A stretch of DNA of 64,000 nucleotides from an uncultured Isosphaeraceae bacterium (GTDB lineage Bacteria > Planctomycetota > Planctomycetia > Isosphaerales > Isosphaeraceae), in contig CAMFLR010000009.1 in the NCBI GenBank assembly GCA_945957605.1, positions 186,001 to 250,000 on the forward strand, in the 5' to 3' direction. The notes below the pieces were generated by a model. That model saw only the letters and a list, made by a program, of their open reading frames with translations, did no database searches and was not told the DNA's origin. The translations under genes were made by a program, and so were the position numbers. Positions 1 to 64,000 of the stretch are shown piece by piece. How positions within the stretch are numbered: the stretch's first letter is position 1; each line of letters starts with the position of its first letter.

Positions 1-2
1 AA

Positions 3-953
3 GCCGCGGGCAACATCATTCAGGCCGAGAATGTCGAGACGGTCCCAGGCGGCGGTCCGTTCACGATGACAAAGACGACTGCTGCCGCCCCTGGTGTCAC
101 ACCTAAACTGCGTGGAGAGGCACTCCGTAAGGGACATCAACCGACCGTTGCCGCGTTAATGGCGAGGCGCATTGAGTTGATGCTGAAGACGCCTGAAGGT
201 CAGCAATTCGGCCTCCGCAATCCATGCAGCATGGCTGCGATACTCGCCGAGTGGGACGCTACCGCAGGTCTACCGACACTTCGCGAGATGTCGCGTATTT
301 GCCGCGAGCGCTACGCCCAACCTACGAATGGCCGCGACTGGACGAATCAAAATCTGGCCGTTTCGATCGCCAAATTCACCATGGCGCGCGACAAGGCCGG
401 CGATCGCGACGCGGTTCGCGAATATGCCGATTGGGTGAAAACAGTTTCGCCCGAATGGCTCGAAGGAAACGCCCTGGCCGTTTTGGAACCACTCCGTACC
501 AAGCCCAATGATCCCGCTCTGGCCGCCGCAGCCTCGTGGCTCTTCAGCGATCCCAAATCGCCTTGGACCAAATCCATTGGTCGCAAGGGTTCAAAGTCCA
601 CCTATCACCTCACGCAGCTTATCGTCTCACCGTTGATCGAAGTCCCTGCGTTCCGCGCCATGGTGCTCGCGGCGCTCGAAGACCACACACCCATCGGCAA
701 GGCGGACGCTCGCGACGAGAAGATCGTGAGCGTTCAACTCGACGAAGGAATGTCGATGAGCAGCAGCACGCGCAACGGCGAAGCCCCTGCAAAGAGCGGC
801 GCCGTCGAGACGCTTCGTACGTGCGACTTCTACGCGTGGCGGCTAGCGACGCTATCAGGATCCCCCGGCTTCAATCCCTGCTGGCCGGTAGCAAAGCGCG
901 ACGAAGCCCTCGTTGCGATGGCGAATTTCTTGAAACAGAAGGATAAGAAATAG
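3..953 (+). CDS. Unknown protein, probably 5'-partial
   Basis: I do not recognise this protein. The frame is open to the left edge, and codons before the first ATG (66) have the GC-rich third positions of coding sequence, so the gene may start outside the window; if ATG 66 is used the product is 295 aa. It is predicted mostly helical, with no signal peptide, membrane segment or catalytic motif. A conserved-looking part (about residues 45-165 from ATG 66) is rich in Trp and Ala, and the C-terminus has a compact segment with paired Cys-Asp-Phe-Tyr-Ala-Trp. It is co-directional with the retron-type genes that follow and separated from the next by 159 bp, so it could be a further cassette member or simply the gene next door. 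Function unknown. Confidence 0.7.
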   Translation, partial: AAGNIIQAENVETVPGGGPFTMTKTTAAAPGVTPKLRGEALRKGHQPTVAALMARRIELMLKTPEGQQFGLRNPCSMAAILAEWDATAGLPTLREMSRICRERYAQPTNGRDWTNQNLAVSIAKFTMARDKAGDRDAVREYADWVKTVSPEWLEGNALAVLEPLRTKPNDPALAAAASWLFSDPKSPWTKSIGRKGSKSTYHLTQLIVSPLIEVPAFRAMVLAALEDHTPIGKADARDEKIVSVQLDEGMSMSSSTRNGEAPAKSGAVETLRTCDFYAWRLATLSGSPGFNPCWPVAKRDEALVAMANFLKQKDKK

Positions 954-1112
954 AACAGCTTCTCGCCTAAACCGCGCGATGAAGGAACAATCGAGCATGG
1001 TTCGCGTTCTGTTTCATCGCTGTTTTCGAAACCGGGCGCTTGACCCAACCGGCTTCATACCCTATCCATGACAGCGAGATGTCGCGGAGTCGCGTGAACA
1101 TGGGGGGCTCTG

Positions 1113-3077
1113 ATGGATGGCAGCGAACGGGGCGGCGACTGGCTGCTGGTGCAAGAGCTGTTCGAGCGAGGCGACCCCGCGTTTGTCGACGAGCTGAGAA
1201 TGTTCGACAACGCGGATGCTCTCGGAGCCTTTGCCCAGCGCTGGATGGCCGATCGTCGTCCTGAAGCCCGCCAGTTACTCCAGGCCTATCTCGATCGGCC
1301 GCTCAACGCCTACCGGCATGAGGCCCTGGTAAAACGACTGTTCAAGCGCGCCGAAAATAGCCAAGACGACGAGGTAATGGCGTGGTTCTTAGTCGCCTTC
1401 GATCGTGCGGTTCGTCGCGTTCAAAATGTGAGTCGTCACTTTGAATCGGTGACCTTCGACCGCGAAGATCAGGCGAATGCGATGGCGGCGGCCTGGCGTA
1501 ACCAGGGGTTTGAATCGGTCGGAGTCTGGAAGAACTGGCAGAAGAAATATCAAGTTTCCGGGCGGCGAATGGAGCCCATCGCGGTCATTCCACCTGACAC
1601 AACAATGCCGCGCGGCATGATGATGCCCGCGGTTGACGTTTCATCGTGGAACTCAACGGCACGAAGATATGAACAATTCACGGTGCCAGACTGGGTCTAC
1701 ACACTCAAGCTGAATCCGAGCGATTTTCGCGAAAAGGCAATCCTCTCCGCAGCCAGCCGCAAAAAGCTCCAAAGCCGGCGTCTGTTTTCACTCAAGACGC
1801 GCTATTACTTGCAGCGCCGCGCCTGGCGGTATTTCCGCAAACTCGGCCGATCGCGGCCGCAAGATTACATCGCGGCGATAAAACCTGCCCTGCTCCAGTA
1901 TCGCGACGAAGACGCTTCCGACGGTATATCACTTCTCGATAACTGGGGCCTGATGCACGCGCTGTTTCATTTCAGCGATGTCATCAAATTCACGGAACGG
2001 AACGTACAGGTTACCGAAGGCCGCGCACTGGCCGACCTGGAGCCTGCGCCAATCTTCGCCAAACTCTGGAACGCCCAGCCACGCGCGTTCGTCGACTTGC
2101 TGCTTCAGGCGAGAAGCCGCGCAGTAAAAGGTTGGGCGACGAGGATGATCCGCCGGAACCTCGCGGCGATCGCGCCGTTGTTCTCTCTCGAGGAGCGGCT
2201 CAGCCTCCTTGCGAACGACGATCCCGAAGTCGTCAGTCTCGCTGCCGACCTGCTCCGCAACGATCCATCGCTCGCCGAGATTCCCGTCAAGCGCTGGTTG
2301 CAACTCGTCGACACATCGAGCCCAACTGCGCTCGAACTGCTTACTGAACTCATGAGTCGGCTGATTCCGCCGGAGCGCATCACGCTGATCGAGGCGTGTC
2401 GTCTTGCAATGGTGCGGCCATTGCTAGTCGCGCGAATGGGCTTTTTGTGGCTGAAAACCAAATCGCCGCATAATGACGAGGAATACAACGCACTGCTCGG
2501 GCTCGCCGATGCGGGTTCGCAACCGATCCGCGCCGAGATGCTCGCGTGGGTGGTCGCTGTCCTGTCGGCCTCGCCACTTTTCCGCAGCGATTGGGTTCTC
2601 GACTGGCTTGATTCGTCTCGCGAAGATGTTCGCAAATCGGCGTGGAATTGGTTTGAGACCGACCCCAGAGTTGCGAACGACGTCTCTCTCTGGCAGCGGC
2701 TCATGGAATCGCCCTACGACGATATTCGGCTGGGACTCGTTCATTTGTTCGAGGCGAGGACGCGGGGTGCGGAATCGATCAAACTCACACGCGGCGATCT
2801 CGATCCCGAGTTATTGAGGCTGCTCTGGGCTTCGGTCCTTCTGAACATTCATCGTGGAAACCGGGCCAAACCGGTTGTAGTCCAGCAAATACTCGCGCGG
2901 ATTGAATCGAAGCCGAACGACCTGCCTCAGTTACTGCCGTTGCTGGCCGTTGCTCTGCGGTCTCATCGCGGTCCAGAACTTCGCGCGGGATTGGCGGCAA
3001 TGGCACGGTTGGCGAGTCGCGACGAGTCGTTTATCGAGCTCATTCGTCAATCGATTCCTGAACTTCAGTTCCAGTGA
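1113..3077 (+). CDS. HEAT/ARM-repeat-like protein of retron cassette
   Basis: A 654-aa soluble protein without signal peptide. The N-terminal ~300 residues hold an unclassified region with a basic patch rich in Arg, Lys and Tyr (about residues 215-250). From about residue 330 to the end it consists of successive amphipathic helix pairs of roughly 35-40 residues with Leu/Ala-rich cores, ending with LARIESKPNDLPQLLPLLAV-like helices, as in HEAT/ARM solenoids. Such proteins act as scaffolds or sensors. The next gene starts about 60 bp downstream on the same strand and encodes a winged-helix/SWIM protein, followed by a retron RNA and RT. An ARM-like plus WHSWIM pair is what I recall for type XIII retrons, so a role as part of the effector/sensor module is inferred. 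The molecular activity is unknown. Confidence 0.72.
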   Translation: MDGSERGGDWLLVQELFERGDPAFVDELRMFDNADALGAFAQRWMADRRPEARQLLQAYLDRPLNAYRHEALVKRLFKRAENSQDDEVMAWFLVAFDRAVRRVQNVSRHFESVTFDREDQANAMAAAWRNQGFESVGVWKNWQKKYQVSGRRMEPIAVIPPDTTMPRGMMMPAVDVSSWNSTARRYEQFTVPDWVYTLKLNPSDFREKAILSAASRKKLQSRRLFSLKTRYYLQRRAWRYFRKLGRSRPQDYIAAIKPALLQYRDEDASDGISLLDNWGLMHALFHFSDVIKFTERNVQVTEGRALADLEPAPIFAKLWNAQPRAFVDLLLQARSRAVKGWATRMIRRNLAAIAPLFSLEERLSLLANDDPEVVSLAADLLRNDPSLAEIPVKRWLQLVDTSSPTALELLTELMSRLIPPERITLIEACRLAMVRPLLVARMGFLWLKTKSPHNDEEYNALLGLADAGSQPIRAEMLAWVVAVLSASPLFRSDWVLDWLDSSREDVRKSAWNWFETDPRVANDVSLWQRLMESPYDDIRLGLVHLFEARTRGAESIKLTRGDLDPELLRLLWASVLLNIHRGNRAKPVVVQQILARIESKPNDLPQLLPLLAVALRSHRGPELRAGLAAMARLASRDESFIELIRQSIPELQFQ

Positions 3078-3137
3078 CCGCGCGACGATCTTCACAGTGA
3101 CACATTGGAAAGAAATGGCCTGAAAACGATTATCAAT

Positions 3138-4832
3138 ATGAATATTACATTCGCATATCGAGGTCAGAGCGCTATTGTGTCGCAACGCGATAGCCTGGCG
3201 ATCTCGCTGGCGCCGAATCTACGACGTGATCGCGTTGCATTCGAAGGGGTGCTAAGGCAGCCACTTCGGTTTCGCGAGGCGGTGGGCGCGCTTCACGATG
3301 TTGTCGTCAGCGATCTGCGTTATCAGCAGAAAGATGATTCGGCGTATCAGGCGTATCTTGCAGAGCGCAAAAAGACTGAAAATGATATTCGACGCGCTGT
3401 TTCGGCTCAGGCTAGAGAGGTGATGACTAAGCAGGCTGCTGGGTTATCGAAGGCGGAAGTCGATGACATTACGAGTCGGTATGGCAAGATGAGGTCGCTC
3501 TACTGGAAAGCCCGGCAATCTTACTCGAATCACCTCCTGCGGTACGATCCCGAACTCTGGCGCTTGCTGATGCCGTGTGATCCTGTCATCACGGTTGCTC
3601 CCGATGCGCTGTTCTTCGAGTGCTTTAGCGCCGATGAGAGTAGCTATGGATGTTTGACGCTCGATCGCGGTGCGTTTAGCCAGGAACATAATGTCGCGCT
3701 CGGTACCACGAACGTGGATTACTCGTGGTCGCTCTACGAACACTTCCAGAAGCTGCGTAGCTACTGCGAAACGCGGTTTCAGATCGACCCATCTGGTTTT
3801 GAAGTACGAACCGAGCAGCAGGCGGACTATCGCGAAGAGAAGATCGACCTGCCGCAAAGCTGGCTGAGAGGCTTCATGCAGGTTCAGGCGGCGATGAGCC
3901 TGCCGATGCGCAAGGTGCCCGTTAGCCGCGAAGGGATCTACAACGTTCTCGCGTTTTTGAAACGCCATCGCGCAGCAAAGAGCCCTCGCGCAGTGCGATT
4001 CGAGCTCCGGCCGGGCAAGCCGGTGGTGATGATTCTCGAGCCCTGGGAAAAACGCATCACATTGCACTCGAATGTTTACTCAGGTGCGCGATCGGAAGAT
4101 ATTCGCGTTTGGGGCCGCGATCGCCTGCGATTGCTGGCACGGTTGCTTCCACTCCTCGATGAGGCTGAGGTCTATCTGCTCGGAACCGGCTTGCCGAGTT
4201 TCTGGTCGATTCGCATGGGCGAGATGCGTCTGCTGCTCGGCCTTTCGGGCTGGACTGCTAATGACTGGACCGGATCGACCGCGCTCGATCAACTTGCTCC
4301 ACCGGCCGAGCCTAGCCCTGCTCTGCTGGGAGACATTGCCAACGTATTCCGCGATAGCCCGACGCGAACTTTCGAGGAGATCCGTCAGCGCACTGGTGCG
4401 GCGCCGGCGTTTGTGGCGGCGGGTCTCAATCGCCTCGCCTTGATGGGGCAAGTGATTCACGATTTACACGCAAAGGTCTATCGCTGGCGCCAGATTATGC
4501 CTGTGCCGCTTGCCCTCGATCAGATGACTCCCGAAAGCCCAGAAACGGCTGCCGCCAAACAATTGGTGGAGCGAGGGAGCGTGCACGTCACGCGCGACGA
4601 TAAGCGTCCCGATGGCCTGCGTATTCTCGAAGGCTCGGTGCCAGAGCGACCTGTTTCGCTGCTGCTCGACGCCGATGGCCGAATGCTTCGCGGCAAATGC
4701 ACATGCTCTCACCACTTTACGGGAGGGTTGCGTAAAGGACCATGCCGCCACTTGCAGGCGCTTCGTGAAAGTGCAACAGCCCAGTTGCGAGCGCCGTCGA
4801 TGGACGCCTGGTATGCTTCGCTCGGTTCTTGA
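3138..4832 (+). CDS. Winged-helix + SWIM zinc-finger protein (WHSWIM) of retron cassette
   Basis: Starting at ATG 3138 gives 564 aa; an in-frame TTG at 3105 would add 11 residues but has no better ribosome site. Near the C-terminus the zinc-binding SWIM signature CxC-x12-CxH is complete: Cys521, Cys523, Cys536 and His538. Before it, about residues 398-450 read as a winged helix (sequence around EEIRQRTGAAPAFVAAGLNR, ending in a short beta wing with VYRW). The N-terminal 350 residues are unclassified and include a charged helical stretch near residues 75-125. SWIM domains bind DNA or proteins. With the ARM-like gene upstream and the retron RNA and RT downstream, it is inferred to be a structural or effector component that recognises msDNA or its loss. 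This domain combination fits type XIII retrons from memory of the published classification. Confidence 0.8.
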   Translation: MNITFAYRGQSAIVSQRDSLAISLAPNLRRDRVAFEGVLRQPLRFREAVGALHDVVVSDLRYQQKDDSAYQAYLAERKKTENDIRRAVSAQAREVMTKQAAGLSKAEVDDITSRYGKMRSLYWKARQSYSNHLLRYDPELWRLLMPCDPVITVAPDALFFECFSADESSYGCLTLDRGAFSQEHNVALGTTNVDYSWSLYEHFQKLRSYCETRFQIDPSGFEVRTEQQADYREEKIDLPQSWLRGFMQVQAAMSLPMRKVPVSREGIYNVLAFLKRHRAAKSPRAVRFELRPGKPVVMILEPWEKRITLHSNVYSGARSEDIRVWGRDRLRLLARLLPLLDEAEVYLLGTGLPSFWSIRMGEMRLLLGLSGWTANDWTGSTALDQLAPPAEPSPALLGDIANVFRDSPTRTFEEIRQRTGAAPAFVAAGLNRLALMGQVIHDLHAKVYRWRQIMPVPLALDQMTPESPETAAAKQLVERGSVHVTRDDKRPDGLRILEGSVPERPVSLLLDADGRMLRGKCTCSHHFTGGLRKGPCRHLQALRESATAQLRAPSMDAWYASLGS

Positions 4833-4924
4833 TCTCAGGCGTGCGCAAACGCCATGAGAATATGACTTCAATCTTCGCCGCGTTTTTCGTTGACAATGCA
4901 TAACTTCACAGGCAGAGTACGGCT

Positions 4925-5143
4925 AACGAGGTGGACCGCTTTCCGAGACCACCATGCTGCGGCGTTCCGCCGTGGCCGAGCTAGCTTCCTAGATTGCTTC
5001 CCCAGGAGCGTTGTTCTTTTGGCCCGCCACGCCTCCCGTACGGCGGGCTGAGTCAACCGTTGTCCCCGCCGTACGGGAGGCGTGGCGGGCCTCGGTGAAC
5101 GCCCCTGGTCGTCGCTTCGAAGTCGGAAGCGGTTCACCTCGTT
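4925..5143 (+). ncRNA. Retron non-coding RNA (msr-msd)
   Basis: This 219-nt segment lies between the WHSWIM gene and the RT start and folds as a retron RNA. The ends (4925-4946 and 5123-5143) pair over 21 bp with one bulged T (4942) and one G-T wobble, as expected of a1/a2. Just inside a1 are two small stem-loops, 4949-4975 (CCAC/GTGG plus GGCG/CGCC) and 4981-4992 (CTAG-cttc-CTAG), in the msr position. Then comes the msd: a basal stem 5002-5012 with 5098-5108 (10 of 11 paired), an internal loop, and a perfect 27-bp stem 5021-5047 with 5065-5091 closed by a 17-nt loop. The RT begins 34 nt after a2. In retrons the RT copies the msd into ssDNA linked 2'-5' to a branching G in the msr; I cannot fix the branching G here. 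A predicted msDNA of about 100-110 nt is inference. Confidence 0.92.
5021..5091. repeat. Perfect 27-bp inverted repeat, msd stem
   Basis: Bases 5021-5047 are the exact reverse complement of 5065-5091, with a 17-nt spacer (5048-5064). A perfect 27-bp palindrome is far beyond chance in 64 kb. Its placement at the tip of the msd, inside the a1/a2 duplex, explains it as the retron reverse-transcription template. The GC-rich arm could have been derived from a dispersed REP-like repeat, which a genome-wide copy count would show. Confidence 0.95.
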
Positions 5144-5177
5144 TTTCACGTCATCTCAGAGATTGGCCGACGTCCCC

Positions 5178-6833
5178 ATGAATCTCTTCGAGTTGATCCG
5201 CCGGCTAGTCTTCGGCGACCCGCCTCAATCCACCCGCGAAGTTCGCTTCCTCGACGAAGTCCCGCCACCGCCACCGCCGCCCGTATCAAGCAATCCAATC
5301 CTGTCACCAACGGCTTCGATTCCCGAACCACAATCCGACCCCTATTTTGTCGCTGACGCGAACGGGCCGGCGATCAAGGCGAAGCGGTCGTTTGACCTTA
5401 ATCCCAATACGTACGCACCAATAACGCGGCAGGAGATCAAGAACGCGGCCAAGGGAACGAGCCTGTTCGCCAATCCGTGGTTCGGCCGTCGCGACCTCAT
5501 TCCGCCTGCCGATGATCCTCGAACGCAACTGATCGACCGCGCGCTCGTAACTCAGGGGCTGCTCTCGCCCGAGCAACTGCACGAGATTCACGAGATCGGC
5601 GCTCTGATGGATCAGATCAAGCCGACCTTTGCTGCAATCGACCACAAAGCAGCGGTCGAAGGTGAGGCGGCCGTTGCGGCAGACCGTGAGGCCCGTGCGC
5701 GATTGAAGGCGCGGAAAAAGGCCGAAGCGGTCGAGCGCAAAAGACGGCGAGCAGCTGAAATCGCACATCGCAAAGCAACCGAGATCACGTTTCTGGGACG
5801 AGGTGTCAGCGGACGGCTCGGCGATCATCGCTCCGACGTTGATGCTCTGACGACGGCTGGGCTTCCCGTTCTGTCGAAACCGGCTGACCTCGCGGCCGCG
5901 CTCGGGATTTCAATCTCGAAACTTCGCTGGCTGGCATTTCACAGCGAGGCGGCGTCGCGGGTTCATTACGTTCAGTTCACCGTACCGAAAAAAAGCGGTG
6001 GTACTCGCACTCTGAGTGCGCCGTATGTTGGCCTTGCCAAAGCGCAGCGCTGGATACTTGATGAGATCATCAATAAGTTACCCGTGGAACCGTGTGCTCA
6101 CGGATTTGTGACGGGACGAAGTATTCTGAGCAACGCCCAGCCGCACTGTCAGAGGGCGATTGTGGTGAATATGGATTTGCAGGGGTTCTTCCCCAGCATC
6201 GGATTCCCTCGCGTGCGGAGCGTGTTCCAGAGGCTCGGCTATTCGCCATCGGTGGCGACGATCCTTGCCCTGCTCTGCACCGAATGCCCGCGCAGGACGG
6301 TGATTTATGATGGTGTGACCTATCACGTCGCAACAGGGAAACGCGGGTTGCCTCAGGGGGCTTGTACGAGTCCAGGCCTGTCAAATCAGGTCGCGCGCCG
6401 GCTTGATAAACGGCTAACGGGCATGGCCACAAAGCTTGGTCTCTCATACACCCGCTATGCCGACGATCTGACGTTTTCGGGCGATGCCGAACTTGAAGGA
6501 CGAGTCGGCTACCTCATGGCCAGAATCCGCCACATCGCTCAAGACGAGGGATTCGCCGTCAACGAAGAAAAGAGCCGGGTTCTTCGGCAAGGCACTTCAC
6601 AGATGGTGACTGGCCTTGTCGTTAACGATCGACCAGGCGTCCGTCGCGAAGAAGTTCGCCAGCTCCGTGCGATTCTTCACAAGGCGCGAATTGAAGGGCT
6701 CGAGAAGCAGAACACGTTTGGCCATCCGCATTTTGTCGCGTGGCTTCAAGGAAAAATTGCCTTCGTGGCGATGGCACGACCGGAAACAGGCAAAAAGCTT
6801 CGCGACGAGTTGGATCGGATTCTAAAAGTCTGA
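5178..6833 (+). CDS. Retron reverse transcriptase
   Basis: A 551-aa RNA-directed DNA polymerase. The palm motifs are complete: MDLQGFFPSI with catalytic Asp333 (motif A), LPQGACTSP near residue 390, and YADD at 427-430. Two retron hallmarks are present: NAxxH at 319-323 (NAQPH) and VTG at 477-479. The start is ATG 5178, 34 nt after the retron RNA; an in-frame GTG at 5082 would lie inside the msd hairpin and is rejected. The first ~230 residues are an unusual extension: a proline run (about 29-35), a long Lys/Arg/Glu/Ala-rich predicted coiled coil (about 155-200), then a small helical segment before the VPKKSGGTR fingers motif. It should synthesise msDNA from the adjacent RNA. A weak hairpin downstream lacks a T-run on this strand. 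No maturase, endonuclease or integrase domain is visible, which argues against a group II intron. Confidence 0.95.
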   Translation: MNLFELIRRLVFGDPPQSTREVRFLDEVPPPPPPPVSSNPILSPTASIPEPQSDPYFVADANGPAIKAKRSFDLNPNTYAPITRQEIKNAAKGTSLFANPWFGRRDLIPPADDPRTQLIDRALVTQGLLSPEQLHEIHEIGALMDQIKPTFAAIDHKAAVEGEAAVAADREARARLKARKKAEAVERKRRRAAEIAHRKATEITFLGRGVSGRLGDHRSDVDALTTAGLPVLSKPADLAAALGISISKLRWLAFHSEAASRVHYVQFTVPKKSGGTRTLSAPYVGLAKAQRWILDEIINKLPVEPCAHGFVTGRSILSNAQPHCQRAIVVNMDLQGFFPSIGFPRVRSVFQRLGYSPSVATILALLCTECPRRTVIYDGVTYHVATGKRGLPQGACTSPGLSNQVARRLDKRLTGMATKLGLSYTRYADDLTFSGDAELEGRVGYLMARIRHIAQDEGFAVNEEKSRVLRQGTSQMVTGLVVNDRPGVRREEVRQLRAILHKARIEGLEKQNTFGHPHFVAWLQGKIAFVAMARPETGKKLRDELDRILKV

Positions 6834-6845
6834 GCATCAGAACTG

Positions 6846-6870
6846 AGAAAAAGACGCGGAATAATCCGCG
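6846..6870 (-). terminator. Intrinsic terminator of the BlaR1-like gene
   Basis: On the minus strand, 43 bp after the BlaR1-like stop, CGCGGA-ttat-TCCGCG (6855-6870) is followed by a T-rich run (6848-6852 on the complement). It is short but well placed. Confidence 0.6.
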
Positions 6871-6912
6871 CCAAGTTCGCAGTTGATTGCTGCGCATTCA
6901 TTTGATTGAGCG

Positions 6913-9900
6913 TTACTTCGGATACTTGTCCAGCGCTGCGCCAACCGCTTTACCGATAGCCCTGTACCAAAGATCCTTCGCGAGCACTTTTCCGTCGGGG
7001 CCAATCACTATGGCGGCTGGAGTTTTTTGGTCGTCAACCCCATAGGCTGAGCTGATCGGGTTCGACATTGAACCGATGATGGCCTGGTCCCACTGTTGTC
7101 CCTTCTCTTCGATAAACTTCCTCGCCTCGGTGTTGTCAGCAGCGGAAAGCAGGCTGAGAATTGTGAAGCGCGGATCTTTGCCGAACTTCTGGTGCACCTC
7201 GTTCAACCGAGGAACTTGCAGTCGAGACTGCATATCCCACATCGTTCCGAAGTCGAGCAGCAAAACTTTGCCCTTGAAGTCGCCCGGCACCGCGAGCTTC
7301 TTACCATCGACTGTCGTGACTTCAAATGCGGGTGCAGGCTCTCCCACTTTGAGAACGAGCCTGGGTTGGAGTTGCAGCGCACCAAGCGCGAGCGGTTCGT
7401 CGCTCTGACCACCCGCAATCGGCGGGACAGTGAAGACATGCACGATTCTCGCGAAGGGACTGATGTTATGGTTCGGACTCTCTTCGTTCACTCGAACCGA
7501 CAAACGATACTCGCCGGGCAACACGTCATCGATTCGGAACGAGCCATCAGGTTGAAGGCCGACATTCATGGCGACGCGTTGCTCCTCATATTCGCGTCCC
7601 TCAGCGCTGTCGTACCAGCGCTGCGACCACTCGCTCCATTCTCTGTTCTCAAGTGATGTCTTTCCTCGGAACATCTTCAATGGATATGGGGTTATGGCGC
7701 GGTTGGTCTCGATAGTCGCCGTCGATCTCTCGGTAAAATCGATAGCTTTCGTCCAGCCCTTTGGCAACTCGACTCGCCCCACGATGGGACGGCCTCTACC
7801 CCCGGCCGTCACCGTGATTTTTTGGCCCGGCTCGAGCCGAACCGGCATGCCAAGACCCCAGACTCGTCCTGGCTTATCACTGCTCTCGTTTCGCGAGATT
7901 CGCAGTCCGTCGATGGGGATAACCTTCTTGAACACGAACCGGCCATCCTGATCGGTCGTCGTCTTGCGATGAAATGAGACCCTGCAAAATTCCGTCGAGC
8001 GGTTCTGCGTGAAGCCGCGTAACTCAAGATCCAGATTCCCAGCCGGCTGGCTTCCGATCATGTAGCGTCCTTCAATTTCGCCATACGGCTTCGATTCGAC
8101 AACGAGGTTCTGATCTAACGTTGCCTTGCTGGCGATCGCATAGAAGTCATCGCTCACGATTAAGGCGGCGCTCAAATTCCCGTATTGAGGAATCGAGAAT
8201 GAGCCATCGGCGCTGGTAACCTCGTCCCGACCTTTACCGTTCATGCCACGGACATTGATTCCGTTGTCGCTTATGTTGAATCCTTCGTTAAGCTGCGTGC
8301 TGTAAACACGAGCGCCGACAAGCGGCTTGCCGTCGGGACGAATCACTTTTCCGCGCGGGCCAGCCGCAATACCGGGGACGAGCGAGATGTTGTAGTCGAG
8401 TATCGTCCGTTCGTCGCGCCGGAAAGCCCGCGAAACGAAGGTTTGGAACCCAGGTGATTGCACGCGGATTTTGAAGAGATCGGCGGCAACGGGAAGGTTC
8501 ACGTGCAGTTCGCCTTGATAGACCATGCCGGAAAATCCAGCATGTGACATGGTAGTCCAGGTGGCTGGTTCTCCAGTCTTCGGGTCAACGATTCCATACT
8601 CAACCGATGCCCTGTCGACCCGCTTCTTGGTTACAGAATCGCGAATCGTGCCGCGAATCGAGTGCGATTCGAAGAGTGTGAAGGTTACTTCATCAGAGGA
8701 TGGTGGTGTGGACTCCAATATGAGGTCAAGATAGCCTTGTCGCATCACATTGACCTTCGTTTCATCATCCGGAGCATCGTTCCAGCGGAACCGGCCTTCG
8801 GCGTCGGTCCAGAAGAACGCGCCCAGATCGCGATATCCGCGCCAGGTGTCGAAGTTGACGAACGCGCCTGCAATTGGCTTCCCGCCGCTATCGACTACGC
8901 GGCCCTTGAAAGGGCGAGGCCGGCCCAGCTTGATTTCGACTTGCTGTACAGCCGATCCGATTTTCACTTGCTGGTCTCCCGGCGCGTGACCTTTGGCCAT
9001 CGCTACGAGAAACCAATCGCCCGATTTCACCTGACCAGTACGGAAATGACCGTCGACGTCGGTGGTGACGGTGAATTCTGTCAGATCAGAGAACAACGCT
9101 CCTTTATAGGAGGCGGATAGCACACGAGCCCCAGCGACGGGCTTGCCATCGGCGCTGACCACCCGGCCTTCAATCGGCACCCCCTTCTTCATGACCGTCA
9201 CGGCTGTGCCAGCGCGGAGATTGGCGATCTTGGGGATGATTTCCTTCTGGGAATAGTCTCGACCGCTGAGATAATCGTGGTGAACGACATAGAAGCCCAG
9301 TAACTCACCTGTCGTCTCGGGTGCTCCTGCCGTTTGCCATTTGCCGTCGGCACCTGAGGTGGCCAGTAGATCGAACATCAGTTCGTGGGGATCCTTCGTC
9401 TTGTAGTTATGGCTCCAAATATGGACTACTGCACCCGATATGGGATGGCCATCCTCATCGCGAATGACTCCGCCAAGCTTTTCTCCTTGATGAAGTTTGA
9501 TCGTCTCGCCATCGGGGATTGGCTTGGCAGGATCTCCGCCCCAATTAAAACGTTGCATCGCCCGATCAGCGCTCCAAACGTCGACGCTGAAACTTGTGTC
9601 GGCTGGGCCTGTGGAGTGTAAGATGTGAACATTGCCTAGCGCATCGATCTTAGGCCACTCGCGACGAAGGCCAATGCTTAACCGCACCTGGGCATTGGCA
9701 ACCGGCTCCCCCGTATCGGCGGCGACCACGTGCAGATGAAACACGCGCCCGGCGGCTTTCGGTATGGCTGCCTCTGCAACGGCCGTAGGTTCGACAACAA
9801 CGGCTGCATGCGCTTCGCGACGGACGAGTTGAATGGTGCCAACGATTGTCGCCATGGCGACCGCGAGCGAGGTGATGATCATGCGTGCGGGCAAGCCAGG

Positions 9901-10986
9901 AACGCAGCGATCGTGACCAGTGCTGCGGTCGATCTGTGCGAGTCGTCTACCAAGTTTCGATGGTCGCGCCATCGCCAGGCCAAGTGCTGGGCCGTGACGG
10001 AAATTGATGCCGGATGCCAGAGTGAGCAGTGTTTCACGATAGGACGAGCAACCACCCATTTCATGAATACAGAGGTCGTCGCACGCCCGTTCGCGAAGCG
10101 CGGTAATGGTTCGGCCCAACACCCAAACCAGAATGTGCGGCCAGTAGAGCGACTCGACCAGGCGCAGGATGATGTTCCAGAGATAGTCGTCACGCCGCAC
10201 GTGCGAAAGTTCGTGGAGCAGCACTGCATCAACATGCTGGCCGCACTTCTCTTCGGTCAGCGAAATGGGTAACACGATGGTGGGACGAAGCCATCCCAGC
10301 ACCATGGGAATCCTCACGCGCTGTGACCATACCATTTGAACGCAACGGCCAATTTCCAGCCGTTGCCGCCAATGTTCGAGTGGCTCGATCCATTTGACAT
10401 CGACGACCTCGAAGCAGTACCGCTGCAGGCGTGCGACGGCGAGAATCGAGGTGAGGAGGCGGATGATCATAACTAAGGTGATGCTGGCATAAATCCCAAT
10501 CGTCACCCATGCCCAGTCGATTGTCAGTCGCACTGTTGGCGGCGATATAGACTCCGCGTGAGCCGGTGCATCGACGACACGAGCAGGATTGGCAGGACCC
10601 GCTACGAATCTCGTCCGCGATCGCGGCGCATCGGCAACATCTTGCGAATCGAGCGAGACGAATCGTGGTGCAGGCTCGGTGTTATCGGTAGGAACTGAGT
10701 GATTATCAAAACTAGTGGAAGCAGATGCGCCGGGCTCTCTGGACGCAGTCATTTTCGCGGGTAGCAAGGCGAGGCGCGTTGAGGGCAGGCACAGCGATGA
10801 TAGTGGCAATAACAGCAAACCAATTAATCCAGCGTTGCCAACGGCTGATCCCAGAATGGCGCGCCGGCGCACTACGGCGTATTGAATTATGAGCACAATT
10901 GCAATGAGAGCAGTCGCTTTCACTGCCAGATCGATACCGAACTCGAGGATCGATTGCGACCACGACGCGACCGAAGAAGGATTCAT
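6913..10986 (-). CDS. BlaR1-like M56 peptidase with Cna-B/carboxypeptidase-regulatory repeats and thioredoxin-fold tail
   Basis: A 1,357-aa membrane sensor. N-terminal transmembrane helices (about 15-35, 45-65, 155-180) surround an M56 zinc-metalloprotease domain with HELSH near residues 258-262 and the downstream ERACDD glutamate near 299, matching BlaR1/MecR1. Another membrane helix follows near 370-390. About 410-1080 consists of repeated beta-sandwich carboxypeptidase-regulatory-like domains (recurring GxVxDxxGxPVxGAxV pattern). The C-terminal ~150 residues are an AhpC/TSA-TlpA-like thioredoxin fold (GEPAPAFEVTTVDG, then FKGKVLLLDFGT), but the usual WCxxC is replaced by MWDMQ, so redox catalysis is unlikely. 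In BlaR1 systems the sensor domain triggers the protease, which inactivates the BlaI repressor. Here the penicillin-binding sensor is absent and the signal is unknown. Its start overlaps the BlaI stop by 4 bp (ATGA), so translation is coupled. Confidence 0.9.
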   Translation of the reverse strand: MNPSSVASWSQSILEFGIDLAVKATALIAIVLIIQYAVVRRRAILGSAVGNAGLIGLLLLPLSSLCLPSTRLALLPAKMTASREPGASASTSFDNHSVPTDNTEPAPRFVSLDSQDVADAPRSRTRFVAGPANPARVVDAPAHAESISPPTVRLTIDWAWVTIGIYASITLVMIIRLLTSILAVARLQRYCFEVVDVKWIEPLEHWRQRLEIGRCVQMVWSQRVRIPMVLGWLRPTIVLPISLTEEKCGQHVDAVLLHELSHVRRDDYLWNIILRLVESLYWPHILVWVLGRTITALRERACDDLCIHEMGGCSSYRETLLTLASGINFRHGPALGLAMARPSKLGRRLAQIDRSTGHDRCVPGLPARMIITSLAVAMATIVGTIQLVRREAHAAVVVEPTAVAEAAIPKAAGRVFHLHVVAADTGEPVANAQVRLSIGLRREWPKIDALGNVHILHSTGPADTSFSVDVWSADRAMQRFNWGGDPAKPIPDGETIKLHQGEKLGGVIRDEDGHPISGAVVHIWSHNYKTKDPHELMFDLLATSGADGKWQTAGAPETTGELLGFYVVHHDYLSGRDYSQKEIIPKIANLRAGTAVTVMKKGVPIEGRVVSADGKPVAGARVLSASYKGALFSDLTEFTVTTDVDGHFRTGQVKSGDWFLVAMAKGHAPGDQQVKIGSAVQQVEIKLGRPRPFKGRVVDSGGKPIAGAFVNFDTWRGYRDLGAFFWTDAEGRFRWNDAPDDETKVNVMRQGYLDLILESTPPSSDEVTFTLFESHSIRGTIRDSVTKKRVDRASVEYGIVDPKTGEPATWTTMSHAGFSGMVYQGELHVNLPVAADLFKIRVQSPGFQTFVSRAFRRDERTILDYNISLVPGIAAGPRGKVIRPDGKPLVGARVYSTQLNEGFNISDNGINVRGMNGKGRDEVTSADGSFSIPQYGNLSAALIVSDDFYAIASKATLDQNLVVESKPYGEIEGRYMIGSQPAGNLDLELRGFTQNRSTEFCRVSFHRKTTTDQDGRFVFKKVIPIDGLRISRNESSDKPGRVWGLGMPVRLEPGQKITVTAGGRGRPIVGRVELPKGWTKAIDFTERSTATIETNRAITPYPLKMFRGKTSLENREWSEWSQRWYDSAEGREYEEQRVAMNVGLQPDGSFRIDDVLPGEYRLSVRVNEESPNHNISPFARIVHVFTVPPIAGGQSDEPLALGALQLQPRLVLKVGEPAPAFEVTTVDGKKLAVPGDFKGKVLLLDFGTMWDMQSRLQVPRLNEVHQKFGKDPRFTILSLLSAADNTEARKFIEEKGQQWDQAIIGSMSNPISSAYGVDDQKTPAAIVIGPDGKVLAKDLWYRAIGKAVGAALDKYPK

Positions 10987-11387
10987 GAGGATTCTCCTTT
11001 CTTTCGACGTTTCGGTTTGGCGGGCGAAGTGGAGGAACGGCGAAGTTCCTCTAACTGCTGCGGCGTCAGGTGTTCGTCTTCGATCAGACGCAACACAAGG
11101 TCTTCCGCCGACCCTGAAAATAGCCGCGCGAGCAATCCACCGAGCGCGAGTTTCTGCGCCTCCTGGCGTTCAACCAGGGCGCGATGGACATACGCTTTGC
11201 CCCGTACCTCGTGCGTGAGATACCCCTTGGTTTCGAGCACGCGCATGAGCGTGCGCACGGTCGAGTCGTGCGGCTTGCCTGGCAAGGCTTCGCGAACCTG
11301 GTCGGCCGTGACCTCGCCAAGCCGCCAGACGACATTCATGATCTGAGCTTCGCGCTCGGTGAGCGGTTGCAGGGTTCGTCGAGGCAT
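10983..11387 (-). CDS. blaI: BlaI/MecI/CopY-family transcriptional repressor
   Basis: A 134-aa winged-helix repressor. From ATG 11387 the sequence MPRRTLQPLTEREAQIMNVV begins the family's typical helix; the recognition helix region reads DSTVRTLMRVLETKGYL, and the dimerisation tail follows to about residue 115, ending in a Lys/Arg-rich tail. An in-frame extension to 11456 would run through an operator copy and is rejected. It overlaps the M56 sensor gene by 4 bp, the classic BlaI-BlaR1 arrangement. Two GTTAA-N4-TTAAC dyads upstream are the likely operators, implying autorepression that is relieved when the sensor cleaves the repressor. No beta-lactamase gene is adjacent, so the regulon is elsewhere or limited to this operon. 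Confidence 0.92.
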   Translation of the reverse strand: MPRRTLQPLTEREAQIMNVVWRLGEVTADQVREALPGKPHDSTVRTLMRVLETKGYLTHEVRGKAYVHRALVERQEAQKLALGGLLARLFSGSAEDLVLRLIEDEHLTPQQLEELRRSSTSPAKPKRRKKGESS

Positions 11388-11403
11388 TGTCGTCAACCGT
11401 GCT

Positions 11404-11478
11404 GTTAAAGGATTAACGGATAGAATGAAGTTAGCGTCTTCTCGCGTAGTCCGCAAGAGGTATTGTTAAAGAGTTAAC
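11404..11478. promoter_or_regulatory. Two BlaI-type operator dyads
   Basis: GTTAA-AGGA-TTAAC (11404-11417) and GTTAA-AGAG-TTAAC (11465-11478) share arms exactly, are 61 bp apart (about six helical turns) and sit between the blaI start and the upstream kinase stop. Two same-architecture dyads right before an autoregulated BlaI-family gene support an operator role; the promoter itself is not resolved. Confidence 0.75.
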
Positions 11479-11524
11479 GGAAATCTCTCATCATCTGTGC
11501 TTTGAAGTGAGATTCAACTCGGCA

Positions 11525-14500
11525 TCAAGCTGTGCTGAGACTAGAGAGCACTGCCTGCAGGACCGCCGGTTCGATCGGTTTGACGACGTGTAAGTTGAAG
11601 CCAACTTCTTGCGACTTTCGGCGATCTTTGTCTTGTCCCCAGCCTGTGAGGGCGACCAGAACGATGTCTTCACCCCACGATTCCCCGCGGATTCGCTTGG
11701 CGGTTTCGTGACCATCGAGGCGAGGCATGCCAATATCGAGGAAGATCAAGTCGGGACGAAAGACAGCCGCAACTTCGAGCGCTTCGATTCCATCGTGTGC
11801 GGTTTTTGTCACGTTCCCCATGAGTTCGAGCATCATGGCCAGGCTGATGGCGGCGTCGTAGTTGTCGTCTACGACCATGATGCGTCGGCGCCCCGATGCC
11901 TTGCGCGCTCGGCCGTCGCCATCACTTGAGAGTGCGGATGAGGTTTCGACGGGCAGTCGAACCGCAAATTCGCTGCCCATCCCGCGGCCTTCACTCTTCG
12001 CTTCGACACGCCCGCCATGCATCTCAACCAGCCGCTTCACGATCGACAGGCCAATCCCAAGTCCACCCTGAGACCGCTCGAGGTCACGGTCAACCTGGGT
12101 GAACATATCAAATACCTTGGGGAGCATGTTCGCCGGAATGCCGACACCGTTGTCTTTTACGGAGATAACCGCCTCGTTGTTGGTGCGCTGAAGTGTCAGC
12201 TCGATTCGGCCATTTCGCTCTGTGTACTTGGCGGCGTTGTTGAGCAGATTCGAGAAGATCTGAACGAGTCGTGTTGAATCGGCGTTTACAAAGATCGCAC
12301 TGTTGGGAAGTTTGATGACGAGTTTGTGATCCGCCTGCTCGATGACGGGACGGCTTGTTTCCACGGCATATTGAATCACCTTCGCCAGTTCGACGCGCTC
12401 CTTCTTCAACTCGATTTTTCCTCGGCTGATTCGGCTCAGGTCGAGCAAGTCGTTGATCAGTCGCACCATCTGTGCAAGTTGCCGTTCCATCATGCCGCGG
12501 GCTTCGGCTGCCATCTGCTCAGTCGTTCCGTCCAGTTGCAGGATTTCCAGACCATTGCGAATCGGTGCCAGTGGATTGCGAAGTTCGTGCGCTAGCGTCG
12601 CCAGGAATTCATCCTTGCGACGGTCGGCATCCTGCAATTTGCCGATCAGTCGCAACCGCTCATAAGCCGCGGTGACGTACCGGCAGATCGTTTGCAGGAA
12701 GTCCAACTCTTCAGGATCGAACTCGTCGCGGGTGCGGCTCGCGAAGGACAACGTGCCGAGTAGTTCGCCGCCGGTCATCAGCGGATTGCAGGCATAGGCG
12801 CGGATGCCGAACGACTTCACCAATTGGACCTTCGGGTCGTCGGACTCCTGAATGAACGTAGCGGTCAGCGGTTCGCGACGAACGGCCACGGTGCCGCAGA
12901 TGGCCTGACCAAATGCCAGGTGCTGAATCGAGCGGACGGTTTCTTTTGGGATACCAATGCACGACGCCAGTTTCAGACCGGTGCCGCTTTCGTTCACCAT
13001 GAAATTGAAATATGTGTCGAGCTTGAGTTGCGGTCCAATCTTGTGGAAAAGTTGCTGCAACATCGTGTCGGGATCGTCAGTGGTGAGCAAAACGGCGGCT
13101 GCTTCCCAGAGCAGTCGCATTCTCTCACCACCCTCGCGCAGCTTGACCTCCCCTTCCTTGCGTGGGGTTACATCGCTGGCCATACCAAACCACTCGATGA
13201 TCTCGCCACGATCATCGAGCATCGGAATCGCGCGCGAGAACGCCCAACCAATCGAGTTATCGACTCGTAAAACGCGGTGTTCTAGCTCAAACACGCACCG
13301 GTCTCGGACCGCCGTCTGAATCACCTCCAAAACATGCGCTTGATCGCCGGGGTGGATGTACTTCTCCAGCCACGTCTGGCTTGGCTCGTTCGTGTCGGGA
13401 ATGAACTCGCGGCCCTGGAGGAAGCGCATTTCGGACCAGTCCGCACTCATGCGGTAAACCACATCCGAACTCGCGTGAACGAGCGCCCGGAACCGCTCTT
13501 CGCTTTCTCGAATCGTATCATTGACCTGCCGGCGGAGGTGAGCAATCTGTGTGTGCGCGCCAATACGCGCGAGTAGTTCACGAGCGCTGAATGGCTTTAC
13601 AAGATAGTCATCGGCGCCGGCTTCCATGCCTTCAACGCGGCTCTCTTCCCCAGCGCGGGCTGTTAGCATCACGATCGGCAGCGCGTTGGTGCGTGGGTCG
13701 GAACGCAGCGCTTTCAGCAGGTCGAACCCATCGATATCCGACATCATCACGTCGGTTAAAACGAGGTCGGGCAGTTCTCGACGAATGGCTTGCAAAGCCT
13801 CTCGACCATCAGGTACAGCTTCGACGTGATAATGCGGAGAGAGGATGCGCTGAAGATATTGCCGCATGTCGACATTGTCGTCGGCGAGCACGATGCGGGG
13901 ACGGTGGCCCACAGCCTGATCAATCGATTTCGTTGTGAGTTCAACTTCGCCGATGAGCGTCGTCGTTTGATCTTCTGTCGTCGCATCGGGTAGCCAGCGC
14001 AATACTTCGTCAACGTACTGGCCTGCGCGAAGTCCGGTCGATTGCACTCCCAATTGATGAGCAACTTGTTTGCCTGGAAGGTGCGCAGTGCCGAATGGCA
14101 TCGTCACGATGAACGATGTCCCCGCGCCGACTTCGCTTTCAGCGCGAATCTCGCCGCCGTGGAGACGCACGAGTTCTCGCACCAACGCGAGGCCGATGCC
14201 CGAACCTTCCTGAGATCGCCCTGTGACGCCTTCGACTCGATGAAAACGCTCGAACAGCCGCGGCATTTGGTCGGCCGGAATTCCCACTCCCGTATCGCGC
14301 ACAACCAACTCTGCATATTCACCCGAACTGCGTAGCGTAATCTCAATTCGCCCTTTGAGTGTGAACTTGAACGCGTTCGAAATCAGATTGAGAACGATCT
14401 TCTCCCACATTTCCACGTCGACATACACAGGCTCAGAAAGCGGGTTGCAGTCGGCGATCATTTCGAGTCCTGCTTTCTCGCAGGCCGATCGGAAGTTGCT

Positions 14501-15820
14501 CGCAAGGTCGTTCGTGAGCGCTGCGAGATCGACAGGTTGGTAAGAAACCTGAACGCGTCGCGCTTCGATTCGTGAGAAGTCGAGAAGCGTGTTTACGAGC
14601 TTCTGGAGCCGCAGTGCGTTGCGTTGAAGGGTTAACAATTGATCGCGCAGCCGACCGTCATCGGTCTCGCGAATGGCGTCGTCGAGTGGCCCAAGGATGA
14701 GTGTCAGCGGTGTGCGGAATTCGTGGCTGACGTTTGAAAAGAAGGTCGTCTTGGCGCGGTCGAGCTCGGCCAGTGACTCGGCGCGGCGTTTCTCTTCCTC
14801 GAACGCACGTGCGTTAGCGATGGCGGTGCCGATTTGAGTCGTCACAAGTTCCAGGAAGCCGCGGTAAGGATCGTCAAGGCTAAGATGGCTGCTGATCCCT
14901 GTAATGAAAAACCCGGCGGGTTCGTGAGGCTTGCCAGAACTGATCGGGAATACGAGTGCGGTTTGAGGCGGGTCGGGCCAGGGACCGGCCGGAATGAATT
15001 CGAATCGTGCGTGTAGATCCGTAACAGCCTGCGGCTGCATCGTCTGCTTTGCTTCCGCAAGCGGCCAGACGCTACCAACGGCTTCGAGATCAACGATCTG
15101 CAGTGCGATCCCCTGCTCCGTTCCAACCGCTGCGGTCGCAACCAGGCGCGCGTATTTGCCGTCGGGTTCGGCGAGATAGAGTAATGCGAAGGGAATGTCC
15201 TGGCTGTATGTTTCGAGCGTCTTTGCAGCCGCCGCGCATGCTTCTTCGGCGGTTTTCGCTTCGCCACGATGATTGGCCAGGTCGCGGAGCGCGGTCATCC
15301 TGCGCTCGCTCAATTCCTTCGCAGTCGTTTCGTAAACGGTCGCCAAAACCCCGCCAATTCCATTCGGAGCGCTTTCGTCGGGCACCGGACTGTAAGCGAT
15401 CAGCCAGTGCGTCTCTTCGTTGAATCCGTAGCGATTGATGACGAGAAGAATGTCCTCGTTCCAGGTTGCAGGACCGCCTTGAAAGGGGATGTCGATGAGC
15501 GGCCGAAGAACGTGCCAGATTTCCTGCCAGCATTCGCTGACGGGTCGGCCTAAACCCCAGGGATGTTTATTGCCAAGCACGGGGCGATAAGGATCATTAT
15601 AAATGGAAACGTACTCTGGCCCCCACCACAGCAACATGGGCAAACGGTTCGACAGCATGAGCTGGATCGCCATCCGGAGCGCAGGCGACCACGACTCAGC
15701 CGGACCAATCGGCGTGGTGGACCAGTCGAACGCGCGGATGCGCTCTGCCATCTCTCCGCCTTCGCGGAGAAAGCCAAGGGCGTCGTTTTCTGAGTTTTGC
15801 TTCTTGCGATGATCGTTCAC
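11525..15820 (-). CDS. Hybrid sensor histidine kinase with two kinase cores and two receivers
   Basis: A 1,431-aa soluble multidomain signalling protein. In order: PAS-like domain (about 20-165), GAF (about 170-345), HisKA with FFSNVSHEFRTPL (His near 366), HATPase (GVGIPADQMPRLF, GSGIGLALVRELV), receiver (DLVLTDVMMSDIDG, Asp near 689), PAS (about 780-920), GAF (about 930-1065), second HisKA with ATLAHELRNPL (His near 1080), second HATPase (GGLGIGLSIVKRL) and a C-terminal receiver (FLDIGMPRLDG, Asp near 1362). It has no membrane segment, so it senses a cytoplasmic cue. Its C-terminal HisKA-HATPase-REC half is closely similar to the whole kinase-receiver protein at 23435-24823, including a shared ALTGWGQ motif, which suggests a duplicated module. 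No DNA-binding output is fused and no cognate regulator adjoins it. Confidence 0.93.
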   Translation of the reverse strand: MNDHRKKQNSENDALGFLREGGEMAERIRAFDWSTTPIGPAESWSPALRMAIQLMLSNRLPMLLWWGPEYVSIYNDPYRPVLGNKHPWGLGRPVSECWQEIWHVLRPLIDIPFQGGPATWNEDILLVINRYGFNEETHWLIAYSPVPDESAPNGIGGVLATVYETTAKELSERRMTALRDLANHRGEAKTAEEACAAAAKTLETYSQDIPFALLYLAEPDGKYARLVATAAVGTEQGIALQIVDLEAVGSVWPLAEAKQTMQPQAVTDLHARFEFIPAGPWPDPPQTALVFPISSGKPHEPAGFFITGISSHLSLDDPYRGFLELVTTQIGTAIANARAFEEEKRRAESLAELDRAKTTFFSNVSHEFRTPLTLILGPLDDAIRETDDGRLRDQLLTLQRNALRLQKLVNTLLDFSRIEARRVQVSYQPVDLAALTNDLASNFRSACEKAGLEMIADCNPLSEPVYVDVEMWEKIVLNLISNAFKFTLKGRIEITLRSSGEYAELVVRDTGVGIPADQMPRLFERFHRVEGVTGRSQEGSGIGLALVRELVRLHGGEIRAESEVGAGTSFIVTMPFGTAHLPGKQVAHQLGVQSTGLRAGQYVDEVLRWLPDATTEDQTTTLIGEVELTTKSIDQAVGHRPRIVLADDNVDMRQYLQRILSPHYHVEAVPDGREALQAIRRELPDLVLTDVMMSDIDGFDLLKALRSDPRTNALPIVMLTARAGEESRVEGMEAGADDYLVKPFSARELLARIGAHTQIAHLRRQVNDTIRESEERFRALVHASSDVVYRMSADWSEMRFLQGREFIPDTNEPSQTWLEKYIHPGDQAHVLEVIQTAVRDRCVFELEHRVLRVDNSIGWAFSRAIPMLDDRGEIIEWFGMASDVTPRKEGEVKLREGGERMRLLWEAAAVLLTTDDPDTMLQQLFHKIGPQLKLDTYFNFMVNESGTGLKLASCIGIPKETVRSIQHLAFGQAICGTVAVRREPLTATFIQESDDPKVQLVKSFGIRAYACNPLMTGGELLGTLSFASRTRDEFDPEELDFLQTICRYVTAAYERLRLIGKLQDADRRKDEFLATLAHELRNPLAPIRNGLEILQLDGTTEQMAAEARGMMERQLAQMVRLINDLLDLSRISRGKIELKKERVELAKVIQYAVETSRPVIEQADHKLVIKLPNSAIFVNADSTRLVQIFSNLLNNAAKYTERNGRIELTLQRTNNEAVISVKDNGVGIPANMLPKVFDMFTQVDRDLERSQGGLGIGLSIVKRLVEMHGGRVEAKSEGRGMGSEFAVRLPVETSSALSSDGDGRARKASGRRRIMVVDDNYDAAISLAMMLELMGNVTKTAHDGIEALEVAAVFRPDLIFLDIGMPRLDGHETAKRIRGESWGEDIVLVALTGWGQDKDRRKSQEVGFNLHVVKPIEPAVLQAVLSSLSTA

Positions 15821-15941
15821 GGTCGTCTCCCAACCGCATTTTCACCAGATTGCGCGGTCTGATGGAAGGCACAAAATGTTATATGGTTACTGACTGACAA
15901 GTATATTTATCGAACCGACGGAGCGGTCTAGCGAGCGAGCG

Positions 15942-16283
15942 TCAGTCCGCTGCGGCCTTCGTCTTTTCGATACGGGCCATGTGCTCGCGACCCCATTCGC
16001 AGAGTGGACGTAACGTCTCGGCGAGCGAAACACCGAGGTCGGTAAGGGCGTACTCGACTCGCGGGGGGATTTCCTGAAAATCCTTGCGGGCAACGATTCC
16101 ATCCGCCTCCATTTCGCGGAGTTGCTGGATCAGCATTTTTTCGCTGATCCCTTCCACGAGGCGCCGCAACTCGCCAAAGCGGCGGGCGCCGCCAGCGAGG
16201 TTCCAGAGCACAATCGGCTTCCATTTGCCGCCGACGACGGCAAGAGCCGCCTCGAGGCCGCAGCCTCGAATGGGTCTGCGCAT
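15942..16283 (-). CDS. HxlR-family winged-helix transcriptional regulator
   Basis: A 113-aa HxlR-type regulator. ATG 16283 is chosen because GGAGCGG lies 7 nt upstream; a GTG at 16313 would add ten residues. The family pattern is clear: a Cys near the N-terminus ([17 protein letters not shown]), then [38 protein letters not shown] and the wing [10 protein letters not shown]. That N-terminal Cys corresponds in position to redox-sensing cysteines in several family members. It is divergent from an SDR oxidoreductase across a 116-bp spacer, so it probably controls that gene and itself in response to electrophile, quinone or similar stress (inference). Confidence 0.93.
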
Positions 16284-16399
16284 CAGAATCCGCTCCACAC
16301 TTCGGAGGGCCACTTACCAGAAGGTTAGTACTTGTCCTCCTGAAAGCGATCTCTACCATATCCACGATTCGGGATTTTTGCCACTCCGGAGGCGTTTCG
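16284..16399. promoter_or_regulatory. Divergent hxlR/SDR promoter region
   Basis: This short spacer separates the two divergent starts. It holds an AGTACT hexamer palindrome (16325-16331 area) flanked by AGG and CCT, a plausible HxlR half-site arrangement but not symmetrical. The SDR ribosome site GGAGG is at 16388-16392. I cannot place -35/-10 boxes reliably. Confidence 0.35.
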
Positions 16400-17131
16400 A
16401 TGGGCAAGCTGAACGACAAGGTGGCCGTGATTACAGGTGCAACATCTGGTATGGCGCTGGCCACGGCCAAGCTCTTCGTGGAGGAAGGCGCTTATGTCTT
16501 CATCACGGGGCGACGTCAAGAAAAGCTCGATGAGGCAGTGAAGGCGATTGGCCGAAATGTGACTGGTGTTCAGGGAGACGCCGCCAATCTTGCCGACCTC
16601 GATCGACTCTACGAAGTTGTGCAGAAAACCAAGGGTCGGATTGACGTTTTATTCGCCAGTGCGGGAACCGGCGAATTCGCCCCCATCGGCGAGATTACTG
16701 AAGAGCAGTTTGACAGGACGTTTGGCCTCAACGTTCGCGGCACGCTTTTCACCGTGCAGAAGGCATTGCCACTCTTCGCCGATGGCGGCTCGATCATCAT
16801 GAACGGGTCGATCGCGGCCTCGATGGGCTTTCCCGCCTTTGGCGTCTACAGCGCGAGCAAGGCGGCGCTCCGGTCGTTCGCCAGGACGTGGACGATTGAT
16901 CTGAAATCGCGCAACATTCGCGTCAATGTTTTGAGCCCGGGAACCATTGATACGCCAATTCTCGAAGGCGTGCCGAAAGACGCCATTGATGAGTTCGTCA
17001 AGCTCATCCCTCGAGGCAAAATGGGACGTCCGGAGGAAATCGCAACGGCCGCGTTATTCCTTGCGTCGAGCGATTCGAGCTTCGTCACGGGAAGCGAGCT
17101 TTTCGTGGACGGCGGTGTGGCGCAGATTTGA
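16400..17131 (+). CDS. Short-chain dehydrogenase/reductase (SDR)
   Basis: A 243-aa classical SDR with Rossmann fold. Cofactor region [12 protein letters not shown] resembles TGxxxGxG but the last Gly is Ala; the ITGRRQEK Arg after beta-2 suggests NADP(H). The [11 protein letters not shown] and ASAG segments, catalytic Ser in NGSIAAS and YSASK (Tyr/Lys pair) are all present, and the protein ends with [12 protein letters not shown]. The start has GGAGG 7 nt upstream. Divergent pairing with an HxlR regulator is common for detoxifying oxidoreductases; the substrate cannot be inferred. Confidence 0.94.
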
Positions 17132-17186
17132 TCGCGTGTGGCGAAGATCCGAGAGATCGAAGGCGCAAGCGGCGAACTTCAATACG

Positions 17187-17221
17187 CAAAAAATGCCCCG
17201 AGGTAAGCACCCCGGGGCATT
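17187..17221 (-). terminator. Intrinsic terminator of the LEPR-type repeat protein gene
   Basis: Stem AATGCCCCG (17192-17200) pairs with CGGGGCATT (17213-17221); on the minus strand a T-run follows directly. It lies just after the stop of the minus-strand gene at 17258 and may also slow read-through from the SDR gene. Confidence 0.82.
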
Positions 17222-17257
17222 GAGAGGGATTTTTTGCTGAGGCCATGCGCCAGCGAT

Positions 17258-19267
17258 TTATAAGCCGAGCGCTGCAAGAAGCGCGAGCAGGCCGGTCGAT
17301 CCGCCAGGATCGAGCAAGTGCGAGACGTTGTAGACGAGGTTGCCGAGAACCTGGCCGTTGCCGGTCTGGGCGGTGAGTGTTGCGTGGATGTCGCTCGTCG
17401 AGACGACCAGGCCGAGCAGGTCGACATCCACCGGCGGCGTCGATGTCGACGATGCCACGTTCAGGTCGAGGATGGGCGAGCTGGCAGACGTGCCTGATGT
17501 ATTCACCAGGTTTGGCAAGGTCAGCGTTTTCAGCGTCGGGCTCAGGTTGCTCACCGCATTTGGAGCGAGTGTCAGAGTCGACGCGTTGAGCACGCCCACT
17601 ACCTTCGCGAGGAGGTCGTTCACCTGATTATTCAGGTCGGTCAGATTGCTCGGCGTGCCGTTGACGGAATTCAGCACGCCGGTGAGCAGATTGCCCAGCA
17701 GCTTGCCGTCGCCGCTCTCGGCATCGGCGTTCACCTGAATCTGGTCGGTGTGCAGCACCAGGCCCAGCAAGTTCAGGTTGATCGGCGCCACGTTCAGGCT
17801 CAGCACGTTGGTGGTTCCGGTCGGCACGGTATGCGGCGGCGAATTCGCTGCGGGAATGTTCGGCAACGTCGCGGCTAGCTCGTTGTTCAGCGTTTGAATC
17901 TGGCTCGTCAGAGCCGGAATATCGAGCGGACCATTGGTCGGTTGCGTGTTGAGCGCATTCGCAAGATCGGCAACAACGTTCCCCAGAACGTTGCCGTTGC
18001 CAGGGTGCGCGATGATCGTCAGGTCGATCGGACTGGTGTCGACCACTGCGCCCAGCAAGTTCAAATGCACCGGCGCGATGTGAGCGTTGAGCACCGGCAC
18101 GTCGGCGGTGCTAGTGGATGTCGTCAGCGAGCCGCCGGGCACCACGCCGTTAACGTTCAGGCTGGCTGCGTTCGCTAGTGTCGTCACGTTGGCCAGCACG
18201 TTGTTGAGCGCGTTGCTTACGCCGGTGAGGTTTGTCAAGCCGCTCAGTGTGTTCAGCAGGTTGCCCAGCAACTCGCCCGAACCTGGTTGAGTCGAAACCG
18301 TCACCATGATCTCACTCGTCTTCACTTCCAGGCCGAGCAGGTTCAGGTCGAGCGGCTTGATGTCGAGTTTGACGAGCTGCGAGGGCGTGGTTGTGCCGCC
18401 GCCAGGCAGCGTGATCGCCAGGTTGGTGATCTGGCGTAATACCGCACCAATTTCATTCCGAAGCGCGTTTCCATGAAGGCCGCCGGTCAGCGTGCCCAGC
18501 AACGTGCCGAACTGTCCGCCCGACGCGGTGCCCGTAATCCCCACGGTCACTGACCCCTTCAGGCCGCTCGTCACGGAGACGGAAAGACCTTGCGGATTAA
18601 TCCGGCTCGTACCGAGCGAGAGTCCAATCGTCGGTCCCGAGACGTTCGTTGCGCCGTTGAATGAAAGCAGCTTGGCCTTCTCTGCGCTGAGCGCGAGGTT
18701 GATGTCGGTCATCACGTTCTGGCCGAGCAGCGTGTTGAGATTCGCCGTTGCCGTGACGGATGACCCGGAGTTGGCTGCACTCAAGATGCCGTTCAACTGG
18801 GTTCGAAGTGCGCTCCCCTGCACTCCCGCGCCTCGATTGCCCGTGAGCGTGATGCTGATCGGGCTTGTCGCGAGATTCAGGCCGAGTGTGTTCAGCGTGA
18901 CCGGTTGGATGTCGAGCCGCAGCGTGGGGACGGCCTTGTTGCCGTGCCCTTGGGTGATGGTGCCGGAAACGGTGCCGGTGAATGTCTGGCCCAGAATTGT
19001 GCCGCTGACTGATCCTGAGAGATTCAGCGAGCCGTTCGCCCCGGCGACCAGGCTATTGATCGTGATATTCGTGAGTGTAATGGGAACTTTGATCGACGTA
19101 TTTGAACGCGATTGAACCAGGGCCGTAACGTGCGCGGGGGCGATTGCCGTGTGCGAGAGCACGAGCCGCTCTTCGAGCCCTTCCAGAGTGAGGCCGGGCG
19201 TTGCGCGACGATGGCGACGAGGTGTGTTTGAACGCGCGAGTCCAGGCATCAGTCCGCGAAATCTCAT
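17258..19267 (-). CDS. Secreted repeat protein with LEPR-XLL-like signal
   Basis: A 669-aa protein of unknown function. ATG 19267 has AGGAGA 7 nt upstream; longer in-frame forms are not supported. The N-terminus is basic and then carries LEGLEERLVLS, the planctomycete export/sorting motif seen in three other proteins of this window. The body has about five repeats of 90-110 residues with a core like LNVAPINLNLLGLVLHT, followed by a Gly-Asn-Gly turn and VLGNLL, rich in Asn, Thr, Leu and Gly, with low charge and essentially no Cys. This suggests a beta-rich extracellular or cell-wall-associated protein. A terminator follows its stop. Homologous families are usually annotated only as hypothetical. 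Confidence 0.85.
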   Translation of the reverse strand: MRFRGLMPGLARSNTPRRHRRATPGLTLEGLEERLVLSHTAIAPAHVTALVQSRSNTSIKVPITLTNITINSLVAGANGSLNLSGSVSGTILGQTFTGTVSGTITQGHGNKAVPTLRLDIQPVTLNTLGLNLATSPISITLTGNRGAGVQGSALRTQLNGILSAANSGSSVTATANLNTLLGQNVMTDINLALSAEKAKLLSFNGATNVSGPTIGLSLGTSRINPQGLSVSVTSGLKGSVTVGITGTASGGQFGTLLGTLTGGLHGNALRNEIGAVLRQITNLAITLPGGGTTTPSQLVKLDIKPLDLNLLGLEVKTSEIMVTVSTQPGSGELLGNLLNTLSGLTNLTGVSNALNNVLANVTTLANAASLNVNGVVPGGSLTTSTSTADVPVLNAHIAPVHLNLLGAVVDTSPIDLTIIAHPGNGNVLGNVVADLANALNTQPTNGPLDIPALTSQIQTLNNELAATLPNIPAANSPPHTVPTGTTNVLSLNVAPINLNLLGLVLHTDQIQVNADAESGDGKLLGNLLTGVLNSVNGTPSNLTDLNNQVNDLLAKVVGVLNASTLTLAPNAVSNLSPTLKTLTLPNLVNTSGTSASSPILDLNVASSTSTPPVDVDLLGLVVSTSDIHATLTAQTGNGQVLGNLVYNVSHLLDPGGSTGLLALLAALGL

Positions 19268-20147
19268 GATGTGATCTCCTTGTTGAGAGGGTGAACAGTG
19301 CCATGCTCGCCGGCGGGGAAGCGATCCAAGCAACTCATGGGCGCGGAATCCCCGTCACGCGGATCTCGATGGGTATCAAACCCGAATGATCCCGTTTTCG
19401 AATAAGTCCGGTGCAGTTCGCACGACTAGGCACGTGTTTGTTCGCCCGCTTCGCACGCAGGCTTTATGCCAAGGACGGCTTGAACTTACGGCTACCGATA
19501 GTCAGAAAATCTTCGTGATCGGATCTGCGGTTTTTCGTCTCCTTCGTGTCATCTTCAGACATCATTTGATGAGATTTTCATAAATCGTCGATCGTTCTGA
19601 CGTACATACCAGCTTTGTGATTGCGCCGGCGTGCGCAATCGTGCGCAGGAACGCGGGTTTGACTTCGACTCATGGCTGAACGTGAGGCGGACAAGCAGTT
19701 GATGGGTGAGACGGAGTACGAGGAGGAAGGGCTCGTCAGTCATGAAATGCGAGTCATTTCAAATCATTGACTGCGAATGTCATCCTTTGCTTCGTTTACC
19801 TGATTGAAGCTGGAGGCTCGTAATTGCTTAACGACCGACCGCGCGTTGAGCATTCAATTGCGGCCTTTTTGAACGATGATTCACGAATAGCGCAGCCTCG
19901 TCCAAATAGTTTCAGCGTGTGCCACTGAGGACATGGTTTACGGATAGAATGAGCTTGCAGCGTTGCGTTGATTTGCGTCCGAGCGAGCAGTTTAAATTAA
20001 GGTCATTAATGCGTTTGCGTTATAAACGATAAACTCCGACCGCAGTCATTCACTTTCGTTGCGAGCTCATGGAATCACGGGCGCGGAAGTGGTACTTTTA
20101 CAGTTCTGGGTAAGCCCGCGGATCTCTCGAAGCGCAGGTAACTATCG
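19268..20147. other. Intergenic region without supported gene
   Basis: About 880 bp between a minus-strand and a plus-strand gene, so it holds both promoters. AT-richer stretches (near 19990-20035) precede the CheB-CheR gene. GATTGCGC/GCGCAATC (19619-19640, 6-nt loop) could be a hairpin but is within chance expectation. No open frame here looks coding. Confidence 0.5.
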
Positions 20148-23100
20148 ATGGACTCTCTCGAAGGCGCTGCGGACAAACCAGACGACTCGACAAACGCGGC
20201 GGAGTCGCGAACAGACGGACTGCCGCCTGTCTCGCCCGATTTTATCGAGCAGGACTGGCCGGAAGAGATCGATAACATCGTGCCGACCCGTGGCTACCAG
20301 ATGACGCCCATGGTTGGGGTCGGCGGGCAGCGTCGGCCCGCTTACTGAGTTCTTCAAAGCCATGCCGCCCGATAGCGGAATGGTCTTTGTCGTCATTCTG
20401 CACCTTTCGCCCGGACATCACTCGATGCTCGCGCAGGTGCTTGGGAACGCGACGGCAATGCCGGTCAGCCAGGCGATTGACGGCCAAAAAGTCGAGCCGA
20501 ACCACGTCTACGTCATTCCGCCGGGTAAGCATCTCGCGACGATCAACGGTCACCTCAAGCTCATCAATCTCGAGCACGAACGCGGTAAGCGAGTCGCCGT
20601 CGACTTCTTCTTCCGATCCCTGGCCGACACGCACGGCCCGCACGCCGCGGCCATTGTGCTTTCGGGAGCCGACGGCGATGGTGCGCTTGGAATCAAGCGA
20701 ATCAAGGAACGCGGTGGGTTGACGATTGCGCAGGATCCCGACCAGGCGGAATATGCCGGGATGCCACGGAGCTCGATCGATACGGGGATGGTCGATTGGG
20801 TGCTCGAAGTCAGCGAGATTCCGCGGCGGCTGCTCGAATATCGCGACAATGAACTTCGCTTGAAACTTCCGCCGGAAGACGGACCGCAACCCGCGCCTCA
20901 GCCTCCACCGACGACAGTCAACGACAATGGCGAAGCGGCGCTGCGCGACGTTTTGCTGTTTCTTCGGATGCGGACTGGGCGCGATTTTTCGTATTACAAA
21001 CGCGCGACGATTTTGCGGCGAATTGCGCGTCGGATGCAGGTGAATGGCGTCGACGACCTGCCGAACTATCTCGTGTTTCTGAGAACACATCCGGGCGAAG
21101 CTGGGGCGTTGTTGCAGGATTTGCTCATTTCCGTGACGAATTTCTTCCGTGACCGCGAGGTCTTTGAGTCGATCGAAAGGTATATCCCGCAACTCTTCCA
21201 CAACAAATCTCAGAACGACACCGTCCGTATCTGGTGCCCCGCCTGCGCGACCGGCGAAGAGGCATATTCACTGGCGATGCTTATGCTGGAGCATTCGCGC
21301 AGGCTGGAAAGCCCTCCGCTTCTGCAGGTGTTCGCGTGTGACCTCGACGACGATGCCATTCAAGCGGCGCGTGCGGGTCAATATCCCGACACCATTGTCG
21401 CCGACGTGAGTGAGGAACGCCTACGCAAGTTCTTCGTGAAGGATGCGAAGGGCTACCGCGTGCGTAGGGAACTCCGCGAGATGGTGCTGTTCGCCTCGCA
21501 CGACCTGTTGAAGGACGCACCGTTTTCGCGAATGGATATGGTGTCTTGCCGCAACCTGCTGATCTATCTCAATCGTGATGCCCAGCAACGTGTGTTCGAC
21601 ACGTTTCACTTTGCGCTCAAGCCCAGCGGCTTACTCGTCCTGGGCTCTTCCGAGGCGGTGGACGACGGTAGCCCGCTGTTCCGGGTCGTCGATAAGAAAC
21701 ACCGCATCTATGCGCATCAACCGGCCGTTCGCGCCGGTCTTCCTCTGCCAACCGGCCCCAGTTCGTTGTTGCGCGCCATCGAAGCGCAGGAACATGCGCG
21801 TCCCATACCCGTGGTGCACGGCAAGCATTTTGTGCCTGACGCGTCAGTCGTCTTTCAAGGACGGCTCGCGCTCAATCTCGACAGAGCGTCGCTCGCGGAG
21901 ATGCACTTCAAGCTCATCGAACGGTATGCACCGCCCTCTGTGCTGGTGAACTCCGAGCATGAGATCATGCACTTGTCAGAACACGCCGGCGAGTTTCTGA
22001 AGTTCACAGGCGGCGAGCCGACAACCAATTTGCTGCGCGTCGTTCATCCGGCGCTGCGAATTGATTTGCGTACCGCGCTCTTTCGAGCAGCAGAGACCGA
22101 TACACCCGTCAATTCCTTCGATGTGCCGCTCATTCTTGACGGCACGCCATGCGTCGTGCACCTGGGCGTGGCCCCGGCTTCGGACATTTCGCCCGGCTTC
22201 ATGCTGATCACGTTCGAAAAGCGCGAAGCCACGGAAGGTCAGGCGACTCCGGAAGAGAGTGCGGCGCTTACGATTCCCGAGCCCGCGCTTCGGCACCTGG
22301 AGCGCGAGTTGGAACAGGTGAAATCGAATCTTCGCGACACGGTTGAGCAATACGAAGCTTCGACCGAAGAGCTCAAGGCCAGCAACGAAGAGTTGCAGGC
22401 GATGAACGAAGAACTTCGTTCGGCGACGGAAGAGCTGGAGACGAGTCGCGAGGAGCTGCAGTCGATCAATGAGGAACTGACCACGGTCAATCAGGAAATG
22501 AAGGGGAAGATGGAGGAAGTCGCGAGCGCGAACTCCGACCTTCAGAACCTGATGGCTTCAACCTCGATTGCCACGGTGTTTCTCGATCGCGACCTGACGA
22601 TTACGCGATATACCCCGAGCGCTGCGGGAATCTTCAACTTGATTCCTGGAGACGTCGGCCGCCCGCTCGCCCACCTGAAGCACGAACTCGACTATCCCGG
22701 CCTGATGCGAGACGCGGACAACGTTCTGCGCACGCTCGTGCCAATTGAGCACGAGGTCCAGGCCGATGACCGCTGGTATCTCGCGCGGTTCCAGCCCTAT
22801 CGCACGGTCGAAGACCACATTGCGGGCGTTGTGCTCACACTTGTCGACGTTACCGATCGCAACAGCGCCACGGAGGCGCTAAAACGGTCGGAAGAACGGC
22901 TGCGCCTTCTCGTTGAAAGCGCGAAGGACTTCGCGATCTTCACGACCGATCACAGTCGCCGGATTGATAGCTGGAACTCGGGCGCTGAGGCGATGTTTGG
23001 CTACGCCGAATCAGAGATTATTGGCCAGAATTCAGATATCCTTTTTACCGCGGAGGATCTGGCGAAAGGCGATGCTGACAAGGAAGCGCGGCAAGCGCGC

Positions 23101-23409
23101 GACCAGGACCGGGTTGAGAGCGAACGCTGGCATGTTCGGAAGGATCACACGTATTTCTATGGATCGGGATCTGTCCGACCCTTACGCGACTCATCGGGAC
23201 AGTTGCGAGGATATGTAAAAATCATTCGCGACCTGACCGAGAGCAAACGGACTCAAGAAGCCCTTCGTGAGCATATTGAAGAGCTTACGCGCTTCAATGT
23301 TGCGGCCGTCGGGCGTGAAACCCGTATGATTGAACTCAAGAAAGAGGTTAACCAGCTCTGCGATCGGCTCGGCGAAGCGGCACGTTATTCGCTGGAATTT
23401 GATCAGTAG
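20148..23409 (+). CDS. CheB-CheR-PAS fusion protein, frameshifted near the 5' end
   Basis: A chemotaxis-type fusion: CheB methylesterase, CheR N-terminal and SAM-binding domains (WCPACATGEEAYSLAML, SAM motif), a long coiled coil of repeated EEL heptads (about 670-750), a PAS_10-like domain and a C-terminal PAS. The first 60 codons run from ATG 20148 to MVGVGG, then the frame shifts; the rest is open from about 20317 with SAGSVGPLTEFFKAMPP. Inserting a second TCGGCGGG after 20320-20327 restores MVGVGGSAGSVGPL, the exact family consensus, giving 1,089 aa. So one copy of an 8-bp tandem repeat appears lost. The cell could still start at TTG 20314 and retain the CheB Ser. With the kinase-receiver gene 25 bp downstream it probably forms a sensory operon not linked to flagellar genes here. 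Confidence 0.88.
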
Positions 23410-23434
23410 AGCGACAATTCTCGAGACCGGTGCC

Positions 23435-24823
23435 ATGCGCAATCTACCGGATCTTCAGCCTTCAAACGAAGTTGAATCAACAATTCGCGATCGTACTGCG
23501 GAGCTTGTCCGTAGTAATGAGCTATTGCGCGATGAGAATTTGCGTCTGCACAAGCACGTCAACGATCTGAATTTGCTGCTAAAAACAGCTCGGCAAGGTA
23601 GTGACAACGATCGCGAAACCCGGCGTGCTGCGCTTAATCTCATGGAAGATGCCGTCGAGTCGCGTCGCGAGTTGCAGATCGAAAACCATGCGCGCCGCGA
23701 AATTGAAGAGGAACTGCGCCTGACCGACCGTCGCAAGGATGAGTTTCTTGCCACACTCGCTCACGAGTTGCGGACTCCACTATCGCCAATTCGCAATGGT
23801 TTGCAGATTTTGCGACTGAAATCCAGCGACGAAAACGAATACAAGCGCACTTTGGCGTCGATGGACCGGCAGATCAATCACATCGTGCGGTTAGTCGACG
23901 ATTTGCTCGAAGTTTCACGCATCACGCGTGGCAAGATCGAACTGCGAACGGCGCATCTCGAGCTTGAGAAGATCGTCAAGAACGCTCTGGAAATCAGCCA
24001 GCCGGCGATAGAAGCCGCAGGTCACCAGCTATTCCTAAGCCTTCCCGACGACCCGATTCTTGTCGACGGCGATGAAGTACGCCTGACGCAGGTGATCTCG
24101 AACCTCGTGAACAACGCTGCGAAATATACGCACAATGGTGGTCAGATCTGGGTGACAGTATCGAAGACAGACACGCTTGCGACGATCACAGTCCGAGACA
24201 CTGGTATAGGCATTTCCGACGATATGCAGTCGCGCGTTTTTGAGATCTTTGCACAGGTCGACCGGAGCTACAGCCGTGCCCAGGGTGGGCTAGGAATTGG
24301 GTTAACGCTGGCCCGTAGCCTGATTGAGATGCACGGCGGCAGTATTGTGGTTCATAGCGACGGCCCGGGACATGGAAGTGAATTCACCGTTCGGCTTCCG
24401 ATGTCGTCCAATCAGCATTGTGCGAATGACGATGCCGTTTCTCCCGACGTCGACCAACTGACATCGAGCATTCTTGTCGTCGATGATAATCGCGACGCCG
24501 CCGAGAGTCTGAGCATTCTTCTCAGCCATTTCGGAGCCAATGTTCGCGCTGTGCATAGTGGCCAGGCTGCGCTTCGCGCAGTTCAGGAGTTCCGGCCGGG
24601 CGTGGTGCTTTTAGATATCGGCATGCCTGGAATGGACGGGTTCGAAGTTGCGACGCGCCTTCGTCAGCAGAAGGAGAACAAGGGCGTGACCCTGATCGCG
24701 CTCACTGGCTGGGGCCAGGAAGCCGATCGTAAGCGAACGCGCGACGCAGGGTTTGACCACCACTTGACCAAACCTGTTGAACTGGAATCACTGCGAACGC
24801 TGCTCTTGTCGATTCACAAGTGA
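23435..24823 (+). CDS. Histidine kinase with C-terminal receiver
   Basis: A 462-aa soluble hybrid kinase from ATG 23435. Residues 1-100 form a Glu/Arg-rich coiled coil; HisKA contains ATLAHELRTPLSPIRNG; the HATPase has N-box SNLVNNAAKY, DTGIGI and GGLGIGL; the receiver has VVDDNRDAAES, phospho-acceptor in LLDIGMPGMDG and Lys in TKPVE. The architecture is identical to the last third of the big hybrid kinase at 11525-15820. It begins 25 bp after the CheB-CheR fusion, which supplies PAS sensor domains that this protein lacks, so the two likely act together. No output domain is present; phosphate may pass to a separate regulator. Confidence 0.94.
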   Translation: MRNLPDLQPSNEVESTIRDRTAELVRSNELLRDENLRLHKHVNDLNLLLKTARQGSDNDRETRRAALNLMEDAVESRRELQIENHARREIEEELRLTDRRKDEFLATLAHELRTPLSPIRNGLQILRLKSSDENEYKRTLASMDRQINHIVRLVDDLLEVSRITRGKIELRTAHLELEKIVKNALEISQPAIEAAGHQLFLSLPDDPILVDGDEVRLTQVISNLVNNAAKYTHNGGQIWVTVSKTDTLATITVRDTGIGISDDMQSRVFEIFAQVDRSYSRAQGGLGIGLTLARSLIEMHGGSIVVHSDGPGHGSEFTVRLPMSSNQHCANDDAVSPDVDQLTSSILVVDDNRDAAESLSILLSHFGANVRAVHSGQAALRAVQEFRPGVVLLDIGMPGMDGFEVATRLRQQKENKGVTLIALTGWGQEADRKRTRDAGFDHHLTKPVELESLRTLLLSIHK

Positions 24824-24890
24824 ACGAATTGCATTCGCTGATTCGGAATACGTGATTTGATAAAAGATGTTATGGGCGAATGACTTTGAA

Positions 24891-27860
24891 TTAAGACGGC
24901 CCCTTCTGTGAGCCGCGAGCTTCCGCTCGGTCGTTCCCTTCGACAATCCGATATTCGCCGTCGGGTTGCAGACCTTGATGTCGATCGACTCGGCCGTTGG
25001 GCCAGAGGATTTCGAGATTGATCGGACCGGATGAGGAGCCGAGGCCGAAGTGAATGCGAGCATCGTTGGCTGAGAGAAAACTACTGCCGGAAAGGCGCCA
25101 GGCGACTTGCTTCTTGCCGGCGATTTCAAGCCGAACGCGGGCACCGATGGCGTCTCGATTCGATTTCGCGCCGACGAGTTGAAGAGTGAGAAAGTGGGCG
25201 TCGGAGGCATTTGCTGACGGAGCGGCGCCAAGGTTGCGAAGGAGGGCGAGCGGGCCGCCCTGGCTGAGGATGAGAACGTCCTGGCGGCCGTCGTTGTCGA
25301 GGTCGCCAATCGCCAATCCGCGACCGACGCGCGGGACGCTCCAGCACTCGCCCGCGCGTTGCGAGACGTCGACCAGTTTGCCGCCGCCGATCCCGAGATA
25401 AAGCTGCGCAGGCATGTCATAGGGCGTCGACGGTCGATAGTCGTTGACGTGGCCGTTGGCCGTAGCAAGGTCGAGCTTGCCGTCGTTGTCGGCGTCGAGA
25501 AAGGCCGCGCCAAAGCCGAGCATGTGGCGGCTGGGGATAAGCATGCCGAGCTGGGATGTCCAGTCGGCGAACGAGCCGCCGCCGAGGTTGTGGAAAATCG
25601 TCGTCGACTCGCCGTAAAAATTGGTCACGGCCAGGTCGAGCCGGCCGTCGCCGACAAGGTCGCCGCAGGCAATGCCCATTCCCGCTTGATAGCCACCCGT
25701 GCCGTTAACCGCCGCGCCTGCTGCGAGCCCGACTTCCTCGAACTTCATGCCGCCAAGATTGCGGAAGAAATAGTTGGGCGTCATGTCGTTGGCGACATAG
25801 ATATCAACGCGGCCATCGTCATCCAGATCGGCAATGACCACACCAAGTCCGCGGCCGTCCTTATCGACGATACCCGCTTGTTGCGAGATGTCGACATATT
25901 TGCCGCCGTCGTTGCGAAAGAGGCGATCGGGCTCGGCTTCAAATGCGCGGGGAACGCAGTAGACGTTCGTCCCAGGGCGATCGCGGTTCGGGCAAGGGAT
26001 CGACTCGGTCGGGCTCCAGCGAAGGTACTGGCAGACGTAAAGATCGAGATCGCCGTCTCCGTCGAAATCGGCAAAGGCGGCGGAAGTCGGCCATCCACGA
26101 TCACCCCCTAGTCCCACGCGCTCGGTCACGTCTTCAAACGTTCCGTCGCCCTTGTTGCGGTAGAGCGCATACTGACCCCAACGCGTGACGAAGAGGTCGG
26201 AGCGGCCATCGTTGTCGTAATCCGCGACGGCGACTCCGTGCCCGAACCCGCGCTTGAATGACGAGATCTTCGTTTGATCGGTGACGTCTTCAAACTTGCC
26301 GTCGCTTTTGTTGCGGAAGAGACGATCGCCGCCGGTTGGGCCATCGGCGCCGGTGGGGAACTTTCCGCCCTGAACGCAATAAACGTCAAGCCGGCCATCG
26401 CCGTCATAGTCAATCAGGCCGACACCGCCGCCCATCGTTTCAGGAAGTCGCCGAAGCGGGCTTTGATCGTTGTCATAAGTGAATCGCAGGCCCGACGATT
26501 CGGCTTCGTCGCGAAAAACCGGCACGATCAGCGAAGGACTGACGCGCGCCGGTTTGCGGCTGTTTGTGGTGGACGCTGAGTTGCGCACGAGCAGTTCGCC
26601 AACTGTACCGCCCCGTGCGGCCGTGGGCGATTGGATGGGAAACGGCCCCGTGCCTAACCTGGCGAGATTGTCCTGGGCCGACTTGTCCTGCGGCGCCCTG
26701 TGGCTCTCCACGATCCACCAGGCACGCGCCTCGAACGGGCGGCCAAGCTGTTCGGCGAATTTCGCGAGCTCGGCGGCGTGCGCGGGATTGTCGGGAGCAA
26801 CGTCGCCCATCAGGCGGCGATATTCGTCACGGGCACGGTCGAGCTCGTCTTTGCGCTTGCGCGCTTGAGACAGTTGATCGGTCTGACCGCCGCGGGCGGA
26901 GAGGTCGGCAAGACGCCCCCAGGCTGAAGCATCGCCGGGATCGAGCTCGACGAGCGTTTCAAGAGCCTTTCGCTCGGCCTCGTCGTTCGCTTCGAGGTTT
27001 GCGAGCCGTACGCGGGTCGCAGCGACTTCCTTGAGCGTGAACGACTCGGCGGGCAAATGCGTCAGCGCACGATCTGCCTCGCCGAGATTGCGCGTTGCGA
27101 ACGCCCATTCGAGCCGCGCTCTCCAGACGTCGGGGTCGTTGGGACGTCGCTCCTCGCAACGTTTGAGCAGGGCGTCGGCCTCGTCAAAGCGACCGATGCG
27201 CGTGTTGAGATCGGCGCGGCCGAGCCATACGCGGTCGTCGTCGGGCGCATCTTTTTCCATTTGATCGAGCCGCTCGCTGATTGGCCCAATCGGTATCGGT
27301 TGTGTATCGAGTAGCCAGTGCGCTTTCAGCACAGCCACTGCGTCGCGATCTGGATTCCAGCGACGTTGCAGCCACAGGCCGATGTCGCGGCTTCGTCCCG
27401 AAAAGAGCAGCAGTTGCTCTCTCAGCCGGCCGGCTTCGTAACCGATCTCGCCGTCCTGATTCTTGAGGCGATCGAGGCTTTCTTCGACGATGGATAGCTT
27501 TCCCTTTTGAAGCGCGAGCTTGCTTCGTTCCAAATAGGCCTGGGGCGCATATTCGGAATCAGCAGGGACGCGGCCCCAGGCGTCGATGGCTGCGTCGGGA
27601 GCGTTGAGAATCACCTCGCAGAGCCCGAGGCGGTATTCGACCGCGTCCTGTCCCGGACGTCGCCGAGCAAGCGTCGCCAAAGCGTCGCGCGCCGACTTCG
27701 TTTGACCGAGATTCATTTCCCGCGTCGCCTGATCGAGCTCGTACGAGAACCGCCATTCAGCGATCGCGAAGGTCAGCCCAACGCCAATCAACGAGAGAAT
27801 TAGTACTACGCCGAGGCCGATCGCAAACCTTCGCGCACGCCGTTTTGGTGGAACAGACAA
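24891..27860 (-). CDS. TPR + FG-GAP/VCBS + ASPIC/UnbV protein (CRTAC-like)
   Basis: A 989-aa membrane-anchored extracytoplasmic protein. The TTG start at 27860 is preceded by GGGG. Basic residues and a hydrophobic helix (about 12-34) form an uncleaved anchor. Residues 40-400 are TPR-like helix pairs; about 455-870 holds repeated FG-GAP/VCBS calcium-binding blades with DYDGDGRLDVY, DYDNDGRSDLF, DFDGDGDLDLY and DADNDGKLDLA; about 890-960 is the ASPIC/UnbV domain (RLEIAGKKQVAWRLSG, then ILWPNGRVD). Such proteins are abundant in planctomycetes and resemble cartilage acidic protein; a role in surface interaction or in processing extracellular material is inferred. Convergent with the kinase gene upstream. 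Confidence 0.92.
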   Translation of the reverse strand: MSVPPKRRARRFAIGLGVVLILSLIGVGLTFAIAEWRFSYELDQATREMNLGQTKSARDALATLARRRPGQDAVEYRLGLCEVILNAPDAAIDAWGRVPADSEYAPQAYLERSKLALQKGKLSIVEESLDRLKNQDGEIGYEAGRLREQLLLFSGRSRDIGLWLQRRWNPDRDAVAVLKAHWLLDTQPIPIGPISERLDQMEKDAPDDDRVWLGRADLNTRIGRFDEADALLKRCEERRPNDPDVWRARLEWAFATRNLGEADRALTHLPAESFTLKEVAATRVRLANLEANDEAERKALETLVELDPGDASAWGRLADLSARGGQTDQLSQARKRKDELDRARDEYRRLMGDVAPDNPAHAAELAKFAEQLGRPFEARAWWIVESHRAPQDKSAQDNLARLGTGPFPIQSPTAARGGTVGELLVRNSASTTNSRKPARVSPSLIVPVFRDEAESSGLRFTYDNDQSPLRRLPETMGGGVGLIDYDGDGRLDVYCVQGGKFPTGADGPTGGDRLFRNKSDGKFEDVTDQTKISSFKRGFGHGVAVADYDNDGRSDLFVTRWGQYALYRNKGDGTFEDVTERVGLGGDRGWPTSAAFADFDGDGDLDLYVCQYLRWSPTESIPCPNRDRPGTNVYCVPRAFEAEPDRLFRNDGGKYVDISQQAGIVDKDGRGLGVVIADLDDDGRVDIYVANDMTPNYFFRNLGGMKFEEVGLAAGAAVNGTGGYQAGMGIACGDLVGDGRLDLAVTNFYGESTTIFHNLGGGSFADWTSQLGMLIPSRHMLGFGAAFLDADNDGKLDLATANGHVNDYRPSTPYDMPAQLYLGIGGGKLVDVSQRAGECWSVPRVGRGLAIGDLDNDGRQDVLILSQGGPLALLRNLGAAPSANASDAHFLTLQLVGAKSNRDAIGARVRLEIAGKKQVAWRLSGSSFLSANDARIHFGLGSSSGPINLEILWPNGRVDRHQGLQPDGEYRIVEGNDRAEARGSQKGPS

Positions 27861-27890
27861 AAGCGTCCCCTTTTAACCTTTGGGTCTGTT

Positions 27891-28622
27891 TCACGAAGTG
27901 ACGGCATCGAGGCTAGGAGGGGCAAAAGCCTTTGGCGCGGAGGTGAGTACCGTCACAGCGCCGATGGCTGCAGAAAGGTTACAGAGAGCGTGCCAGAGCA
28001 GCCGGGCCGTGCTTGAGGCGGCGACCGGATCGCCGGTTTTATCGATTGGGAACAGCACGGCTCCAAGGACCTCGTAGATCGCCGCGCCGATGCACGCGCC
28101 GATGAGCCCGCCAACCACAGCACGCGGCACGTTTCGACCGGTGCCAATGCCAAATGCCAGTCCAGCCGCCACGCCAATGAGTGCGGCGATGCCGATATGC
28201 ATCAGTAACGATGCGCCCAGTTCGGGAGAGATCGGCGTGGCAAACGCAAAGAAAGCAGTACCGAAGCCAAAAGCGCCCGCGGCCCCGAGAATGCCGCCGA
28301 GTCCTAATCCAATAAGACCCGCAAGAGGCGAGAAACGAGAAGCGCTCGCCAGCCCGCGACCGACAAGGCCTAGCATGAGTCCGAACAACGCGCCCTGAAT
28401 TCCATAAAACACGGCGGCGTTAAATAAAATAATCTTCATGAAGCCGGTAAGGTCGGCCTGTTCTTTGAGAGGATCGACTTCTTTTGGCCTAAAGAGATTA
28501 CCGAGCGATTCGCCCAGTCCCCAGGTCAGCCCGGCGGCGACCACGGCTCCGATGATAGCTGCGATGTACAGGCGTTGCCGAGAATGGACACTTTGTTTCT
28601 GACCGAGCGGCAATTCCGACAT
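27891..28622 (-). CDS. Glycine-rich polytopic membrane protein, unknown
   Basis: A protein of about 243 aa. ATG 28622 is preferred because GGGG lies just upstream; ATG 28634 would add four residues. Six or so hydrophobic helices alternate with glycine-zipper stretches such as LIGLGLGGILGAAGAFGFG and GLIGACIGAAIYEVLG. No transporter signature is seen. It precedes the TPR/ASPIC gene by 30 bp on the same strand, so the two probably share a transcript. Function unknown. Confidence 0.75.
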   Translation of the reverse strand: MSELPLGQKQSVHSRQRLYIAAIIGAVVAAGLTWGLGESLGNLFRPKEVDPLKEQADLTGFMKIILFNAAVFYGIQGALFGLMLGLVGRGLASASRFSPLAGLIGLGLGGILGAAGAFGFGTAFFAFATPISPELGASLLMHIGIAALIGVAAGLAFGIGTGRNVPRAVVGGLIGACIGAAIYEVLGAVLFPIDKTGDPVAASSTARLLWHALCNLSAAIGAVTVLTSAPKAFAPPSLDAVTS

Positions 28623-28634
28623 GTTAGACCCCAT

Positions 28635-29140
28635 ACGCGTCGTCGCGCACTGAAGATCGTGCGACGTTCGACCGCTCGTCCCGAATTAGATCGCGAAATA
28701 TCGTGAAGAAATGCCTCGTTTGCCCATTATCAACGCCCGGTAGACCGATGGGAAGTCCAGAGTTTGCGCAAATCGTTGCGATCGAATTCGGAGATAAGTC
28801 GATTGAACGCAGACTGATTTGACGAAGATTTTTCGCTTGCTACTTGACCAATTTGGTCGATTGCTAGATAAGCAGAAATAACAGTCGTGTTTATCGGCCC
28901 TTTCGACCATGGCCGATTCAGCGGTTTCCCATCGAAACGCTTGGATGTCACGTCTTCGCTGGCCACCGGTCGTCGCCAGCGATTGCAGCTTAACAAATCC
29001 GTTCGCGTATTCGCGAGTTCCGCGCGTAATCGCCCCCGAAGAAGGAGGCGAGGTGCTTGGAACGGTCGCGTTACCATCGACTCGTATGTCGGCATACGGG
29101 TTTGTCGCATCCGCCCTTACTAAACCCTTGAGGAAATCGC
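28635..29140. other. Intergenic region without supported gene
   Basis: About 500 bp between divergent genes. A minus-strand open frame of 170 codons runs through it into the lipoprotein gene, but it has no ribosome site or recognisable composition and is taken as chance. The segment near 28780-28890 is AT-richer and may hold promoters; nothing else is visible. Confidence 0.5.
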
Positions 29141-29341
29141 ATGAACGAAAATCGGAAGAGCCGTCGCTCGTTTCTGGTCCTGATGTCGACCGTAGCAACG
29201 ACCACTGGCATGTTGCTCGCTGGTTGCGATGGCGGCGCGCCGAAGGAAGATCTCCAGAAGATCGATCCAGCCGAAAAGGCGAAGGACTCCATGGACTTCT
29301 ACAAGAACAATCAACTCAAAAAAGGCGGGGCTAAGAAGTAA
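29141..29341 (+). CDS. Small Tat-type lipoprotein
   Basis: A 66-aa exported lipoprotein. GAGGAA (29130-29135) is the ribosome site. The signal has twin arginines (SRRSFLVLM), a hydrophobic stretch and lipobox LLAGC, so Cys29 would be lipidated; the mature part is only about 38 residues, charged, with a Lys-rich end (KKGGAKK). Tiny lipoproteins of this type directly before DUF1559 genes are common in planctomycetes. The DUF1559 gene begins 84 bp downstream on the same strand. The specific function is unknown. Confidence 0.88.
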   Translation: MNENRKSRRSFLVLMSTVATTTGMLLAGCDGGAPKEDLQKIDPAEKAKDSMDFYKNNQLKKGGAKK

Positions 29342-29425
29342 CAAATTCTTATGCCAGGTTCCTGGCTTCCCTTGCACCGATCTCAGTCGTCCTATCATTT
29401 CTTTCTTATGACGAGAGGTGATTTC

Positions 29426-30508
29426 ATGAGTTCGTTTCGATTGAAGCGACGGGGTTTCACGCTGATCGAGCTGCTGGTGGTCATCGCGATCATCGCAGTT
29501 TTGATCGCCCTGCTGCTCCCCGCAGTTCAGGCCGCGCGCGAAGCCGCTCGCCGCTCGCAGTGCGTCAACAATCTCAAGCAGATTGGTTTGGCGATGCACA
29601 ATTATCACACGTCTAACGACAAATTCCCCCCCGGTGCCGCGGCTTCAAACACCCCGTATAACGCGGGTTGCGTGGCCTGGATGGGTTGGAGCGCCCAGGC
29701 GCTGATGTTCGGCTACATCGAACAGGGCGCGCTGTACAACGCGATCAATTTTTCCATTGATCCAATGCAGTCGAACGCCGGCAACGGCGCGAATCTGACC
29801 GGTCGCAATGCGAAGGTCGCTGTCTTCCTCTGTCCTTCAGACGGACAGGCCGGCAACGTGTTCATCAACAGCTACTACGCCAGCATGGGCACCTCCACCT
29901 GGACCAGCAACTCGGTCGATAACGGCCCGAATTGCAACGCCGGCAGCGGTGGTTCGTCGGGTATGTTCTACTACGCGACGTCTTACGGCCTGCGCGACGC
30001 GACTGACGGCTCGTCGAACACGGTCGCCTTCAGCGAAGGTCTCGTCGGCGACGCCAACGCGACGGTCCCCAAGCCGCGAGTAACCGGCGTCAACATCAAC
30101 GGCGGCTATTCGGTGATCGACGCCAGCGTCGATCCGACGCAGCTCGGCGCCACCCTTAGCTCGTGCGACACGTCCTTCAAAACGGCGGTCAACGGCACCA
30201 GCTTGAGCGTGAACAAGGGCTGGTTCTGGGGTTGGGGTGCCGACACGATGTCGATGTTCAACACGATCGTGCCGCCCAGCTCGACGACCTCGCAGTGGGG
30301 TCAGTGCCGGTTCGGTTGCGTCGGTTGCGGCTCGTACTCGGCCGACCACTCGAACATCACCAACGCGAACAGCCTGCATCCGGGCGGTGCAAACGTCCTG
30401 ATGACCGACGGTAGCGTGAAGTTCATCAAGAGCACCGTCCAGCCCAAGGTCTGGTGGTCGCTCGGTACCCGGTCCGGTGGCGAAGTCATCAGCGCTGACG
30501 CGTATTGA
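29426..30508 (+). CDS. DUF1559 protein with type IV pilin-like N-terminus
   Basis: A 360-aa pseudopilin-like protein. Start ATG 29426 follows GAGAGG (29413-29418) at normal spacing. The prepilin peptidase signal is [20 protein letters not shown], with processing expected after Gly and Phe N-methylated; Glu5 is kept. Then follow [20 protein letters not shown] and the DUF1559 globular domain, with the family's C-terminal [16 protein letters not shown] motif. Planctomycetes carry many paralogues, thought to form type II secretion-like or pilus-like fibres. It is followed by a strong terminator, so with the lipoprotein it forms a two-gene unit. Confidence 0.96.
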
Positions 30509-30549
30509 TTTCTCACAGTTAAATCGTGCGATCTCCAATCGCATCAATC

Positions 30550-30601
30550 CCCCGCCGATCGACTTCGTTGCAAAACGGGTCGGTCGGCGGGGTTTGTTTT
30601 T
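30550..30601 (+). terminator. Intrinsic terminator of the lipoprotein-DUF1559 unit
   Basis: A 14-bp stem (30550-30563 with 30579-30592; one G-T wobble), 15-nt loop, followed by tttgttttt. It is well placed 40 bp after the DUF1559 stop. Confidence 0.9.
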
Positions 30602-30662
30602 GATCGTGCATCGATAGTCAGCGAGACCTGCAAGAGCTATCCTGCGATTGCTCGCGAAAGCA

Positions 30663-32597
30663 TTAAACGTTGACCGCGACTTCCGTAGAAAGACCGAAGC
30701 GATTGGTCACGCGCAGCGTCGCCGTTTTTCCTCGCATCTTGGCGGGAACTTTGACCTTTTGCCCCTTCACATTCTCCAGGAAGGGACTACTGCCCGGGAC
30801 GTGGCCGAACTGCCAGTGAAACGTGAGGCCCTGGTTTCTGAGGGCTTTGCGATCGTCGGCATTGGCACCGACCACGACATTACCAGCGCGCTTGGTAATT
30901 GCCACGACCGCCGTGGGAGCGAGCGTCGCATAGATTTGCGCGGCGATTGCCTGATGCCCCAAGGCATTGGGATGAAGCGTGCCCGAGGTGAACGCCGTGC
31001 TCTCCGCGCCGAACGTTCCGGCGAAAGGCCCCTGAAAAATCACTGACTCGCGCGCGGTTCGAATGAATCGCGTTGTGTCGGCGGTGCCATCCTTGGGCGC
31101 GGCATATCCATGACCGATAAAGGCATTGGAAATGCCCGAAATATAATTCCAACCATTGGCGGTGGCAGCCGCTGCCACAGCCTGATCGAGCGGTTGAACG
31201 ATCAACTGACCGACGACGTAAGACACCGTGGCCGTTGCGCCCGCTTCGGGAACAACGTCGTCGAGCGCAGTTCCCCACCAGGGGACGGAAACCGACATTC
31301 CCGTTGACGAATTGGTCATCGTCTTCATCACGCGCGTGGGGTCGGGATACTCTGTGATGAAGGTTCCGGTCGCCTGCACGCCATAACTGCTCAGCATGGA
31401 ACGAAGCAACGCGTATCGGTTCGCGAGCACCAGGGCGCCCGTGTTGAATTCATGGAGGGCACTCGCAACCACCGACGACTGGCCGGCGAGCGCCTGGGCC
31501 TGAGCCAGCGTTTGCGAGATCTTGGTGGAGTCGGTCAAATTGCCGATCGGGTCGTTGGCGAAGATCGGGTCTGAGGAATCAATCAGCGAATCTTCGACCA
31601 GCGTCGTGGCGATATTGGCGAATTCAACGTCGTTGCCGCCAAGCGAAATGAAGAGTTGATCAACCTTGCGATTACCGATAATTCGATGTAACTCGTCGAC
31701 TTCGTTGGGCATCGGGTAGTTGGGATTCACCTTGCCCCAAAGGGTTTCCAGCCCCATCGCCGAGAGAATCGTCGCGCCGCTCTGCGCGACTAGAACATAT
31801 GTCACCGAAGTGTGCGGGTCGCTTCGTTCGAGTTGAAGCGCATATTGGGCGGTTCCGGTCGCGGTCGAACGGTGGGCATCGGCATTTTCGGCCTGCATGC
31901 CTTCCTTACCTGCGACACCATCATATGGACCGGGGCCATAAAAACCGGTCGCAGCATCGGCCCAAAGTGCAGGTGTTGTTGGACTGTTAATGCTGAGACT
32001 GGCGACGTCGGAAAGGAAGGTCGTGCTGGAGTAGGTGCTGAGGTCGTCTGTGTACAGTGGAGCGGTCGACCCGCCGAACTCGTATTCAAGCCCCTGCACC
32101 TTTTCGGGATTCGCTTCGCCTGATGCGTAGCTGTCGCCCATGCTCACGATCAGGATGTCACGCACAGAAACCGGATGCGACGTCTGGGTCGTCAATTTAC
32201 CCATGTCGTAGCGTCTGAACGTCGTTTGATAGACGCCCTGAGGCAAGTTGAGAACCGGCGGGTTGGTGGCCATATCCGACGCCAGCCGCTGCACCTTGAT
32301 ATTCGGCCCCGATCCGGGTGGGTTCAGCACCCAGGTATAAAGCACGGTCGAATCTGGCGTTGGGTCGTTGTTCACGCTCAAAGTCAGAGAAAACGTCGTC
32401 GCCTGGGCGTATTGTGCGGTGTTAGGCAGGTCGATGAGACCGTTGTGATTCAGGTCGAGTCCGAAGCGATCCGCCATTTTGTAGTCGAAATCGGCGGCGA
32501 GCAAAAACCGATCTTCAAGCGATTCGATGCGCGGACGGACCGGCCGCCGAACCGAGGATTTACCGACGTTCAGATTTCGCGACTGCCAATTGTTCAT
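30663..32597 (-). CDS. Secreted SGNH/GDSL-type hydrolase with LEPR-XLL-like signal
   Basis: A 644-aa exported hydrolase. ATG 32597 is chosen because it starts MNNWQSRNLN, giving a normal distance to the sorting motif IESLEDRFLLA. About residues 30-150 are a beta-rich domain with a DLNHNGLIDLP EF-hand-like loop. The SGNH fold follows: block I SMGDSYASGEANP (nucleophile Ser), block III LGGNDVEFANI, and block V TLHPNALGHQA (catalytic His). The C-terminal ~75 residues form another beta-sandwich (KVKVPAKMRGKTATLRVTNR). It likely hydrolyses ester bonds in extracellular polysaccharide or lipid; the substrate is not evident. Convergent with the DUF1559 gene. Confidence 0.92.
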   Translation of the reverse strand: MNNWQSRNLNVGKSSVRRPVRPRIESLEDRFLLAADFDYKMADRFGLDLNHNGLIDLPNTAQYAQATTFSLTLSVNNDPTPDSTVLYTWVLNPPGSGPNIKVQRLASDMATNPPVLNLPQGVYQTTFRRYDMGKLTTQTSHPVSVRDILIVSMGDSYASGEANPEKVQGLEYEFGGSTAPLYTDDLSTYSSTTFLSDVASLSINSPTTPALWADAATGFYGPGPYDGVAGKEGMQAENADAHRSTATGTAQYALQLERSDPHTSVTYVLVAQSGATILSAMGLETLWGKVNPNYPMPNEVDELHRIIGNRKVDQLFISLGGNDVEFANIATTLVEDSLIDSSDPIFANDPIGNLTDSTKISQTLAQAQALAGQSSVVASALHEFNTGALVLANRYALLRSMLSSYGVQATGTFITEYPDPTRVMKTMTNSSTGMSVSVPWWGTALDDVVPEAGATATVSYVVGQLIVQPLDQAVAAAATANGWNYISGISNAFIGHGYAAPKDGTADTTRFIRTARESVIFQGPFAGTFGAESTAFTSGTLHPNALGHQAIAAQIYATLAPTAVVAITKRAGNVVVGANADDRKALRNQGLTFHWQFGHVPGSSPFLENVKGQKVKVPAKMRGKTATLRVTNRFGLSTEVAVNV

Positions 32598-32972
32598 GGC
32601 TGGATCACTCTCGGGTGCGCTGCTCAATTCGGATAAGCACAAGAAATCAACCATTATGCTGCCAGAAAACTGAGGCGTGGGCCAATCTTTGGCGGCAAAT
32701 TCTTCTCAATCGTTACAGATTGCGTTGTCCGCGGGCAACGAGGCCATTCACTGTGATGTAGCATCTAAATATAAAATATTCAGAAGCATTGTCGTCATTC
32801 GGATGCGCTCGATCGGCTGTTTCAACTGTGGCGGTCAATGATTGATAATCTTGCCTGCGATCTTGCCCTACGTTGACCGTACGCCATCAATATGCTTTAA
32901 CGCCTCTGTATCAAGCTCTCAGCCTCTCTCTCTCGATCGTTCAGCTTTTTGCGCGTTTGCAGGAAGGTCACG
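32598..32972. other. Divergent intergenic region
   Basis: About 375 bp hold the promoters of the SGNH hydrolase and the sigma-factor-like gene. It contains an AT-rich stretch (32758-32785, taaatataaaatattc) that could be a promoter core. The ribosome site AGGAAGG (32961-32967) precedes the downstream start by 5 nt. No gene is seen. Confidence 0.55.
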
Positions 32973-34223
32973 ATGTTCGAGTCGACCACGGAGGAGAATT
33001 TTCGATCATGGGACAAGTTCCTTGATTCTTACTATCAAGCGATTCGCACTTCTGTGAGCCTGCTCCCCTTCATCGGCGAATCCTCGGCAGACGACGTTAC
33101 GCAAAGTTTCTTCTTGAAGTTCTACGAGAAAGATTTTCTTGCCAATCGACCTGTCATCACAGGGCGTTTCCGCAACTGGTTGTACGTCGCCGCGCGTCGG
33201 CATGCTGTTGATGAATGGCGAAAGATCCGGCGAACTTCCGATCATCTTGACCTGTTCGAGATTCGTGAGCCCGACGACCGAGCGCAGAACGATCCTCACG
33301 CCGTCTCATTCGAAAGTGACGAACTTTACGCCCTGAGCGTCCTTCATCTTGCCGTCAGGCGAGTCCGCGAACAATTGGTTGTGCAAGGAAAGTCGGAGTG
33401 CTGGAAGATCTTTGAAGAACTTGTCGTCGCATCGCTCTTTCCCGGACGCGAACCAATGACGCGTCATGAGCTTTTGGTCATGTTTCCTGGCCAATCCGCA
33501 ACGGTGCTCGACAATCGGGTGACGACCGTCAAACGCGTGCTTCGCCGAGTCCTCGCCGCTGTGGTCCCCGCCGATCCCACCGAGCAACTAACCGCCGAGG
33601 AGAGATTCCGAGAGTTATTGGGGATTCTTGCGGAGTCGAAGAGCTGCAAGCTTTGGCTGGCATTCCTCACCGATCCCGCGCCTGACATGGATCTGTCATC
33701 GGGCTCATCTCTTAAAATCGAAGATGCCGCTCAGGAAATGCTCAACGACGAACTCGGCATCTTGCTGGGATTCTGGCTCAACATGCCATTGTGTGAGTAT
33801 CTCGATGATCTCGAATCGATTGGGCCGTTGAGCGTTCGCGGTCCGCGGAGACGCGCTGAAATTACGCTGAGAGACGTGATCTCCGAGGCCGATCCTCAGT
33901 TCGCAGAGCTTCCGTCGGAAGATAAGGCAGCTTTATATAAGCTTATCAAGGAATTCGCCAAACGGGTTTACCGCTCGATAAAACGGACTGGCGACGAGCC
34001 GGGTCGTGCAACGACGTCGATGCCGGTCGAAGTCGCGAATGTGGTCTACAATCTCGCCGGCGCACTGGCGCTTACCCGTAATGGCATGCGCATCATTGGT
34101 TTGAGCGACGATCAGTTTCGGAAGAACCTCTCATGGGTTCTGGAACGCCCCTGGGTTGATACCGCGCTTCGCCCGGTTCTGTCGGCGGCGATCGACCAAC
34201 TCAAGCCAAGTTCCAACTCCTGA
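32973..34223 (+). CDS. ECF-like sigma factor with long C-terminal extension
   Basis: A 416-aa protein; the start is fixed by AGGAAGG 5 nt upstream. Region 2 is recognisable: ADDVTQSFFLKFYEKDFL, then GRFRNWLYVAARRHAVDEWR, close to planctomycete ECF sigma factors (TQEFFxRLLEKD...GRFRxFLLxALRHFLxNEW). A degenerate region 4 helix-turn-helix is likely around residues 165-195 (MTRHELLVMFPGQSATVLDN, then VTTVKRVLRRVL). The last ~220 residues are an unclassified helical extension without membrane segments, where other ECF factors carry regulatory domains. It is followed after 580 bp by a giant surface protein gene on the same strand, which it may control (inference). No anti-sigma gene adjoins it. 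Confidence 0.8.
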   Translation: MFESTTEENFRSWDKFLDSYYQAIRTSVSLLPFIGESSADDVTQSFFLKFYEKDFLANRPVITGRFRNWLYVAARRHAVDEWRKIRRTSDHLDLFEIREPDDRAQNDPHAVSFESDELYALSVLHLAVRRVREQLVVQGKSECWKIFEELVVASLFPGREPMTRHELLVMFPGQSATVLDNRVTTVKRVLRRVLAAVVPADPTEQLTAEERFRELLGILAESKSCKLWLAFLTDPAPDMDLSSGSSLKIEDAAQEMLNDELGILLGFWLNMPLCEYLDDLESIGPLSVRGPRRRAEITLRDVISEADPQFAELPSEDKAALYKLIKEFAKRVYRSIKRTGDEPGRATTSMPVEVANVVYNLAGALALTRNGMRIIGLSDDQFRKNLSWVLERPWVDTALRPVLSAAIDQLKPSSNS

Positions 34224-34803
34224 GGTGAGGTTTTCGGTCCCTATTTAAGATCCAAACAGAAAAAGTGAAACGCTGAAAGAATCTGCGCAAGTCCTGGTCA
34301 TCTAGAACGACTTGAAATTGGGAACGGGAAAAACGGAGTCGGCAGAGCTTAGCCCAGCTCGGTTTGACTCGCCGGTTTGGTCTTGTATGTCGTGACATAC
34401 GAGTGTCACGGTCGATCGCAATTCTCATGTCGCCAGATCTGGCGTGTGGACCGCTTTTTCGCTGTGCGCAAGAGGGGAGAATCTCAGTCTGCAAGCCCTA
34501 AAACTAGGGTCGATCGAGAGTTGTGAGAGATATTGATGAAAAGGAGGCACATATCAGACGAGATTGTTGACTTGCAGAGTTTGTCGATGCAAGAATCTTT
34601 TAGCCTCATGCTCTCGCCGAAGCGGCCATGCTGGCTTCCCGCGTAATCCTTTTGCTTTCGCTTAGTAACCGACTCCGTATCTCGGCGCCGAAGTCGCCGG
34701 ATGCTGGTGCGTTCTCTCCACCAGCGCTAAGAAACTGCGCTCTGAGACTTGAGCACAAGTTCACCGGCGACTGCACTCCTCTTCAGCGAAACGAGCGATA
34801 AAG
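34224..34803. promoter_or_regulatory. Intergenic region upstream of the giant surface protein gene
   Basis: 580 bp without a supported gene. It contains two perfect dyads: GTATGTC-gt-GACATAC (34385-34400) and CGCCAGATCTGGCG (34431-34444), 46 bp apart centre to centre. Each could occur by chance a few times in 64 kb, but together ahead of a 7.8-kb gene they are candidate operator sites. No -35/-10 is assigned. Confidence 0.35.
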
Positions 34804-37800
34804 ATGAGCCGTCTCTCCTGGCTTCGTTCGCATAAATCGGGTTCTCAGAGAAGAGTGCGTTTGGCAGAGCTCAGGCGTTCGGTCAGTCTCCGGCCCTGGG
34901 CTGAGGGACTTGAAGACCGGACCGTGATGTCCACGATCACCTGGAACACAACGACGGCCCCTACTGGCGGCGATTGGGATACAGCGTCGAACTGGGTCGG
35001 TGGCAGGGTCCCTGGTCCCTCGGATACCGCGAAAATCACCGGGCTCGCGGGGCCTGGCATCGTTTTCTTGAACTCGAGCGCAGCCGACTCGATTTCGAGT
35101 CTAGCCACCGATTCCACGGCGACCGTCAATATCATCACCGGCTCGCTCACGCTGGGTAGCGCGGGAACTTCGAGCCTTTCGGGGCCTTTGACGATTGGTC
35201 TTGGCGCAGCGTTCTCCGTTGGTGCCGGCTCGACGATCGCGATTAGTTCGACGGTCACCGACAATGGAAATCTGAATTTCTCCGACGGCGACGTCGTGAA
35301 CAACGGCTTCGGCCAGATCATCGTCAACGGTACGATGACGGCGAGCACAACGACGTTCAACAGTGGCTCGACCACTGTGAACAGCGGCGGAACAATCACG
35401 CCAACAAACAGCACGTTCAACACAACATTGAACGTCAACTATGCCAGCGTGGCGTCGCTGACGCCGAATATCAGCTTCAATACCATCAATATTCAAGGCG
35501 GTACTCTCCCCGCAGGCGCGACGCTTAACCTGAACGCAATTGGGCTGAATACGTCAAAGTTGAGTTATGGCTTCACCAGTAATTTCATCGTCGCGCTGAA
35601 TGCAACGCTGGCCGTTGGGCCCAACGTGACGATCGCGACGGGCGTGACACTGACGAACAACGGCACGCTCAGCTTTGCTTCCGGTGACGTCGTCAACAAT
35701 GGCTTCGGTACGATCACCGACGCCGGCACGATGACATCGACCGGCACCACGTTCAGCAGCGGTACGATCACGATCAACAGCGGCGCGACGTTTACGCCGA
35801 CGAGCAGCGTGTTCAATACGACGCTGAACATTCCTTACGGCAATGTCGCTTCGCTCACCCCGAACATCAGTTTCAGCACGATCAACGTCGCGGCAGGGAC
35901 ATTGCCGAGTGGCGCGACGCTGAACTTGAACGCGATCGGCATCGACACATCGAAACTGGCGTACGGCTTCACGGCAAATTTCATCATTGCTTCCGGGGCG
36001 ACGCTGGCAGTCGGCCCCAACGTGTCGATCGCCACCGGCGTGACGTTGACGAACAATGGCACGCTTAGCTTTGCGACCGGTGATGTCGTCAACAACGGCT
36101 TCGGCACGATCATCGACGCCGGCACGATGACCGCGAGCCACACCACGTTCACGAGTGGTACGATCACGATCAACAGCGGCGCGACGTTTACGCCGACGAA
36201 CAGCGTATTCAATACGACGCTGAACATTCCTTACGGCAACGTGACGTCACTGACGCCGAACACCAGCTTCAGCACGATCAACATTGCCGCCGGGACGTTG
36301 CCAAATGGCTCGACGCTGAACCTGAACGCGATCGGCACCGACACTTCGAAGCTTGCCTACGGCTTCACCGGCAATTTCGTCATCGCACTCGGTGCCACGC
36401 TGGCCGTTGGTGCCAACGTGTCGATCGCGACGGGCGTGACTTTGACGAACAACGGCACGCTCAGCTTTGCGACTGGTGACGTCGTCAACAACGGCTTCGG
36501 TACGATCATCGACGCCGGCACGATGACATCGACCGGCACCACGTTCACGAGCGGCACGATCACGGTCAACAGCGGCGCGACGTTCACGCCGACAATCAGC
36601 GTGTTCAACACGACGCTGAATATTCCTTACGCAAATGTGCCCTCGTTATCGCCGAACATCAGTTTCAGCACGATCAACGTCGCGGCTGGGACGTTGCCGG
36701 CCGGCTCGACGCTGAACCTGAACGCGATTGGTACCGATACGTCGAAGCTGGCCTACGGCTTCACCGGGAATTTCACCATCGCCCTGGGTGCCACAGTGGC
36801 GGTTGGTCCCAATGTGTCGATCTCCACCGGCGTGACTCTGACCGACAATGGCACGCTCAGCTTTGGCACCGGCGACATCGTAAACAACGGCTTCGGCACG
36901 ATTGCCGTCACCGGTACGATGACGTCGAACCGCACCGCCTTCACGAGCGGGTCGATCAGTGTGACTAACCCTGGCGTGTTCACCGCGACCGGCAGCACTT
37001 TTACGAGCAATCTCACGTTCGCGACCGGCACCAACGACACGATTCACCTGGGCAAGATCTCAGGGCCGCTCAATCTCGCGAGTGGCGCAACCATTTCCAT
37101 CTCAGGAAATGATTTCTCAAGTATCTCAAACAACAACATCGTTGCGTCGGGAGATCCTGCCGCATCGATCGATATCAGCGGTAATTACTGGGGTACCACA
37201 AACACCGCAACAATCGCCGCGAAGATTGTCGACCATACCACCAACGTAAATCTGCCGACGATCGTTTACCAACCGATTCTCAGCGGCGCCGGAACGACGC
37301 AAGCAACATCCACTTCGGTGACCTACTCCAGCCTCGCGCAGAATGTCGCTCTCAGCGCGGTGGTCACGAGCGGCGGATCGCCGATCGATGGAGGTACCGA
37401 GACGTTTACCATTCTTCAGGGCACCACGCAAATTGGTAATCCTCTTACGGTAAACGTCCTCAGTGGCGCGGCGAGTGGGAACTACCCACTGCCTGCCGGC
37501 ACTGTGGTTGGCACCTACACGATACAGGCTGTATTCAACGGCAACGCGAACTACCTCGGTTTCACCGACGCTTCGAAAGTGCTCACGGTGAATCAGGCTT
37601 CGGTTACGCTCTCGCCCTCGAGCCAGAGCACAACCTATAGCGGTGTGGCCACGACGACGATCCCGCTCAACGCGTCGTTGACGAGCAGCGCCGGCATTGT
37701 CAGCGAAGGCACGATCACTTACACGATCTTTCAAGGCGCGACGGTCATCGGCGTCCCCGTCACCGTGAACGTCCTCAGCGGTGCCGCGCCGGCGTCCTAT

Positions 37801-40800
37801 GTGCTGCCTGGCGGAACGCCTGGCGGTATCTTTGTGATTCAGGCCGCGTACGTCGCATCGAACTTTCAGTCGGTGACGAGTACCACAGCTCGCCTGACAG
37901 TTAACGCCGCAATCACCGGCACGGCAACCACGTCGACCAACGCCAATTTTAGCGCGGCTGTGCAGTCGATTCCCCTTGTGGCGTCGGTCAGTAGCGCGGC
38001 TGGTATAGTGAATGAAGGGTTTGAGACCTTCACGATTCTCAACTCCACTAACGGAACTGTAGGCACGCCTGTTACTGTGCCGGTCGTCAACGGAACCGCC
38101 ACGGCGAGCTACCCACTTCCGGCCGGGACTGTTGGCGGAACGTATAAAATTGTCGATACGTTTAACGGCACGGCGAACTATCAGACTTCGACTGATTCAA
38201 CCAAGCAGCTATCAATCAGCTCGACTCCGACGGTCACCACAGCCGCCAACGCTTCGGTTCCGTTGAACGCTTCGGGCCAGTCGGTGACTCTCACGGCGAC
38301 GGTGACTGGCGCAGGGAATCCGGTGGGTGAAGGCTCGGTTGCCTTTACCATCTTGAATAACGGCACGCCGATCGGCTCTACGAAAACCGGAACGGTGACC
38401 GGTGGTACGGCCAGCGTTAGCTATGCCCTGCCCGGCACGCTCACCATCGGCGTCTATACGATCCAGGCAGTGTACACCGATGTAGGCAACTACCTTAATT
38501 CGTCCGACTCAACGCACACGCTGGGCGTCATTCAGGCACCCGGCACTCAACTCAAAATTCACACCCAACCTTCCACGGGAGCAATTGCCGGGCAGGCCTT
38601 TGGCACTCAGCCGGTGATCTATGTGGAAGACGCGAACGGCAACTTGGAGACCGCCGATAACAGCACGGTGGTGACAGTCGCCCTCGCAACCGGTTCCGGG
38701 CCGCTCCAGGGCACGTTGACTGCAACCGCCGTTGGTGGCGTGGCGACGTTCGCGAACCTGGGCGATCTTACGGCCGAGACAATCACGCTCTTGTTCACGA
38801 GCGGCAACCTGGCGTCGGCCACTTCGAACAGCATCACAATTAGTCCGGCGACCGGGACCAAGTTGGTGGTCACCCAGCAACCTTCGTCCACGGGTACTGC
38901 GGCTCAGGTGTTCGCGACGCAGCCGGTGGTGAAAGAAGAAGACCAGTTTGGCAACGTGATCACCGGCGACAGTACTCACACGATCACAGCGGCTCGAGGC
39001 GGTGCGGGAACCTCGATTCTCAGGGGCAGCGCCCTCACTGTTACGCTGGTCAACGGCGTCGCCACATTCAGCGGCCTGTCGTACAACAAGGCCGAGATCA
39101 TGAACATCACGTTCACGATCAACACCACCGGCGTCACCTCCGCCACTTCGAGTAACGTGTCCATCAGTCCGACCACGGCCAGCCAACTCGTCATTCTGCA
39201 ACAACCATCGTCGACCGCAACAGCCGGCCAGCTGCTGCCAGCGCAACCGATCGTTGCTGCAGAAGACCCATACGGAAATATCGAGACGGGCGACAACACC
39301 ACGCAGGTCAAAGCAGTGATTGGCGGTGGTGTGGGACCGCTTCAAGGGACCACCACGGTGACGGTGGTGGGTGGCGTTGCGACATTCACGAACCTGGCTG
39401 ATATCACCGCCGAGACGATTACGCTCAAGCTATCGAGCGGCCAGTTGAATTCCGCGACAACCAGTTCGATCGTCATCACGCCGGCGGCTGCGGCTCAATG
39501 GGTGATTCAGATCCAGCCTTATGCCAATGTTGTGGCGGGAAATCCGCTGACCGACCCCATCGTGCTCAATGAAGTCGACCAGTACGGCAACCAGGTCACA
39601 AGTGATAATTCTTCAGTCGTAACGGCCTCGATCGCCACTGGCAGCGGCGTGCTGTATGGCGTCACGAGCGTGACGGCTGTGCGCGGACAGGCGTCGTTTG
39701 ACAATCTCGAAGATGACACGGCGGGACCGCTTACGCTTCAATTCACGGGCGCAGGGCTGCCGCCGACGCTTTCGGGGCTGTCCACGGTAACTGCCGCTCC
39801 TGCATCGGGGCTTACCATCCCCACGCGTCCACCGGGCGGCGTTATTGCAGGAGTTACCCTGACCGCGCTGACGGTTTACGCCCACGATCCGTTTGGAAAC
39901 ATCGACACAACCTACAGCGGTCCAATCACCATCGGGACTGCACCCGGATCGACGGGCACTTTGAGCGGAACGCTCACGGTTAATGCGGTCAACGGTGTTG
40001 CGACCTTCACCAATGTGATTCCCACGACGAGCGGGTCGATCAGTTTGACCGCGAGTAGCGGCAGCCTGGGATCGGCTCCGCCGACAACTTCAGTCGTGAT
40101 TTCTCCCGCGACGCCGAGCGGCTTCCTGATCCGCACGCAGCCTTCGGCGCTGGCGACCGCTGGCCAACCGTTTGCCATTCAGCCAGTTGTTGCCGAGGTC
40201 GACCAGTTTGGCAACGTCGTGACGTCCGACAGCAGCACCGTGGTTTCGGTCATTCTGGGAAGCGGCAATGGTCCGCTCCAGGGTACAACGACGGCGACAC
40301 TGCAAAATGGTGTCGCGACGTTTGCCAATCTCAGCGAGAACGTCGCCGGAACCATCACTCTGCAATTCTCGGGCGGCGGCCTGAGTTCGCCAAAGAGCAG
40401 CTCGGTGCTGGTCAATCCGGCCGCGGCAAATCGGCTTGTCTTCCAGATTGCTCCATCGTCGGCAGCGACGGCCGGTCAATCGTTCGCTACGCAACCCGTT
40501 TTGTACGAGGTGGACCAGTACAATAACGTTGAAACGAATGATAACTCGTCGGTGGTTAATGCCTTGCTCTCCACCGGCGCGGGGCCACTTCAGGGAACCT
40601 CATCGGTGACCGTCAAGGCCGGCGTCGCGACGTTCACCAACCTGTCCGACAACAAGGCGGAGACCATCGCGCTCAGATTCACAAGCGGTGCATTGGCCGC
40701 CGGCCCATCGAACAACATCGTCGTCAGCCCGGGCGCACCCGGCAAGCTCGTGATTTCCACGCAACCATCGCAAACCGTGGTGGCGGGAGTGCCGCTTGCG

Positions 40801-42639
40801 ACTCAGCCGGTCGTGATGGAAGAAGATCAGTTCAACAACCTCGAAGTTGGCGACAACACCACTGTGCTCACAGCGTTTCTGGGAAGTGGTGGAGGACCGC
40901 TCGACGGCGTGCTCACGGCTACGGTAACGGCCGGTGTGGCCAGGTTCACGGGCATAGCGGCAGATACGGCGGGAACGATTACGCTTCAATTCACGGGCGC
41001 GACTGTCACGTCGGCGCAAACGGTGCCAATCGTCGTTAGCCCGGGCGCTGCGAGCAAATTGATTGTCCAGACGCAACCCTCCGCAACCGCGACGGCAGGT
41101 CAATCGTTCGTGACGCAGCCGGTCGTTTACGAGGTTGACCAGTTCAACAACGTCGAAGTGGCTGACAATAGCAGCGTGATTACTGCGGCTGTCGCCAGCG
41201 GCGTCGGTCCACTTCACGGTGGTGCTTCAATTACCGTTCACGCAGGCATTGCAGTCTTCACGAACCTCGCGGATAACAAGGCCGAAACGATCACGCTCGG
41301 CTTCAGCAGCGGCTCGCTGACATCGGTGACGAGTAGCGCGATCGTGGTTGGCGCAGCAGCGGCCAGCAAGCTCGTCATTCAGACTCAGCCCTCGTCAACC
41401 GCGGCGGCCGGCCATGCATTCGCCGTGCAACCCGTCATTCGCGAGCTGGATCAATACGACAACCTGGTGACCAGCGACAACACGTCCAATGTTACCGTTT
41501 CGCTCGCCAGCGGCGCGGGACCGCTGCAGGGGACGACCTCGCTAACTTTGAACGGTGGCGTCGCGGCGTTTACGAATCTCGCCGACAACAAAGCTGAGGC
41601 GATCGCGCTCAAGTTCGCGATCGGCTCGCTCGCAACCGGTGCTTCCAGCGCGATCAACGTCGCGCCAGCAGCACCTGCCAAGCTCGTGATTGTGACGCAA
41701 CCGTCGCAGTCGGCTCTGGCGGGAGTGGCATTCGCGACTCAGCCGGCGGTTGTGGAAGAGGATCAGTACAACAACATTGAGACGAGCGACAATTCCACCA
41801 TTCTTACCGCGTCTTTGAGCAGCGGCACGGGCCCGCTCGATGGATCGCTGAACGCGACGATGAAGAGTGGTGTGGCGACATTCACAGGCATTGCCGCCGA
41901 CACCGCTGGCACAATCGCGCTTCGATTTACTGGCGGAGGATTGGCCACGGGAGCATCGACGCCGATAACGATTCACGCGGGCGCACCCAGCAGGTTAGTG
42001 ATTCAAACGCAGCCGTCCGCAAGTTCGAACGCCGGCCAGCCGTTTGCGACTCAGCCGGTGGTTCTGGAAGAAGACCAGTTCGGCAATCTCGAAACGGATG
42101 ACAATGGCACGGTGGTGACAGCAATCCCCGCGAGTGGCGTCGGTCCGCTCCAAGGCGCGAGTGTAACTGTCGTGAACGGCGTAGCTCGCTTCGCAGCATT
42201 GGCCGACGCAACTGGCGAGCAGCTTGCACTCAAGTTCGTCGCCGGCAACGCGGTCTCGCAGCCGAGCACGCCGATCAACGTGATCCCGCTCCCGCCCGCG
42301 ATTATCAGTGCTTCGTGGACGATGGGCCAGGCTGTGAATTCGAAGGGGAAGAAGACCGGTCCCAAGCTGCTCGTCTACACGATTACGTTCAGCGCTCCAG
42401 TGGACGCCGCGACTTTGACCAACGGCGGATTCTATGAGATCGACTCATATCAAAACGCCAAGAAGGCGATTTCGCGGGCGGCATTCAAGGTAAGCGCCTC
42501 CACGGCGAATTCCGTGAGCTTAATGCTCACCAAGACGCAAAAGTTCTCGTTCGGCGGTCAAATTCTCGTACGCATTCCCGGCGTGCGAAATCCGACGCTG
42601 AATATCGCCAAGAGCGGTAAGGGGATCACGACCACGTGA
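34804..42639 (+). CDS. Giant secreted repeat protein with LEPR-XLL-like signal
   Basis: A 2,611-aa extracellular protein. The N-terminus is basic and carries AEGLEDRTVMS, the planctomycete sorting motif. Residues 40-200 are a beta-helix-like lead-in (autotransporter adhesin-like TNNGTL and GFGTI turns). About 205-735 contains four repeats of exactly 132 aa. About 800-1245 has Ig-like domains of the Big_3 type (YTIFQGATVIGVPVTVNVLS, then AAYxxxxxFxxST). About 1250-2495 has twelve ~100-residue repeats built on QPSxTATAGQxFATQPVV, EVDQFGNxxT and GPLQGTxxxTVxxGVATF. The C-terminal ~115 residues are unique. Cys is absent; the protein is acidic and Thr/Ser/Asn-rich. It probably acts as an adhesin or matrix stalk. 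The coding strand is so free of stops that long antisense frames appear; they are not genes. Confidence 0.92.
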   Translation: MSRLSWLRSHKSGSQRRVRLAELRRSVSLRPWAEGLEDRTVMSTITWNTTTAPTGGDWDTASNWVGGRVPGPSDTAKITGLAGPGIVFLNSSAADSISSLATDSTATVNIITGSLTLGSAGTSSLSGPLTIGLGAAFSVGAGSTIAISSTVTDNGNLNFSDGDVVNNGFGQIIVNGTMTASTTTFNSGSTTVNSGGTITPTNSTFNTTLNVNYASVASLTPNISFNTINIQGGTLPAGATLNLNAIGLNTSKLSYGFTSNFIVALNATLAVGPNVTIATGVTLTNNGTLSFASGDVVNNGFGTITDAGTMTSTGTTFSSGTITINSGATFTPTSSVFNTTLNIPYGNVASLTPNISFSTINVAAGTLPSGATLNLNAIGIDTSKLAYGFTANFIIASGATLAVGPNVSIATGVTLTNNGTLSFATGDVVNNGFGTIIDAGTMTASHTTFTSGTITINSGATFTPTNSVFNTTLNIPYGNVTSLTPNTSFSTINIAAGTLPNGSTLNLNAIGTDTSKLAYGFTGNFVIALGATLAVGANVSIATGVTLTNNGTLSFATGDVVNNGFGTIIDAGTMTSTGTTFTSGTITVNSGATFTPTISVFNTTLNIPYANVPSLSPNISFSTINVAAGTLPAGSTLNLNAIGTDTSKLAYGFTGNFTIALGATVAVGPNVSISTGVTLTDNGTLSFGTGDIVNNGFGTIAVTGTMTSNRTAFTSGSISVTNPGVFTATGSTFTSNLTFATGTNDTIHLGKISGPLNLASGATISISGNDFSSISNNNIVASGDPAASIDISGNYWGTTNTATIAAKIVDHTTNVNLPTIVYQPILSGAGTTQATSTSVTYSSLAQNVALSAVVTSGGSPIDGGTETFTILQGTTQIGNPLTVNVLSGAASGNYPLPAGTVVGTYTIQAVFNGNANYLGFTDASKVLTVNQASVTLSPSSQSTTYSGVATTTIPLNASLTSSAGIVSEGTITYTIFQGATVIGVPVTVNVLSGAAPASYVLPGGTPGGIFVIQAAYVASNFQSVTSTTARLTVNAAITGTATTSTNANFSAAVQSIPLVASVSSAAGIVNEGFETFTILNSTNGTVGTPVTVPVVNGTATASYPLPAGTVGGTYKIVDTFNGTANYQTSTDSTKQLSISSTPTVTTAANASVPLNASGQSVTLTATVTGAGNPVGEGSVAFTILNNGTPIGSTKTGTVTGGTASVSYALPGTLTIGVYTIQAVYTDVGNYLNSSDSTHTLGVIQAPGTQLKIHTQPSTGAIAGQAFGTQPVIYVEDANGNLETADNSTVVTVALATGSGPLQGTLTATAVGGVATFANLGDLTAETITLLFTSGNLASATSNSITISPATGTKLVVTQQPSSTGTAAQVFATQPVVKEEDQFGNVITGDSTHTITAARGGAGTSILRGSALTVTLVNGVATFSGLSYNKAEIMNITFTINTTGVTSATSSNVSISPTTASQLVILQQPSSTATAGQLLPAQPIVAAEDPYGNIETGDNTTQVKAVIGGGVGPLQGTTTVTVVGGVATFTNLADITAETITLKLSSGQLNSATTSSIVITPAAAAQWVIQIQPYANVVAGNPLTDPIVLNEVDQYGNQVTSDNSSVVTASIATGSGVLYGVTSVTAVRGQASFDNLEDDTAGPLTLQFTGAGLPPTLSGLSTVTAAPASGLTIPTRPPGGVIAGVTLTALTVYAHDPFGNIDTTYSGPITIGTAPGSTGTLSGTLTVNAVNGVATFTNVIPTTSGSISLTASSGSLGSAPPTTSVVISPATPSGFLIRTQPSALATAGQPFAIQPVVAEVDQFGNVVTSDSSTVVSVILGSGNGPLQGTTTATLQNGVATFANLSENVAGTITLQFSGGGLSSPKSSSVLVNPAAANRLVFQIAPSSAATAGQSFATQPVLYEVDQYNNVETNDNSSVVNALLSTGAGPLQGTSSVTVKAGVATFTNLSDNKAETIALRFTSGALAAGPSNNIVVSPGAPGKLVISTQPSQTVVAGVPLATQPVVMEEDQFNNLEVGDNTTVLTAFLGSGGGPLDGVLTATVTAGVARFTGIAADTAGTITLQFTGATVTSAQTVPIVVSPGAASKLIVQTQPSATATAGQSFVTQPVVYEVDQFNNVEVADNSSVITAAVASGVGPLHGGASITVHAGIAVFTNLADNKAETITLGFSSGSLTSVTSSAIVVGAAAASKLVIQTQPSSTAAAGHAFAVQPVIRELDQYDNLVTSDNTSNVTVSLASGAGPLQGTTSLTLNGGVAAFTNLADNKAEAIALKFAIGSLATGASSAINVAPAAPAKLVIVTQPSQSALAGVAFATQPAVVEEDQYNNIETSDNSTILTASLSSGTGPLDGSLNATMKSGVATFTGIAADTAGTIALRFTGGGLATGASTPITIHAGAPSRLVIQTQPSASSNAGQPFATQPVVLEEDQFGNLETDDNGTVVTAIPASGVGPLQGASVTVVNGVARFAALADATGEQLALKFVAGNAVSQPSTPINVIPLPPAIISASWTMGQAVNSKGKKTGPKLLVYTITFSAPVDAATLTNGGFYEIDSYQNAKKAISRAAFKVSASTANSVSLMLTKTQKFSFGGQILVRIPGVRNPTLNIAKSGKGITTT
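35416..36999 (+). repeat. Four tandem 396-bp (132-aa) repeats
   Basis: The repeat phase marker TTCAAYACRACRYTGAAY recurs at 35416, 35812, 36208 and 36604, exactly 396 bp apart each time, inside the giant protein gene. The protein units differ by only a few residues between copies 2-4, so unequal recombination can change the number of copies. The first copy is the most divergent. Confidence 0.9.
38546..42290 (+). repeat. Twelve ~300-bp Ig-like repeats
   Basis: Twelve copies of a unit of roughly 97-102 aa beginning with a QLxIxTQPS-like strand and ending with a SSxIxVxPAA-like strand. Copies diverge at the DNA level, unlike the 396-bp repeats, implying an older expansion. Units 4 and 5 are the most deviant (QPYANVVAGN and RPPGGVIAGV). 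Confidence 0.85.
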
Positions 42640-42666
42640 TCTCCGTCAGGGGAATCCTCGGGGGAA

Positions 42667-45600
42667 TCAGTCAACCGTTTTGCCGATCCTGAGCCCGTAT
42701 GCCATGTTGACTTCAGAGGGCGAGGCACCAGCTCGGTTGGCTGATCGTCCTGCAATCGCGCCCTCGTTGAAAAATCCTCCGCGCATCAATCGAACTTTCT
42801 TGTCCGAGATCACGTCGGATAGCATCACGTCGACATGTATCCCGTTATTCTCTGGTCGAATGGTGTCGCCTCGATCGTGACACCATTCGTATGCGTTCCC
42901 CAACATGTCGAAGAGCCCGAGATCGTTGGGCAAGAGCGTTCCCACAACACCGGCATGTGCACCACTGGTTTCAAGAGTTCGCGCAAACTCGCCCAGAGTG
43001 ATCATTGAAGCGCCAAAATATCGGGGAGAATTCGTGCCAGCGCGGCAAGCGTATTCCCACTCTGCTTCGGTCAGGAGCCGATAACCCTTGCGGTCGGACA
43101 CATTTTGAGGAATTGACATCCCTTCATCAAAAGAGCTTTCTTTTCCTGGAACATAGCACCATTGATCTTCCGGCAGGCCCTCGCGCTTGCTCAGCCAATT
43201 GCAATAGTGAGCCGCCAAATACCAGTTGGTGCCAAGCCACGGTCCATTGGGAACAATGGTGCTGTGTTTCAGGTCGGTTTCGGTCGGAACGTCAAACTTT
43301 GGCTTGGGCACATCGGCCAGGAATTTTCGAAACTGCTCGACCGTCACTTCCTTCGTAGCAATGGCAAAGCTACGCGGAATTCTTACACGGTGCTGCTTTT
43401 CGAGTTTCTCGTTGCGTCCAGCCTCGGTATCCGGCGAACCGATGACAAAGTCAAGTGGACCGTTGATCACGACAAAGGTTTGCCCCTGTCCGTTCACGAA
43501 CCAGCATCGCCGGCCGCGGTCTTTCATCTGTCCTAATTCAACATCGATGGCACTAATCGCATCGCCCTGCCGCCAACCGCGCATCGTCCACTCGACCGCA
43601 GAGTGAACTCCCGGATCTGGGTCGTTGCGATACAAATCTTCCAGCCGCGCGACCAGAGGTTTGAAATCGCTCGCGGGAATTTCCGCGGCCTCGTAAGTCC
43701 CTAGTGAAAGAATGAATGCACGTTTCTTTGAAATGATGGGATCGAAAAGTAGGTCGCTCACTTTATTTGAGGGTCTGTCACCAACAAGAGCGCCCAGTTC
43801 GGCCAGCAACAGCTTGGGATCGACTTTGAACTGTCTGAGCCAGAAGATCAAGAAACTTCGGACTTCGGGATCCTTACTGTGCTCGAACAGTTTCCACACC
43901 GTTTCCGGTTTCCCCACGCGCATCAACGTCGCCGCGGCGCGCGCCTGCCTGTTCGCACGCTCTTCCTCGCCGGCCGCATCCAATGGAGCTGCTGGCTTCG
44001 ACGATAGTTCCAATTCCAGATGAGGCACAATAGCTTGAAGATCTTTCTCGACGAGATGCAACAATTCGGAATGTGACTTGGGATCAACTCGCGTCAACAA
44101 ATCCGCAAAGAGTTTTGGATCGTCGCGATAGTAGTCCGCGATGAACTCTCGCGCGACAGCATGTTCGGTTTCGGGACGTTTGCGATCGCTAAATCGGCTC
44201 CAAAGTGCCGTTTTGAGCTGGCTGCGAACCGGACGAAATACGTCGCGCGCAGCCGGAAGAGAGTCTTCATCCACCGTTACGAGAGCGTCAGAGACCTTAC
44301 TGCTTAGATCATTCCAATGCGAACTCTCGGGATCAAAACGAGCGAGTGCGCCAGCGCTGGCGATGACCGTGGGATCAAGCGGTTTGGTGGACTCGAGTAG
44401 TTTCCAGAGTGTGTTGGCCAACTCATCTTTGCGCGGTAACAATGCGTCGCGAAGGACGAGCACCTCGGCAATAGTTGCGTCCGCGAGTCGTTTTTCGAGA
44501 TACGCGGACTGCGAGGAGTCGACTGGCAGCAAAGCAAGGCTCGCATGAAGCTTCGCCTTCGGCTGGCTCCATCCGGCGTTTATCACGTCACGTAAGAGAG
44601 GATCAGACCATTGGCGATAATCTCGCAGAGACTCGACCGTACCCGGAACGCTAGAGATTTCATCTCGCAGCAATTCCTGAACGAGCCGCTCGGCGGTTTG
44701 CGACTTGGACTTATCCGCCTCTGCCAGGCGATGGAATACGCTAACGCCGATTCCGCACATGATAACACCGGCAGCAGCGAATCCGAAAATCCGGGCGCCG
44801 TGTACCCTGCCCGCTCGCTTCATCATGCGCTTTTGTGGTTCCGTCCAGTCATCGGATCGCGTAAATCCTCGGATCGTCACCCATTCCACAAGCGACGGCA
44901 AATGACGCGATTCGGCGCGCGATTCCCAGATCGCCGCACGTTCGGCCAGCCGAACTTCCGCACGCCCTCGTTTGGTCTCGCGCTGCTTGCGGCTCAACCA
45001 GTCGCGAAGCGAATTCACAAGATAATCGTGTGTTAGCTGATAGTAGCGCTCTCCTTGATTTGCAGTCGGAGTATTTTCATTTGTCGAACCTTCGACATCG
45101 GTTGGAGTGATCAGCCGCAACTGGCCATCGAGGATTTCAATCAGATCGGCAAAGTCGCGCGGGCGATTTGCGTATCCGGAGACTTCGCGCAATTCCGACT
45201 CGGAACGCATCCGGCCTTTGATGTCCGTTCCGGTATGCGGCAGCAATGCCTTCAACACGGCCTGTGCAGCCTTCTGGTGCAGCCGGTGCTCTGGCGGAGC
45301 CGTTGAAAGGCTAAAGGTTTCTTCAAGGAAGGCGACTCCCACGCCCTGTGCGCCACCAACTTCCTTGAGCGTGGCGGGCGTCCAGGGTTTGCCTTTCACC
45401 ATTTCTGCAAAAAGAGCAAGCCTTACCGAAACAACTTTGTTTTCCTGCGATAACCCCGCGATTGCCTGTTCGAGAAACGCACGCTGGTCGGCCGTCTGTT
45501 CGGACGACTTCTCGGGTAACACGCCGTAAGCATGGCCGAATGAAGTCAGTACTTTTTTGGCGTGAAGAAGATCGAATAGATCGACCGCGGCCGAATTCGT

Positions 45601-47205
45601 TCCTTCGACAAGGCGGTTTTCGAGATCGCGCATGAAGCGCGTCGCCGCCATCCAGAAATCGTCACGCACCATGACGATCGCCTGGAGATGTACACCGTCG
45701 CATTGTCGCAGAGCCGCAACCAGTTCGGCCTCGGTCTCACCTCGCCGGGTGAAAAGCCATTGCTCGAACTGGTCGATCACGAGCAGAACTTTCTGCCCTT
45801 GGCGTAGTACATGACCGCGCCTGATGGCCGCCAGCGATTCGACCAGATCCATTTCCTGTTTCAGGTCGGGACAGATTCTTCGCAGCCCGCGAAGGATTCG
45901 TGCTTCCGTTTCATTCGGTGTCGCTTCAATGTGAAACGAGAATACATGATTGCGCAAGTGCGGTAATAATCCCGCTTTGACCAGTGACGACTTCCCGCAG
46001 CCGGAGGGACCATAAATCAATCCGACGCGAAACGTTGAATCGGTGTCGATCGACTCGATCCGTGCTTTCCAGAATCGCAGACTGTCGGGCAAGCCATCGC
46101 GGTCGCGCGGTCCGGGAAGCAGTTGCACGAAGAAATCGGCGTCGTGACGATCGAACGAACGCAAGCCTTTGGGAACGATCCTTATCGCGCGGCTATCAGA
46201 ATCCGACGGCACGGACGGTGAAGAGATCGGCGTCAATTCCTGAGTCGATGGCGGCTGCGCCTGTTTCACTGGGCTCGTTGCGGCGGAGGTGCTCGCCAAT
46301 GATCCTTCGGCTTCGAGGAAATGCAAAAGATCCTCGGCCATGTCTCGGGCGGTGTCGTATCGCTCCGACAACCGCTTGGCCAGCGCCTTCTGACAGATTC
46401 GCTCGAGTTCCCGCGGAATCGTGTCATCAATTTGACGAAGCGGTCGTGGTTCGGAACTCGTAATCTGATTCATCACCTCGAGTCGCGAATCGCCACGAAA
46501 CGGCTTGCGACCTGCGAGCAACTCGTAGAGTACAACGCCTAGGCTGAAGATGTCGGAACGACCGTCGACGCGATGCCCCTCGCTTCGGGCCTGTTCCGGG
46601 CTCATGTACAAAAGCGTGCCGGCCTGTCGCGCACCCCTGCCGTAATCTTCGTCCTTGAGCGCCAAACCGAAATCCGCGACCCAGGGAATGCCTGAGGCGT
46701 CGATCAAGATATTCGCGGGTTTGATGTCTCGATGAACCAAGCCTCGCGTGTGCGCATGATGAAGTGCTTGTGAGACGACTGCCGTGAGTTCGACCGCTTC
46801 GCGCAGTGTCGGCGGCTTTTCCTTGATTCGTTGTGAAAGGTCACTGCCGTCGATGTATTTCGAGACAACGAAGCAAACACCGTCGTCTGTGCGCCCGACG
46901 TCGTAGACGGGAACGATATTGGGGTGTGTGAACTTAGCAAGAACTCGCGCTTCGGTCAGATAGAGTTCGAGGTCGTTCGCCTGCGTTACTCGTTCGGGAT
47001 TGGGAACTTTGATCGCCACAGAACGATCGAGATCGTCGTCGTGCGCCATGTAGACGCGACCGAACCCACCTTGGCCGAGCCGTCGCAAAACCCGGTAGCG
47101 ACCGATTTCGTTCGGGTCGTGCTGCTGGGTGCTGGCATTCGGCGCCGATGTCGGCTGATGGTCTTCGGTTTCGGACCAGTCTCTACCGCTCTCCATCGAG
47201 TTCAT
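42667..47205 (-). CDS. Ser/Thr protein kinase - STAND NTPase - FGE-like fusion
   Basis: A 1,512-aa protein. Residues 30-295 form a PknB-type kinase with LGQGGFGRVYMA, VAIK, HRDIKPANIL and ADFGLA. About 345-760 is a STAND-type NTPase (nSTAND1-like) with Walker A GPSGCGKSS near 396-404 and Walker B-like LLVIDQFEQWL. A single membrane helix (about 800-822) follows, then about 400 helical, HEAT-like residues. The C-terminal ~235 residues are a formylglycine-generating-enzyme (SUMF1)-like domain (YRLLTEAEWEYACRAG, LFDMLGNAYEWCHD, RSANRAG) without the second catalytic Cys of true FGE. Kinase-STAND-FGE fusions are known from planctomycetes and resemble conflict or stress-signalling proteins. Convergent with the giant repeat protein by 27 bp. 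Confidence 0.92.
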   Translation of the reverse strand: MNSMESGRDWSETEDHQPTSAPNASTQQHDPNEIGRYRVLRRLGQGGFGRVYMAHDDDLDRSVAIKVPNPERVTQANDLELYLTEARVLAKFTHPNIVPVYDVGRTDDGVCFVVSKYIDGSDLSQRIKEKPPTLREAVELTAVVSQALHHAHTRGLVHRDIKPANILIDASGIPWVADFGLALKDEDYGRGARQAGTLLYMSPEQARSEGHRVDGRSDIFSLGVVLYELLAGRKPFRGDSRLEVMNQITSSEPRPLRQIDDTIPRELERICQKALAKRLSERYDTARDMAEDLLHFLEAEGSLASTSAATSPVKQAQPPSTQELTPISSPSVPSDSDSRAIRIVPKGLRSFDRHDADFFVQLLPGPRDRDGLPDSLRFWKARIESIDTDSTFRVGLIYGPSGCGKSSLVKAGLLPHLRNHVFSFHIEATPNETEARILRGLRRICPDLKQEMDLVESLAAIRRGHVLRQGQKVLLVIDQFEQWLFTRRGETEAELVAALRQCDGVHLQAIVMVRDDFWMAATRFMRDLENRLVEGTNSAAVDLFDLLHAKKVLTSFGHAYGVLPEKSSEQTADQRAFLEQAIAGLSQENKVVSVRLALFAEMVKGKPWTPATLKEVGGAQGVGVAFLEETFSLSTAPPEHRLHQKAAQAVLKALLPHTGTDIKGRMRSESELREVSGYANRPRDFADLIEILDGQLRLITPTDVEGSTNENTPTANQGERYYQLTHDYLVNSLRDWLSRKQRETKRGRAEVRLAERAAIWESRAESRHLPSLVEWVTIRGFTRSDDWTEPQKRMMKRAGRVHGARIFGFAAAGVIMCGIGVSVFHRLAEADKSKSQTAERLVQELLRDEISSVPGTVESLRDYRQWSDPLLRDVINAGWSQPKAKLHASLALLPVDSSQSAYLEKRLADATIAEVLVLRDALLPRKDELANTLWKLLESTKPLDPTVIASAGALARFDPESSHWNDLSSKVSDALVTVDEDSLPAARDVFRPVRSQLKTALWSRFSDRKRPETEHAVAREFIADYYRDDPKLFADLLTRVDPKSHSELLHLVEKDLQAIVPHLELELSSKPAAPLDAAGEEERANRQARAAATLMRVGKPETVWKLFEHSKDPEVRSFLIFWLRQFKVDPKLLLAELGALVGDRPSNKVSDLLFDPIISKKRAFILSLGTYEAAEIPASDFKPLVARLEDLYRNDPDPGVHSAVEWTMRGWRQGDAISAIDVELGQMKDRGRRCWFVNGQGQTFVVINGPLDFVIGSPDTEAGRNEKLEKQHRVRIPRSFAIATKEVTVEQFRKFLADVPKPKFDVPTETDLKHSTIVPNGPWLGTNWYLAAHYCNWLSKREGLPEDQWCYVPGKESSFDEGMSIPQNVSDRKGYRLLTEAEWEYACRAGTNSPRYFGASMITLGEFARTLETSGAHAGVVGTLLPNDLGLFDMLGNAYEWCHDRGDTIRPENNGIHVDVMLSDVISDKKVRLMRGGFFNEGAIAGRSANRAGASPSEVNMAYGLRIGKTVD

Positions 47206-47460
47206 CGTGACCTAAGTCTAGTCGAAGTGAAGAGTAACGGTTGTCGCGCCATCGACATCCCGCAATAGATAAATTCGATTCTATCCCACCGTTCGATCGA
47301 CATCCACGGTCGTGTTCTTGCTAGTTCGTGTAGGAAGACAAACGGTCACACTTGTGCGCGTGTACATTGGTTATCGTTTTTCAACGTTGACGAACCTCGG
47401 TACAATGAGACGAGTCGGACTGACGGAGATAAGCGATAGGGAGGTCAGTGGAGGTTCGCG

Positions 47461-48684
47461 GTGGTTGCGGAAGCAGCAGAGCGGCAGGTTGGGGCGACGA
47501 CGTTTGCGGTCCTGGTGGCACTCAGCGTCTCACATTTACTGAACGACACCATTCAATCCTTGATTGCGGCCGTTTATCCGGTTTTAAAAGAGTCATATGA
47601 CCTCTCCTTCACGCAAATCGGGCTGATTACGCTCGCGTTCCAGTGCACGGCGTCGCTCCTTCAGCCGCTCGTTGGGCAATACACCGATCGACGGCCGCAG
47701 CCGTTCTCGCTCGTGCTTGGTATGGGCGTCACCCTTACCGGCTTGCTGCTCCTGTCCGTCGCCAACCGCTTCCCGGTCATCCTGATGGCCGCGGCTCTGG
47801 TTGGCGTTGGTTCGGCCGTTTTTCACCCTGAAGCGTCGCGAATGGCCCGGATGGCGTCGGGCGGCCGACATGGTCTGGCTCAGTCGCTATTTCAGGTCGG
47901 TGGCAACGGCGGTTCGGCACTTGGGCCGCTGCTGGCTGCTTTCGTGGTGGTGCCGTGGGGTCAGCGTAGCCTAGCGTGGTTCTCGATCGCGGCAGTTGCG
48001 GCCATGCTCATCCTCGCCCGCGTTGGAATGTGGTATCGCGACCATCTGGCTGAACGTGCGACTACGAAGGTTGTCACCGCGAAGTCGCCTGTTTCGCCGC
48101 GACAGGTGGCGTTCGCTGTCAGCATCTTGCTTTGCCTGATCTTCTCGAAATACTTCTACCTCGCGAGCCTTACCAGCTATTACACGCTGTATTTGATCGA
48201 TACGTTTGGGATCGGCGTTGCCGATGCTCAGCTCAGGCTGTTCGTTTTCCTTGGAGCCGTGGCTGCGGGCACGTTCTTGGGTGGGCCGGTCGGTGATCGC
48301 ATCGGCTTCAAGGCGGTTATTTGGGGATCGATCCTCGGCGTGCTACCTTTCACGCTCGTGTTGCCGTACGTCGGCCTGACGTGGACGACAGTACTCACCA
48401 TCCCCATCGGGTTGATTCTGGCCTCGGCGTTCTCTGCGATCATGGTCTACGCCCAGGAGTTGATGCCAAGTCGCGTTGGCATGGTCGCCGGACTGTTCTT
48501 CGGCTTCGCGTTCGGCATGGGCGGCGCGGGAGCGGCGGTTCTTGGGTGGTTGGCCGATCAGACGAGCATCAGGTTCGTGTACCGCGTGTGCGCGTTTTTG
48601 CCGCTCATCGGGCTACTGACGGCGTTCTTGCCCAATCTTCGGCGCCACGAAGATGGACTGGACGACTTCGATACACTTGAATGA
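47461..48684 (+). CDS. fsr: Fosmidomycin-resistance-type MFS efflux transporter
   Basis: A 407-aa major-facilitator protein with twelve predicted helices. GTG 47461 is selected by GGAGG (47450-47454) 6 nt upstream. The family-specific opening SVSHLLNDTIQSLIAAVYPV, the QYTDRRPQP loop and FHPEASRMAR are typical of Fsr, an inner-membrane proton-coupled exporter. The real substrate in this organism is unknown; many homologues are housekeeping efflux pumps. The Bcr/CflA-type pump gene starts 54 bp after its stop on the same strand, so both may be co-transcribed. Confidence 0.9.
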   Translation: MVAEAAERQVGATTFAVLVALSVSHLLNDTIQSLIAAVYPVLKESYDLSFTQIGLITLAFQCTASLLQPLVGQYTDRRPQPFSLVLGMGVTLTGLLLLSVANRFPVILMAAALVGVGSAVFHPEASRMARMASGGRHGLAQSLFQVGGNGGSALGPLLAAFVVVPWGQRSLAWFSIAAVAAMLILARVGMWYRDHLAERATTKVVTAKSPVSPRQVAFAVSILLCLIFSKYFYLASLTSYYTLYLIDTFGIGVADAQLRLFVFLGAVAAGTFLGGPVGDRIGFKAVIWGSILGVLPFTLVLPYVGLTWTTVLTIPIGLILASAFSAIMVYAQELMPSRVGMVAGLFFGFAFGMGGAGAAVLGWLADQTSIRFVYRVCAFLPLIGLLTAFLPNLRRHEDGLDDFDTLE

Positions 48685-48738
48685 ATTTTTCCGTAATCAT
48701 TCCCTGCTCGACTCAAAATCCAACGAAGGTTCTGAATC

Positions 48739-50016
48739 TTGCGATCGAAACAATCCGGCCTGTTCGTGATCTCGCTCCTCGGGGCGCTGAGCGTCGTTAG
48801 TCCGTTCGCCATCGACATGTATCTGCCCGCGTTCCCTGAACTAGCCGCCGAGTTCGGCGTACCCAGCACGACAGTGGCGCTCACGCTATCGAGCTATTTC
48901 ATCGGTCTGGCGGCCGGACAGGTCGTGTACGGCCCCCTGCTCGACCGATTCGGGCGGAAACCGCCGCTCACGGTTGGACTCAGCCTGTTCGTGCTCGCGT
49001 CGTTCGGATGCGCATTTGCTCCCGGCGTCTACACGCTCATCGGTTTGCGATTCGTGCAGGCGCTCGGCGGGTGCGTGGCGCAGGTCGCATCGGTGGCGAT
49101 GGTGCGTGACTTTTTCCCCAGGGATCAGGCCGCCCGTGTGCTGAGCCGATTGTTTCTGTTCATTGCCGTTTCACCGCTGCTCGCCCCGACGGTCGGCACC
49201 TGGGTGATTCGGCTCGGCGGCTGGCCGGCGATGTTCGTCGCGCTCGCGGTTGTGGTGGTCGGCATCCTGGTGCTGGTGCTTTCGCTCTTGCCCGAAGGTC
49301 ACAAGCCCGACGCCGGTATTTCCCTACGGCCGGGGCCAATTCTGGCCGAATACTTCTCGATTCTGCGACATCCGCGATTTCACACGTACGCGGGCGCTGG
49401 GGCGTTTTCGTTCGCGGGCCTGTTCACGTTCGTGGCCGGTTCGCCGATTCTGTTCATGGACGGGTTTGGCGTGAGCGGGCGAACGTATAGCATGATTTTC
49501 GCGCTGCTTGCTGGTGGATTCATCGCCGCGAGTCAGGTGAATGTCGTCCTGCTGCGATATGCACGGAGTGAGACGCTGTTTCTCCGCTTTCTGATTGCGC
49601 AAGTGATATTTGGTGCGTTGTTCCTGGCGGGAACGTGGGCCGATGTTTTGGGATTAGCGGGAACGCTGGTCGTGCTGTTTTGTTTCTTGTGCTGTGTTGG
49701 CGTGACGAACCCGAACGCTTCGGCACTGTCGATCGCGCCGTTCACGCGAAATGCAGGAAGCGCATCGGCGTTGCTCGGATTCTTCCAGCTTGGTACCGGA
49801 GCCGTTATTTCGACGGCAATTGGTGCGGCCAGTCCGAGCGATCGCGTGCCGATCGTTTCCATCTTCGGCATAACGGCGGCGATTGGACTAATGATCTTGC
49901 TGTCCGGTCGCAGGCGGGCAGAAGCGAGCCTCGTCAACGAAGAACCTTTGCCGCATGAGGAAGCAGGTTTCGAAGTCGGACGCGAGCCGGGCGAGTGCCA
50001 GATGAGCGCGCGGTAA
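48739..50016 (+). CDS. Bcr/CflA-family multidrug MFS transporter
   Basis: A 425-aa drug:proton antiporter. TTG 48739 is used, with AAGG just upstream. The Bcr/CflA hallmark begins at FAIDMYLPAFPELAAEFGVP, with motif A GPLLDRFGRKPP, and ALGGCVAQVASVAMVRDFF in helix 4-5; twelve helices are predicted, followed by a ~45-residue hydrophilic tail. Inner-membrane location and export of small toxic compounds follow from the family. Likely shares a transcript with fsr upstream. Confidence 0.92.
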   Translation: MRSKQSGLFVISLLGALSVVSPFAIDMYLPAFPELAAEFGVPSTTVALTLSSYFIGLAAGQVVYGPLLDRFGRKPPLTVGLSLFVLASFGCAFAPGVYTLIGLRFVQALGGCVAQVASVAMVRDFFPRDQAARVLSRLFLFIAVSPLLAPTVGTWVIRLGGWPAMFVALAVVVVGILVLVLSLLPEGHKPDAGISLRPGPILAEYFSILRHPRFHTYAGAGAFSFAGLFTFVAGSPILFMDGFGVSGRTYSMIFALLAGGFIAASQVNVVLLRYARSETLFLRFLIAQVIFGALFLAGTWADVLGLAGTLVVLFCFLCCVGVTNPNASALSIAPFTRNAGSASALLGFFQLGTGAVISTAIGAASPSDRVPIVSIFGITAAIGLMILLSGRRRAEASLVNEEPLPHEEAGFEVGREPGECQMSAR

Positions 50017-50293
50017 TTGGTTTGTACGCGCAATCACGAGTGGCCACGGCAAGCACTGGGCATTCTCCCGCACTCCAAAGAATTATCTTTCGTCTGAATC
50101 GTCTCTCAATTCACACCGTTTTCGGCGGCGATCGGGCATTCCGTTGATCAGAGCGAGCCAAGGCCGAAAAACGCGAGCCTGAGCACTGGCCTAGTGCCGA
50201 GAGCGGCGGGCTGGGGTAAAAAGGATCGCGCCTTGGCGCTCTCCGGAATGCCGTTACGGGCGCTCGTGAATTGATGAAACGACGAGGGATTTC

Positions 50294-51392
50294 ATGTTCA
50301 AGCCTTCGATTGCTCTTTTGATTTCCGCTTTCGCCTGTTCTAGCGTGCTGGCCCAGCCACCGACGCGCAAATTCGATGCGCCGGGTGCTCCGCCGTTCAA
50401 GGTTTTGAAAGATGGCGAGAACCCTTCGCTCGATGCTTACGACAATTTCGTCGTTGGGCCGAATTACCTGCCTGCGCCAGAACGCAAGAAGGTTGATGGC
50501 GTTCCCGAGGGGAAGGTGGAACAGTTCGCCTTCGACTCGAAGGAGACGAAACTCTTCAATCCCGGCATCGCACGCAACGTGTTCGGCAAGGTCGACCCGA
50601 AAAATCCCAAGACGCTGATCGTTGAAACGCATCCCATCGACTACAAGCGCAGAGTCGGCGTTTACATCCCTGCTCAGTACAAGCAAGGGACCGAGGCGCC
50701 GTTCATGGTGGTGCACGATGGCCCCGGCCAGGCGAACGGCTTCAAGACGATTCTCGACAATCTGATTCACCAGAAGCGAATTCCGCCGATCGTCCTCATT
50801 TCCATCGGCAACGGCGGCGGCGATGCCCAAGGGCACGAGCGCGGCAAAGAATATGACAATATGAACGGCGACTATGCCGAGTACATCGAGACCGAAGTGC
50901 TGCCGCGTGTTGAGAAGAACTGCGGCGTTAAACTGACGAAAGACCCCGAAGGCCGCGCGGCGATGGGGAACAGCTCCGGAGGCTCGGCGGCGCTCATCAT
51001 GGCGTGGTTCCGCAACGACCTGTACCACCGCGTACTCACGACTTCAGGCACGTTTGTGAACCAGGCATGGCCGTTCGATCCCAAGTATCCCGGCGGCGCC
51101 TGGGGCTTTCATGAGACGCTCATTCCCAGCAATCCCAAGAAGCCGATCCGCATCTTCATTTCCGTGGGCGATGGCGACCTGCTCAACCCCAACGTGATGC
51201 GAGACGAAATGCACGACTGGGTTGAGGCCAACAATCGTATGGCCAAGGTGTTGAAGGACAAGGGCTACGAATATCAGTATCTATTCTGTCGCGGAGCGCG
51301 TCACAGCGTGGGCGGGCAACGCTCAGCAGCAGTTCCTTCCGCATGCAATCGAATGGGTGTGGAAGGGCTATACACCAAAGGCCGACAAATAA
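50294..51392 (+). CDS. Secreted enterochelin-esterase-like alpha/beta hydrolase, 3' frameshift
   Basis: A secreted esterase of the Esterase D/Fes type. Signal peptide 1-20 ends at VLAQ; the start is preceded by GAGGG. The core has VYIPAQYKQG and the nucleophile elbow GNSSGGSAA (Ser near residue 223), with FISVGDGDLLNPN towards the acid region and GARHS near the catalytic His. Near 51311-51319 the frame breaks: the uncorrected frame continues to 51430 with an Arg/Ser-rich, unlike-family end, while dropping one G from the GGG at 51314-51316 gives GNAQQQFLPHAIEWVWKGYT, the typical family tail, stopping at 51392 (365 aa). A strong terminator lies 58 bp after that stop. The indel is real decay or a sequencing error. 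Confidence 0.85.
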
Positions 51393-51449
51393 TCGTTCTG
51401 ATGGATGATTTGTTCTTATCGGGTAAGTGATTCCCGTCGCCTATTCAAT

Positions 51450-51490
51450 GCCCACGGTCCGAGGCAGAACCTCGGACCGTGGGCTGCATT
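51450..51490 (+). terminator. Strong intrinsic terminator
   Basis: Perfect 15-bp stem (51450-51464 with 51470-51484), loop cagaa, then tgcatttt. It ends the esterase transcript; on the minus strand it lies downstream of the TPR gene with an AT-rich (attgaat) tail. Confidence 0.9.
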
Positions 51491-51549
51491 TTCGCGACAC
51501 GCAACGATAAAATTCAATGCAATAAAACATCAACAACAATCTAGAACGA

Positions 51550-52800
51550 TCAACTTAACTTCTCTGACGGCACCTCGCGAGGCCGCGCTTCCGCCTGGCG
51601 CCGACGGACCTTGGCCGAACGGATTGCCGACAATCCAGCAATCAAACCGAGGCCGAGCACCGGGACGGCGATGACGATCGTCCAGGCCAATTGTTCACGC
51701 GACTTCATCCAGGTCTTGAACGTATCGGGCACAGATTTCGTCGGCAAGCCCGGCGCAGGCTGCTCCGTGTACCCGTTCCAGAAGGTCGAATCTGTGTCGG
51801 GGTGACGGCCCGCTTTCAACTGCTTGGTCATGAACGCAGTGCGGGCTGTGTGCCATGCGTTGGCCTCGGCGCGAAGTTCTACGAATGCTGGGTCGAGAAG
51901 CGAGTCCGGTTTGGTGAAATCAGGTCGATATAGCAAGCTCTTCAGATCTTCGCCTTTCGGCGAATCTGGCAGCATCGAGTTTTTGCCCGCGTCGACCAGT
52001 TCGCAGCACCGCAGCCAGGCGAGATAGGCCAGAGTATTTCGGCCTCCCTCGCGTCCCCTTTCGTAGCCAACCGCATCGCGCTGGAGGGCAATGTTCAGGG
52101 CATGAAAGACGTCGACGCTCTCCCAGGCATTTCCCAATACCACCAGGCCGGCAAGGCCCCTCACCGCATCGTCTGCATCCTTGGGATCAGTTTCCTGGCC
52201 GTAGATATCACCGAAGCTCCATCCAAGCAGATTCGGAAGATATTGCGAGCCCTCTACCTTAGGCGGATCGACGATCCACGTCAGCGCAAGCAACTGATAT
52301 TTCTCTCGGCCAAAGTGCGCATTGGGGTTGATCGCGAGCGCCTTGGCAATCTCGTCGCGAGCGGCCTTCACTTCGTCGATCCTTGTTCGATCGCCGCCCT
52401 GTCTCACCCATCGGTGGACGAGGAATGTGCCAAGGTTTGCGTGATATCGATATCGTTGTTCTTTCACGTCGGGACGTGTCTCGTCGAGCCTCTCCAGTTG
52501 CCCCCGTTTCGTGTTCATCCAGACGATCGCTTCATCACCACGCCCTAGGCGATCGCAGGCGACGCCGGCATCATCGTAGGCGGCGAGATCTTCGGGATGA
52601 TTCTGGAGTTGGGCTTGAACGCGTGCCAGGCGCATTTCATAGAAGAGCGGCGGATTTCTTTCGAACCGGCCGGTGAGCACGGCGATGACCTCGGGCATTC
52701 CCTTCGCCTCGTCAGCCGGGGTATCGCGGTCCCACAGGCAAGCGACGACTGACAAAGGTAGGCCGAGCGTTAGAACGAGAGCCATTAATGTGCGTTTCAT
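51550..52800 (-). CDS. Exported TPR-like protein
   Basis: A 416-aa envelope protein. ATG 52800 is preferred over the in-frame TTG at 52806; GGGAG lies upstream. An N-terminal signal (MKRTLMALVLTLGLPLSVVA, possibly with Cys-lipidation just after) is followed by TPR-like helix pairs (about 55-130: LQNHPEDLAAYDDAGVACDR) and a Trp/Asp-rich helical body. A C-terminal membrane helix (about 372-393) precedes a basic cytoplasmic tail. The substrate or partner is unknown. It is convergent with the esterase gene. Confidence 0.82.
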   Translation of the reverse strand: MKRTLMALVLTLGLPLSVVACLWDRDTPADEAKGMPEVIAVLTGRFERNPPLFYEMRLARVQAQLQNHPEDLAAYDDAGVACDRLGRGDEAIVWMNTKRGQLERLDETRPDVKEQRYRYHANLGTFLVHRWVRQGGDRTRIDEVKAARDEIAKALAINPNAHFGREKYQLLALTWIVDPPKVEGSQYLPNLLGWSFGDIYGQETDPKDADDAVRGLAGLVVLGNAWESVDVFHALNIALQRDAVGYERGREGGRNTLAYLAWLRCCELVDAGKNSMLPDSPKGEDLKSLLYRPDFTKPDSLLDPAFVELRAEANAWHTARTAFMTKQLKAGRHPDTDSTFWNGYTEQPAPGLPTKSVPDTFKTWMKSREQLAWTIVIAVPVLGLGLIAGLSAIRSAKVRRRQAEARPREVPSEKLS

Positions 52801-53031
52801 GGTCAAGCTCCCGGCGGGCGATCGATGTCATGTTTCCAGCATGAAGCAGGCGATGGAGTCCATCAAGCGGGAAACGCTGCGATCTTTTGCATCGGAGGCC
52901 CGGAGCGTTGTCATTGGCGTTACAACGGCAGTTGTATACTGGTGTATCGAAAGACGCGAATACCGCGCAGAGTTTAGCGCCCCGGCTTGGGGCTTCAGTT
53001 GAATTGCCAGATGGTCAAGCGCCACGCTTTA

Positions 53032-53352
53032 TTAGTCGAGCAAGAACGGTTGAGCGTAGCGATTCAACCGCGGATCATCCGGCTCGAGCCCAAGCATCGC
53101 GAGCAATGCATCCAACTTGGGTGGGTCGGCGATCAGCCGCACCTTGCGATGTGGCACCGCGAGAATGATGAGCACACGCTGACCCGACGGCAGGATGTAA
53201 GCCCAGCCATCCTCCTCGCCCCCTGCCGTCCGCGTCGAATCGGTCTCGGTGAAATGGGGCAACCCCAAGAGGTTACGCATCTGCTCTCGGCTTGCGTCAA
53301 AGGAGGCGAGTTCCCATAGGGGAAGCTCAAGAGGCATCGGCATTGCTTCCAT
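53032..53352 (-). CDS. Small hypothetical protein
   Basis: A 106-aa acidic protein beginning MEAMPMPLELPLWELASFDA. It holds a single alpha/beta-like pattern (MRNLLGLPHF, WAYILPSGQRVLIILAVPHR, VRLIADPPKLDALLAMLGL), without signal or membrane segments. The composition is coding-like, the ribosome site is weak. Function unknown; it may be an immunity- or barstar-size protein but nothing proves this. Confidence 0.65.
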   Translation of the reverse strand: MEAMPMPLELPLWELASFDASREQMRNLLGLPHFTETDSTRTAGGEEDGWAYILPSGQRVLIILAVPHRKVRLIADPPKLDALLAMLGLEPDDPRLNRYAQPFLLD

Positions 53353-53596
53353 CTTTCACCGTCGTCGATAATCGGGAAATGACTCTGGTTTGCAATGTAG
53401 AAAAACGTGAGCAAATAAAATTGGCAGGATTTGATGATCGATTTACCATATTCGCAATTTGCGTAATGTAGCACAATACAGCGTCTGCCCAGAGCAGATT
53501 CAATGAAATGATTCGATCAATAGTCTGGGCGAAGCGGCCTCTTCAAGCGCGTGGACGTGGCGCAAACACAATCCCGGAGGATTCACAGAGACGAGA

Positions 53597-53866
53597 ATGT
53601 GAATTCTTCGTGCCGCGTTGGCGATTGCCGTAATCGGGCTGGCGGCCTCATCTGTAGACGCGGAATCATCTACGATAGGCTTCTATAGATACCTACGACC
53701 CTGCTCAAGACTTTACCGTCAGCCGCTCCGCTTCGGGGCCGGGACTCAACAGTTATCGCGTGAATTTCGACGCCGGAATCACTGCCCAGTTGAGACAAAT
53801 CAAACTTGCGATCCGACGGAGATTTTGTACGTCCAGGAAGAACGGATCGGCGAGCGTGTTCTTTAA
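53597..53866 (+). pseudogene. Decayed secretory-protein gene
   Basis: ATG 53597 is followed directly by TGA, then by codons for ILRAALAIAVIGLAASSVDA, a near-perfect signal peptide that would read on from M-R if the stop were CGA. After about 23 codons the sensible reading moves to another frame (DTYDPAQDFTVSRSASG, then LNSYRVNFDAG) and returns near 53790 to the first frame (TCDPTEILYVQEERIGERVL) ending at TAA 53864. So a nonsense codon and two compensating shifts mark an inactive gene of about 90 codons. Its stop overlaps the end of the minus-strand gene by 4 bp. Confidence 0.6.
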
Positions 53867-54279
53867 TACTTCTCGCTACTGTGACCGCAGTGGGAACAAT
53901 TCGATCCGTCGAATCGGTAGGAAAATCCGCAGCGCGGACAAGCCCCTGCGCGGTTCCATTGCGCGCGGTCGGACGAAAACCGCAGCCACACACAGGCATC
54001 ACACTCTGTGCGATGTTTCAACTCGTGCTGGCATGAGGGGCAGATGAAAACGGTCGGACTTGGGGCCGCAATGGATTGAGGTGGTTGATCAGCGACCAGC
54101 AATTCGGCTTCGCGAACTACTCCTGCTCTGAGAAGTTCTTCGCCAATGAGCCGCGTGTCTTGGAAGTTCAGCGGTTTAAGTTCGATCGCCAAATCGGCTC
54201 GAAGGCGTTCGATCATGTCCTTCTTCGTGGCGAGATCGACTCCTGTGTAAGCGCGCACGATGTAGGTGAAATCGATCAT
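53863..54279 (-). CDS. Zinc-ribbon protein, unknown
   Basis: A protein of about 138 aa starting MIDFTYIVRAYTG (ATG 54279; a GTG at 54315 could extend it). The N-terminal half is an alpha/beta domain (YTGVDLATKKDMIERLRADL, then LIGEELLRAGVV). The C-terminal half has four Cys pairs: CPSC, CDAC, CPRC and CSHC, i.e. two zinc ribbons. It is probably a cytoplasmic metal- or nucleic-acid-binding regulator. No partner is evident from its neighbours. Confidence 0.7.
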   Translation of the reverse strand: MIDFTYIVRAYTGVDLATKKDMIERLRADLAIELKPLNFQDTRLIGEELLRAGVVREAELLVADQPPQSIAAPSPTVFICPSCQHELKHRTECDACVWLRFSSDRAQWNRAGACPRCGFSYRFDGSNCSHCGHSSEKY

Positions 54280-54396
54280 CCTACCGTCTGCGTTCCATCC
54301 TCGGACTCGTACCACAGGTGATGATATATAAAATCACGCATAATCTATACCAGTAGAACCATAGCCAGGCCGCAAATCAGAATAACAGAACCTCGG

Positions 54397-54738
54397 TCAA
54401 TTTCGCCGCGGGCTGTGTTGGGCCGTCGATTGTAAAGCAGTTCTGAATGCTTCGAGAAGCGTTAGCAAATCGTTACGGGCCGCGTCATCATCGGTTTGGT
54501 GGTTAAGAAAGGTCGACGAAACCTCTTGCGAGCGATCCTCGACAACTTCAATGAGTTGCCGCAGTTGCGAGATCGCTTCGCTTACAGCTTCTGGCCCAGC
54601 CTTGCGAGACCATCCAGCGATTTGCTCGGCGTCGGTCGAAATCGCGTCGATACCGCAGCACTCGCGGACGCACGCGGTTTCACAATGGAGGAAGCAGTCA
54701 GCGAGCGGTGGCGATATTTCGACTTCGACACACTTCAT
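54397..54738 (-). CDS. DUF6331-like protein
   Basis: A protein of about 113 aa. ATG 54738 has CGAGG 6 nt upstream, while longer in-frame starts (54813, 54957) lack ribosome sites. HCETACVRECCGIDAIS contains the Cys cluster and ECCGIDA core that I associate with DUF6331, and the helical remainder (QLRQLIEVVEDRSQEVSS) fits its length. Function unknown; the Cys cluster suggests metal binding. The assignment rests on recall of the motif. Confidence 0.7.
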   Translation of the reverse strand: MKCVEVEISPPLADCFLHCETACVRECCGIDAISTDAEQIAGWSRKAGPEAVSEAISQLRQLIEVVEDRSQEVSSTFLNHQTDDDAARNDLLTLLEAFRTALQSTAQHSPRRN

Positions 54739-54960
54739 CGTGAGCCTCGAGCTGCCTAGCAAAATGACCGCGCTTTCCCAGCCCAATTGAATGTCAGGCA
54801 GGTTCAATCTCATTCGAGAATATAACACAATCATCCATGATAATGGTAGATCGCGCCAGGATAATGTCACATGCGTTGACTGCGTGCGACGCCCGTCAGG
54901 TTCGCCTCGATGCGGCCGAAAGTCGACCAGCATGATTTTGTAAGCAAGATCGGCCAAGAA

Positions 54961-56244
54961 TTACGGCTTCAACTCCACGTTGCTTACGCCGCGCGTCCCT
55001 TTGTGGAAGAGGTTGTTCGAGAAATGCAGCCCGCGCGGCGCCAGGTCTCCGCCGGGGATGATGACGGCGTATGCATACCGCGGCTCGCCGACCGCCTGAA
55101 CGACGTTTCCCTGCACGATCACATCGGTGAGCGGCGGATCGTCGGCTTCCTGACCGGTGTCGAATTTGATCGGCGAGCGGCCGTCGCCCCAAACCCAGTG
55201 AGCATCGCCGTGGCCGAAGTCTGAAATGATGTTGTTGGCAATAATCGACCCGCCGTCGGTGTTATCTGACTTCGAGGCCGCGCCTGGCATTAGGCCAATC
55301 GCCCAGAGGCTGTTGCGGGTGAACTGATTTCCAATAATCAGCACGTTCCGCGAGCCATGCATCGCCTTCATGCCGATGAACGCGTTCGCCACGACATTGT
55401 TCGAGACGATCACGTGATCGGTATGCAGGTCGATGCCTTGTGCAGCGTTTTCGACGTGGTTTCCCAAGATTCGCGTCAAATTGCTGGCTTGCGGCGAGGT
55501 CACGAAAATTGCAGACCCCTGCTGCCAGTTGTCGGTGTAGTCCGTGTCCCAGGTCGCCTGACTGACAATCCGGCCTTTCTTGGGATTTTTCTTCACCCAA
55601 TCACCGAGCCGGTGCTTTGCCTTCAGATCGGTCGTGGGAAGGAGGCGGTCTTCAACCACGCGGCAACCTTCGATCAGCGTGCCAGTGCTTCCGCCGACGC
55701 TGATTCCCGTCCCATCGGTGCAGTTGAAGGCATAGCCCCAATCGAGGCTACCTGTTCTGTCATCCACGGTAACTCGCATATAGTTGCGAACGAGGCAATG
55801 GCTGATGCGTGCGTCGCGGCAATCTCGAAGGGTGATTGCGCCCGAGCCTGTGTGGTTGTCAATCACGCGGACGTTTTCGATCACGAGGTCACGGCAGCGG
55901 ATGGCCAGCACACCTTCGGTCGTGGTCTCCATTTTGCCTTCCTCCCGCGTGAGCGTCAGGTCGCGGAGTTCGGCACCGACGGCATCTTCGATCTCGATGA
56001 TCGGTTGGTCGACATTGCGCTGAATGATTCGGCCAGGGCCAAAGAGACCGCAGCGTTCCCCTCGCAAGGTGAGCTTTCGATCGATCAGATAATCGCCCGC
56101 GGGAACAAAAATCATCCGCTCGGGATTGGCGTCAATCGCTGCTTGAATTGAGTCGTATTTCACGACGGACGGACCTTCCGCCGTGTTCGCAGACGCAGCG
56201 CCGAAGCCGATCGATACGATAAGGAGTGTCACGATCGGTCGCAT
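54961..56244 (-). CDS. Secreted right-handed parallel beta-helix protein
   Basis: A 427-aa protein with a cleavable signal (MRPIVTLLIVSIGFGAASA). The body is a pectate-lyase-like solenoid: repeated IENVRVIDNHTGSGAITLRD, ISHCLVRNYM, ILGNHVENAAQGIDL, VIVSNNVVANAF and VLIIGNQFTRNS coils, ending SNNLFHKGTRGVSNVELKP. The start region YDSIQAAIDANPERMIFVPAG is typical of the cap of these enzymes. Polysaccharide binding, or lyase/hydrolase action, is likely, but no catalytic triad can be assigned. Confidence 0.88.
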   Translation of the reverse strand: MRPIVTLLIVSIGFGAASANTAEGPSVVKYDSIQAAIDANPERMIFVPAGDYLIDRKLTLRGERCGLFGPGRIIQRNVDQPIIEIEDAVGAELRDLTLTREEGKMETTTEGVLAIRCRDLVIENVRVIDNHTGSGAITLRDCRDARISHCLVRNYMRVTVDDRTGSLDWGYAFNCTDGTGISVGGSTGTLIEGCRVVEDRLLPTTDLKAKHRLGDWVKKNPKKGRIVSQATWDTDYTDNWQQGSAIFVTSPQASNLTRILGNHVENAAQGIDLHTDHVIVSNNVVANAFIGMKAMHGSRNVLIIGNQFTRNSLWAIGLMPGAASKSDNTDGGSIIANNIISDFGHGDAHWVWGDGRSPIKFDTGQEADDPPLTDVIVQGNVVQAVGEPRYAYAVIIPGGDLAPRGLHFSNNLFHKGTRGVSNVELKP

Positions 56245-56893
56245 AATCCCGCCACCATTGTTGCTGGAAAGGATGGATTGAGCCGCACACTTTACAGAAC
56301 GATAACGGCTCGGGCAATTACACGGGCCCCCCTTTTCGCGGACGTTCGGATGATCTCAGCGATTCGCGCGTTCATCACTGTAAGCGCGGCCTGACAAGCG
56401 TCGCGTTGCGGCAACGGTCCAATCTTGCGCAAAGTCGCACATTCGCGTGTTACTTTTGGGATTCATTGGCTCGGTCAACGTGAGTCACTTTGTTAGTCTT
56501 ACAAGGTTCGGATTTTGTATCTTCGAGCGAGCGTTAAAAGATCTTTATGGGGCATAAGTCTTTGATTTCAAGCGGTAAAGTGAACGTTTGGCGGTCGTGA
56601 GCGCAGGCTTGTGACTTGGGATAATGCGTCGTGTTTGGAGGATGTAAATGTTTCTATACGGGCGTAATGCATTCATACGCGTTTAGATCGCTTATGTTCA
56701 GTTTATTTTGATGCATCGATTCACCTGGCTTGAATCGATTGAGTCGTGCACCTAGATTTGAGTGCACACGTCGCCCCCCTTTCCGTAGCCAAAATCGGCG
56801 TCAGATTGAGCCTCCTTCACGTTGAAGGTCTGGGTTCGCGTTCGCCCCGTCGTTGGGGTTTCATGCCTCGCTTCGCAAGGGTTAAGCACCACG
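56245..56893. other. Divergent intergenic region
   Basis: About 650 bp between two divergent beta-helix genes, so it carries both promoters. AT-rich stretches lie at 56505-56560 and 56640-56720. A plus-strand frame from 56822 enters the downstream gene but has no ribosome site. No other gene or repeat is visible. Confidence 0.5.
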
Positions 56894-58165
56894 ATGAGCT
56901 TTCGTTCCGCCCGCAAGAGGACGTCCCGTCGCCTCCAGTTCGACAATTTGGAAACACGGCAGGTTCTGAGCACGCTTGTCGTTTCGCCGACCGGCAGTGA
57001 CTCCAATCCCGGCACTGCCGACCTTCCGCTCAAGACGTTGCAACACGCCGCTGATATTACCGTCGCTGGTGATACGGTCGATGTCAAAGCTGGCAACTAC
57101 ACAGGGTTCGAGATGGGCTGGGACACGCCCAAGAGCGGACTTCCGGGCGCACCGATTACCTTCGCCGCCGAGCCTGGCGCGAACATCGTCACGCAAAACG
57201 CGAAGACGCAAGACGGAATCGATCTTGAAGGGTCGAGCTATATCACAATCACCGGTTTCACGATCACCGGAATGCCACGCGCTGGCATTCGTGCGGTTCA
57301 AGACACGAATGTGGTGATCCAGAACAATGTGGCCGATCAAAACGGTTACTGGGGCATCTACACGAGCTTCAGCAACAACGTGACGATCCAGAACAACACT
57401 GCTTCGCGTTCGACGATTCAGCATGGAATTTACATCGCGAACACGTCGTCGAACGCGGTTGTCACGGGTAACTACATCTGGGGCAACTATGCGTGCGGCC
57501 TCCAGTTCAATGGCGACGTGAGCCAAGGTGGCGCGGGTGTCATCACGAACGCAGTGGTCGAGAACAACACCATCACGGGCAACAGCTCGGGCGGGGGCGC
57601 GGCGATTAATTGTGATGGACTGCAGAACTCGTTGATCGCGAACAACATCCTTACGGGCAACATGTCGACCGGCATCGCGCTCTTCAAGGGCGACGCAGCC
57701 GCCGGCGCGACGAACAACATTGTTGCGAACAACACGATCGTGATGGGGACAAGCGCTCGTTGGGCGATCAACATCAACAACGGCAGTACCGGCAATCAGG
57801 TTTACAACAACATCCTGCTCAATGAGAATCCGGCCCACGGCTCGATCACAATCACGTCGGATAGCCTGTCTGGATTCAAGAGCGACTACAATGTGGTCTC
57901 GCAGTTCAACCTCAAGGGGGCGAACGTGAGCCTGACTACCTGGCGAAGCAAAACACGGCAAGACGCGCACTCAACGGTCGCAACCATTGCTCAAACCTTG
58001 ACCAACTCCGCCGCGAATCTGCTGGCTACCACTGCGACGGGTGTCGACCTCGTGCCGACCGGGCCGGCCGTACTCAAGGGAACGAACCTGAGCAAGTACT
58101 TCACGACCAATGCCAACGGCCAAGCTCGCTCGGCGACCGGTCCGTGGAACATTGGCGCGCTCTAA
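56894..58165 (+). CDS. Secreted parallel beta-helix protein with LEPR-XLL-like signal
   Basis: A 423-aa exported protein. ATG 56894 gives MSFRSARKRTSRRLQFDNLE followed by TRQVLS, the sorting motif at its usual distance. Then SPTGSDSNPGTADLPLKTLQ (a typical N-terminal cap, DUF1565-like), followed by beta-helix coils (ITITGFTITGMPRAGI, VVIQNNVADQNGYWGIY, VTIQNNTASRSTIQHGIYI, SLIANNILTGNMSTGIAL) and a C-terminal turn-rich tail. It is likely a polysaccharide-active or -binding surface protein. The divergent neighbour has the same fold but a Sec signal instead. Confidence 0.9.
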   Translation: MSFRSARKRTSRRLQFDNLETRQVLSTLVVSPTGSDSNPGTADLPLKTLQHAADITVAGDTVDVKAGNYTGFEMGWDTPKSGLPGAPITFAAEPGANIVTQNAKTQDGIDLEGSSYITITGFTITGMPRAGIRAVQDTNVVIQNNVADQNGYWGIYTSFSNNVTIQNNTASRSTIQHGIYIANTSSNAVVTGNYIWGNYACGLQFNGDVSQGGAGVITNAVVENNTITGNSSGGGAAINCDGLQNSLIANNILTGNMSTGIALFKGDAAAGATNNIVANNTIVMGTSARWAININNGSTGNQVYNNILLNENPAHGSITITSDSLSGFKSDYNVVSQFNLKGANVSLTTWRSKTRQDAHSTVATIAQTLTNSAANLLATTATGVDLVPTGPAVLKGTNLSKYFTTNANGQARSATGPWNIGAL

Positions 58166-58870
58166 ATTCGCCTTGCTCTCGTGCTCCGGCCGAACTTTTG
58201 GTCGGAGTAATTCTACTTTCTTTTTGCGCTTCCAAATCAGAAACGGGCCGACGTTTCTCGCGTTCTTCCTTCAGCTACCCTCGAATTGTCTACAATGCGC
58301 CACAGGATATCCGCGCCGTGAAGAGGGAGCCGGGAATGCTCGGCCCAAGACTGGCGAACGCTGGTGCGAGTTCACGAACAGCGACAATCGGACCAAAAAC
58401 GGCGGACGGGCGAGCCAATTCGCAGATAACTCGTGTTATGGCTGGATCCTTGGGAGCGGTCGCGGTTTCGCTGCGTCTTTTGGAAGAGCACGCGGAGTTT
58501 ACGATCCCGAATTGAAGTAGATGTACTGTGCGCATCGGCGCAGTCTTAAATTACGGCGTCATCGTCAAAGCGCGGCGCTCGAAACGAATCTGGTCGAGCG
58601 AAGAGGCGACGGGATTTGAGCCGTTAAACGACTCTTCGACGCCCAAGGAATTCGGCGAAATTTGACAAACGACCGGAAGCCGCAAATGGCCTATTCCGGC
58701 CGTCGCGAAGACCGTCTTTCACCCGAGAGCCGCTAGAGAGTAGAATCGCGACGGGTGCGAGCGTCATTTCGAAATTCTGAGCACTTCATATTCAGCGAAG
58801 TCGGATCCGACAATCGTTGAATAGTTTCGACGCATACTCCTGTCACCAGTTCACTTCAAGAGTCGCTAGC
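58166..58870. other. Intergenic region without supported gene
   Basis: About 700 bp between two plus-strand genes. Small plus-strand frames (58110-58520) have no ribosome site and an Arg/Ser-rich composition. The stretch 58760-58870 precedes the next start and presumably holds its promoter. No terminator or repeat is clear. Confidence 0.5.
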
Positions 58871-61462
58871 ATGCATTTGCGTTCAAATTCAAGATGGTTT
58901 CAGGCGTTTTCCATTGCCTTCGTTGGCCTCTGCACGACGCTGGCAAGTCCGCGGGCGTCGCTTGCGGCATCCCAACTTCGCCCACCGGCGGTTCCGCTTG
59001 TCGCATGCGACCCCTACTTCAGCGTCTGGTCGCAGTCGAACGTTCTCTGGGAATCCAGCACAACTCACTGGACCGGAACGCAGCAGCGTTTGGCTGCGAT
59101 CGTTCGCGTTGACGGCCATGCCTACCGTTTGATGGGGGCAACTCCGCAGACGTTGGCCGCGACGAAGCAATTTTCAGTTGAGGTTTTGCCGACTCGCTCG
59201 ATCTACACTTTTGCCGGCGCTGGCGTGCAGATCAAGCTGACGTTTACGACCCCTGCGTTGCCCGAAGACGTTGCTGTCCTCAGTCGCCCCACCACGTACA
59301 TCAACTGCGAAGTGAATTCGACGAACGGCAACGCTCATCAAGTCGAATTCTATTTCGATGCGGGCGGTGAACTCGCGACAAACACGTTGGATCAATCGGT
59401 CACGGGCGAACTCGTTTCGACCAGGAACGCCGTGGGCCTGAAGCTTGGTACCGATTCGCAGCACGTCCTGGGAAAATCGGGGGACGACCTTCGGATTGAT
59501 TGGGGATACTTGTACGTTGCCGCAGCAAAGCAATTCACTCCCGTTACCGCTTTCGGCGATTCGGCGGCCCTGCGCGAAGCGTTCGACGAGTCGGGAACTC
59601 AAGGACTCAAGGATCGCTCGTTCAAGTTCCCATGCAAAGCGGGGACCGTGGTCGCTGCAGTGGCGATGCCGGTGGGACAGGTTGGCCAGCAACCGGTTTC
59701 AGCCTACGCATTGATCGCCTATGACGACCTGTATTCCATTGAATACATGAAGCAACGGCTGAAGCCTTACTGGCGAAAAGATGGCTGGGAAGCGGCCGAC
59801 TTGATTGTCGCTGCCATCGACGAACACGACGCCTTGGAAGCGAAATGCAAAACGTTCGACTCCGAGTTGATGACCGACCTGACGAATATTGGCGGCCGGG
59901 AATACGCGGAAATCTCGGCGCTCGCGTATCGCCAATGCTTCGCGGCGGGGAAATTTGTCTCTGATGCGAATGGAAAGCCGCTGCAATTCTGCAAGGAAAA
60001 CCACTCCAACGGCTGCATTGCGACGTCCGACGTTTTCTACCCGATGCTGCCTCAGTTCCTCTTGTTCGGGCCGACACTAACGAAATCGGTACTCGTTCCG
60101 TTCATGGACTACGCCGCGTCTGATCGTTGGCGATTCCCGTTCGCTCCGCACGACCTTGGAACGTATCCCAAAGCCAATGGTCAGCGCTATGGAGGAGGCG
60201 AACGTAGCGAAGAAAATCAGATGCCGGTGGAGGAATCCGGCAACATGCTCGCGTTGTTTGCCGCCCTGGCCAAAATGGAAGGTAATGCCGACTTCGCGGC
60301 GATCTACTGGCCGCAATTGAGCAAGTGGGCCGAGTACCTGAAGGCCAAAGGGTTCGATCCCGAAAACCAGCTTTGCACCGACGACTTCGCCGGGCACATG
60401 GCTCATAACGTGAATCTCAGCGCGAAGGCAATCGTCGGACTTGGCTCGTATGCGATGCTCTGCGAAATGCGTGGCTTGAAGGAAGAGGCGGAGACGTACA
60501 AGACGATCGCCAAGCAGTTCGCCGACCAGTGGATCAAAACGGCACGCGAAGGCGACCACTTCCGATTGGCCTTCGATCGCCCGGGAACGTGGAGCCAAAA
60601 ATACAACCTCGTGTGGGATCGCCTGCTCGGGCTGAACCTGTTTCCGCGCGAGGTCTTCGAGACTGAGATGGCCTTCTATCGCAAGAAGCAACACAAGTTC
60701 GGCCTGCCTCTTGATAGTCGGTCCGACTACACCAAGCTCGACTGGATTCTCTGGACCGCGACGTTGACCGGAAATCGCGACGATTTCGATGCACTCGTAA
60801 AGCCGGTTCATACGTTCTTGAATGCGACTCCAGACCGCACGCCGATGACAGATTGGTATTACACGTCGACCGCCAAGAAGGTTGGGTTCGACGCCAGGCC
60901 AGTTGTGGGTGGCGTATTCCTTAAAATGCTCTACACCCCGGAGGTGTGGAAGAAATATGCGACGCGCGACGTGACGAAGGCATCGAAATGGGCTCCGATG
61001 CCAGTCGCGCCGAAGGCGATCACGCTGATTCCAACCAGCGAAAAGGCGGAAACGGTTTATCGCTACACCACTGAGAAACCAGCGGGTGACTGGTTCGCAG
61101 TTGATTATGCGGATGCTTCGTGGAAGCAAGGTCCCGGTGGATTCGGGCGGACGGATGGTCTCATCAAAACGCCGTGGCAATCCAGCGATATCTGGCTGCG
61201 TCGAACGATCGACATCAAGGAACCAGTTCCCGCACGCGTAGCTCTGCGGATCTGGCATGACGAAGACGCCGAAGTTTATATCAACGGCAAGCTCGTTGTT
61301 TCGCTCGACGGGTATACGACCGGTTACGAAGTTTTTGAGGTCCCCTCATCGGCCTTGCATCAGGGAGAAAACGTCGTTGCGATTCACTGCCACCAGACCA
61401 CGGGTGGGCAGTATATCGACTTCGGTTTCGACTCACTCGTGCCCGATACGGCGAAGAAGTGA
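58871..61462 (+). CDS. Secreted glutaminase-A-family protein with C-terminal beta-sandwich
   Basis: An 863-aa exported enzyme. ATG 58871 gives a signal peptide (MHLRSNSRWFQAFSIAFVGL, cleavage after SLA). Domain order follows the glutaminase GtaA family: DUF4964-like (RPPAVPLVACDPYFSVWS), DUF5127 (about 85-310), DUF4965 (YRQCFAAGKFVSDANGKPLQ, about 320-495) and a DUF1793 alpha/alpha toroid (YLKAKGFDPENQLCTDDFAG, about 500-680). The C-terminal ~140 residues are an added jelly-roll carbohydrate-binding-like domain (DASWKQGPGGFG, YINGKLVVSLDGYT). The family is annotated as extracellular glutaminase, but in planctomycetes glycoside action has also been proposed. A hairpin terminator lies 109 bp after the stop. 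Confidence 0.92.
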   Translation: MHLRSNSRWFQAFSIAFVGLCTTLASPRASLAASQLRPPAVPLVACDPYFSVWSQSNVLWESSTTHWTGTQQRLAAIVRVDGHAYRLMGATPQTLAATKQFSVEVLPTRSIYTFAGAGVQIKLTFTTPALPEDVAVLSRPTTYINCEVNSTNGNAHQVEFYFDAGGELATNTLDQSVTGELVSTRNAVGLKLGTDSQHVLGKSGDDLRIDWGYLYVAAAKQFTPVTAFGDSAALREAFDESGTQGLKDRSFKFPCKAGTVVAAVAMPVGQVGQQPVSAYALIAYDDLYSIEYMKQRLKPYWRKDGWEAADLIVAAIDEHDALEAKCKTFDSELMTDLTNIGGREYAEISALAYRQCFAAGKFVSDANGKPLQFCKENHSNGCIATSDVFYPMLPQFLLFGPTLTKSVLVPFMDYAASDRWRFPFAPHDLGTYPKANGQRYGGGERSEENQMPVEESGNMLALFAALAKMEGNADFAAIYWPQLSKWAEYLKAKGFDPENQLCTDDFAGHMAHNVNLSAKAIVGLGSYAMLCEMRGLKEEAETYKTIAKQFADQWIKTAREGDHFRLAFDRPGTWSQKYNLVWDRLLGLNLFPREVFETEMAFYRKKQHKFGLPLDSRSDYTKLDWILWTATLTGNRDDFDALVKPVHTFLNATPDRTPMTDWYYTSTAKKVGFDARPVVGGVFLKMLYTPEVWKKYATRDVTKASKWAPMPVAPKAITLIPTSEKAETVYRYTTEKPAGDWFAVDYADASWKQGPGGFGRTDGLIKTPWQSSDIWLRRTIDIKEPVPARVALRIWHDEDAEVYINGKLVVSLDGYTTGYEVFEVPSSALHQGENVVAIHCHQTTGGQYIDFGFDSLVPDTAKK

Positions 61463-61570
61463 TGATTCGCAACTAAAACAGACCCTTTCTGGCTGTGGTG
61501 AGCGGCTATCGCAAGCTTGACAGATCGTTCGTCGATTCAACCAGCGTCTTCTACTTTGATTCTCAGACGA

Positions 61571-61625
61571 TGCGGCGAGTGGTGCGATCCGACAAGGTCT
61601 CGCACCACTCGTCGCATTGTTGTTC
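61571..61625. terminator. Bidirectional terminator between convergent genes
   Basis: A 17-bp stem (61571-61587 with 61600-61616; one G-T wobble) with a 12-nt loop, followed on the plus strand by ttgttgtt. It sits between the convergent glutaminase-like and cytochrome genes. Confidence 0.8.
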
Positions 61626-61651
61626 GTGAGCGGTTAAGGGGCCGTATCGCC

Positions 61652-63052
61652 CTACAGCGCGGAGAGGAATGCGATAAGGTCGGCCCGTTCCTGCGCGGTG
61701 AACGTGACGGAGAAGCGGTCTTTGTAGAAATCGAGGACCGCATCGAGGTCGTCGGCAAAACCGTTATGGAAGTAAGGCGGGCGAGAAGCCACCGCGCGTA
61801 AGACCGGTCCCTTGAATTTGTTGATATCCGCCCACTTGCCGGTCAACAAGGCGCGGCCGGGATCTGTCGTTTGAATTGTCGCGCCGGTGGCGATGTTTTT
61901 CAGGGTGTAGAGCGGCATACCAGGACCGCGACGGCTTGCGTCGCTAAGTCCGATATCGATGGGAAGCGGCGACGAGTGATTGCCGACGTTAGGCGTGTCG
62001 TGGCAAGTCGTGCAATGGCCGCTGATCGAGGTAATGCCGAGCTTGTCGTTAAGACCCGCCACACCAGTGATCGCGATCGGCTTGGTATTGAACACGACGG
62101 CTCCGCGCGCGATCGAGGCTCGGGCCCGATTGTGACTGCCAGCCCAACCGTCGTAAATCGACATCACGTCAGGATTAAACGGAGCGCCCGTGACATCGCC
62201 ACCAAGCACGTCGTTGATTGTCACATAAAAATCAGTTGCCGTAACGTTCGCCGCACCGCCAAAAGCGCCAACGACGTCGAGCGAGCCCGCGTTGCGATCA
62301 ACCTGCTGCGCCGTCGCAAGGTTGAGCTCGAAGTTGACGATCTGCTGAAGAACAGCCGTATCGGGCGCCTGAGGTGCCTGGGCATGGCCAGTGATTGCGT
62401 CGGCAGCTTGATGCATCAAGTCGAGAAAGAGATTCGCGGGGTTTTGGTCCACCGTTGCGGCCGTTGTGCCGAAGGAAACAACGGTCTCGCGGCCATCCCA
62501 CATCACGCCAGTGAGGAACCGTAAGTTGGTCGAAGGCAATGGGCGACGGAAGAGTGAAAGGCCGGCGGCTGATGCGAAGTTGTAGGGGTCGTCAACCGCG
62601 CTGAGTGTGAACTCGGCACCGGCGGGGATCGGCAGTTCGACGCGGATCACACCCTTGCTTAGCAGCATGCTGTAAGCAGCGCGACGCTTTGCGAGAGTCG
62701 AGACGTCGGCATTGGGTGAGTTCGACCCGTCGACCGTGCGAAAGATCGGATCAAGACCATTTGTGCGGTCGAATCGTCGCTTCAACTCGTGAGGTGAGAT
62801 CGTCCAGCCCGTCGACGGAACGTGACATGAGACGCATGACCGGCCATTCGCGCCGAGACTTTGGAAGAACGGATTCGAGAGGTCGAGCGTGTTTCCGTTG
62901 GTGGCAATCGTCCGCAATACGCCGAAACGGTTGGCGGTGTCCAGGACAGTTCTACCTCGGCCATCGTGCTGGGCCGCTGCGGAGAGTTGAAAACCCGCCA
63001 GTAGTGCGATGACGAGACCACTGCGGAGAGCGAATGTCGACGGATCGATCAT
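61652..63052 (-). CDS. Di-haem cytochrome c (CcpA/MauG-like)
   Basis: A 466-aa periplasmic protein. ATG 63052 (with GGTGG upstream) is favoured over GTG 63064; signal peptide about 1-28 ends at SAAAQ. Two c-haem motifs are present: CVSCH near residue 73 and CTTCH near 345. Between and after them are MWDGRE and the C-terminal RPPYFHNGFADDLDAVLDFY segment typical of bacterial di-haem cytochrome c peroxidases. Distances are longer than in CcpA, so it belongs with the wider cytochrome-c551-peroxidase superfamily. It may transfer electrons or reduce peroxide; no redox partner is adjacent. Confidence 0.92.
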   Translation of the reverse strand: MIDPSTFALRSGLVIALLAGFQLSAAAQHDGRGRTVLDTANRFGVLRTIATNGNTLDLSNPFFQSLGANGRSCVSCHVPSTGWTISPHELKRRFDRTNGLDPIFRTVDGSNSPNADVSTLAKRRAAYSMLLSKGVIRVELPIPAGAEFTLSAVDDPYNFASAAGLSLFRRPLPSTNLRFLTGVMWDGRETVVSFGTTAATVDQNPANLFLDLMHQAADAITGHAQAPQAPDTAVLQQIVNFELNLATAQQVDRNAGSLDVVGAFGGAANVTATDFYVTINDVLGGDVTGAPFNPDVMSIYDGWAGSHNRARASIARGAVVFNTKPIAITGVAGLNDKLGITSISGHCTTCHDTPNVGNHSSPLPIDIGLSDASRRGPGMPLYTLKNIATGATIQTTDPGRALLTGKWADINKFKGPVLRAVASRPPYFHNGFADDLDAVLDFYKDRFSVTFTAQERADLIAFLSAL

Positions 63053-63064
63053 CTTGATGTCCAC

Positions 63065-63608
63065 CTTTCAGAAAGAAAATGCCTGGGACTCTTCCGGCCA
63101 GGTTTCAAGCAGCACAACGTCCTTTGGTTTCATGCGATGAGAACAATTGGGAATAATAAAATGATGAAGCGAAAGCATGAGTATTATTAGTCAGCGAAGC
63201 CTTAGTCGACGTTGAACCAGACGCCGATACATGCCATCGATAAGGGATGGCGAGTCGCGTTCCGGGTGTCAGTGGGCTGTCACAGAAGGTCTATGACAAA
63301 GCGGTGGCGGTGGAAGAAAATATGTTCTGGTGAACTGGCGTGAGCACGGTGATTCGAGCGCCTTGCGGCGTGGTCGAATCACGGTGATAGCGCCCTCTGT
63401 CATCATGTGCGAGATTTGAAGATGGTTTCCCCGGAAGAACTTCTTTTTTCAGAAAATCCTGTTCGCGAAATGCACAGCGCTGTAGCGAATAGAGACAATT
63501 TGCATCGACTCGGTCGTCGATTGGCGGACTGCACTTCGTCTCAAAGTGTCTCACGTCCCGGCATCATTTCGGACGCACTGGTCGCCTTGCCGCGCTGCGC
63601 CCGGCGCT
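63065..63608. other. Intergenic region with a stable hairpin
   Basis: About 540 bp. GTGATTCGA/TCGAATCAC (63349-63357 with 63374-63382) encloses CGCC-ttgc-GGCG, giving a 13-bp interrupted stem without a T-run; it could close the upstream minus-strand transcript or be a REP-like element. No gene is supported. Confidence 0.5.
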
Positions 63609-64000
63609 TCAGCGTAAAGAATTTCGCGCTTGAGACACCTGCTTGATTCCTTCAAGCGTGATGGGATTGTCAGGGTCGAGCTTCAGCGCTTCGCGGTAGG
63701 CAGCCTCGGCATCGTTCCACCGCTTTACAGTCGCCAGCCGCTTTCCCAGGTTCGCGTAATGTGAGATCCGATGTTTGCGATCCAGAGGTGTCGCGGCAAC
63801 AAAAGGCTGAGGCTCGGGCTGTTCCGGCAGGCGAGTATTAGAATGCCACGCGAGACCGAGCGGGGTGAGTTGGGCCTGGATCTTCGCTATGTTCCAGATC
63901 ACGAGTCCGCCGTCAGCCTGGCCGAATGCCAAGCGCTCACCATCTGGGCTCAAAGCCAGAACCCAGGTCGAGCGGCTTTCTCGCGGGAGCGTGAAAACTC
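63609..64000 (-). CDS. C-terminal part of a WD40/TPR protein (5'-partial)
   Basis: The minus-strand frame is open from the right window edge to the stop at 63609 (130 codons visible). The visible part begins with the end of a WD40 blade (LALSPDGERLAFGQADGGLV, then IWNI), a Pro-rich linker, then one TPR-like pair (YANLGKRLATVKRWNDAEAA, then YREALKLDPDNP). In planctomycetes this tail is typical of large WD40-repeat proteins, often with an N-terminal kinase, but the N-terminus lies outside the window, so this is not claimed. Confidence 0.8.
   Translation of the reverse strand, partial: VFTLPRESRSTWVLALSPDGERLAFGQADGGLVIWNIAKIQAQLTPLGLAWHSNTRLPEQPEPQPFVAATPLDRKHRISHYANLGKRLATVKRWNDAEAAYREALKLDPDNPITLEGIKQVSQARNSLR

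Follow-up and report, generated by a model that had tools for sequence, protein, structure and literature searches.

The Operon and Its Genes

The window considered here, which is the whole stretch of 64,000 nucleotides that was analyzed, carries on its plus strand the genes HEAT-ARM_XIII (1113-3077) and SWIM_XIII (3105 or 3138-4832), a non-coding RNA (ncRNA; 4925-5143) and the gene RT_XIII (5178-6833), in this order. All three genes are best matched by PADLOC type XIII models (E ≤ 1e-150): the 654-residue HEAT-ARM protein by HEAT-ARM_XIII (E 5e-200), the SWIM protein, of 564 residues if counted from the ATG at 3138, by SWIM_XIII (E 1e-189), and the 551-residue retron reverse transcriptase (RT) by RT_XIII (E 2.7e-156) as well as by Pfam RVT_1. 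The SWIM_XIII reading frame opens upstream of this ATG, with a TTG at 3105. The RT (P0003) has an N-terminal extension of approximately 220 residues and contains the retron RT motifs YADD, NAxxH (as SNAQPH) and VTG, with A, H, V, T and ADD unchanged in all of the 18 RTs compared. Its closest PDB chain is the RT of retron Ec86, and the best of the fetched RTs, with 74% identity, also comes from an uncultured Isosphaeraceae bacterium. The presence of this gene trio around the RNA thus identifies a type XIII retron operon, and the PADLOC matches together with the RT motifs bear out the type that the original prediction had assigned to it.

The association of RT_XIII with HEAT-ARM/WGR and SWIM partner genes is syntenic at many loci, and the system occurs patchily, being detected in 15 of the 45 genomes of the family by a family-wide model search. 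Neither of the window's partner proteins, HEAT-ARM and SWIM, received a Pfam or NCBIfam name at E 0.01, and no toxic enzyme was recognized in the operon. The neighboring genes, as judged by eye, include a large M56/BlaR1-like protein with repeat domains (6913-10986, minus strand), an adjoining BlaI-like regulator (10983-11456) and a large hybrid histidine kinase with receiver domains (11525-15820, minus strand). The genome from which the window derives has a second RT match on another contig (G000:C14:29290-30285). Note also that a second group of planctomycete retron-like RTs (L028, L029 and L032) shows an upstream pattern of its own, where outer repeats of 18-23 bp, lying approximately 111-123 nt apart, surround a perfect stem of 19 bp that is capped by a 3-nt loop; the best PADLOC model for the L029 RT is RT_other.

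Structure of the msr-msd RNA

The RNA at 4925-5143 folds with -140.4 kcal/mol, as compared with -89.4 ± 4.8 kcal/mol for shuffled sequences (z -10.6), and none of the 200 shuffles folded as well. The original prediction had read three nested levels of pairing from this region, and the fold recovers them at the same positions, as does an inverted-repeat search for the outermost and the innermost. The outermost level is the a1/a2 duplex, formed by a1 (4925-4946) and a2 (5123-5143). The inverted-repeat search detected it as arms of 17 nt that are 94% complementary (4925-4941/5127-5143), and the duplex extends to 4946/5123 with a bulged U4942 and one G-U pair (G4934·U5134). Directly 3′ of a1, within the tetranucleotide A-G-A-C, lies G4947, the predicted branching (priming) guanosine. 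A4946, G4947 and C4949 are identical in 71 of 71 RNAs, and the position of G4947 fits the retron branch rule, which places a conserved guanosine at the inner end of a1 (PMC6868368); the 2′-5′ linkage itself is inferred from sequence alone. This guanosine is followed by an msr hairpin of 9 bp with a 3-nt loop (4956-4976), paired in 99.4% of the cells of the homologue alignment and with four pairs changed on both sides. A second msr hairpin had been proposed next to it, but it appears only weakly in the single-sequence fold and is missing from the 71-sequence consensus fold, and was dropped.

The msd region has a lower stem (5002-5012/5098-5108) consisting of 10 Watson-Crick pairs and one A5007·C5103 mismatch. 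It encloses the upper stem, whose 27-nt arms (5021-5047 and 5065-5091) are 100% complementary and lie 17 nt apart, so that the perfect 27-bp stem with its 17-nt loop (5048-5064, partly conserved between homologues) is exactly as originally described. The conserved GAAGT at 5119-5123 marks the boundary between a2 and the start of the template, although GA[AC]GT[CT] was also one of our search anchors (see below). We predict that 5002-5122 is reverse transcribed, an inference drawn from the A·C-type mismatches discussed below and from a branch point located beside the a1/a2 duplex. The msDNA would accordingly be the complement of 5002-5122, with copying predicted to start at 5122. If copying indeed starts opposite G5122 and takes in the lower stem, its length would be approximately 120 nt and not the 100-110 nt proposed earlier. 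No match to Rfam 15 was found in the window at the gathering score.

Homologues, Copy Number, and Covariation

Homologous loci were obtained by searching genomes of the window's phylum and class with RT_XIII and SWIM_XIII and by scanning 84,980 species genomes. Sequence anchors (CCC..GTTG[GT]TC, GTGAAC and GA[AC]GT[CT]) yielded 73 RNAs in 53 loci; the conservation of the three anchors is thus partly by construction, while neither AG[AC]C nor a hairpin was demanded. A covariance model was built from 71 of the 73 RNAs. In the 8.8-Mb genome of the window its sole match is the window RNA (E 1e-39, the window being part of the training set), and no further copy of the ncRNA was found there. The model also matches loci named Verrucomicrobiota (L108, L109) and two from myxobacteria (L111 Polyangium and L117 Myxococcus sp.) that sit in type XIII operons. 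The 82 RNAs that could be placed are all in sense orientation and are confined to two gaps, 41 lying before SWIM and 41 before RT. At least 20 of 58 operons carry two or three ncRNAs, usually with different stems, and this figure is a lower bound, some loci being incomplete. Some ncRNAs are also matched weakly by the model on the minus strand, which we attribute to the palindromic stem. In one genome an RT with an ncRNA (L185, G468:C540) and a HEAT-ncRNA-SWIM arrangement without a detected RT (L064, G468:C14) occur on separate contigs, which may reflect a split system or an assembly effect.

The structure is well supported by compensatory changes. In a MAFFT alignment of the 71 RNAs that was not fitted to the structure, all 27 upper-stem pairs are changed on both sides, and 7 of 11 lower-stem pairs show compensatory changes. 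Over the whole structure, changes on both sides were counted in 773 cells; shuffles gave 307 ± 16, and 0 of 500 came as high. Sliding the partner by one column lowers the fraction of paired cells from 84% to 46-47%. An R-scape-like test, run on a FastTree tree with 20 null alignments shuffled branch by branch, gave 13 pairs with E < 0.05, 12 of which fall within the structure. Finally, arms of the same RNA pair better with each other than with foreign arms in 72 of 73 cases for a1/a2, in 73 of 73 for the upper stem and in 71 of 73 for the lower stem. The covariation in homologues on which the first reading of this RNA had been made to depend is therefore present in both msd stems, with the own-arm pairing speaking likewise for a1/a2. 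From this comparative sequence analysis, we regard it as nearly certain that 4925-5143 is a type XIII msr-msd RNA with the structure, family and copy number described here.

Selection Acting on DNA or on RNA

Under strand-symmetric mutation, a single transition within a stem is equally likely to produce an A·C or a G·U mismatch. G·U is tolerated in RNA, while an A·C in the sense strand corresponds to G·T in the cDNA and is tolerated in DNA. We counted internal mismatches only, aligned blind to their type and in distinct contexts. The upper stem has 19 A·C versus 3 G·U mismatches (P 0.0009) and the lower stem 16 versus 3 (P 0.004), whereas a1/a2 leans to G·U with 8 versus 15 (P 0.2); Fisher tests against a1/a2 give P 0.0007 for the upper stem and P 0.002 for the lower one. 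Across homologues, the msr hairpin at 4956-4976 contains 149 G·U cells and no A·C at all. Type XIII loci outside the model family show an A·C:G·U ratio of 21:6 (P 0.006). These P values ignore remaining kinship, since counting distinct contexts lessens the problem of relatedness but does not remove it. A mutation bias linked to transcription was set aside, because it would hit all parts alike.

The excess of A·C in both msd stems, together with G·U in the msr and a1/a2, suggests that the msd acts as DNA, and the msr and a1/a2 as RNA, which is what a retron would be expected to show. We consider it very probable that the msd does so, although the support is indirect and no msDNA has been measured; one caveat is that an antisense RNA covering the msd alone could mimic the A·C signature. 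As this signature includes the lower stem, the cDNA end is placed at or beyond 5002.

An Upper Stem of Fixed Length and Free Sequence

Between homologues the upper stem is hypervariable in sequence, and yet its length is mostly 26-28 bp in loci of Planctomycetota, Verrucomicrobiota, Bacteroidota, Acidobacteriota and others. The rigid stem noted for the window RNA is common to the whole type XIII family seen here and is not confined to this one element. In some type XIII RNAs the stem is interrupted by one or more mismatches, so that perfection is not absolute. We additionally inspected 34 further loci of type XIII that fall outside the model family and whose record titles name Bacteroidota, Cyanobacteriota, Verrucomicrobiota, Myxococcota and others, where most hairpin spans are either 70-78 nt or 109-123 nt; the former corresponds to an upper stem of mostly 26-28 bp with a loop of approximately 20-25 nt, and the latter is consistent with the upper plus the lower stem. 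Far longer stems, with 56-57 aligned pairs and a 26-nt loop, are found upstream of related RTs in L175 (an Archangium MAG), L181 (Corallococcus) and L182, possibly representing another subfamily.

Comparisons between closely similar copies illustrate how freely the sequence changes. For the third copies in the operons L060, L065 and L072, flank identity is 0.99-1.00 and stem identity only 0.56-0.63, as against approximately 0.55 for shuffled arms, with other slots of these operons being identical. Such near-identical flanks around very different stems suggest that stems are at times replaced as blocks. Likewise, two or more copies are clear in each of L130, L147 and L150, and these combine nearly identical flanks with stems that differ; the gaps of L130 and L147 also contain additional hairpins, which resemble other repeats. 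L044, L034, L054 and L150 have two ncRNAs per gap with similar msr and flanks and different stems. Stems that are identical or one pair apart also occur among relatives or copies (L060.0/L065.0 and L094.0/L094.1). In L094 the ncRNAs at 2176-2357 and 4219-4400 differ in a1/a2, but a single compensatory base pair is all that separates their msd stems, as if the msd had been copied from one slot to the other. No exact match was found for two stem cores in 2.9 million viral contigs. In L113, which has HEAT and RT but no SWIM, the RNA at 4131-4308 between HEAT-ARM and RT has its long perfect stem broken up; this SWIM-less case is a single genome, with L113 and L184 lying on the same contig.

Predicted Folds of the Partner Proteins

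The HEAT-ARM protein is a HEAT/ARM-type alpha-solenoid with an N-terminal beta insert (AF2 model, pLDDT 93). Its PDB matches are only generic HEAT/ARM scaffolds, and no enzymatic role is therefore inferred. The SWIM protein consists of a part with a predicted clamp fold, a region resembling a winged helix and, at the C terminus, a SWIM zinc finger; the finger was matched in 36 of 55 homologues, and some match winged-helix families weakly. In its model (pLDDT 79, pTM 0.71, one predicted monomer), residues 34-372 match PCNA with Z 19.2 over 231 residues at 2.8 Å. A Foldseek search gave a PCNA-type match with E 2.3e-9 and 481 chains with E ≤ 0.001, with TM scores by target of up to 0.75, E. coli DnaN being among the matches. 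By sequence, an hmmsearch of PDB sequences up to E 10 returned no clamp among the SWIM matches. On the predicted model alone, residues 34-374 adopt a two-domain PCNA-like clamp fold. Invariant tryptophan, glycine and arginine positions at 325-335 would be located in, or next to, a helix such as those lining the channel of clamps, an inference made without inspection of coordinates.

Proposed Mechanism and Alternative Explanations

According to the mechanism that we propose, the a1/a2 duplex would set G4947 as the 2′-OH primer, and the RT would start copying at approximately 5122 and proceed across both msd stems and the loop until approximately 5002. The product would be a branched msDNA of approximately 120 nt, built around a perfect 27-bp DNA duplex that the 17-nt loop closes. 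This duplex may serve as a docking rod of fixed length that the clamp-like SWIM protein reads regardless of its sequence, and a complex of RT, msDNA, clamp and HEAT protein would hold the system inactive for as long as no phage factor alters the msDNA or strips it away. A type XIII msr-msd RNA, a docking-rod msDNA and a silent complex are together the best explanation of the data as a whole, and one that we hold to be rather probable, with msDNA production, clamp binding and phage defense being inferred. Silencing by the msDNA complex, phage triggering and toxicity are carried over by analogy from other retrons (PMC12887533; PMC13405049).

What suggests sequence-blind docking on or around the stem is that a perfect DNA duplex, fixed in length and free in sequence, accompanies a protein with a predicted clamp fold; the loss of the stem in the SWIM-less L113 is as docking predicts, though it is one case. 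That the SWIM clamp docks on the stem has a chance slightly short of even in our estimation, since it is inferred from the predicted fold and the fixed length in the absence of binding data. More tentative still is the full idea of a clamp-on-a-rod sensor, in which the PCNA-like SWIM protein would be parked on an msDNA stem measured by its length of 26-28 bp and not by its sequence, several rods would be provided per operon, and loss of SWIM would free the stem to decay. Its weak point is that it rests on one predicted monomer, no complex having been modeled.

The fixed length and free sequence of the stem would also fit with a purely structural part, a rigid spacer or lid whose length is set by contacts with the RT and the winged-helix/SWIM protein, without clamp action and without a role for the sequence. 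A winged-helix protein does hold the msDNA stem loop in type IX Kva2 (PMC13405049), and the weak winged-helix matches of some SWIM homologues point the same way, but such a part leaves the PCNA-like fold of SWIM unexplained; we think it unlikely, without being able to dismiss it. If instead the sequence itself mattered, the stem could be a bait mimicking the site that a phage protein binds or cuts, and an arms race would then generate hypervariable stems and several ncRNAs. The strongly differing stems between flanks of 98-100% identity, as in the third copies described above, and the frequent operons with two or three RNAs agree with this, as do the phage proteins that trigger other retrons, that of Kva2 binding the msDNA stem loop (PMC13405049; PMC12887533). 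However, short sites would not need a constant 26-28 bp, and the two stem cores lack an exact viral match, even if protein-binding sites need not be exact; only a rather small chance is left to the bait.

The apparent block replacement of stems between near-identical RNAs might also suggest acquired memories, that is, pieces of invader DNA resembling spacers. Captured pieces are not expected to be perfect palindromes, however, the two stems have no exact match in viral contigs, and stems that are identical or differ by one pair (L060.0/L065.0, L094.0/L094.1) are those expected of inherited parts, so that hardly any weight remains on this possibility. Still less credible is that the element is no retron RNA but a terminator, an attenuator or the hairpin of an antisense transcript. 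It does sit between SWIM and RT, and an antisense RNA hairpin would likewise show A·C mismatches in the sense strand; nevertheless, the 27-bp stem is not followed by a T-tract, and the mismatches in a1/a2 and in msr tend toward G·U, as sense RNA would have it. The a1/a2 duplex, the branch AG, the msr hairpin and the location of the RNAs in one or the other of two gaps, before SWIM or before RT, would moreover go unexplained.

Significance and Comparison With Known Systems

The analysis provides type XIII with an explicit msr-msd model, tested on an alignment, in which the branch point and the limits of the template are predicted, and this allows the msDNA to be sought directly. The mismatch-polarity test may prove generally useful for recognizing, with nothing more than sequence, those regions of an RNA that function as reverse-transcribed DNA. 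If the proposal is true, a sequence-free DNA stem of fixed length next to a protein with a clamp fold would represent a manner of holding the partner that is new for a retron. Operons with several ncRNAs, and a hairpin whose sequence is free, could moreover serve for the production of single-stranded DNA in cells. To our knowledge, neither several ncRNAs per operon, nor a hypervariable stem of near-constant 26-28 bp, nor a SWIM protein with a clamp fold has been described for type XIII. Our literature search found no link between retrons and sliding clamps and no paper on the type XIII ncRNA, but it left out the founding papers on type XIII.

Among known systems, the closest are the type XIII retrons defined in PADLOC by RT_XIII, SWIM_XIII and HEAT-ARM_XIII, which all three window proteins match best. 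The PCNA and DnaN sliding clamps have the fold that is predicted for SWIM residues 34-374, from which they differ in that SWIM has a helical insertion at approximately 68-144, extra C-terminal parts with the SWIM finger and only 8-16% identity. In the case of the myxobacterial retrons Mx162 and Sa163, an RT with an N-terminal extension, an NAG-type branch site and a long msd stem have been reported (PMC6868368), and all three traits are shared with the window retron, although the msDNA of Mx162 measures 162 nt versus the approximately 120 nt predicted here. In Retron-Kva2 (type IX) and Retron-Eco8, much as is proposed for the window retron, the msDNA is bound within a complex that includes partner proteins, and a phage protein acts as the trigger (PMC13405049; PMC12887533). 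These retrons differ from the window retron in their partner and effector proteins, the partner in Kva2 being a winged-helix protein, and in the shapes of their msDNAs.
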